Positions 1 to 31,464 of a DNA stretch of 31,464 nt are shown piece after piece. Made by a program: the position numbers and the translations under genes. The stretch comes from a virus, in the IMG/VR virus record IMGVR_UViG_3300034418_006921, positions 1-31,464 of that record; one strand, given 5' to 3'. How positions within the stretch are numbered: the stretch's first letter is position 1; every line of letters starts with the position of its first letter. The notes beneath the pieces were generated by a model. The model worked only from the letters and a program-made list of their open reading frames with translations. It was not told the DNA's origin and did not search any database.

Positions 1-1533
1 CCGTTTTTCTTCAAACCTATCCAGGACGGTATGGATCGGCCAAAAACCGAACTTGCTTATAGAGTTCCGGCTTCTAAGCTCACTAGGAAATCCATACAAT
101 CGCAGGAAAAACAAATAGAGCTTGAAGGACTTGATACAACAATTGACTGGAAAAACACTGGTGACAACTCTTACGATGGAGAAAAGCTTAAACTACTTGT
201 CCACGACGAAAGTGGTAAATGGGAAAGACCAGACAACATCCTTAACAATTGGCGAGTTACAAAAACAACGTTAAGACTTGGTGCACGTATTATTGGTAAG
301 TGTTTAATGGGTTCAACATCGAACGCTTTAGATAAAGGCGGTGATAACTTTAAAAAATTATATAACGATTCAAACGTAATTAAAAGAAACTCTAATGGAC
401 AAACTAAATCCGGACTGTATTCATTATTCATCCCGATGGAATGGAACTACGAAGGATTTATTGATGAGTACGGGCAGCCCGTATTTAATAATCCTGATGG
501 AGAGGTTTTGGACCCGTTTGGTGACGTTATTGAACAAGGGGTTATAGATTACTGGGAAAATGAAGTTGATGGCCTTAAACAAGACCAGGATGCTTTAAAC
601 GAATACTACAGGCAGTTCCCGCGTACAGAAGACCACGCATTTAGAGATGAAACTAAAAATAGCATCTTTAACTTAGCAAAAATCTACGAACAGATTGATT
701 ATAACCAGGATCTACGTAATACTAATACTATAACGCAGGGTAATTTTCAATGGGTTAACGGTGTACCAGACACAAATGTAGTGTTTACACCTAGCCCACA
801 AGGTAGATTTAAAGTATCTTGGATACCAGGTACACATTTGCAGAACAAGCATATAAGTAAAAACGGTGTTAAATATCCAGCTAATGAACATATTGGTGCA
901 TTTGGTTGTGATAGTTACGATATTTCAGGAACGACTGACGGCAGGGGCTCTAAAGGTGCATTACACGGATTAACAAAATTCACAATGGAAGATGCACCAC
1001 CTAGTACATTTTTTTTAGAATACATTGCTAGGCCTCAGACAGCAGAGATATTTTTCGAAGATGTGCTTATGGCATGTGTCTTTTACGGAATGCCTATACT
1101 TGCTGAGAATAACAAACCTAGATTACTCTACCATTTTAAAAGAAGAGGGTACAGGGGTTATTCGATGAACCGACCTGACAGATTATGGAATAAGCTTTCC
1201 GTAACTGAAAAAGAAATAGGTGGTATACCAAACTCAAGCATGGATATGAAACAATCACATGCAGCTGCAATAGAGATGTACATAAACGAGCATGTCGGAC
1301 AAATAGCAGAAGGGGAGTATGGAACCATGTACTTTAACGAGACTTTAAACGATTGGTCTAAATTTGACATAAATAACCGAACAAAATATGATGCCGCTAT
1401 TAGTTCTGGCCTCGCTATTATGGCTTGCCACAAAGATTTATACAGACCCGTCGGACAACAACAAAAAACAAAATTAAACCTTAAGATTGCTCGATATAAT
1501 CAAGATGGTTTTACTTCAAAAATAATAAAATAA
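1..1533 (+). CDS. terL: Terminase large subunit, C-terminal part (partial at window edge)
   Basis: The frame is open from the first base of the window, so this is the 3' part of a longer gene; the Met at base 31 is internal. Terminase large subunits package DNA into the prohead using an ATPase domain and an RNase H-like nuclease. The ATPase Walker motifs would lie outside the window. The visible part carries a nuclease-like first acidic motif FGCDSYD (D294 and D297, counting from the Met at 31), a segment around EDVLMACVFYGMPILAENN that fits the second acidic strand, and a closing DMKQSHAAAIEMYI segment. The stretch GSTSNALDKGGDNFKKLY and the motif DETKNSIFN match my memory of crAss-like and related marine podovirus terminases. 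The portal gene starts 4 bases after the stop, the usual packaging order. Confidence 0.88.
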   Translation, partial: PFFFKPIQDGMDRPKTELAYRVPASKLTRKSIQSQEKQIELEGLDTTIDWKNTGDNSYDGEKLKLLVHDESGKWERPDNILNNWRVTKTTLRLGARIIGKCLMGSTSNALDKGGDNFKKLYNDSNVIKRNSNGQTKSGLYSLFIPMEWNYEGFIDEYGQPVFNNPDGEVLDPFGDVIEQGVIDYWENEVDGLKQDQDALNEYYRQFPRTEDHAFRDETKNSIFNLAKIYEQIDYNQDLRNTNTITQGNFQWVNGVPDTNVVFTPSPQGRFKVSWIPGTHLQNKHISKNGVKYPANEHIGAFGCDSYDISGTTDGRGSKGALHGLTKFTMEDAPPSTFFLEYIARPQTAEIFFEDVLMACVFYGMPILAENNKPRLLYHFKRRGYRGYSMNRPDRLWNKLSVTEKEIGGIPNSSMDMKQSHAAAIEMYINEHVGQIAEGEYGTMYFNETLNDWSKFDINNRTKYDAAISSGLAIMACHKDLYRPVGQQQKTKLNLKIARYNQDGFTSKIIK

Positions 1534-1536
1534 GAT

Positions 1537-3960
1537 ATGGCTAATTCAGTTGTAAATAGTTTCTTCCCAAGCCAGGTAGCTTCAGACCAAGAAAAGCTGT
1601 CTACGGAATATGGCTTAAAGGTAGGACGTGCGATTGAGCAAGAGTGGTTTTCAAGCAACTCTGGAGCAATTCGCTACCAAAGCAACCAAAGCTCATTTCA
1701 CAATTTAAGATTATACGCAAGAGGCGAGCAAAGCATTCAAAAGTATAAAGATGAATTATCAATAAATGGTGATTTGTCTTATCTTAATTTAGACTGGAAG
1801 CCTGTACCTATATTATCTAAGTTTGTAGATATTGTAGTTAATGGTATTGCCGATAGAGCATTTGATATAAAAGCATATTCACAAGATCCGTTTGGTGTTT
1901 CAAAACGTACAGAGTACATGAACTCTATTATTCGTGATATGCAAACCAAAGAGATTAACGACTATGCTCAAGAAGCTTTCGGTATTAATCTTTATGAGAA
2001 CGACCCCACGGCTTTACCGGAATCAAAAGAAGAGCTAGAGCTTCACATGCAGCTTAGTTATAAGCAGGGCATTGAAGTAGCTGAAGAGGTTGCAATAAAT
2101 ACTTTACTTGACGGAAACAAATACAATTTAATTAAGAAAAGAGTATACCAAGATATTACCACATTAGGCATTGGCGCAGTTAAAAATACTTTTAACAAGT
2201 CAGAAGGTATTAAAATAGATTACGTTGACCCTGCTAATTTGGTTTATTCATATACTGAATCACCGTATTTTGAAGATATATATTATGTAGGTGAAGTTAA
2301 GTGGGTGCCTATTAATGAGCTTAAAAAGCAATTCCCTGATTTAACAAACGAAGAGCTAGAGAAAATACAACAGCAAAACTCTAAAACGCATCGTGGCTAC
2401 GCTACAACAGGTAATACACAGGATACATATAGAGATAGTAATAACGTTCAAATTTTGTATTTTAATTACAAAACTTACATGAACGAAGTTTATAAAACTA
2501 AGAAGACTGCAACAGGTGCTGAAAAAGCGATTGAAAGAGACGACCAGTACAACCCACCAGCAGACAGTGAAGAGTTTGGCAAGTTATCGCAGTCGCTAGA
2601 AGTTTTATATGAAGGTGCATTAGTATTAGGCACTAAGCATCTGCTTAAGTGGGAGGTGGCTAAAAATATGTTGCGTCCTAAAAGCGATTATACCAAGGTG
2701 AAAATGAATTACAACATCGTAGCCCCACGTATGTACAAAGGTAAGATTGAATCTATTGTAAGCCGTTGTACCGGTTTTGCTGATATGATTCAGCTTACGC
2801 ATTTAAAAATGCAGCAGGTATTATCTAAAATGATGCCTGATGGTGTTTATATGGATGCTGACGGTTTAGCTGAAATTGATTTAGGTAACGGTACAAACTA
2901 CAATCCGCAGGAAGCGCTTAACATGTTCTTCCAAACAGGTTCTGTTATTGGGCGCTCATTTACGCAAGAGGGTGATATGAATCCTGGTAAAGTGCCTATA
3001 CAGCCTTTACAAACAGGTGCGGGTGGTCAAAAACTACAAACGCTTATACAGACGTATAACTATTACTTGCAGATGATTCGCGATGTTACGGGTCTTAATG
3101 AAGCGCGTGACGGTTCTACACCTGATTCAAGAGCATTAGTTGGTGTACAAAAACTAGCGGCCGCAAATTCAAATACAGCTACAAGACACATACTTGATGC
3201 AGGTTTATTCTTAACTGCTGAAACCGCGGAAGCTTTATCACTACGTATTTCAGATGTTTTAGAATACAGCAGCTCTAAAGAGGCATTTATACAGAAAATT
3301 GGTGGATTTAATGTAGCTACACTTGAAGAGCTTAAAGAATTACACTTATACGATTTTGGTATATTCTTAGAACTAGCGCCAGACGAAGAAGAAAAAGCAT
3401 TATTAGAAAACAATATACAGACCGCACTTTCTGCAGGTTTGATTGATTTAGACGATGCAATAGATATTCGTGAAGTTAGAAATATTAAGCTAGCCAATCA
3501 ACTATTAAAGTTACGCCGCAAGAAAAAGCTGGAGCGTGATCAAATGATGCAGCAGCAAAATATCCAAGCACAAGCGCAAGCAAATGCACAGGCACAACAA
3601 GTTGCGGCACAAGCGGAAGTACAGAAAGACCAAGCGTTGTTCCAAACAAAAGCACAGCTAGAGCAGCTTAAAGGACAGATGGAACAACAAAAAATGCAAG
3701 CAGAGGTTGCGGCTAAGAAAGAACTTATGGCACTTGAATTCAACTACAATATGCAACTTAAGGGTATTGAGGTTGAAGGACAAAAGACAAAAGAGAAACA
3801 AAAGGAAGACCGTAAAGACGAAAGAACCAAATTACAAGCTTCTCAACAAAGCGAATTAATAGAGCAAAGACAGAAGCAAACAGGTCCTAAAAACTTTGAA
3901 TCTGCTGGAAATGACATCATTGGCGGTGGATTTGGTTTAGGAACCTTCGAACCTAAGTAA
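1537..3960 (+). CDS. Portal protein
   Basis: An 807-residue protein placed directly between terminase and scaffold/capsid genes, the standard portal position. Portals form the dodecameric ring through which DNA enters and leaves the head. The length is in the range of the long portals of P22-like and crAss-like podoviruses. The core has the mixed character of a portal, including the segment SRALVGVQKLAAANSNTATR near residues 530-550. The last third (about residues 650-770) is Gln-, Ala- and Lys-rich and predicted helical or coiled-coil, like a portal barrel or crown extension. It ends in a Gly-rich tail, NDIIGGGFGLGTF. The start at 1537 follows the terminase stop by 3 bases and has no Shine-Dalgarno. 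Identification rests on order, size and remembered motifs. Confidence 0.85.
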   Translation: MANSVVNSFFPSQVASDQEKLSTEYGLKVGRAIEQEWFSSNSGAIRYQSNQSSFHNLRLYARGEQSIQKYKDELSINGDLSYLNLDWKPVPILSKFVDIVVNGIADRAFDIKAYSQDPFGVSKRTEYMNSIIRDMQTKEINDYAQEAFGINLYENDPTALPESKEELELHMQLSYKQGIEVAEEVAINTLLDGNKYNLIKKRVYQDITTLGIGAVKNTFNKSEGIKIDYVDPANLVYSYTESPYFEDIYYVGEVKWVPINELKKQFPDLTNEELEKIQQQNSKTHRGYATTGNTQDTYRDSNNVQILYFNYKTYMNEVYKTKKTATGAEKAIERDDQYNPPADSEEFGKLSQSLEVLYEGALVLGTKHLLKWEVAKNMLRPKSDYTKVKMNYNIVAPRMYKGKIESIVSRCTGFADMIQLTHLKMQQVLSKMMPDGVYMDADGLAEIDLGNGTNYNPQEALNMFFQTGSVIGRSFTQEGDMNPGKVPIQPLQTGAGGQKLQTLIQTYNYYLQMIRDVTGLNEARDGSTPDSRALVGVQKLAAANSNTATRHILDAGLFLTAETAEALSLRISDVLEYSSSKEAFIQKIGGFNVATLEELKELHLYDFGIFLELAPDEEEKALLENNIQTALSAGLIDLDDAIDIREVRNIKLANQLLKLRRKKKLERDQMMQQQNIQAQAQANAQAQQVAAQAEVQKDQALFQTKAQLEQLKGQMEQQKMQAEVAAKKELMALEFNYNMQLKGIEVEGQKTKEKQKEDRKDERTKLQASQQSELIEQRQKQTGPKNFESAGNDIIGGGFGLGTFEPK

Positions 3961-3993
3961 TAATAACCATATATAATTATATAATATTTTATC

Positions 3994-5160
3994 ATGAGTG
4001 AAGAATTTAAACCAGCTACCAGCATAGATGATGATGGTACAATTAAAGTAGACTTCAGTAAAAATGCCATTCAAGAGCAAAGCACAGATGACAGCGATGC
4101 TGCTGTCGAAGAACCCGGAAACGAAGAAAGTAGCCAAGAAGTGGTTGAAGAAGTACGGGACACCGAAGAAGAGCAAGTAGTAACAGAAGAGACTGAAGAG
4201 CCTGCTCAAGAGGTTGCAGAAGAAGAGCCTGTACTACAGGAAATTACAGAAGAAGAAGTTGAAGAGGCTGCTGAAGAGCTTCAAGAAGAAGTTGCTGAGG
4301 CAATTGAAGAAGCAAAAGAGTCTGGTGCTGAATTACCTGAAAACATTCAAAAGGTTGTAGACTTTATGAATGAAACAGGTGGAACGCTAGAAGACTACGT
4401 TCGCCTTAATACAGATTACAGTGCGTTAAACGAAGAACAATTACTTCGTGAATACTACCAAAGTACGAACCCACATTTAGATAATGAGGACATCGACTTT
4501 ATGATGGAAGACAAGTTTTCATACGATGAAGACATTGACGACGAGCGTGAAGTGCGACGTAAAAAGGTAGAGCGTAAACAAGCATTAGCAAATGCTAAAA
4601 ATTATTTAGACGGACTTAAGTCTAAATACTACGAAGAAATTAAAGCAGGATCACGTTTGAATCCTGAACAGCAAAAAGCGGTTGAATTTTTCAATCGTTA
4701 TAATAAAGAAAGTGAGGAAGCTGCTAAAGTTGCAGAAAGACAAACTACGCGTTTTAAGCAAGAAAGTGCTAAAGTTTTTAACGACAAATTCGAAGGTTTC
4801 GATTTTAACGTCGGCGAAAAGAAATACCGCTTTAAAGTAAAGAATGCTAGTGAGGTTAAAGAGACCCAAGGCGACATTAACAATTTTATTAAGAAGTTCT
4901 TGAACGAAAAGGGTGAGATGTCAGATGCTAAGGGTTATCACAAATCTCTGTTTACAGCAATGAACGCAGATCAAGTTGCACAACATTTTTATGAGCAAGG
5001 TCGCTCCGATGCTCTTAAATCAAGTATGGCTAAAGCCAAGAATGTAGATATGGACCCGAGAGGGGTGCATGAGAAAGTTACTACATCTAACGGCTGGACT
5101 GTACGTGCAGTTGATAGTGGAGAAAGCGCTTCTAAGCTTAAGGTTAGATTTAATAAATAA
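3994..5160 (+). CDS. Acidic scaffold-like protein
   Basis: A 388-residue protein between portal and major capsid genes, where scaffolding proteins normally lie. The first 110 residues are extremely acidic, with runs of Glu and Val/Ala giving a low-complexity, probably disordered or helical segment. The middle (about 115-180) has short conserved-looking pieces such as LNTDYSALNEEQLLREYY. Residues 180-260 are charged and probably coiled-coil. Scaffolding proteins are typically acidic, helical and removed before DNA enters, which fits. No protease signature is visible in it. It follows the portal by 33 A/T-rich bases and precedes the capsid gene by 23. Function is inferred from position and composition. 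Confidence 0.7.
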   Translation: MSEEFKPATSIDDDGTIKVDFSKNAIQEQSTDDSDAAVEEPGNEESSQEVVEEVRDTEEEQVVTEETEEPAQEVAEEEPVLQEITEEEVEEAAEELQEEVAEAIEEAKESGAELPENIQKVVDFMNETGGTLEDYVRLNTDYSALNEEQLLREYYQSTNPHLDNEDIDFMMEDKFSYDEDIDDEREVRRKKVERKQALANAKNYLDGLKSKYYEEIKAGSRLNPEQQKAVEFFNRYNKESEEAAKVAERQTTRFKQESAKVFNDKFEGFDFNVGEKKYRFKVKNASEVKETQGDINNFIKKFLNEKGEMSDAKGYHKSLFTAMNADQVAQHFYEQGRSDALKSSMAKAKNVDMDPRGVHEKVTTSNGWTVRAVDSGESASKLKVRFNK

Positions 5161-5183
5161 TAATCCATTAAAAATTTATAATA

Positions 5184-6578
5184 ATGGCAACAATGAGTGG
5201 AGGCGCATTCCCAGCGTCACTAACACCGCGTCCAACTAAAACTCCGGATGCGTCAAATTATATAAACTTTGCTGACACTAGCTTTAGCCAGTGGTCACAA
5301 CAATACCTTCCTGAGGTATATGAAAAAGAAATTGAGCGTTACGGTAAACGTACTGTAGGCGGTTTCTTACGTATGGTAAGTGCAGAAATGCCAGTAGCTT
5401 CAGATCAAATTATTTGGTCAGAACAAGGACGTTTGCACCTCGCATTTAGCGGCGTTACTAATGGACAAAGTGCTAGTGGAGCGAATAGTGAGGTTACTTT
5501 AACTTTTGGTACAAGCGCTGAAGCTGATTTGTTAGCTAAAGGAATGACTTTAGTTTTAGCTGATAGCACTAATGCAGTTGCTAAAGTACTAGTTTCTACT
5601 GAAGCGGCTGGTGCTGTTGTTAAAGTACAAGTCTACGGCGCTGCTGATTTAAGTGGGCTTGGAACAACTGTATCTGGATTTGTATTCGGTTCTGAATATG
5701 CTAAGGGTTCTGAAAGCGTTGGAATTTCTCGTGATGCTAACTTTCAAACTTTCAATAATAAACCAATTATTCTACGTGATAAATACAGCGTTGCTGGTTC
5801 TGATGTAGCTCAAATTGGTTGGATTGAAGTTACTTCTGAAGCTGGTACTTCTGGTTACCTATGGTACTTGAAGTCTGAGCACGAGTCTCGTTTACGTTTT
5901 GAAGACTACCTAGAAATGTCTATGGTTGAAGCTGAGAAAAAAGGCGCTTCTGGTACAACATCTCTTGATGGTACTGAGGGTATGTTTGAAGCTATTGAAA
6001 ATCGCGGTCTTGTTTATTCAGGTGCTGATTTTGATGGCGCTGGTGGTTTAAGTCAATTTGACGACATTCTAGCACAATTAGACAAGCAAGGTGCTATTGA
6101 AGAAAACATGATGTTCTTAGATCGTTCTACATCTTTAGAGATTGACAACATGCTTGCAGCTCAAAATTCTTACGGTGCTGGTGGTACTTCTTTCGGTGTA
6201 TTTAATAACGAAGAAGATATGGCATTGAACTTAGGATTCTCTGGTTTCCGTCGCGGTTCTTACGACTTCTACAAAACCGACTGGAAATACTTGAACGATG
6301 CAACTACTCGTGGCCTTATTGGTGACATCGATGGCGTATTGGTTCCAGCAGGTACTTCTACGGTTTACGATGAAAACTTAGGTAAAAACGTTGCACGTCC
6401 ATTCTTGCACGTACGTTACCGCGCTAACGAGGTTGATGATCGTCGCATGAAGTCTTGGGTTACTGGTTCAGTTGGTGGCAACTACACTAGTGACGAAGAT
6501 GCAATGAACGTTCACTTCTTGTCTGAGCGTGCACTTTGTGTACAAGCAGCTAACAATTTTGTATTGTTGAAAGCGTAA
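5184..6578 (+). CDS. Major capsid protein
   Basis: A 464-residue protein following the scaffold-like gene. The N-terminal segment, with YLPEVYEKEIERYGKRTVGG near residues 39-58 and an EMPVASDQIIWSEQG segment just after, resembles the crAss-like and marine podovirus capsid family as I remember it. An insertion rich in Ala, Gly and Val lies around residues 90-185, possibly a surface domain. Codon choice is richer in GCT, GGT, TCT and CGT than in neighbouring genes, consistent with a highly expressed product. It is followed at once by a strong hairpin terminator, also typical of a capsid gene. HK97 fold is assumed from family knowledge, not shown. Confidence 0.85.
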   Translation: MATMSGGAFPASLTPRPTKTPDASNYINFADTSFSQWSQQYLPEVYEKEIERYGKRTVGGFLRMVSAEMPVASDQIIWSEQGRLHLAFSGVTNGQSASGANSEVTLTFGTSAEADLLAKGMTLVLADSTNAVAKVLVSTEAAGAVVKVQVYGAADLSGLGTTVSGFVFGSEYAKGSESVGISRDANFQTFNNKPIILRDKYSVAGSDVAQIGWIEVTSEAGTSGYLWYLKSEHESRLRFEDYLEMSMVEAEKKGASGTTSLDGTEGMFEAIENRGLVYSGADFDGAGGLSQFDDILAQLDKQGAIEENMMFLDRSTSLEIDNMLAAQNSYGAGGTSFGVFNNEEDMALNLGFSGFRRGSYDFYKTDWKYLNDATTRGLIGDIDGVLVPAGTSTVYDENLGKNVARPFLHVRYRANEVDDRRMKSWVTGSVGGNYTSDEDAMNVHFLSERALCVQAANNFVLLKA

Positions 6579-6595
6579 TAGCTTATATTTAATAT

Positions 6596-6632
6596 GGTCC
6601 TCGGCTTCGGCCGGGGGCTTTATTTTTCTTTT
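6596..6632 (+). terminator. Rho-independent terminator after the capsid gene
   Basis: Arms at about 6597-6605 and 6610-6618 pair through 9 positions, including two G:T wobbles, and close a TTCG loop on a C-G pair, the very stable cUUCGg tetraloop. A T-rich run follows. It lies 18 bases after the capsid stop and would limit read-through into the following head gene. Confidence 0.88.
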
Positions 6633-6650
6633 ATTTAATTATATTATATC

Positions 6651-7505
6651 ATGGCAACAGCTAAAAAACCTGCAGCTAAAAAGGCTGCACCAAAAAAAGA
6701 AATGCCTGTAGAGGCACCGGTAGTATCATTTGAAAATGCCGATAAACCATTAACAGCATCTGTAGAACCCAAGTGGGAATATAAAGACCGCTTATATGAA
6801 ATGACAGGTAATAAGACACCTTTAATATGGTCTATACCTTCAATGCATACTGCTAAAAGACCTATGCTTTGGTTTGACAAAGAAAAAGGTTACCAGCGCG
6901 AACTACGTTATGCTACAAACCAAAAAACACCTTTTGTAGATGAGCAAGAAGGTACATCAACATTAGGAAGAATTATTTTTGAAAATGGCAAACTGTATGT
7001 ACCAAAAGAGCAGGTAGCTTTACAAAAATTTTTATCGTTGTATCACCCATATACATTAACAGGTAAAATTAAAGAGCATAAACCTGAAGCCATTGCTGAA
7101 GACCAAGTGCATTCTATTGAGCTTGAATTAGAAGCGATGAACACCGCGGTTGCAATGGATATTGACCAAGCAGAAGCAATTTTGCGTGCAGAAATAGGAT
7201 CTGCGGTATCTACAATGAGTTCTAAGGAGCTTAAACGCGATTTACTTGTATTCGCTAAGAATGAACCTGGTTTGTTCTTAGAACTAGCAAATGACGACAA
7301 CGTACATTTGCGTAACATCGGTATAAAAGCTACGGAATTAGGAGTTATTAATTTATCAGCAGACAATAGAACATTCTCTTACGGGAATACTGGTCGTAAA
7401 TTAATGACCGTTCCTTTTGATGAACATCCTTATTCAGCGCTTGCTGCCTACTTCAAAACAGATGAAGGTATGGAAGTTTTGAATGCGATTGAAAAACGAC
7501 TTTAA
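6651..7505 (+). CDS. Probable head-associated protein with Lys/Ala-rich N-terminus, function unknown
   Basis: A 284-residue protein lying alone between two terminators, just after the major capsid gene. It begins with a histone-tail-like low-complexity segment, MATAKKPAAKKAAPKKEMP, then a folded region with aromatic-rich motifs such as LWFDKEKGYQRELRYATNQK around residues 74-93. The rest is mixed helix and strand without catalytic motifs that I can name. I recall similar proteins as unnamed head genes in marine phages. The position suggests a minor head, decoration or head-completion protein. The basic tail could contact packaged DNA or be a flexible extension; neither is shown. No Shine-Dalgarno precedes the start; the leader is almost pure A/T. 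Confidence 0.75.
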   Translation: MATAKKPAAKKAAPKKEMPVEAPVVSFENADKPLTASVEPKWEYKDRLYEMTGNKTPLIWSIPSMHTAKRPMLWFDKEKGYQRELRYATNQKTPFVDEQEGTSTLGRIIFENGKLYVPKEQVALQKFLSLYHPYTLTGKIKEHKPEAIAEDQVHSIELELEAMNTAVAMDIDQAEAILRAEIGSAVSTMSSKELKRDLLVFAKNEPGLFLELANDDNVHLRNIGIKATELGVINLSADNRTFSYGNTGRKLMTVPFDEHPYSALAAYFKTDEGMEVLNAIEKRL

Positions 7506-7514
7506 GTCATAAAG

Positions 7515-7546
7515 TAGGGGTCGTGCAAACGATCCCTATTTTTTTT
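7515..7546 (+). terminator. Rho-independent terminator
   Basis: Arms 7515-7524 and 7529-7538 pair over 10 positions with one G:T wobble and close a GCAA loop (a GNRA tetraloop), followed by an eight-base T run at 7539-7546. It lies 10 bases after the stop of the upstream head gene and 14 bases before the next start, a textbook intrinsic terminator. Confidence 0.92.
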
Positions 7547-7559
7547 AATATATAAAACT

Positions 7560-8273
7560 ATGAGTGTAAGTGTAAACACTGTATATCAAAAAGTATTAGC
7601 CGTACTCAATAAAGAGAAACGAGGATATTTACCGCCAAACGAGTTTGAATATATGGCGAACATTGCTCAGATGGATATATTTGAGCAATATTTTTATGAC
7701 CTAAATCAATTCATGCGTATACCTGGTAATGATACCGGTCACGCTGATATGGTTAGTATGTTACAGGAAAAGATAGCTTTATTTCAAAAAAGTAAAGCTG
7801 CTGCAGATTTAAGTATTGCTTCAAACAAAATAACACTTACTTCTAACGATTTATATAGATTATCTTCTATTTACGTATCAAACGCAGAAGCAGATAAGGT
7901 AACAAAAAAAGAAGCTAAAGACATATTATTATCACCCTTAGCTACACCAACTGCTGATCGCCCAATGTATTACGAAGAAGATGGCGGTTACTATGTTTAT
8001 ACTTCTGCTACACCTTTGTCTGCAGTAACTAATGTGGTTGTTGATTATATTAAAAAGCCTGCAGATGTAAAATGGACATATACAATTGTTGCTGGCGCAC
8101 CTGTATACAACAGTAGTGGTGTTGATTTGCAGAACTTTGAGCTGCATAGTTCTGAAGAAACTGAATTAATATATAAGATTATAGAGCTTGCGGGTATAGC
8201 ATTAAAAGACCCAAGCCTTATACAGATCGGTGGTGGGTTAGAAAATCAAAAAGTACAACAAGAAAAAGCATAA
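7560..8273 (+). CDS. Probable head-tail connector (ring) protein
   Basis: A 237-residue protein opening the connector/tail group. The N-terminus, with PPNEFEYMANIAQMDIFEQY near residues 21-40, and the C-terminus, with ELIYKIIELAGIALKDPSLI near 202-221, resemble small ring or adaptor proteins of crAss-like podoviruses as I remember them. These sit between portal and tail nozzle. Between them lies a strand-rich part without obvious catalytic residues. The next gene starts 3 bases after the stop, so the two are likely co-translated and probably form one ring assembly. Could alternatively be a head-completion protein; exact ring assignment is not possible from sequence reading. Confidence 0.6.
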   Translation: MSVSVNTVYQKVLAVLNKEKRGYLPPNEFEYMANIAQMDIFEQYFYDLNQFMRIPGNDTGHADMVSMLQEKIALFQKSKAAADLSIASNKITLTSNDLYRLSSIYVSNAEADKVTKKEAKDILLSPLATPTADRPMYYEEDGGYYVYTSATPLSAVTNVVVDYIKKPADVKWTYTIVAGAPVYNSSGVDLQNFELHSSEETELIYKIIELAGIALKDPSLIQIGGGLENQKVQQEKA

Positions 8274-8276
8274 TAG

Positions 8277-9161
8277 ATGGGTCTACTAAACGAAAATGCA
8301 TCGACTTATTACAGTGGTAGTGATTATGGGAGTTACCAATTTATTACTATAAAAGATATTGTAAACAATTTTATGGTTGCTTATGTTGGTGAAGGTAAGC
8401 TTATACCTAAAGCTAAGCGTACTGACGTAGGTTTTCATGCACAACGGGCTATTCAAGAATTTAGCTTTGACACATTACCTTCTACAAAAGCTATAGAAAT
8501 AGACTTAGGCCCCGCGTTAACAATGACTTTGCCTCAAGACTATGTTAATTATATTAACTTTTCTTGGACAGATAACGCTGGTATACAACATATAATATAC
8601 CCTACTAGAGATACAGGCAATGCTGTGGCGCCTTTGCAAGACTCAAATTTTAATTACACTTTTGATTCTAATGGTATATTACTTGAAGCCGAAGAGTCTT
8701 CAACAGTAATTAATTTTAAAAATGCAAATACAGGTGCTGATATTTCAGATAAATCTAATCTAAGCGATGCTGATATATTTGAATTGTACCGATACGGTAA
8801 CCGATACGGTATAGACCCAGAAAGAACGCAAGGCAATGGTGTATTTTATATTGACCAACTAAAAGGGGTTGCTAGATTTAGTTCTAATTTATCAGGACAA
8901 ATTATTACACTTAAATATATAAGTGATGGTTTAGCTACCGATGAAGAAATGAAAGTACATAAGTTTGCAGAAGAAGCAATGTATAAATACATGGCACATG
9001 CAATACTTAATACTAGAGCAAATGTTCCAGAATATCAAATAGCTCGTTATAAGAAAGAGCTAAGGGCAGCAAAAAGAAACGCTAAGCTACGCTTATCTAA
9101 TCTGAAGATAGCTGAGCTAGCGCAGGTAATGAGAAATCAGTCTAAGTGGATTAAACACTAA
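8277..9161 (+). CDS. Tail tubular A / P22 gp4-like ring protein
   Basis: A 294-residue protein. Its first third holds recognisable segments of a connector family common in marine podoviruses: ITIKDIVNNFMVAYVGEGK (about 24-42), a Lys/Arg-rich KAKRTDVGFHAQRA stretch, and LPQDYVNYINFSW. The C-terminal 70 residues are helical and basic. Proteins of this type form a ring between portal and nozzle, matching its position between the small ring gene and the large nozzle gene, with gaps of 3 bases on each side. A short repeat, YRYGNRYG, is encoded by two nearly adjacent 11-base copies at 8789-8799 and 8801-8811. The specific P22 gp4 comparison is from memory and approximate. Confidence 0.65.
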   Translation: MGLLNENASTYYSGSDYGSYQFITIKDIVNNFMVAYVGEGKLIPKAKRTDVGFHAQRAIQEFSFDTLPSTKAIEIDLGPALTMTLPQDYVNYINFSWTDNAGIQHIIYPTRDTGNAVAPLQDSNFNYTFDSNGILLEAEESSTVINFKNANTGADISDKSNLSDADIFELYRYGNRYGIDPERTQGNGVFYIDQLKGVARFSSNLSGQIITLKYISDGLATDEEMKVHKFAEEAMYKYMAHAILNTRANVPEYQIARYKKELRAAKRNAKLRLSNLKIAELAQVMRNQSKWIKH

Positions 9162-9164
9162 CAC

Positions 9165-12100
9165 ATGCCAAAACTAACAAGAAACTTTTTAAAAGGCCGT
9201 ATGAACAAAGACCTCGATGAGAGGTTGGTTCCTAAGGGCGAATATAGAGATGCTCAGAACATACAGATAAGTACTTCTGAAGGTAGCGATGTAGGGGCTG
9301 TTGAAAACATGCTTAGTAATACTAAACTTGTTAATGCACCTGGCAATCAAACGTGGAGCAACCAATTTGGTTTAGTATCGCCAGTAGTTATTGGTGCAGC
9401 AAGAGACACACAGAATAATAAAATATACTGGTTTATTACCTCATCCGCTAGCAATGTAGACGCAATACTAGAATATGATGAAGATAGTAATGAGGTTGCA
9501 CCTGTAATTGTAGATGCTAGAGACGGCGGCGAAACCGGTGACCCTATATTAAACTTTAATGTTAATTATCTTGTTACAGGTATTAATATTATTGACGGTA
9601 TGCTTTTTTGGACGGATGACCTTAATGAGCCGCGTAAGATTAATATTGAAACTTTTAAAGCAGGTAGCACTGGAAATACAACTAGTTTAAATGCTACTAC
9701 GCAGGTATACAGACCATCAACACCACCGCCAAATCCAGTATTGCAAATAAGGCTTTTTATTGAAGATGATATTACAGTTATTAGAAAAGCACCAGATCAG
9801 GCTTTAACTGTTACAGCATATCCTTCTATATATTCAGGTGCGGGTACCGGTATTACGCCGGTCACGTTAACTCATAATTTTTATAACGTTGCTGTAGGTG
9901 ACGTGCCTAACGTTGCTTTTGATCAAAATATTAACTGGAGCGGGAATGCTAGCACTGATTTTATTATTTCCGGGTACATAGATAACGAAGACGGCTCAAG
10001 AGATAATTACGAAATTAGAGGTGAGATAGATACTTATACTAGCGCTTCAGACATTGACATACTTATAAATTCTATATCAGAGGATATACCTAATCAAGCA
10101 ATAGATTGGGAATTATTACTTATAGAAGACGACCCTATATTTAAAAATGACTTTCCAAGGTTTACTTATAGATATAAGTTTATAGATGGTGAATATTCGC
10201 CTTACGCACCGTTTTCAAAAGTAGCGTTTGTACCAGGGGAATTTGAGTATTTGAGTAGAGATGGTAATAACATCGGTATGGAAAGTGTTATTAGAAAAAT
10301 AACACTATCTAATATGCCTGATAGACCTAGTGATGTTATTGAGGTAGAGTTATTATATAAAGGTGCTAGATCAAACAATGTATATTTAATACATTCTTTT
10401 GATCACGATAATACTACTACTGTGCAACCCGCTATCTTACCTTTTGATATTACTTCTGGAACTTTAGGTAGAGTAATTGATAGTGCTCAATTATTGCGTT
10501 TATATGATAATGTACCTAAAAAAGCAAAAGCTCAAGAAATAATAAGCAATAGAGTAGTTTACGGTAATTATTTAGAAAACTACAATATTAATAATAGCGA
10601 TATTAGAATTACAAGTAGCGTTTCTTCTAGTACACATGCTGCAGGTAATTTTGGAGAAGAATCTGTAAAATCAGATAGAGAATATCAAATTGGTATAACT
10701 TTTATTGATGACTATGGTCGCGAATCACCTGTATTTACTTCTGGTGGGGGTGCTGTTACTATAAACGGTGATAAATCAAATAATTCAAATTCTTTAGTTG
10801 CTAGTTTGTCAAATTTTTCAATACCCACTGGCATAAGTAAGTTTAAATATTATGTAAAAGATCCAAGTAGTGAATATTATAATATTGCTTTAGATAGATA
10901 TTATGAAGCTGCTGATGGTGGCATTTGGTTAAGCTTTCCTTCTGCTGAAAGAAATAAATTACAAGAGGGGCAATATATTACACTTAAAAAGCAACATGAC
11001 AACAATACGCCGGTAACTTTAAATAATAAGAATAAAATACTTGCTATTGAAAACGAAGCACCTGACTATTTAAAAAAGGTACCTACAGCTTTTGCGGTAG
11101 GTAATTGTCTTACTGAAGTCTTAGGTGGTTTAGGTTTTGAAGTAGGTGATCAAAGAGTTAGATTTTGGGGACCACCTAGATTACCAGATACAGATGAAAC
11201 AACAGCTGGAAATGTTAATTTTTATGATGGATTTAAAAAAGGAAACTTAATACAATTTAGTAATAAGTATGGATCCGGCGATTCTTATATATATGAAATA
11301 AAACAAGGCGGGCCAACTGGTTATGTAAAAGATATATCTAATACTCAATATGCATTATATGAAATTTCTTTTACTCAAGCTTTTAAGCAACAAGATAATT
11401 GGTTAGCGAATTTAAGTGATGAACAAGATTTTAGAGCTACAATATTTAGAAAAGAAGATAGAGCCCTGCCTGAATTTCAAGGAAGATTTTTTGTAAAAAT
11501 AGCACCTTCAGCTAATTTTAAAGATAATATTAAATCAGCATTTTCTTCTACGGCAGCTTCTTTAGAAACTGAATTAACACTACTTGTTGACCCGGATAAT
11601 ACAAATCTTACCGACGATCAAATAACCGTAATGTGGGACGATGCTACAGCTCCCGCTAGCGCTACTTACGACCCTTTACTACCTCAAGCTAATTCTAGCT
11701 TTTTTAGAATATTTATTGCAGATATTTCAGGAACTAGTCCTTATCCATCAGAAGAAGACGACTATATAACTTTTTTTACAACTTTAGCAAATGGTAATTA
11801 TATTAAATTTAGATATACTTCTGACACTGACATTAGTGCTAAAGAATATAGAATAGTAAATATTACACAAGTAACTTATCAAAGTACTATATCCGGTATA
11901 CTTGGAAATATGTTAACTGTACAGTTAGATAAAAACTTTTCGGATTCACAATATAGTGGTACTCCTACCGCGGCACAATTAACAGGAATACAGCTTTTAA
12001 GGGAAAAAGAATTAGGTACTGATCAAGAATTTTTGTCATCTACAAATCCAGCAATTTTTGAAACAGAACCCTTAGAGCTTGCTGATTTGGATTTATACTA

Positions 12101-13598
12101 CGAAGCTACAGACGCCATAGCACTAGGTACTAATAATGCAAATTTAACAACAAACCAAACATTAAACTTTTTTAATACATATTCTTTCGGTAATGGTGTT
12201 GAATCAAATCGTATTAGAGATGATTTTAACGCACCCGTTATTGGAAATGGAGTAAGAGTAAGCTCTACTATAGAAGAGCCTTATAGAGAAGAAAGAAGAG
12301 GTTCTGGAATGATATTTAGTGGGATTATAAACTCTAGATCGGGTATTAATGAATCTAATCAGTTTTTAATAGCTCAAGATATTACTAAAGACCTTAATCC
12401 AATACATGGTACAATACAGAAGCTATCAGCTCGTGGTGCGGCAGCACGCGGCGATTTAATTGCTTTATGTGAAGACAAGGTATTTAAAATACTCGCTAAT
12501 AAAGATGCATTATTTAATGCGGACGGCAATACCAATCTAACAGCTACAAAAAATGTTTTAGGTCAGGCAATACCTTTTGCTGGTGAGTACGGTATATCTA
12601 CACAACCAGAGTCATTTGCGTCATTTGGGTTTAGATCGTATTTTTGTGATAGGAAGCGTAGAGCTGTTTTAAGGCTTTCTGCAGACGGTTTAACGGTTAT
12701 ATCAGATAAAGGGTTAAAAGATTATTTTAGAGACGAATGGACAGCCCAGGTGAGCAATAAGATATTTGGCGGCTATGATGAATATACAAATACCTACCAT
12801 GCTAAAGTCCAAGGTGAGCAGGTTTTATTTAGCGAAACCGTAAATGGTTGGGTAACTAGAACAAGTTGGGTACCTCAATACAGTGGAATATCTTTAAACA
12901 ATATATATTATACTTTTAAAAATGGCGAGTTATATAGCCATAATGGTACAAGTAGAAATCATATGTATGGTGCGCAAGAGTCTTCATCTATTACTGCAGT
13001 TTTAAATGACATGCCTGCCGCTATTAAAAACTTTAAAACTTTAGAATACCAAGGAGACGCTGAATGGACAGCTGAAATTATAACAGACCAAGAAAAAGGC
13101 ACATCGGCATTAACTTTTATTGAACGTGAAAATTTATATCAAAATTACATTAAAGGTACAGACGACACTTGGGATAATAATTCAGGTGCTGGTGATATAG
13201 ATTTTAAAAGTTTATCTATATTAGGTGTTGGTTTATTATCTGAACAAACAGAAATAACCGGTGGTACGGATGTATTTAATTATAACATAGACGTTGACAA
13301 CGCTATTTCTATAGGTGATAGGCTATTTTACCAAGAGGGCAATACTATAAAAGAAATAGCTGTTATTTCAGATATAAATTTAAATACATTACCAAAAACA
13401 ATTAGTGTGCGTAATAGTATATTACCCGCAGGGACAATAATAAACACATCGGCATTTACTTTTGTTTCTAAAAACCAAACTGTAAATACCTCTGGTCTTA
13501 TAGGGTACTATGCGGATGTTAAGTTCTCTACAGGTAATACTAATCAAAGAATGGAGCTGTTTGGCATAGGCTCTGAAGTCTTTATAAGCAGTGAATAA
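9165..13598 (+). CDS. Tail nozzle / stabilisation protein (P22 gp10-like, T7 gp12-like)
   Basis: A very large 1477-residue protein dominated by strand-rich, Asn/Thr/Ser-rich sequence, directly after the ring protein. The N-terminus, with LTRNFLKGRMNKDLDERLVP and then YRDAQNIQIS, is the characteristic opening of phage stabilisation/nozzle proteins in short-tailed phages, including crAss-like ones. Such proteins form the tube at the tail tip that docks to the connector and closes the DNA channel. Later segments such as GRVIDSAQLLRLYDNVPKKA (about residues 430-450) and FGFRSYFCDRKRRAVLRLS (about 1150-1170) also fit my memory of the family. The long insertions could form additional muzzle domains. 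It starts 3 bases after the previous stop and leaves a 31-base A/T gap before the internal virion genes. Confidence 0.75.
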   Translation: MPKLTRNFLKGRMNKDLDERLVPKGEYRDAQNIQISTSEGSDVGAVENMLSNTKLVNAPGNQTWSNQFGLVSPVVIGAARDTQNNKIYWFITSSASNVDAILEYDEDSNEVAPVIVDARDGGETGDPILNFNVNYLVTGINIIDGMLFWTDDLNEPRKINIETFKAGSTGNTTSLNATTQVYRPSTPPPNPVLQIRLFIEDDITVIRKAPDQALTVTAYPSIYSGAGTGITPVTLTHNFYNVAVGDVPNVAFDQNINWSGNASTDFIISGYIDNEDGSRDNYEIRGEIDTYTSASDIDILINSISEDIPNQAIDWELLLIEDDPIFKNDFPRFTYRYKFIDGEYSPYAPFSKVAFVPGEFEYLSRDGNNIGMESVIRKITLSNMPDRPSDVIEVELLYKGARSNNVYLIHSFDHDNTTTVQPAILPFDITSGTLGRVIDSAQLLRLYDNVPKKAKAQEIISNRVVYGNYLENYNINNSDIRITSSVSSSTHAAGNFGEESVKSDREYQIGITFIDDYGRESPVFTSGGGAVTINGDKSNNSNSLVASLSNFSIPTGISKFKYYVKDPSSEYYNIALDRYYEAADGGIWLSFPSAERNKLQEGQYITLKKQHDNNTPVTLNNKNKILAIENEAPDYLKKVPTAFAVGNCLTEVLGGLGFEVGDQRVRFWGPPRLPDTDETTAGNVNFYDGFKKGNLIQFSNKYGSGDSYIYEIKQGGPTGYVKDISNTQYALYEISFTQAFKQQDNWLANLSDEQDFRATIFRKEDRALPEFQGRFFVKIAPSANFKDNIKSAFSSTAASLETELTLLVDPDNTNLTDDQITVMWDDATAPASATYDPLLPQANSSFFRIFIADISGTSPYPSEEDDYITFFTTLANGNYIKFRYTSDTDISAKEYRIVNITQVTYQSTISGILGNMLTVQLDKNFSDSQYSGTPTAAQLTGIQLLREKELGTDQEFLSSTNPAIFETEPLELADLDLYYEATDAIALGTNNANLTTNQTLNFFNTYSFGNGVESNRIRDDFNAPVIGNGVRVSSTIEEPYREERRGSGMIFSGIINSRSGINESNQFLIAQDITKDLNPIHGTIQKLSARGAAARGDLIALCEDKVFKILANKDALFNADGNTNLTATKNVLGQAIPFAGEYGISTQPESFASFGFRSYFCDRKRRAVLRLSADGLTVISDKGLKDYFRDEWTAQVSNKIFGGYDEYTNTYHAKVQGEQVLFSETVNGWVTRTSWVPQYSGISLNNIYYTFKNGELYSHNGTSRNHMYGAQESSSITAVLNDMPAAIKNFKTLEYQGDAEWTAEIITDQEKGTSALTFIERENLYQNYIKGTDDTWDNNSGAGDIDFKSLSILGVGLLSEQTEITGGTDVFNYNIDVDNAISIGDRLFYQEGNTIKEIAVISDINLNTLPKTISVRNSILPAGTIINTSAFTFVSKNQTVNTSGLIGYYADVKFSTGNTNQRMELFGIGSEVFISSE

Positions 13599-13629
13599 TA
13601 CGTAATAATAATTTATAAAACAATTTAAT

Positions 13630-14367
13630 ATGACGCCAGAAATTTATGCAATACAAGGTTTAGCTCAGTTAGGCTTAGGCGCTGTAAATAGTTTTCAAGC
13701 AGCGCAGCGTCGCCGAGAAGCTCAATCTGAATATGATCGCTCATTAGCTTCATATAGAACTCAGGATACTTCAAATCTAGCGCAAAACCTACAAAATCCA
13801 TACGAAGATCTTACTGTAAATCAACAACAGTTTCAATTTCAAGCAGAGCAGCAACAACAGGGATTAGCGGACATTACTGCTAATTTAAGAGGTGCAGCTG
13901 GGTCTTCTGGTATATCTGCTTTTGCACAATCTATTGCTAACCAGCAAGCTAGAAACATACAAGCTACTGCGGCACAAATTGGGCAACAAGAAGCAAGAAA
14001 TCAAGGTTTAGCTGCTAAAGGTGAAATGCAGATAATGGGATTAGAATTAAAAGGCGCTGAGCAGGCTAGAAAATTAGAAGCTTCAATGCGCTCTACCGAG
14101 TTAGGTATGTCAATGAACCAGTTAGCTGGCGCTAATGTAGCTCAACGACAAGCATTTGGTCAAATAGCAGGTGGTGTTGGTAATATTGCTGCAGCTGGCT
14201 TAGAGGCTTATAAAAATTACGAGCCTACAAACACAAATACTAATACAAGTACTAATAATTACGAGGGTATGGATCAAGTTTATTCAAAAATATATTGGCC
14301 ATATAAAGATGAAGAAAAAATCTATAACTCTAATTATCAACCGTCATATATAATAAATAATGGCTAA
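13630..14367 (+). CDS. Internal virion / DNA ejection-type protein, Gln/Ala-rich
   Basis: A 245-residue protein rich in Gln, Ala and Gly. It has a hydrophobic N-terminal stretch (about 4-22), a long helical Gln/Ala-rich middle (about 75-175), a Gly/Ala-rich segment near 178-192, and an Asn/Thr-rich tail (about 200-215) before an aromatic end. Small Ala/Gln-rich proteins in this position, between tail nozzle and giant virion protein, are usually internal proteins ejected with the genome, like the T7 gp14 or P22 gp7 class. The match is by composition and order only. Its last 8 bases overlap the next start, which supports a jointly expressed ejection set of three proteins. Confidence 0.65.
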   Translation: MTPEIYAIQGLAQLGLGAVNSFQAAQRRREAQSEYDRSLASYRTQDTSNLAQNLQNPYEDLTVNQQQFQFQAEQQQQGLADITANLRGAAGSSGISAFAQSIANQQARNIQATAAQIGQQEARNQGLAAKGEMQIMGLELKGAEQARKLEASMRSTELGMSMNQLAGANVAQRQAFGQIAGGVGNIAAAGLEAYKNYEPTNTNTNTSTNNYEGMDQVYSKIYWPYKDEEKIYNSNYQPSYIINNG

Positions 14368-15583
14368 GCAAAATACAGCACAATCTGGCTTAATCGGTGC
14401 TTCAGCAGCACTAGCACAGTCTCAGATACCTGGTGACTATGCTGCAGAATTTATGAAAACTTTTGGTGCAGCTACATCTGAATTTGAAGCAGAAAGAAAA
14501 GCTCAACAAAATGAGGTTAAAGAGTGGTTAGGTAATTTAAAGACAGATATTGATTTTACATCTATGTCTCCCGAAATGGAGGCTGCAGTAAGAGAAACAC
14601 TTACCACTGGTAAAAATGAATATGCGGAGCTAGCAAATTTAGTAGCTAAGACAAAAGACCCGTCGTCTATGGAATATAAAAATGCTGTAGACCGTATGAA
14701 TGAAATAAATAGAGAATTTCAAACATTAGCTAAAGAAGTAGCTACATATAACCAAGAAAAAGTTAATATTACCAACGGTATTCAATCAGATCAATACTCT
14801 TTAGTAAACGACTTTTCGTTATATAAAAACATATATGGACTTCAAGACAGCGGAGTACAAAGCGTAACAATAAATGGTGGCCATTTAATTTTTAATGGCA
14901 CTAGATATGATTCTTTAAAAAATCCAATAGGTGTAAGTGAGCTACCGGGTAAAGTTGCAGAAAAAGCCGTGTTTTATGATAGCCACAACTATGCAATGAC
15001 AACTCGTGAAGAAAATGCTGAAAGGATAGCATTAAATAATGCATTTAAAGATAACGACGCATTTGGAGCTTTTTTATTAGATATACCCGCTGAGTTAGAA
15101 GAAATTCGCATGAAAGAAATTAGCGATGCATATATTACGGCAAAAAAAGACGGTACATTAAATGATAAAATAGAAGGCCTTAAGTCTCAAGCTACTGATA
15201 TGATTATTCAAGCGTATAAGGATGCAGCATTAGCGGGTAAAGCAAGATATGATACAAAATTAAACAACTCAAATAATCCGAATAATTTGGATTCTAGATA
15301 CAAAAAACCTGAAACCGTACAAGCGATGATACAAGCACAAGAAGATGCTATAGCGGAAGGGGTGATTATAGGAGCCCAGGAACCACCTAATGTTTCGGGT
15401 CAAGAGGCTAAAATTTTTAAATTTGGACCTAGTGATAACCCGGATCAAATTAGAATTAAGCTAGATCCAACTACAAAAAAGTGGGTTTATTTTAACTCAA
15501 AATCCGCTGTTAAATCTGAGTTCAGTAATTTATTAGATTTAATGAACTCTCACCCGGGGCTTTTTTACATTAGTAATCAATAA
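14360..15583 (+). CDS. Probable internal virion protein, helical
   Basis: A 407-residue protein that starts inside the end of the previous gene (8-base overlap). The first 150 residues are helical and rich in Ala, Glu and Gln, with sequences such as EFMKTFGAATSEFEAERKAQ that look like a coiled-coil. The rest is mixed and charged. No catalytic motif or membrane segment is evident. It lies 11 bases before the 2686-residue virion protein, so an ejection or internal-core role together with its two neighbours is the best guess. Related unnamed proteins are common in this position in marine podoviruses. A tail protein remains possible. Confidence 0.6.
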   Translation: MAKQNTAQSGLIGASAALAQSQIPGDYAAEFMKTFGAATSEFEAERKAQQNEVKEWLGNLKTDIDFTSMSPEMEAAVRETLTTGKNEYAELANLVAKTKDPSSMEYKNAVDRMNEINREFQTLAKEVATYNQEKVNITNGIQSDQYSLVNDFSLYKNIYGLQDSGVQSVTINGGHLIFNGTRYDSLKNPIGVSELPGKVAEKAVFYDSHNYAMTTREENAERIALNNAFKDNDAFGAFLLDIPAELEEIRMKEISDAYITAKKDGTLNDKIEGLKSQATDMIIQAYKDAALAGKARYDTKLNNSNNPNNLDSRYKKPETVQAMIQAQEDAIAEGVIIGAQEPPNVSGQEAKIFKFGPSDNPDQIRIKLDPTTKKWVYFNSKSAVKSEFSNLLDLMNSHPGLFYISNQ

Positions 15584-15594
15584 TATAATATTTA

Positions 15595-18500
15595 ATGCAT
15601 TATATCGTAGATAATAAAAAAATTACATTAAAAGAAGCGGAAGCTTTAGCTAATGAGTTTGGCACAACTGTTGAAGAATTAGCCTTATCAGGCGGATGGA
15701 AACAAGCAGAAGAGGGAAAGACAACGGTTCCAGAGGAAACGACTCCACCAACGGAACCAGTAAAAACAACGGCCGCTGGGGATTCCAGTTTGGCCGATAC
15801 TTCTTTGGAGTCACAAGAAATACCTGAGTTTGATCCAAAATCTTTAAAACCACCAAAAAAAGCACCTGAAGGTGATCCTTATATGGGATTTTACGCAGAC
15901 GGTACGGCTGCTTTTGATGATGGTATAGATATAAATAAAACTAAAATAGAAGAAGAGCCTAATCCTAGGTTAGATAGAATTGCTCAAAATATAGCAGAAT
16001 ACGCTAAAAAAAATAGCGGTGAAATGCCTTTCAGTATTGATGAAAAATACGGTACACGCGGGCAGTTTGGTGAATTTGAAAGTGCTACTTCAGATCCTTA
16101 TATGGGTCAAACTCAAATAAATCTCACTAGCGGAAAATCCATTATAGTACCCGCGGATCACACATATACTGTATTATCAGCAGACCCTAATAATATTCAA
16201 GAAAAAACAAATGATGACATTTACGGTGTAAAAAGCTGGGGCGGTACTCCAACTACTACAGAAGAGGATGTAAATTTTGAAATAGAAGAAGCAAAATTAA
16301 ACTTGCCTTCTAAAAGTCAATATATAGAATATAACGAAGAAGGGACCTACGATTTTATTGCTAAGTATTACGACGCTTCTCAGCTAGAAGCTATCGGTAT
16401 TAATCTTGTTGATTTCCAGGGTTGGCTAAACAAAAATGGGCTTGCTGAAGACTTTGAACAAGATGTAAAAGACGGTCTTTATAACGATGGGTTGTTCGCT
16501 CACGATTATTCTGACACAGAAAATGCTAGTGTAGCCTTAGAAGAGTTAAAGCAAAAAACACTTAGAGGTTTTTTAGACACATATATAGATTCTGATATTG
16601 AGCATACTTCTAAAAAGTCTTTTATAGATTTTTATAATAGCAATAAAGAAAAATTTAATGAATCTGTTGGTTTTGATGGGGCTTATAAACTTTATACAAA
16701 AATAAGTAATCGACCTGGTGAAAATTACATTTTAAATGCTGTTAAAGAATCTTATAAGCTTAATGAATTTGATGCATATAGAAAAGCTGCATTTCCCGCT
16801 GCTGTAAATGGTGACTTAAGAATTGAGCGCAAAATAGCAGAAGATTATGCTGAAAAACTAAACCGAAATGAATTCGAAAAATTTATAGACCCTTTTAAAC
16901 AAGGTGTTGTTGACGCTTTTATAGGTTTCGAAGGTGCAGGCTTAGAAAGTATAAGATATATACAAGATCGGGTAATGGATACTATAGGCGATTTTACAGG
17001 ATTAACTACAAATGTGTCCACCCGCAGAGATAGATTACTTTGGGATAAATATCAACAAGAACGCGTTAATAACCAATTAGGGTATATTTCTACAGATAAA
17101 GGAGATGTAGTTTATTATAAAGATAGAAAGTTTATTGTTCAAGACGACGGCCAAATATTTGACACTGAAGCCGGGCTAAATGTAACCTCTATTTTAGATT
17201 CTAAACAGCTAAAAGAAATAAATGATTTAGCTTTACAATCTACAGAAAGAGATTATGACATAAGCATTAGAGGAGGAATGGGAGCTGCCGGTGCTGTAAT
17301 TGGTAATATTGGTTGGCAAATATTGCTAACAAGAGCCACGGGACAGTTGCGAATGGCTGCTAGTGAAAAATATATAGCTTCTATTAATAATTTTAAAAAT
17401 GTTAAAAGCTTAAGAAAATACATGGCCGCTACGAACAAAGCGGGCAATAGAAGGGGTATGAATTGGAAAGGTATAAGCGCTGACACTTACGGCCAATTCG
17501 GTATTAAATTACCTTTTAATGCGGCTATGGTTGATGCTACAGTTTTTCAAACTTTTTATGGCGCTTCTATTGGGTATGAAAATACTTATTCGGCAGCTAG
17601 AAAAGCTGGATTGACGGATAAAGAAGCTGAAGCTTTAGCAATAGATGCCAGCCAGCAAATGGCTGTTTTATACGCAGCAACGGGTCCCATAAACCCGCGG
17701 ATTAAAGCCTTAAATAAATTAGATGATTTTTTAACAAAATCAAATGCTACAAACAGAGCTGTTGCTGATTTTATACGTTCTGATAAAAAGCTAGAAGCAT
17801 TTCGCAGCTCTTTAACAGCTAGTGTTGGTAAAGGGGCTAAGTTTATAAAAGATTTTTCTGGGGAAGGTGCAAAAGAAGTTGTACAAGAAAATATACAGCA
17901 AGCAGGAGAAACACTATTTGTTAACAAAAACATTAATCGATTAGCTAAAAAAGAAATATTAGACGCGGAATATAGTTTAAAAGATTTTATGGAAACTACC
18001 GCTCTTTCTTTTATAACTGCAGGTGCTATAGGTAGTGTAAATATTCGCAATATTGGCTATAAAGGCAATGAAGAAAAAAGATTTGAAAATCTTTATTTAA
18101 TGTCTCAAGATATTAAAAGCTCAAACGCGCTTCTTAACACAATGGTTGAAGCAGGTAGAATAACAAAAGAAGATGCTAAAACCTTAATATCTCAAGCAAA
18201 AGCTGTAGCTAATCAAGAAGTTAATATTCCAAAATGGATGCGAAACCAAGGTGTTGATGCTGTCGAAGTAGCTGTTCTCCTTGAAGAAAGAGCCCAGGCT
18301 GAAAAAGCTAAAAAGGGTAGTAACCCTGTTACCCATGGGCCTTTAGATGCTAAAATTGAAGAAATTGACGGCAAAATTGAAAACCTTATAAAAGATGCTG
18401 CTGCAAAACAAACGGAAAAAGAAGCTTCTATTGTACAACAAATACTTGGTGTTGATAAAGTAAAAGTATTTAATACCATAGAAGAAATGATTGAAGCGGG

Positions 18501-21500
18501 TATTGACAGCAAAATAGCTGAAAACGTTGATGGCTTTGTAGAAGTAGATGGTCAGATTTATATAAATTTAGAGGTTGCTTCAAAAAATTTAGCTATAAGC
18601 GTAGGTTCTCACGAATTACTACACCGCGTATTGTATGCTGAATTAAAATCAAACCCTAATAAAGAAGCTATAATTAATCAGCTTAGAGATGCAATAATCG
18701 CAGGTGGGAATATTGAAATTGAAAAAAGAATAAGAGCAGCCGTTAATTTTAGAAATAACGAATTAAAAAAATTACAAGATCAATATAAAAAAGGGGAAAT
18801 AACTAAAAAGCAATTTAATAAGCTAAAAAATAATATAGCTGGTTATGACATTGTTTTTAATGAAGACGGCACGGTGTCTGGTAAAGATATTGATGAATAC
18901 ATTACTGCTTTTTCTGACGCTTTAGCAAAAGAAGAAATTAGCATGTCTGAACCCCTTTTATTGGAAATTGGAAGATGGATTTCTACCCAGATTAAAGCTG
19001 CGCTTGGTATTGATAAGCAATTTGAAACAGGTGAAGATGTTTTAAAATTTGTTAAAGATTACCAAAAATCTATAAAAAGAGGTAAACTTAGTGGCGCAGC
19101 TAAACTAAAATTAAAAGCCTCTGAAAAAGTGCTTAGTGAACAAACGGATAGTGGTCAACCTGGGAAAAGATCGTTTTCGGTTAGCACCAAAAAAGAGCTT
19201 TTTAATGTAATTAAAGATGTTCAGCCTAAAAACGCTAAAACTAAGTCTGAATTTCAATCTGATCCCGGGTTTACGGATTTATACATGCTAATGCAACCTG
19301 GACAACCAGTACACAACTTTATAGTGAGCAAGTTTCCAGGTCAAACAGAAAAAGTTAGAGGTCTAATAGAGTCTTTAGAAGAACGCCTTATTAATTTTGA
19401 CCCTGAAAAGAAAAGAAAAGGGAGTAATGAAGTAATTGGCGCAGAAGGATTTGTGGAATTCCTTATGGCTAATATTAATTTTGCTGCACTTGACATCAAT
19501 AAAAAGCTAGCTACAGAAGCCGCTCGCGAAAAACAAACCACAAGCACAGATAACGAGGGGGCTAAACAAATTGCGGAAGACACTACTACAGATAGTAATC
19601 AAGTATCTGAAAAGCCTGAATACAAAAGCTTACTTAGAAGAAAAGTGGTTAGTGAAGATGTTGTAAAAGATATTGAGCAAAAAGTTCTTAGAATAGTTAC
19701 TCTTGTAAAATCACGTATAGACGCTAAAATAAGCAACAATGTTACCGTTACTCCTTTAATTAGGGAGATTAAAAAAGAAGCGGGTAAAATGGTTGACATT
19801 GACCTTAAAAAAGCAATGGGCGGCAAAAAAGATGGAGAGTTACGTAAATTTTTATTACGCAACAAAGCTGCTATTTTAGAAAACATGTCGACCACATGGT
19901 TAAGCCAAGCAATGCCTTTTGCTGTTCAAAAAAGAGTAGAGGGTGTATGGACATCTGACTGGAAAGGTAAAAAGATAGATAGAGAGGCAATGTCTACTGA
20001 TTTAGCTGGGCGCACGTCCGGTGCAGACATGGTTAGAAGGGTGCCTAAAATTGTTGGTGCAATATCTGATGCTGAATTTTTAGCAGCGGTAGTTGATTCT
20101 AAAGGTGCACCTTTAAGAGGTAAGAAAGAGTCTTTAGCTAAAGCTATAGCGGAAGAAATTACTTTTGATATTATTAAAAAGTCTTTTGACGAAAACGGTC
20201 CTATTGCACAGGCTATTATAGAAAACCAAAAACGTAGTGGTGTTGAAAATGCAGAAAGCATGGGGCCTGAGTTTAAAAGACAAGCTGAACGTGGAAATGT
20301 TAAGTTTTCTTTTAGTGCCGTCGATGAGCAAAGAACTGCGCTTATTGAATATTTTAGTTACGATAGAAATACAGATATAGGTAGATTTGGCAGGCAGCTG
20401 GTTTCAGATCAAAATATAGATGCGTTATTAAATGAATATGGATTAAAAGACAGATATGATTTATCTGATCCTAAACAATTTGAACAATATTTAAACGATA
20501 TTGAAACAATCTTAGTACCATTAATGCCTAAATGGTTTTGGTTGACACCAGGTACAAAATATAGCCCCTTGTTAAGTAATAAAAGAAGCTTAGGTAAAAC
20601 ATCTAAAAAACTAACTGACGCGGAATTTTCAGCGCTTCAGCAACAAGTAATAGATAAAATACAATCAATACCTGAATCTAAATTTGGCCCTCCTATAAAA
20701 GGTGTTGATATATCACGCCCTAAATTCCAAAGATTTACTAAAAAAGGTAATCTAGGGAAAAAACAAATATTTTTAACGGCAAAAAATATATTTTTAAGAG
20801 AAAACGCAGCGAAAGGAGCTACTGTAGAAGGTGACGTTTTAGCTTATAACCTATATGTAGAAGCTATACATGAAGCTATGTGGGAAAGAGCAGCTGAAGC
20901 TATAAAAAAAGATATTAATAGCGCAAGAGTTGTAGGTACGTTTATGTCTTTGTCAGTAAACGATGTAAACCACCCACATAGATTAGCTAGGATTGGCGCT
21001 TGGTCTAAAGATTTTGAAAGAAAAGATATAACGATAGAGCATGCAGTACCAAGCATGATAGTGGCTACCACTTTATTAAATAAAGCGTTAGCGGTACATC
21101 CAAGCAAAAAGAAAAACAAAAAGAAAAAACTACTAGCTGGCGCACGTGTTAATTTCAATACATTTTATAAAGCTGTTGCGGAAAACTACGTAGTAGTAGC
21201 ACTAAACAAAGCTGATGATAAAAAATCTAGCAAGTTTTTTAGATCAACATTACCAAAAGGATGGAACATATTAGAAGGTAATTGGTACGACAGATATTTT
21301 AACAGTGTAGTAAGTAAAGAAGATGGCGGTATAGATCCTAAGAGTCTTATATTACCATCAGGTAGATCTATAGCTGAAGTTACAGGTATAAGTAAAAACG
21401 GTAGCTATCGAGGTAACAAGCTTACTGAATTTATGAAAAAAAATAATCTTGACCTCTCTAGTTCTAAATCAGCTCAAGCTAAACAAGCTGTAATGTCCGA

Positions 21501-23655
21501 AGCTTTTGAAAAAGGCAAAAGAAAATATTCGGCAAGTTTTCCAGAACCATCAGCATTAAATGCTCAGTTTAACGCAATACTTAGAAGAAAGAGTGGTATT
21601 GACGGCAGAACAGAAATATCTAGGACTAGAGCTCAAATTTTAGGTAAAGATAAAGGTAGATTTAAATTCTTTATTGCGCCTGGCGCTGACGACTTTAGAG
21701 GCTTAGTACATTATGCTTTTGCAGGGCAAGGTAAGCAGGGGGAAAAAGATATGGAGTTCTTTGAAAAGAACCTTATGGACCCGTACTTTAGAGGTATTGC
21801 TGCTATAGACGCTATGCGACAACTTATTAAGAGAGAATTTAAAGTTGTTACTACAGAGTTTAAAGATGAATACAAAATGCTTGAGGAACCTGTACCTGGT
21901 ACCCCATTTACTTATGACCACGCGCTTCGCGTATATATGTGGGGTCTTGCGGGTACAGAGGTTCCGGGATTAAGTGATAAAGACAGAAACGATTTAGAAA
22001 ATGCTATTTTGGACAATCCAGCGCTTGCTGATTTTGCTGAAGCGTTACTTATTGTTGGTCGTCGTGAAGCATGGCCTAAACCTTCTGAGTTTTGGCTTGG
22101 TGATTCTGTATTGTCCGATCTTAACAGTATGACTGAAAAAGTCGGTCGTAAAGATATACTTGCACAGTTTATTACAAACGTAGATGCAATATTTGATGAG
22201 GCTGCACTTAATAAAGTTGAGGCTATTAAAGGTAGAAAGCATCGTGAAGCTCTTGAAGATTCGATATACGCTATGAAAAACGGTAGTAACCGTCCTTCAG
22301 GTGCTAATATTCAAACTAACAAATGGATTAATTGGATTAACGGTTCTACAGGAGCAATCATGTTCTTTAACCGTCGTTCAGCGTTATTACAGATGTTATC
22401 ATTTACCAACTTTATAAATTGGTCAGATAACAATCCTATAAAAGCTGCAGCAGCATTTGCAAACCAAAAACAATACTGGAAAGACTTCGTGTTTATATTT
22501 AACTCTGACAAGTTAAAAGAGCGTCGTGGTGGTTTGAAACAAGACGTTAGTGAATCTGAAATTGCTCAGGTAGCAGGTAGGTCTAAAAATAGCCCACAAG
22601 CTATCCTTGCTTACATGCTTAAAATAGGGTTTACGCCTACACAAATCGCAGATAGTATGGCTATTGCCACAGGTGGCGCTACTTTCTACCGCAACCGTAT
22701 AAATACATATTTAAAGCAGGGAATGTCGCAAAAGAAAGCTGAAGAAAAAGCATTTGAAGATTTTTCTAAAGCGTCGGACGTTGCACAGCAGTCTTCTGAC
22801 CCAGCATTAGTATCACAACAGCAAAGATCAATTTTAGGACGCTTTATATTAGCTTTTGCTAATACCCCTATGCAATACACTCGTTTGATGAAAAAAGCCG
22901 GTCAGGACCTTATAAATGGTCGTGGGGATGCTAAAGAGCATATAAGCAAGATTCTTTATTATGGATTTATACAGAACTTTATATTCTCTGCTTTGCAAAG
23001 CGCAATGTTTGGTTTATTCTTTGATGATGAAGAAGATGACGAAATACGTAAGAAAAATGCCGATAAGAAATTATTAAAAACAGTTAATAGTATGGTAGAT
23101 ACTATTCTTCGTGGTTCAGGCGTTTATGGTGCAATTGTTTCTACAATTAAAAATACTATTCAACAATATTATACTCAAGAAGGGAGAGGATTTATGGCTG
23201 ACCATGCTTATACTCTGCTAGCTGCATTTAATGCTTCCCCTCCAATAGGTTCTAAGTTTAGAAAACTATATAATGCAATTCAAACTAAGCGATTTGAAGA
23301 AGATGCTATTGCTGCAAGAGGTTGGGCAATTACTGCTAATGGCAGAGTTAACCTAGGGCCTAATTGGGCAATTTTAGGTAGTTTAGTGTCTGGTGTGGCA
23401 AACGTTCCTTTAGATCGTGTGTATGATGAAATAAATTCTATATCTGAAGCACTTGATGCTCGTAATAAAGCATGGCAGCGTATAGCATTAGCACTTGGTT
23501 GGAAAACCTGGGACGTAGGCGTTAAAAACGAAGAGCATGATTTAATAGAAACGTTAGCTAAAGAAAAGCGTAAAAAAGAAGGTATTGAAAAGCGCAAAGA
23601 AACTCTTCGTAAAAAGAAAAAACAAAAAGAAATTAAAGACGCATCAGATTTTTAA
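15595..23655 (+). CDS. Giant polyvalent-type virion protein with HELLH metallopeptidase motif
   Basis: A 2686-residue protein, by far the largest gene. It begins with a short helical module (residues 1-35) and a Pro/Thr/Glu-rich linker (about 40-95). A Gly/Ala-rich hydrophobic stretch lies near 559-585. Residues 1006-1010 read HELLH, a zinc-metallopeptidase signature preceded by a typical GQIYINLEVASKN strand; E1101 in DEYITAFSDAL is a plausible third ligand. Regions around 1429 (STTWLSQAMPFAVQK) and 2255-2500 (including NWSDNNPIKAAAAFANQ) recall large polyvalent-associated domains of marine phage ejection proteins. A hydrophobic segment at 2453-2476 is followed by an acidic DDEEDDE cluster, and the C-terminus is Lys-rich. 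Such proteins are packaged and injected with the DNA, where they protect or process the genome. Peptidase activity is inferred from the motif only. Confidence 0.8.
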   Translation: MHYIVDNKKITLKEAEALANEFGTTVEELALSGGWKQAEEGKTTVPEETTPPTEPVKTTAAGDSSLADTSLESQEIPEFDPKSLKPPKKAPEGDPYMGFYADGTAAFDDGIDINKTKIEEEPNPRLDRIAQNIAEYAKKNSGEMPFSIDEKYGTRGQFGEFESATSDPYMGQTQINLTSGKSIIVPADHTYTVLSADPNNIQEKTNDDIYGVKSWGGTPTTTEEDVNFEIEEAKLNLPSKSQYIEYNEEGTYDFIAKYYDASQLEAIGINLVDFQGWLNKNGLAEDFEQDVKDGLYNDGLFAHDYSDTENASVALEELKQKTLRGFLDTYIDSDIEHTSKKSFIDFYNSNKEKFNESVGFDGAYKLYTKISNRPGENYILNAVKESYKLNEFDAYRKAAFPAAVNGDLRIERKIAEDYAEKLNRNEFEKFIDPFKQGVVDAFIGFEGAGLESIRYIQDRVMDTIGDFTGLTTNVSTRRDRLLWDKYQQERVNNQLGYISTDKGDVVYYKDRKFIVQDDGQIFDTEAGLNVTSILDSKQLKEINDLALQSTERDYDISIRGGMGAAGAVIGNIGWQILLTRATGQLRMAASEKYIASINNFKNVKSLRKYMAATNKAGNRRGMNWKGISADTYGQFGIKLPFNAAMVDATVFQTFYGASIGYENTYSAARKAGLTDKEAEALAIDASQQMAVLYAATGPINPRIKALNKLDDFLTKSNATNRAVADFIRSDKKLEAFRSSLTASVGKGAKFIKDFSGEGAKEVVQENIQQAGETLFVNKNINRLAKKEILDAEYSLKDFMETTALSFITAGAIGSVNIRNIGYKGNEEKRFENLYLMSQDIKSSNALLNTMVEAGRITKEDAKTLISQAKAVANQEVNIPKWMRNQGVDAVEVAVLLEERAQAEKAKKGSNPVTHGPLDAKIEEIDGKIENLIKDAAAKQTEKEASIVQQILGVDKVKVFNTIEEMIEAGIDSKIAENVDGFVEVDGQIYINLEVASKNLAISVGSHELLHRVLYAELKSNPNKEAIINQLRDAIIAGGNIEIEKRIRAAVNFRNNELKKLQDQYKKGEITKKQFNKLKNNIAGYDIVFNEDGTVSGKDIDEYITAFSDALAKEEISMSEPLLLEIGRWISTQIKAALGIDKQFETGEDVLKFVKDYQKSIKRGKLSGAAKLKLKASEKVLSEQTDSGQPGKRSFSVSTKKELFNVIKDVQPKNAKTKSEFQSDPGFTDLYMLMQPGQPVHNFIVSKFPGQTEKVRGLIESLEERLINFDPEKKRKGSNEVIGAEGFVEFLMANINFAALDINKKLATEAAREKQTTSTDNEGAKQIAEDTTTDSNQVSEKPEYKSLLRRKVVSEDVVKDIEQKVLRIVTLVKSRIDAKISNNVTVTPLIREIKKEAGKMVDIDLKKAMGGKKDGELRKFLLRNKAAILENMSTTWLSQAMPFAVQKRVEGVWTSDWKGKKIDREAMSTDLAGRTSGADMVRRVPKIVGAISDAEFLAAVVDSKGAPLRGKKESLAKAIAEEITFDIIKKSFDENGPIAQAIIENQKRSGVENAESMGPEFKRQAERGNVKFSFSAVDEQRTALIEYFSYDRNTDIGRFGRQLVSDQNIDALLNEYGLKDRYDLSDPKQFEQYLNDIETILVPLMPKWFWLTPGTKYSPLLSNKRSLGKTSKKLTDAEFSALQQQVIDKIQSIPESKFGPPIKGVDISRPKFQRFTKKGNLGKKQIFLTAKNIFLRENAAKGATVEGDVLAYNLYVEAIHEAMWERAAEAIKKDINSARVVGTFMSLSVNDVNHPHRLARIGAWSKDFERKDITIEHAVPSMIVATTLLNKALAVHPSKKKNKKKKLLAGARVNFNTFYKAVAENYVVVALNKADDKKSSKFFRSTLPKGWNILEGNWYDRYFNSVVSKEDGGIDPKSLILPSGRSIAEVTGISKNGSYRGNKLTEFMKKNNLDLSSSKSAQAKQAVMSEAFEKGKRKYSASFPEPSALNAQFNAILRRKSGIDGRTEISRTRAQILGKDKGRFKFFIAPGADDFRGLVHYAFAGQGKQGEKDMEFFEKNLMDPYFRGIAAIDAMRQLIKREFKVVTTEFKDEYKMLEEPVPGTPFTYDHALRVYMWGLAGTEVPGLSDKDRNDLENAILDNPALADFAEALLIVGRREAWPKPSEFWLGDSVLSDLNSMTEKVGRKDILAQFITNVDAIFDEAALNKVEAIKGRKHREALEDSIYAMKNGSNRPSGANIQTNKWINWINGSTGAIMFFNRRSALLQMLSFTNFINWSDNNPIKAAAAFANQKQYWKDFVFIFNSDKLKERRGGLKQDVSESEIAQVAGRSKNSPQAILAYMLKIGFTPTQIADSMAIATGGATFYRNRINTYLKQGMSQKKAEEKAFEDFSKASDVAQQSSDPALVSQQQRSILGRFILAFANTPMQYTRLMKKAGQDLINGRGDAKEHISKILYYGFIQNFIFSALQSAMFGLFFDDEEDDEIRKKNADKKLLKTVNSMVDTILRGSGVYGAIVSTIKNTIQQYYTQEGRGFMADHAYTLLAAFNASPPIGSKFRKLYNAIQTKRFEEDAIAARGWAITANGRVNLGPNWAILGSLVSGVANVPLDRVYDEINSISEALDARNKAWQRIALALGWKTWDVGVKNEEHDLIETLAKEKRKKEGIEKRKETLRKKKKQKEIKDASDF

Positions 23656-23666
23656 AATAAAATAAA

Positions 23667-24140
23667 ATGAAATTAGAAGTATTACGATTTAGCAGCCAAG
23701 AAGACTCAACCAATGGAATATTATTTGACATTACAGACGACAAGCGAGAGTTCTTATGTTACACGCTTGAAGACGAACACAGGGACAATAAAAAATATGG
23801 TGAAACCAGAGTCCCTGCAGGAACATATAACATTACTCTCCGGACGGTGGGAGGATTTCATGGTAGATATTTAAAGAAGTATGGGGAGATGCACAAAGGA
23901 ATGCTTTGGGTACGTGATGTACCTAACTTTGAGTATATCCTTATTCACACTGGTAATACTGATGAACACACTGCTGGGTGTTTACTTCTTGGTGATACTC
24001 AACAAACAAATTTTGACTGGAGTGATGGATTCGTTGGTCGCTCTACTATTGCGTATAAAAGGGTATATCCGAAGATTGCTGCAGCGTTAGTGGCAGGTGA
24101 AGATGTAACTATTACATATACAGATTTTGACACAATATAA
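23667..24140 (+). CDS. DUF5675-like protein, candidate cell-wall enzyme
   Basis: A 157-residue protein that I recognise as DUF5675-like from CYTLEDEHRD (31-40), the RVPAGTYNI stretch (48-56) and the signature HTGNTDEHTAGCLLLG (94-109). The conserved H94 and C105 in an HxGN...GC arrangement resemble the active site of L,D-transpeptidase (YkuD) domains, which act on peptidoglycan cross-links. The enzymatic role is an inference, because the family is formally uncharacterised. No signal peptide is seen, so export would need a holin or another route. It sits after the last virion gene and 11 bases before a one-helix membrane protein, the usual arrangement of endolysin and holin. The 69-codon frame nested inside it is a shadow. 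Confidence 0.75.
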   Translation: MKLEVLRFSSQEDSTNGILFDITDDKREFLCYTLEDEHRDNKKYGETRVPAGTYNITLRTVGGFHGRYLKKYGEMHKGMLWVRDVPNFEYILIHTGNTDEHTAGCLLLGDTQQTNFDWSDGFVGRSTIAYKRVYPKIAAALVAGEDVTITYTDFDTI

Positions 24141-24151
24141 CTACATTTAAA

Positions 24152-24310
24152 ATGAACGAGCAAGATTTTAGATTAATGCTGTTAAACGTAACGGCTATGG
24201 GAATAAGCATGGCACAGGTAGAAACAATACTTAAAATATCTTTATTGCTCGTGTCTATCGGGTACACTGCGCAAAGGTGGTGGATATTGTATAAAAATAA
24301 AGGAAAATGA
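24152..24310 (+). CDS. 52-aa single-helix membrane protein, holin candidate
   Basis: A short gene reading from ATG at 24152 to TGA at 24308-24310, giving 52 residues. The start MNEQDFRLMLLNV is followed by one strongly hydrophobic helix around KISLLLVSIGYTAQRWWILY (28-47) and a short basic end, KNKGK. Tiny one-helix proteins with this VETILKI...LVSIGYT pattern are frequent next to lysis genes in marine phages, as I remember, and this topology fits a small holin or an antiholin. The stop overlaps the histidine kinase start as ATGA, linking its translation to the kinase. The gene fills exactly the space between the DUF5675-like gene and the kinase, with an A/T leader and no Shine-Dalgarno. Confidence 0.72.
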   Translation: MNEQDFRLMLLNVTAMGISMAQVETILKISLLLVSIGYTAQRWWILYKNKGK

Positions 24311-25539
24311 AGCTTTCAATAGCAGCCCAAATATCGCTCGCAATTGCAATAGCTATTATGGTGGCTTTCTTTAGTTACCAAACGGCTCTTGTAATTGGGT
24401 ATGCAGATTTAACAAATAAATCACCAATATACGGCTGGGTTGCTGTTGTTTCTTTTATGCCATTTTTCTTTTACGCTATTGTTGAGCTTATAAGAAAAGC
24501 TAGGTATAAGTTTCAAACTATAGATGATACATTGTCGGCTATTAACAGTTCAAACGCGTTAGTTGAATTTGAACCTGACGGTACTATATTATCATGTAAC
24601 GACATATTTTGTAAAGTAACAGGATATTCTGAAAAAGAACTTATAGGTAAGCACCATGAAATGTTTATGCCTAATGACACTAACTGGGAAAAGTACAGGG
24701 AGTTTTGGTGGCAATTAAAAAAAGGTAAAATAAAATCAGGTGAGTTTAAAAGAAAAAACAAATCTGGTAATGCAATATGGATATACGGTAATTACAACCC
24801 TATTAAAAACCCTTACGGTGAAGTATATCGTGTTTTAAAGATTGCATCAGATATTACTGATAAAAAGAAAATTGAAGCTGAGGTATCAAAGAAAAACGGC
24901 TATTTAGAGCATGCTGCAAAGATTCTAAGACACGATATGCATTCTGGTATAAATACATATATACCAAGAGGATTAAGCTCTTTAAAACGCAGATTATCAA
25001 AAGAGGAAATAGATAGATTAAAAATTACAGCACCTCTTAAAATGATACAAGAAGGTTTATTACATACACAAAAGGTATATAAAGGGGTAAAAGAATTTAC
25101 AAACTTAGTAAAAGAAAATACAGATTTAGAAACCGCAATGCTAGATATAAAAGAAGCACTGAAGAATTATTTGTCTTCAACTTCTTATGGTAAGCAGGTA
25201 AAAATAGATGATTTAGTTGAATCGAATATAAATGAAGCTTTGTTTTGTACGGCTATAGATAACCTAATTAGAAACGGTTTAAAGTATAATGACAGCGCAA
25301 CAAAGCATGTTCATGTTTACATGGAAGACGATAATATCCTTATAGTAGAGGACAACGGAGTGGGTATGAGTCAGGAAGATTTTGAAAAGCTTTCTGAACC
25401 CTACGCTAGAGGAAATAAAGACGAAACAGGTTCTGGATTAGGTTTAAATATATGCAATGCTATAATTGAAGAACACGGCTTTACTATTACATCGGAAAAA
25501 ATAGAAACAGGAACAAAAATTAGAATAAATTTAAAATGA
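24307..25539 (+). CDS. Membrane-anchored PAS-domain sensor histidine kinase, phage-encoded
   Basis: A 410-residue sensor kinase. Two hydrophobic helices (about 7-32 and 41-63) with a very short connecting loop anchor it in the inner membrane. A PAS/PAC domain follows (about 73-195, with FEPDGTILSCNDIFCKVTGYS). The dimerisation and phosphotransfer region has LRHDMHSGIN with H209 as probable phospho-acceptor; the usual Pro of the H-box is absent. The ATPase domain is intact: N-box DNLIRNGLKYN (D318, N319, N323), G1 DNGVGM (D349, G351, G353) and G2 GSGLGL (375-380). It would autophosphorylate and pass the phosphate to the receiver encoded next, whose start overlaps its stop by 4 bases. The PAS ligand is unknown. 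The 5' end overlaps a holin-like gene, so it belongs to the phage late operon rather than to host DNA. Confidence 0.93.
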   Translation: MKLSIAAQISLAIAIAIMVAFFSYQTALVIGYADLTNKSPIYGWVAVVSFMPFFFYAIVELIRKARYKFQTIDDTLSAINSSNALVEFEPDGTILSCNDIFCKVTGYSEKELIGKHHEMFMPNDTNWEKYREFWWQLKKGKIKSGEFKRKNKSGNAIWIYGNYNPIKNPYGEVYRVLKIASDITDKKKIEAEVSKKNGYLEHAAKILRHDMHSGINTYIPRGLSSLKRRLSKEEIDRLKITAPLKMIQEGLLHTQKVYKGVKEFTNLVKENTDLETAMLDIKEALKNYLSSTSYGKQVKIDDLVESNINEALFCTAIDNLIRNGLKYNDSATKHVHVYMEDDNILIVEDNGVGMSQEDFEKLSEPYARGNKDETGSGLGLNICNAIIEEHGFTITSEKIETGTKIRINLK

Positions 25540-25973
25540 TCGATTCAATATTATTAGTAGACGACGAGGATCTATTCCACTTAGTATTTGAAGATGCTTG
25601 CAGTCTTCTTGACATGACATTATCACTACAAGCGCTAAATTCTTCAGACGAAGCTGACCGCTTATTTAAAAAATGGTTTGTAGAAGGACCAATAAATGAG
25701 CGTCCAGAGTGTGTGTTTGTAGACCTTAATATTATAGGCTCTAGCTTTGACGGCATAGAGCTGATTAGAAAAATAAATACGGATTACGGCAATGGCGTAG
25801 TTATAGGAATTATATCATCTTCTGATGATAACCAAGAGATTGATAAAGCGAAAGCTGTAGGCGCACAGTTTTGGATTATTAAGTCTGATGAAATAGAACC
25901 AAGATTAGAAGAATTCTTAAAAGACTACGACAGCTATACTGCTAGAACAGCGCCGTTCAAAGTGTATAAATAA
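25536..25973 (+). CDS. Single-domain response regulator (receiver), partner of the phage kinase
   Basis: A 145-residue protein that is only a receiver domain. The acidic pocket is DDED (D9, D10), the phospho-acceptor is D63 in VFVDLNI, the Ser switch position is S94 or S95 in GIISSSDD, and the conserved Lys is K116 in WIIKSDE. All residues needed for phosphorylation are therefore present. There is no DNA-binding or enzymatic output domain; after the receiver there is only a short tail ending in APFKVYK. Such proteins act by binding partners, like CheY or Spo0F. It is coupled to the kinase by an ATGA overlap and to the next gene by TAATG, so its target may be the membrane proteins downstream or a host protein. 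Confidence 0.92.
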   Translation: MIDSILLVDDEDLFHLVFEDACSLLDMTLSLQALNSSDEADRLFKKWFVEGPINERPECVFVDLNIIGSSFDGIELIRKINTDYGNGVVIGIISSSDDNQEIDKAKAVGAQFWIIKSDEIEPRLEEFLKDYDSYTARTAPFKVYK

Positions 25974-26524
25974 TGGAAATATCTCAGCAGACTAGGGACT
26001 TACTTTTAAAGCTATCAAAAGAGAAGAAAGTATATTTAGAAGGTAATCTTCTAAAAGTACTTAAAGCTAAAAAAGAAGATACCGAGTTTGCAGAGTATTT
26101 AAGTTTTTGTAAAGAAAGAGATAAAGAAGCTCGTAAGAAAAGATTAGAGGTTACTAAGCAGGTGCAAAGCCAAAACAAAGAGCTTGAAGCTGCTGCAAAA
26201 GAAAACGAAAGCTTACTTATTGATTTACAAAATGCTGTAAAAGAAGCTGAACAACTTCGTGATGAAGCGGTTGAAGATCTTGATTTATTACAGAAACGCA
26301 CTCAGTTTGAGCTTATTGGTTTAATTGTTAAGGTTGCGCTTGTAATTATAATCGGTGTAGGCGTAACAACTACATTAATGTATACAATAGCGTTATTAGC
26401 TAATAAAGACACTACAATACTTGGTAATGCTTGGAGTAATCTGTTCGGTATATTATTAACAAACAGTTTCAGTATTATAGGAACTATAATGGGTGTAAAG
26501 TATGCAACAGAAAAATCAGAATAA
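25973..26524 (+). CDS. Coiled-coil membrane protein with two C-terminal helices
   Basis: A 183-residue protein of unknown function. Residues 48-108 are a long charged helix with heptad-like spacing, probably a coiled-coil. Two hydrophobic helices follow at about 113-142 and 156-175, with a short loop between them. Topology would put the long coiled-coil and the short C-terminus on the same side, probably the cytoplasm. It starts in the stop codon of the response regulator (TAATG) and its end overlaps the next gene by 23 bases. I recall related proteins in marine phages, where they are unnamed. A holin-like or signalling-output role is possible from context; the size is large for a holin. Confidence 0.7.
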   Translation: MEISQQTRDLLLKLSKEKKVYLEGNLLKVLKAKKEDTEFAEYLSFCKERDKEARKKRLEVTKQVQSQNKELEAAAKENESLLIDLQNAVKEAEQLRDEAVEDLDLLQKRTQFELIGLIVKVALVIIIGVGVTTTLMYTIALLANKDTTILGNAWSNLFGILLTNSFSIIGTIMGVKYATEKSE

Positions 26525-26822
26525 TTATGCAGATAGTATTAGAGCTTGGGCAAGTGCTTATAAAGACAGTGTAGTTGTAGATTATGACGCAACTCAAATG
26601 CGTTATATATATGTGCATAAAGACCATAAAGATAGCTGGAAAGGTGGTGTTGAAGACAAACAAGGCTTAGCTGCTACTGAATGGCAGTATTGGATGGTAC
26701 CTACATTTTTCGCTATAATGTTTGCGTTAATAATATTCGCTTTTATACTTTATAGAGATAATGACCGTGCATTAAAGCAAAAAAGAACCGATAAAATAAT
26801 GAGTTTTATAAAAAACAAATAG
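26502..26822 (+). CDS. Small single-helix membrane protein
   Basis: A 106-residue protein with a polar, Tyr/Asp/Lys-rich N-terminal part (1-60), one hydrophobic helix (about 63-84, with MVPTFFAIMFALIIFAF) and a basic tail ending in KIMSFIKNK. The positive tail suggests that the C-terminus stays in the cytoplasm and that the N-terminal 60 residues face the periplasm. It lacks a lipobox. It overlaps the preceding coiled-coil membrane gene by 23 bases in another frame, and the next gene begins 1 base after its stop. Membership in the same cluster suggests a membrane complex with that protein. An unusual spanin component is an alternative, but typical inner-membrane spanins have the helix at the N-terminus. 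Confidence 0.65.
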   Translation: MQQKNQNNYADSIRAWASAYKDSVVVDYDATQMRYIYVHKDHKDSWKGGVEDKQGLAATEWQYWMVPTFFAIMFALIIFAFILYRDNDRALKQKRTDKIMSFIKNK

Positions 26823-26823
26823 T

Positions 26824-27051
26824 ATGTATACGCAACAACCAAAATCTCCGATGCTTAAAGCGCTAGTGGGTAAACAAAAAAACTTACCACAGCATTTACA
26901 AGCAAAAATATTAGCTGCGCCAGAATCACCAGCTAAACTTAAAGATGCCTGCTACCATAAAGTAAAAGCGCAGTACGACGTATTCCCTTCAGCATATGCA
27001 TCTGGTGCTATTGCTAAATGCCGTAAAAACAAAGGCAAAAAGAAAAAGTAA
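26824..27051 (+). CDS. Small basic protein, MYTQ start, PSAYASG motif
   Basis: A 75-residue, strongly basic protein. After MYTQQPKSP it has a helical part and then a compact motif with ACYHKVKAQYDVFPSAYASG (42-61) and a second Cys at 66, ending in a run of Lys. I remember the CYxKVK...PSAYASGA...KCRK signature from small proteins of marine phages and some large eukaryotic viruses; its role is not known to me. The charge suggests DNA binding or a packaged protein. Its first 11 bases are identical to those of the next gene, and the two are joined by TAATG. Confidence 0.7.
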   Translation: MYTQQPKSPMLKALVGKQKNLPQHLQAKILAAPESPAKLKDACYHKVKAQYDVFPSAYASGAIAKCRKNKGKKKK

Positions 27052-27332
27052 TGTATACGCAGTCAAACTCACCGTTTAAAAAAGTACGCAAGACTAAAGA
27101 AGGTGCTGCACTAAAGCGTTGGTTTAAAGAAAAATGGACCGACGAAAAGGGTAACCCTTGTGGTAGTGAAAAAAATAAGAATATTAAAAAGTGCCGCCCT
27201 AGTAAAAGAATAAACAGTAAAACTGTTAAGACTTGGGGTGAAATGAGTTCTGCTGAAAAGAAAAAAGCAGTAGCTGAAAAGAAAAGAGTTGGTATGGGTA
27301 AACGTGCCTCTAATATAAAAAGAAAGAAATAA
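27051..27332 (+). CDS. Small basic protein, MYTQ start, CRPSKR motif (possibly DUF5872-like)
   Basis: A 93-residue, Lys/Arg-rich protein. It has LKRWFKEKWTDEKGNPCG (21-38), a second Cys within KKCRPSKRINSKTVKTWGE (46-64) and a basic C-terminus. The WFxEKW, CG, CRPSKR and TWGE pieces match a small family that I remember from phages and giant viruses, possibly DUF5872, although I am not certain of the number. The two Cys could bind metal together with other residues, but no full zinc site is evident. The N-terminus MYTQSNSPFKK resembles that of the gene before it. TAATG overlaps on both sides tie it to the preceding gene and to the tail-fibre gene. A DNA-condensing or virion-packaged role is a guess. 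Confidence 0.72.
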   Translation: MYTQSNSPFKKVRKTKEGAALKRWFKEKWTDEKGNPCGSEKNKNIKKCRPSKRINSKTVKTWGEMSSAEKKKAVAEKKRVGMGKRASNIKRKK

Positions 27333-28189
27333 TGGCTAAAATTGAAAACTATTCTAACGATACAAATATTACTGATAACGACAGGCTATTTGGTACATCT
27401 GTAGATGGTGCAATCTCTACAACTGCAAACTTTAAAGCTAGTGAGTTAAAAACATTTATTAATACTGGTCAAGCTACAGAAGCATATGCAGACCAAGCTG
27501 AAGCTGATGCTAGAGCTTACACAGATACTAGAGAAACTGCTATTACTACAGCATATCAAACATATGCGGATCAAGCAGAAACTGACGCTATTACTAGTGC
27601 TAACGGTTACACAGACACTAGAGAAACTGCTATTACATCAGCCTATCAGGCATATGCGGATCAAGCAGAGGCTGATGCAAATACTTATACAAATAATAAA
27701 GTAGCTAATAATGCCACCGCAATATCTAATATTACCCATCAAGTAATTGCGGCTAGAGCAGTTGCAACATCAATAACAAATACGAGCGACCCATTTGTTA
27801 TAGATTTCGCTTCTACTGGTACAGATGCAAGTGTAAATACAATATTATATAATTCAAGTAATTCGGACGCATTATCTGTTTCTCCTGACGACGGCACTAT
27901 TACAAACACAAGTGTAAGTGCGGATGTAAATGTTAAAATAGCAATAACAGCTTTAACAACAACAACAGCTAGTGCTACAATTACTTACGGTATAGAAAGG
28001 GACAGCGGTGCAGGTTTTTCTAATATACAAGAGTTTAAAAGAGACAAATCAGGTCAAGGTGACCATGTGGATTCATTTTTTATCTATACCAAAATACCTA
28101 ACGATAATGCAATAAGATTTACTTTTAAAGCTGGTCACATAGGATCTACATTAAATGCAGGTTCTTGGATTGAAGTTACACGTATATAA
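27332..28189 (+). CDS. Tail-fibre or receptor-binding-like protein with stalk repeats
   Basis: A 285-residue protein and the last gene of the + strand module. Residues 1-45 form an N-terminal segment, with DTNITDNDRLFGTS, that resembles virion-attachment ends of phage fibres. Residues 51-125 contain repeats built on AYADQAEADA and YTDTRETAI, a pattern usual in trimeric fibre stalks. The remaining C-terminal part (about 140-285) is Thr/Ser-rich and strand-rich and ends in WIEVTRI, like a jelly-roll receptor-binding head. The function is inferred from architecture; no catalytic motif is visible. It starts in the stop codon of the preceding basic-protein gene and is followed by a strong terminator 2 bases after its stop. 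Confidence 0.68.
   Translation: MAKIENYSNDTNITDNDRLFGTSVDGAISTTANFKASELKTFINTGQATEAYADQAEADARAYTDTRETAITTAYQTYADQAETDAITSANGYTDTRETAITSAYQAYADQAEADANTYTNNKVANNATAISNITHQVIAARAVATSITNTSDPFVIDFASTGTDASVNTILYNSSNSDALSVSPDDGTITNTSVSADVNVKIAITALTTTTASATITYGIERDSGAGFSNIQEFKRDKSGQGDHVDSFFIYTKIPNDNAIRFTFKAGHIGSTLNAGSWIEVTRI
27482..27679 (+). repeat. Imperfect in-frame repeats of the fibre stalk
   Basis: Three copies of a YADQAExDA module begin at about 27485, 27563 and 27653 (26- and 30-codon spacing), with two copies of YTDTRETAI 90 bases apart. The copies diverge mostly at silent or conservative positions, so they are maintained as protein repeats. They make the stalk prone to length change by recombination. 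Confidence 0.85.
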
Positions 28190-28191
28190 AA

Positions 28192-28219
28192 AAAGGGGAG
28201 CCAATCACGGTTCCCCTTT
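28192..28219. terminator. Bidirectional terminator between convergent modules
   Basis: Arms 28192-28202 and 28209-28219 pair over 11 positions with one G:T wobble around a six-base loop. The + strand reads into a T/A-rich tail; on the - strand the A run before the hairpin becomes a T run. It lies 2 bases after the fibre stop and 4 bases from the end of the - strand operon, so it can end both transcripts. Confidence 0.92.
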
Positions 28220-28223
28220 ATTA

Positions 28224-28433
28224 TTATTCGATATTCAACAATCGATCACCTTTCTCTTTATCCAGTGCTCTTATTTCGTAGAGCAACTGTTGTTCTTCTG
28301 CATAAGCATCTCGGCGTTCCTCGTCAGTTGAGTCTATACCTAATTTGGTAAATATTGTAGCACACTGTTTTAGTTTTTCATCGATGAGCTTCTTTTTACA
28401 AGTGTCACACATCTTAGCATGTTTTGCACACAT
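28224..28433 (-). CDS. Small Cys-rich protein
   Basis: A 69-residue protein using the ATG at 28433-28431. This start overlaps the stop of the upstream 40-codon gene as TAATG, the coupling seen many times in this phage; a Met four codons further upstream is possible but less likely. The N-terminus MCAKHAKMCDTCKKKL has three Cys and one His and may bind zinc, with another Cys at about 24. The rest is charged and helical. It is the last gene of the - strand operon, ending beside the bidirectional terminator. No family is recognised. Confidence 0.6.
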   Translation of the reverse strand: MCAKHAKMCDTCKKKLIDEKLKQCATIFTKLGIDSTDEERRDAYAEEQQLLYEIRALDKEKGDRLLNIE

Positions 28434-28555
28434 TACGAGCCACAACCTTCACATTCTGGATTATCAATGCTGCAAGCATTAGCATTCTTTTCATCTGCTG
28501 CCAACTCATCCACAAAGTCAGCAAAATCATCTGGTACGTCAAAATCGTTTTTCAT
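28433..28555 (-). CDS. 40-aa acidic protein with Cys motif
   Basis: A short frame from ATG at 28555-28553 to TAA at 28435-28433, giving 40 residues. The body is acidic (MKNDFDVPDDFADFVDELA) and the C-terminus is CSIDNPECEGCGS with three Cys. It lies between a 52-aa gene and the Cys-rich 69-aa gene, and its stop is shared with the start of the latter (TAATG). Short length limits certainty, but the ordered coupling and Cys pattern support a real gene. Function unknown. Confidence 0.5.
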   Translation of the reverse strand: MKNDFDVPDDFADFVDELAADEKNANACSIDNPECEGCGS

Positions 28556-28563
28556 AGTGTTTG

Positions 28564-28722
28564 TTATTTAAAAATTTGTAATGCTACATCGACAAATGGA
28601 AAATAAAGTACGTGAGTGATTAACCCTTCTGTACGGTAGCTTCGCATTCCTATTAATACTCCAGGGTAAAACCCTAATGATATAGCCCACTGACCGCTTA
28701 AATTTTCGTTATTTTCGTTCAT
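28564..28722 (-). CDS. 52-aa conserved-looking small protein
   Basis: A frame of 52 residues from ATG at 28722 to TAA at 28564-28566. The sequence starts MNENNENLSGQWAIS, continues with LGFYPGVLIGMRSYRTEG and ends VLYFPFVDVALQIFK. The GFYPG...G.R.Y...HVLY.PF.D pattern matches a small family that I recall from marine phages and bacteria. It is hydrophobic in its C-terminal half but does not form a clear membrane helix. The ATG lies inside the end of the upstream 54-codon frame (14-base overlap) and has an A-rich leader. Function unknown. Confidence 0.6.
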   Translation of the reverse strand: MNENNENLSGQWAISLGFYPGVLIGMRSYRTEGLITHVLYFPFVDVALQIFK

Positions 28723-28873
28723 ATTTTTCTATTTGTTCTATTAATTCTTTGTAGATTACTCTACCTCTCTGTCGCCAACTCCAGTCAACCCACTTCTTTA
28801 TTTGTCGCTCTGCGTACTTTTTCCTGGCCAAAGCTTTTGCTTTTCCAGAATCAGCTTGATAGTCTCGTCGCAT
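28709..28873 (-). CDS. Possible 54-aa basic protein overlapping the nuclease gene
   Basis: An open frame from ATG at 28873 to TAA at 28709-28711. It encodes a Lys/Arg-rich helical peptide with KKWVDWSWRQRGRVIYKELI near residues 26-45. Its 5' end overlaps the 3' end of the nuclease gene by 76 bases in another frame, unusually long for this genome. A start at an internal TTG (Leu15) would shorten the overlap. It fills a space otherwise without a gene, and its sequence looks protein-like, with three Trp. Moderate confidence only. Confidence 0.45.
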   Translation of the reverse strand: MRRDYQADSGKAKALARKKYAERQIKKWVDWSWRQRGRVIYKELIEQIEKYERK

Positions 28874-29307
28874 TGTTTCTGATTTTGTGGTTTGTATAAA
28901 GTGAATGGTTCAAGTTTATTTTCAGCTATGTATTTTTTAAACAACTTCCATCGCATTGGGAATGCTTCATTAGCTCTACCCTTACATTCTATAATAAAAT
29001 GCTTGCCTACAAAGTCGGGGGTGTATTTAATATTAAGGATTTTTTTATTTCCTCTATTACAATATTCGCCTTTACCGTTTGCCTGGCATTCGTAACTTTC
29101 AAAGGGAAGTTCAAACGATGATTGGAGTTCAAATGTTTCTCCTTCATATATAGCTGGAATTTTAGCCTTCTTTAAGGCAACATACATATATTTCTCAAGA
29201 CCTGAAGCAAAATCTATACCGTCAAGCGATACTTTCTTTGACCTTACGGGACCTCTTTTCTTACTGTACTTTTTTCTAGTATTAGTCCTCGCTCCTCTCT
29301 GTTTCAT
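28798..29307 (-). CDS. PD-(D/E)XK nuclease-like protein
   Basis: A 169-residue protein when started at the ATG at 29307, preferred because it has an A-rich leader and a shorter overlap (26 bases) with the upstream gene; an upstream Met at 29343 gives 181 residues. The N-terminus is very basic. The core reads DFASGLEKYMYVALKKAKI (E38), then YTPDFV (D98) and IIECKGR (E107 and K109), the order of a PD-(D/E)XK nuclease active site, similar to DUF1064 or T7 endonuclease I-type folds. A Cys pair at about 74 and 83 is of unknown use. Such enzymes resolve branched phage DNA or degrade host DNA. It lies in the nucleotide/DNA metabolism operon. Confidence 0.78.
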   Translation of the reverse strand: MKQRGARTNTRKKYSKKRGPVRSKKVSLDGIDFASGLEKYMYVALKKAKIPAIYEGETFELQSSFELPFESYECQANGKGEYCNRGNKKILNIKYTPDFVGKHFIIECKGRANEAFPMRWKLFKKYIAENKLEPFTLYKPQNQKQCDETIKLILEKQKLWPGKSTQSDK

Positions 29308-29527
29308 ATTTTTCTTTAGCTTTTTGTAAATACAAAACAGCATCCATTAGTTCTTCTTGAAGGTGGTTAAGCCATTCAAGCATTTCACTTGGGTCGTCTT
29401 CAAGTGTAACACCGTATTTTTTATAGCCGACATTTGAGCGGCCGACAAACTTCTGACATACGCGACGCACTACAGGGTCACGAAATTGCATTGGTACGAT
29501 AGTATCGTGTGATTCTATTGGTTTCAT
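29282..29527 (-). CDS. Small MazG-like protein
   Basis: An 81-residue, mostly helical protein. The segment VGYKKYGVTLE (33-43) and EWLNHLQEELMDAVLYLQKA (51-70) contain EExxD (E58, E59, D62), the metal-binding pattern of the all-alpha NTP pyrophosphohydrolase superfamily, to which MazG and dimeric dUTPases belong. This size is at the minimal end, so it could be a truncated catalytic subunit or a degenerate relative. I recall similar proteins in many phages. Its start overlaps the stop of the upstream GIY-YIG/MazG gene as ATGA. A role in NTP pool cleaning beside thymidylate synthase is reasonable but not proven. Confidence 0.62.
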   Translation of the reverse strand: MKPIESHDTIVPMQFRDPVVRRVCQKFVGRSNVGYKKYGVTLEDDPSEMLEWLNHLQEELMDAVLYLQKAKEKYETERSED

Positions 29528-30375
29528 AGGCTTTGACTTTTTCTTTGAATGTATTGCCCAAATGAGCTATCAGGATGGTATTCTTCTTTTTGTACTTCTT
29601 CTTTAACGAAAGTACCGTTAGTCATTGTGCCTTGTCGGTTTTTAATTTGATTGTAAGCACTGTCAATACATTCTTCAATCTTATGTCCACCAAGGTGAGC
29701 TAAGTTAGTTAGTACAACAACGCAATCACCAATAGCATCGACAAATTCAATTTCATCGTTTTCTAAAACAGCTTTAGCTAATTCACCAACTTCTTCTACG
29801 AGCTTTGAAAATTGCGTTTTAACGTCGCCTTTTTCATAAATACCACGTTCGCTTGCCCACTTACGTATAAGATCAAACTTATCGTGGTTTTGTAGACCTG
29901 GTATTTCCATCTGTGTAGTCCCATAGAGCTCATCTAAGAACATTTTAAAGGCTTTGTTATAGATATATACTCTTGTCTCACGATAAGTCGATACAACAGC
30001 ATTTTTTAATATCCATGGGATTGTTTCTTCAGTAATTGAAAATTGCCAACCTTGAGGCGTTTCCCATTCAGCACCTAAGTTCTCTCTCAAAAAGATAGAC
30101 AGTTTAGCTTTAGTAGTTGGAAATGTAGTAGTCTGTTCTGTAGGGTTTAAATTCATTTTTTTTCGGTTTACATAGTGTTTATAAAGTGTACGGTCAGTGG
30201 GGTATCCATAAGAATTTTGAAGTTCTATCTCTAGCCTTGATACTTCATCAATATCTTCACTTTCAAATAGAACTTCGTATTCGCCTTCAGCATAACCTTG
30301 TTGCTGAGTAACTCTCTTATTAAGATTACGTGTAACCCCTATTTTTTTACCTGGAATGTGATAAATATAATACAT
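29524..30375 (-). CDS. Fusion of a GIY-YIG-like module and a MazG domain
   Basis: A 283-residue protein of three parts. Residues 1-60 resemble a small GIY-YIG module, with YYIYHIPGKKIGVTRNLNKR and a downstream Glu in LEIELQ; the canonical GIY and YIG strands are degenerate, so nuclease activity is doubtful. The middle (about 80-160) is not recognised. Residues 165-250 are a MazG-type nucleotide pyrophosphohydrolase: KLVEEVGELAKA gives E194, E195 and E198, and FVDAIGDCVV gives D213 and D217, the complete metal-binding set. MazG-type enzymes hydrolyse NTPs or dNTPs, and in phages have been linked to nucleotide pool or alarmone control. It lies 7 bases after thymidylate synthase and overlaps the next gene by 4 bases. 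Confidence 0.75.
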   Translation of the reverse strand: MYYIYHIPGKKIGVTRNLNKRVTQQQGYAEGEYEVLFESEDIDEVSRLEIELQNSYGYPTDRTLYKHYVNRKKMNLNPTEQTTTFPTTKAKLSIFLRENLGAEWETPQGWQFSITEETIPWILKNAVVSTYRETRVYIYNKAFKMFLDELYGTTQMEIPGLQNHDKFDLIRKWASERGIYEKGDVKTQFSKLVEEVGELAKAVLENDEIEFVDAIGDCVVVLTNLAHLGGHKIEECIDSAYNQIKNRQGTMTNGTFVKEEVQKEEYHPDSSFGQYIQRKSQSL

Positions 30376-30382
30376 ATTTTTT

Positions 30383-31204
30383 TTAATTGCCGACAGATAA
30401 TGGTGCTGGTATCGCCGGTGACGGGTTATAATTAAGTACGGCTAAGTTATTTAGCTTGGGAATGAACAACTTACCATTTACATATCGTAAACTTTCATTC
30501 ATAACAAGCTTTGGAAACTTATAAGTTTTAGTTCTTTTTAAATATTCTTTTGCTTGTTTCATGTGGTTGGAATACAAATGGCAATCACCAAGCTGTCCTA
30601 TTAACTCGCCTGGTTCAAGGTCCGCCCCCTTAGCCAACATCTCTAATAAAGCACCATACATTGCAATGTCATATGGTAATCCTAAGAATACATCAGCGGA
30701 ACGTTGCTGCCACATAAGTGATAGCTTACCTTCATTTATGTAAACCTGAAAACCATAATGACACGGTGGTAAAACCATATCAGGAATGTCTGCAGGGTTC
30801 CATGCACTAACCATCAATCTACGAGAGGTTGGGTTGCTCTTTATATCAGCAACTAAGTTTGCTAATTGGTCAACACCATTAAACGATCGCCATTGATGGC
30901 CATACACTGGACCTAGATTGCCATCCGTACGTCCTGAACGTTTATAATCTGCATCCCAATACTTTACACCATTATTATGTAGGTACTGCAAATCGGTACG
31001 TCCGTTTAAAATCCATAATAGCTCTACCAGAGCATGGTTATGATATATACGCTTGCCGCTAAGAAGAGGATACCCGTGCTGCATGCCATGAGTAATAGTA
31101 CGCCCAAAAACAGAGCGTGTTCCAGTTCCTGTGCGGTCAGCCTTCTCAGGCGCTTCCAAAATCTCTTCAATAAGTTTTTCATATTCTGTTTCTATGTTTT
31201 TCAT
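30383..31204 (-). CDS. thyA: Thymidylate synthase
   Basis: A 273-residue protein of the usual ThyA length. It converts dUMP to dTMP with methylene-tetrahydrofolate, supplying dTTP for phage replication. Visible signatures are RTGTGT (24-29), the NLGPVYGHQWR segment (96-106), SRRLMVSAWNPADIPDM, the catalytic Cys C148 in LPPCHYGFQVY, the substrate-binding run MWQQRSADVFLGLPYDIA, and GDCHLYSNHM. The C-terminus NPSPAIPAPLSV matches the closing loop of the family. All catalytic elements appear intact. It overlaps the upstream small gene by 26 bases and is followed by the MazG fusion gene. Confidence 0.97.
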   Translation of the reverse strand: MKNIETEYEKLIEEILEAPEKADRTGTGTRSVFGRTITHGMQHGYPLLSGKRIYHNHALVELLWILNGRTDLQYLHNNGVKYWDADYKRSGRTDGNLGPVYGHQWRSFNGVDQLANLVADIKSNPTSRRLMVSAWNPADIPDMVLPPCHYGFQVYINEGKLSLMWQQRSADVFLGLPYDIAMYGALLEMLAKGADLEPGELIGQLGDCHLYSNHMKQAKEYLKRTKTYKFPKLVMNESLRYVNGKLFIPKLNNLAVLNYNPSPAIPAPLSVGN

Positions 31205-31445
31205 AATAATAACTATAGTATTTATAAATCTGCTGGTATACTTCTTTAGCGTGAAAAGTGTTAGGACTCCTATTTATATTTCCTTTAATATTAATTTCTA
31301 TATAAAAGTTTTGTGGTGCATTACCAGCTGTAGCAGCTAATGGTGATATTGTTATATTGTTTTTTATACACCATCGCATTGCCTTAAACTCTTCTTCACT
31401 TCTATAAAAGTTACCCCAATTTGTTTTTCTCGCTTTCTTTGGCAT
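31179..31445 (-). CDS. Conserved-looking 88-aa protein beside thyA
   Basis: An 88-residue protein started at the ATG at 31445-31443, which overlaps the stop of an upstream frame as TAATG; a TTG three codons earlier also opens the frame but is less likely. The sequence is basic at the N-terminus (MPKKARKTNWGNFYRSEEEF), then has WCIKNNITISPLAATAG and FYIEINIKG, and ends in an aromatic helix, YQQIYKYYSYYYEKH. I recall this arrangement (WC...I.ISP.A...IEI...SP...YYY) from small proteins next to nucleotide genes in marine phages. It looks like a small DNA-binding or modification-neighbour fold, but no function can be assigned. Confidence 0.7.
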   Translation of the reverse strand: MPKKARKTNWGNFYRSEEEFKAMRWCIKNNITISPLAATAGNAPQNFYIEINIKGNINRSPNTFHAKEVYQQIYKYYSYYYEKHRNRI

Positions 31446-31464
31446 TATTCCCAAGGCATTCGTT
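31445..31464 (-). CDS. 3' end of an upstream gene (partial)
   Basis: The last bases of the window read, on the - strand, an open frame ending in RMPWE and a TAA at 31447-31445 that overlaps the next ATG as TAATG. This matches the coupling used throughout the genome, so it is probably the tail of another gene of the - strand operon. Too short to identify. Confidence 0.4.

Follow-up and report, generated by a model that had tools for sequence, protein, structure and literature searches.

Gene content of the locus

The stretch of DNA analysed here (the window) is a virus record of 31,464 bases whose terminase, portal and head genes are of podovirus type. Its late operon contains a run of three overlapping genes, encoding a sensor histidine kinase (HK), a response regulator (RR) and a membrane protein that we call c2 (Table 1). 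The same arrangement of genes around this module is found in L055, a contig from another sample. The two overlapping open reading frames for kinase and receiver are present exactly as the original prediction described them. It had also taken the pair to be fused to its neighbours through overlapping codons; the codons do overlap (ATGA at 24307, ATGA at 25536 and TAATG at 25973), but the genes are not fused.

Table 1. Features of the module and of the genes next to it in the window
Feature	Position	Strand	Basis
DUF5675 protein, HTGN..(T)AGC motif resembling L,D-transpeptidases; neighbour	23667..24140	+	PF18925 8.4e-27
52-aa protein, one hydrophobic segment, weakly holin-like, directly 5' of HK	24152..24310	+	phrog_920 holin E 0.035
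PAS sensor histidine kinase (HK) of 410 aa, with two membrane helices, a DHp region bearing H209 and a CA domain	24307..25539	+	Pfam, AF2, Foldseek
HK residues 5-82: pair of membrane helices joined by a short loop; predicted topology	24319..24552	+	Hydropathy, model
PAS domain, HK residues 84-182	24556..24852	+	Pfam, Foldseek
Codon of phospho-accepting H209, motif YLEHAAKILRHDMHSGINTYIPRGL	24931..24933	+	H209 in 275/275 HKs
CA (ATP-binding) domain, HK residues 277-408, N, G1 and G2 boxes	25135..25530	+	Pfam, alignment, model
Response regulator (RR) of 145 aa, receiver domain only	25536..25973	+	Response_reg 2.3e-7
Codon of phospho-accepting D63	25722..25724	+	Invariant in 271/271 RRs
c2, 183 aa, proposed membrane output protein	25973..26524	+	AF2, hydropathy, linkage
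c2 second-membrane-helix signature GI-LTN-FSI-GTI-G-K, residues 159-176	26447..26500	+	88 diverse c2 sequences
106-aa protein, one hydrophobic segment, overlaps c2; neighbour	26502..26822	+	Cluster c8; cluster 4

The kinase and the receiver

Pfam identified HATPase_c (1.5e-17) and PAS_3 (2.9e-13) domains in HK and gave no match to HisKA. The AF2 model of the protein (pLDDT 83.6) comprises two membrane helices, the PAS domain, a helical DHp region and the CA domain, and Foldseek matched it to PAS/LOV histidine kinases and to the DHp-CA part of HK853 from the HK853-RR468 complex. Hydropathy peaks at residues 3-21 and 41-59, and the model places helices at 5-30 and 39-82. Among the solved PAS domains nearest to that of HK are those of MmoS (3ewk), Aer (8dik) and NifL (2gj3). 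Nearly all positions of the motif around H209 are invariant in the kinase alignment (A1), and N319/N323 and the glycines of G1 and G2 are, like H209, present in HK and invariant or nearly so across the 275 HKs, so that the phospho-accepting histidine and the three boxes of a two-component kinase are found throughout this set.

Response_reg is the sole domain found in RR, and the Pfam search returned nothing C-terminal of the receiver; with a length of 143-147 aa as a rule, the protein is a single-domain response regulator. The aspartate triad and the lysine expected of a receiver (D9, D10, D63 and K116) occur in all 271 RRs, and S94-S96 are present and invariant or nearly so. The claim that a PAS kinase and a receiver with intact catalytic residues lie at this locus is thus borne out by Pfam, by Foldseek and by both alignments, in which no catalytic decay was seen.

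Conservation was 70% for HK and 62% for c2, with RR at a mean column identity of 86% (19 non-redundant sequences), and dN/dS against the close relative L055 was 0.115, 0.044 and 0.017 for HK, c2 and RR, respectively. The profile E-values, the dN/dS range of 0.017-0.115 and the invariant residues rule out chance or decayed open reading frames. Judging from these sequences, HK and RR very probably encode a working two-component system.

The input side of the module varies. Across loci HK is 244-718 aa long, and its front ends range from two membrane helices only (minimal, 293 aa) through PAS to multi-PAS/GAF-like arrangements (717 aa) and forms without a membrane helix. Some loci have two HKs, and at L178, L181, L185, L196, L199, L204, L217, L236, L238 and L239 two of them in a row precede one RR and c2; two HKs in a row were also seen at L312-L314, L319, L323 and L343. 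Some of the second HKs combine an N-terminal hydrophobic segment with a long coiled coil predicted to be extracytoplasmic, and others begin with an MRAKKGEWFSL domain.

The third gene

In the AF2 model of c2 (pLDDT 88) a helical head (residues 1-36) is followed by a long helix (37-142) that enters the membrane as helix 1 and by a second membrane helix (148-181); hydropathy peaks at 114-132 and 157-175. The protein is roughly 180-220 aa long across the family, with head and membrane part retained. Twelve positions of the second helix (I160, L162, T163, N164, F166, S167, I168, G170, T171, I172, G174 and K176) are invariant among 88 diverse c2 sequences, and an RxxRL..TK.VQ.QN stretch of the long helix is strongly conserved. 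Pfam, PHROG and NCBIfam gave no match of c2 to a known holin or effector family, and its model had no fold match in the PDB. Considered as a possible holin, c2 is a small protein with two predicted membrane helices, and lysis genes lie near it in 39 of 87 lineages only (see below).

Linkage of the three genes across viral contigs

Wherever the DNA was long enough, the order HK-RR-c2 was found, in 251 distinct contigs, which rules out an assembly artefact. All but one come from the virus collection; the exception (L084) comes from a metagenome-assembled bin and, on our reading of its genes, carries PhoH-like and terminase-like phage genes. The commonest gaps between genes of the module are -4 and -1. 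Each scan kept the best loci only, and exceptions to the trio are possible among more distant ones; within these loci, counted over unique contigs, HK was accompanied by RR and RR by HK in 236/236 cases each, as is expected of the paired genes of a two-component system, RR by c2 in 228/228 and c2 by RR in 227/227. Scans with c2, a divergent RR, a divergent HK or a cellular RR all gave the same trio: the cellular RR as query recovered HK beside RR in 77/77 cases and c2 beside RR in 79/79, and divergent c2 queries yielded no additional c2 lacking an RR. Records that host the module reach several hundred kb, and a Terminase_6N match exceeded the cut-off in 16 of 49 long ones.

The downstream membrane gene had been regarded as adjacent to the pair. 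It does overlap RR, but it is no mere neighbour, since the linkage of RR to c2 places it in the unit. The combination of a variable HK with a constant RR and c2 fits what would be expected of a sensing module with variable input and fixed output. We conclude that HK-RR-c2 is a three-gene signalling unit owned by the phage, and the constant presence of a third, membrane-protein gene beside the pair suggests that these phages monitor some feature of the infected cell and use it to switch an event at the membrane, lysis being one possibility.

Complete kinase-regulator pairs had been presumed rare in phages. This is true of cultured ones, as neither RR nor c2 had a relative in 50,697 cultured-phage records, where HK gave only weak kinase-domain matches; viral contigs, however, contain at least 592 relatives of HK. 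The HK-RR-c2 family is therefore large, with hundreds of uncultured tailed phages, yet absent as RR or c2 from the cultured-phage collection.

Cellular relatives and origin

Cellular homologues of the pair were found in two contigs, L082 and L083. The former belongs to a Bacteroidetes metagenome-assembled genome and has cell-type flanking genes; kinase and receiver are followed there by a 349-aa protein with the c2 head at its start, matching c2 positions 2-109 of the profile (E 8e-23), and HisKA and HATPase at its end. This fusion of a c2 head to a second histidine kinase, beside a homologous kinase and receiver (L082:8041-9090), may be a host version of the module. A further hit from the genome scan, L085, proved spurious (33% over 52 residues).

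Among 395 Bacteroidota genomes the RR profile reached only the seed genome, and a simple host fragment is accordingly rejected; the c2 profile reached the seed genome and one weak coiled-coil-type match. Identity of RR to either cellular copy does not exceed 75%. In the tree these copies pair on long branches next to viral sequences, and only midpoint rooting puts them inside the viral diversity, where their neighbours vary. Their distance excludes a very recent acquisition of the pair from them. The pair is integrated in a phage late operon and kept in other phages, as the original prediction held, and the module family is, as far as sampled, mainly viral.

The portal of the window shares 44-54% identity with the portals of Caudoviricetes sp. 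MW202828, Maribacter phage Panino and Flavobacterium elemo phages, and this resemblance makes a Bacteroidota host likely; the uncultured tailed phages that bear the module are probably phages of Bacteroidota. Absence of the pair from related phages, together with decay of its catalytic residues, had been named as evidence against a viral role. The first was found, in that these finished relatives share structural genes with the window phage and have no HK-RR pair; of the second no instance was seen. Since finished relatives do without the pair, we regard the module as an accessory cassette in this phage lineage.

Lysis genes near the module

Placement in the lysis region had been the basis for proposing that the virus adjusts lysis or host signalling. 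In the window, lysis genes do lie near the module. The DUF5675 protein, which by tblastn matches a phage gene annotated as L,D-carboxypeptidase/transpeptidase, is likely a peptidoglycan enzyme of the lysis region. The gene directly upstream of HK, described earlier as holin-like, does encode a hydrophobic protein, but its match to a holin family is weak; relatives of it lie directly 5' of HK in 17 loci and are absent from some others. In 34 loci a relative of the 106-aa protein (cluster c8) is encoded at position +2 relative to RR, thus after c2 in part of the family.

Across the family, endolysin or holin families of several unrelated kinds lie within six genes of the module in 126 of 247 loci, corresponding to 39 of 87 non-redundant lineages (~45%), and more than half of the lineages have no recognised lysis gene near it. 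When randomly drawn near neighbours were compared with distant genes, endolysin PHROG matches numbered at least 8/85 near the module and 1/85 at a distance (p 0.017); this is the only fair test, because two other families had been chosen for their nearness in some loci, and its result is modest. Distances computed from locus ranges in the long records place the holin family no more than 2 kb from the module in 5 of the 6 that possess it; for the c7 endolysin and a limit of 5 kb the figure is 6 of 10, and for Amidase_2 in large phages, with the same limit, 1 of 12. With these amidases mostly far from the module, a universal lysis link is rejected, and control of lysis by the module is a tentative proposal, the leading guess about its role, although the balance lies slightly against it.

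The protein encoded at 23667-24140 of the window and cluster c7 (e.g. L205:2864-3472) represent two endolysin-like families that are unrelated to each other and lie close to the module; both have a GC motif resembling L,D-transpeptidases, HTGN..AGC and SEGCQVF, respectively. Another frequent neighbour (cluster c3, e.g. L062:1336-1536) is a membrane protein of 66 aa that contains a GFCPS motif and is encoded directly 5' of the kinase in about 87 loci.

Proposed mechanism and alternatives

We propose that HK, held by its two membrane helices, senses the state of the cell through its cytoplasmic PAS domain, and redox or energy state would be our guess from the PAS relatives. HK would autophosphorylate on H209 and pass the phosphate to D63 of RR, and RR~P, which has no DNA-binding or enzyme part, would bind c2 at its head and coiled coil. 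The case for this contact comes from the gene linkage and from one cellular fusion in a metagenome-assembled genome: because L082 carries the c2 head as the input part of a second kinase beside the same receiver, we take the head to be the receiver-responsive part. Most simply, RR~P would act on the c2 head in both settings, steering a kinase in cells and two membrane helices in phages, and c2 is probably the output of the two-component system. From the head, the signal would travel along the continuous helix of c2 into the two membrane helices and alter a membrane event. In the window phage this event would most likely be lysis timing, given that its late operon also encodes a peptidoglycan enzyme and a holin-like protein. 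The whole chain, in which HK acts through RR~P and c2 on an event at the membrane, perhaps the timing of lysis, has in our judgement an even chance of being right. We would put somewhat less trust in its wider form, in which a phosphorelay widespread among phages gates the two-helix c2 and interchangeable sensor domains let phages of many lineages set the moment of lysis, or of some other event at the membrane, by a signal from the environment or the infection.

The module may instead serve in superinfection or competition control: the kinase would respond to a second infection or to stress on the membrane, and RR~P would make c2 seal, depolarise or permeabilise that membrane, so that rivals are excluded or killed and the phage's own lysis is not what is timed. 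A two-helix membrane protein under strong constraint would suit such a role, as would the autonomy of the module, which in many large phages lies away from lysis genes; against this, lysis-gene neighbours recur in smaller phages, and no significant match to a PADLOC defence family was obtained. The best match, at E 0.005, was of coiled-coil type, and a known anti-phage defence system is rejected. We consider superinfection control rather unlikely, and still less probable is a rewiring of the host, in which HK and RR act mainly on host partners (by cross-talk, as a phosphate sink or on chemotaxis-like targets), with c2 doing no more than tethering RR to the membrane. That RR is far more conserved than HK or c2, as if it touched several partners, and that protein contact is a frequent mode of single-domain receivers agree with this idea; however, c2 is missing from 0/228 RR loci, its membrane helices and not the head alone are nearly invariant, and the pair very rarely occurs in hosts (1/395 Bacteroidota genomes, the seed).

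The existence of cellular homologues, and of close finished relatives of the window phage without the pair, could also point to a captured host pair with no phage-specific role, that is, baggage or misassembly. The 251 independent contigs, the invariant catalytic residues, the low dN/dS and the recurrence of the arrangement in L055 argue against it, and we regard it as highly improbable.

Relation to known systems

With the preferred reading, a phosphorelay from HK through RR to c2, the module resembles classical two-component systems with a HisKA-type PAS kinase and a receiver, such as HK853-RR468, in its H-box, its N, G1 and G2 boxes, the Asp and Lys residues of the receiver and the adjacent, overlapping genes. 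It differs from them in being phage-encoded, in a receiver without an output domain and in a constant third gene for a membrane protein. DivK of Caulobacter, a receiver without output domain, is reported to act on DivL/CckA by protein contact (PMC4505887; PMC9430884). RR likewise has no output domain, and L082 has a kinase, a receiver and a second kinase with a c2 head, whereas in the phage module two membrane helices take the place of the second kinase, and the proposed contact is between RR and c2.

If a role in lysis is true, the module would resemble T4 lysis inhibition, in which the phage is reported to sense the state of infection and to alter the timing of lysis through the periplasmic antiholin RI and the holin T (PMC11413866; PMC8385771): in both, membrane proteins would change lysis timing according to infection state. 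No phosphorelay is described for T4 there, and a periplasmic antiholin is unlike the HK-RR-c2 design. Signalling domains have been reported from other phages. Clostridioides phage phiCDHM1 shares with the module a phage-borne histidine-kinase homologue, which is AgrC-like, but no response regulator was found, and the kinase is reported as probably feeding into a response of the host (PMC3901668). A histidine kinase precedes curli genes in uncultivated pelagiphages (PMC9599517), and the jumbo-phage receiver cREC is reported never to occur together with histidine kinases (PMC7824862); both share with the module two-component-type domains in a phage genome. Searches of open-access text yielded no phage kinase-receiver pair, no receiver-gated membrane protein and no account of the HK-RR-c2 family. 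If the proposed mechanism is true, tailed phages own a complete phosphorelay with a membrane-protein output, a two-component route whose point of action is the membrane and not DNA, and environmental sensing by phages, e.g. of when to lyse, would become directly testable.

Other features of the window

Directly 5' of the lysis region, a single giant open reading frame of 2686 aa spans 15595-23655 and has a 2707-aa relative in L055. On the other side of the module, the protein encoded at 27332-28189 contains tandem AYADQAEADA..YTDTRETAITTA repeats and is perhaps a tail or fibre protein. Further downstream, reading of the translations on the minus strand points to a nuclease-like protein (28798-29343), a protein with a GIY-YIG-like start and a MazG-like end (29524-30375) and a thymidylate synthase (30383-31204).
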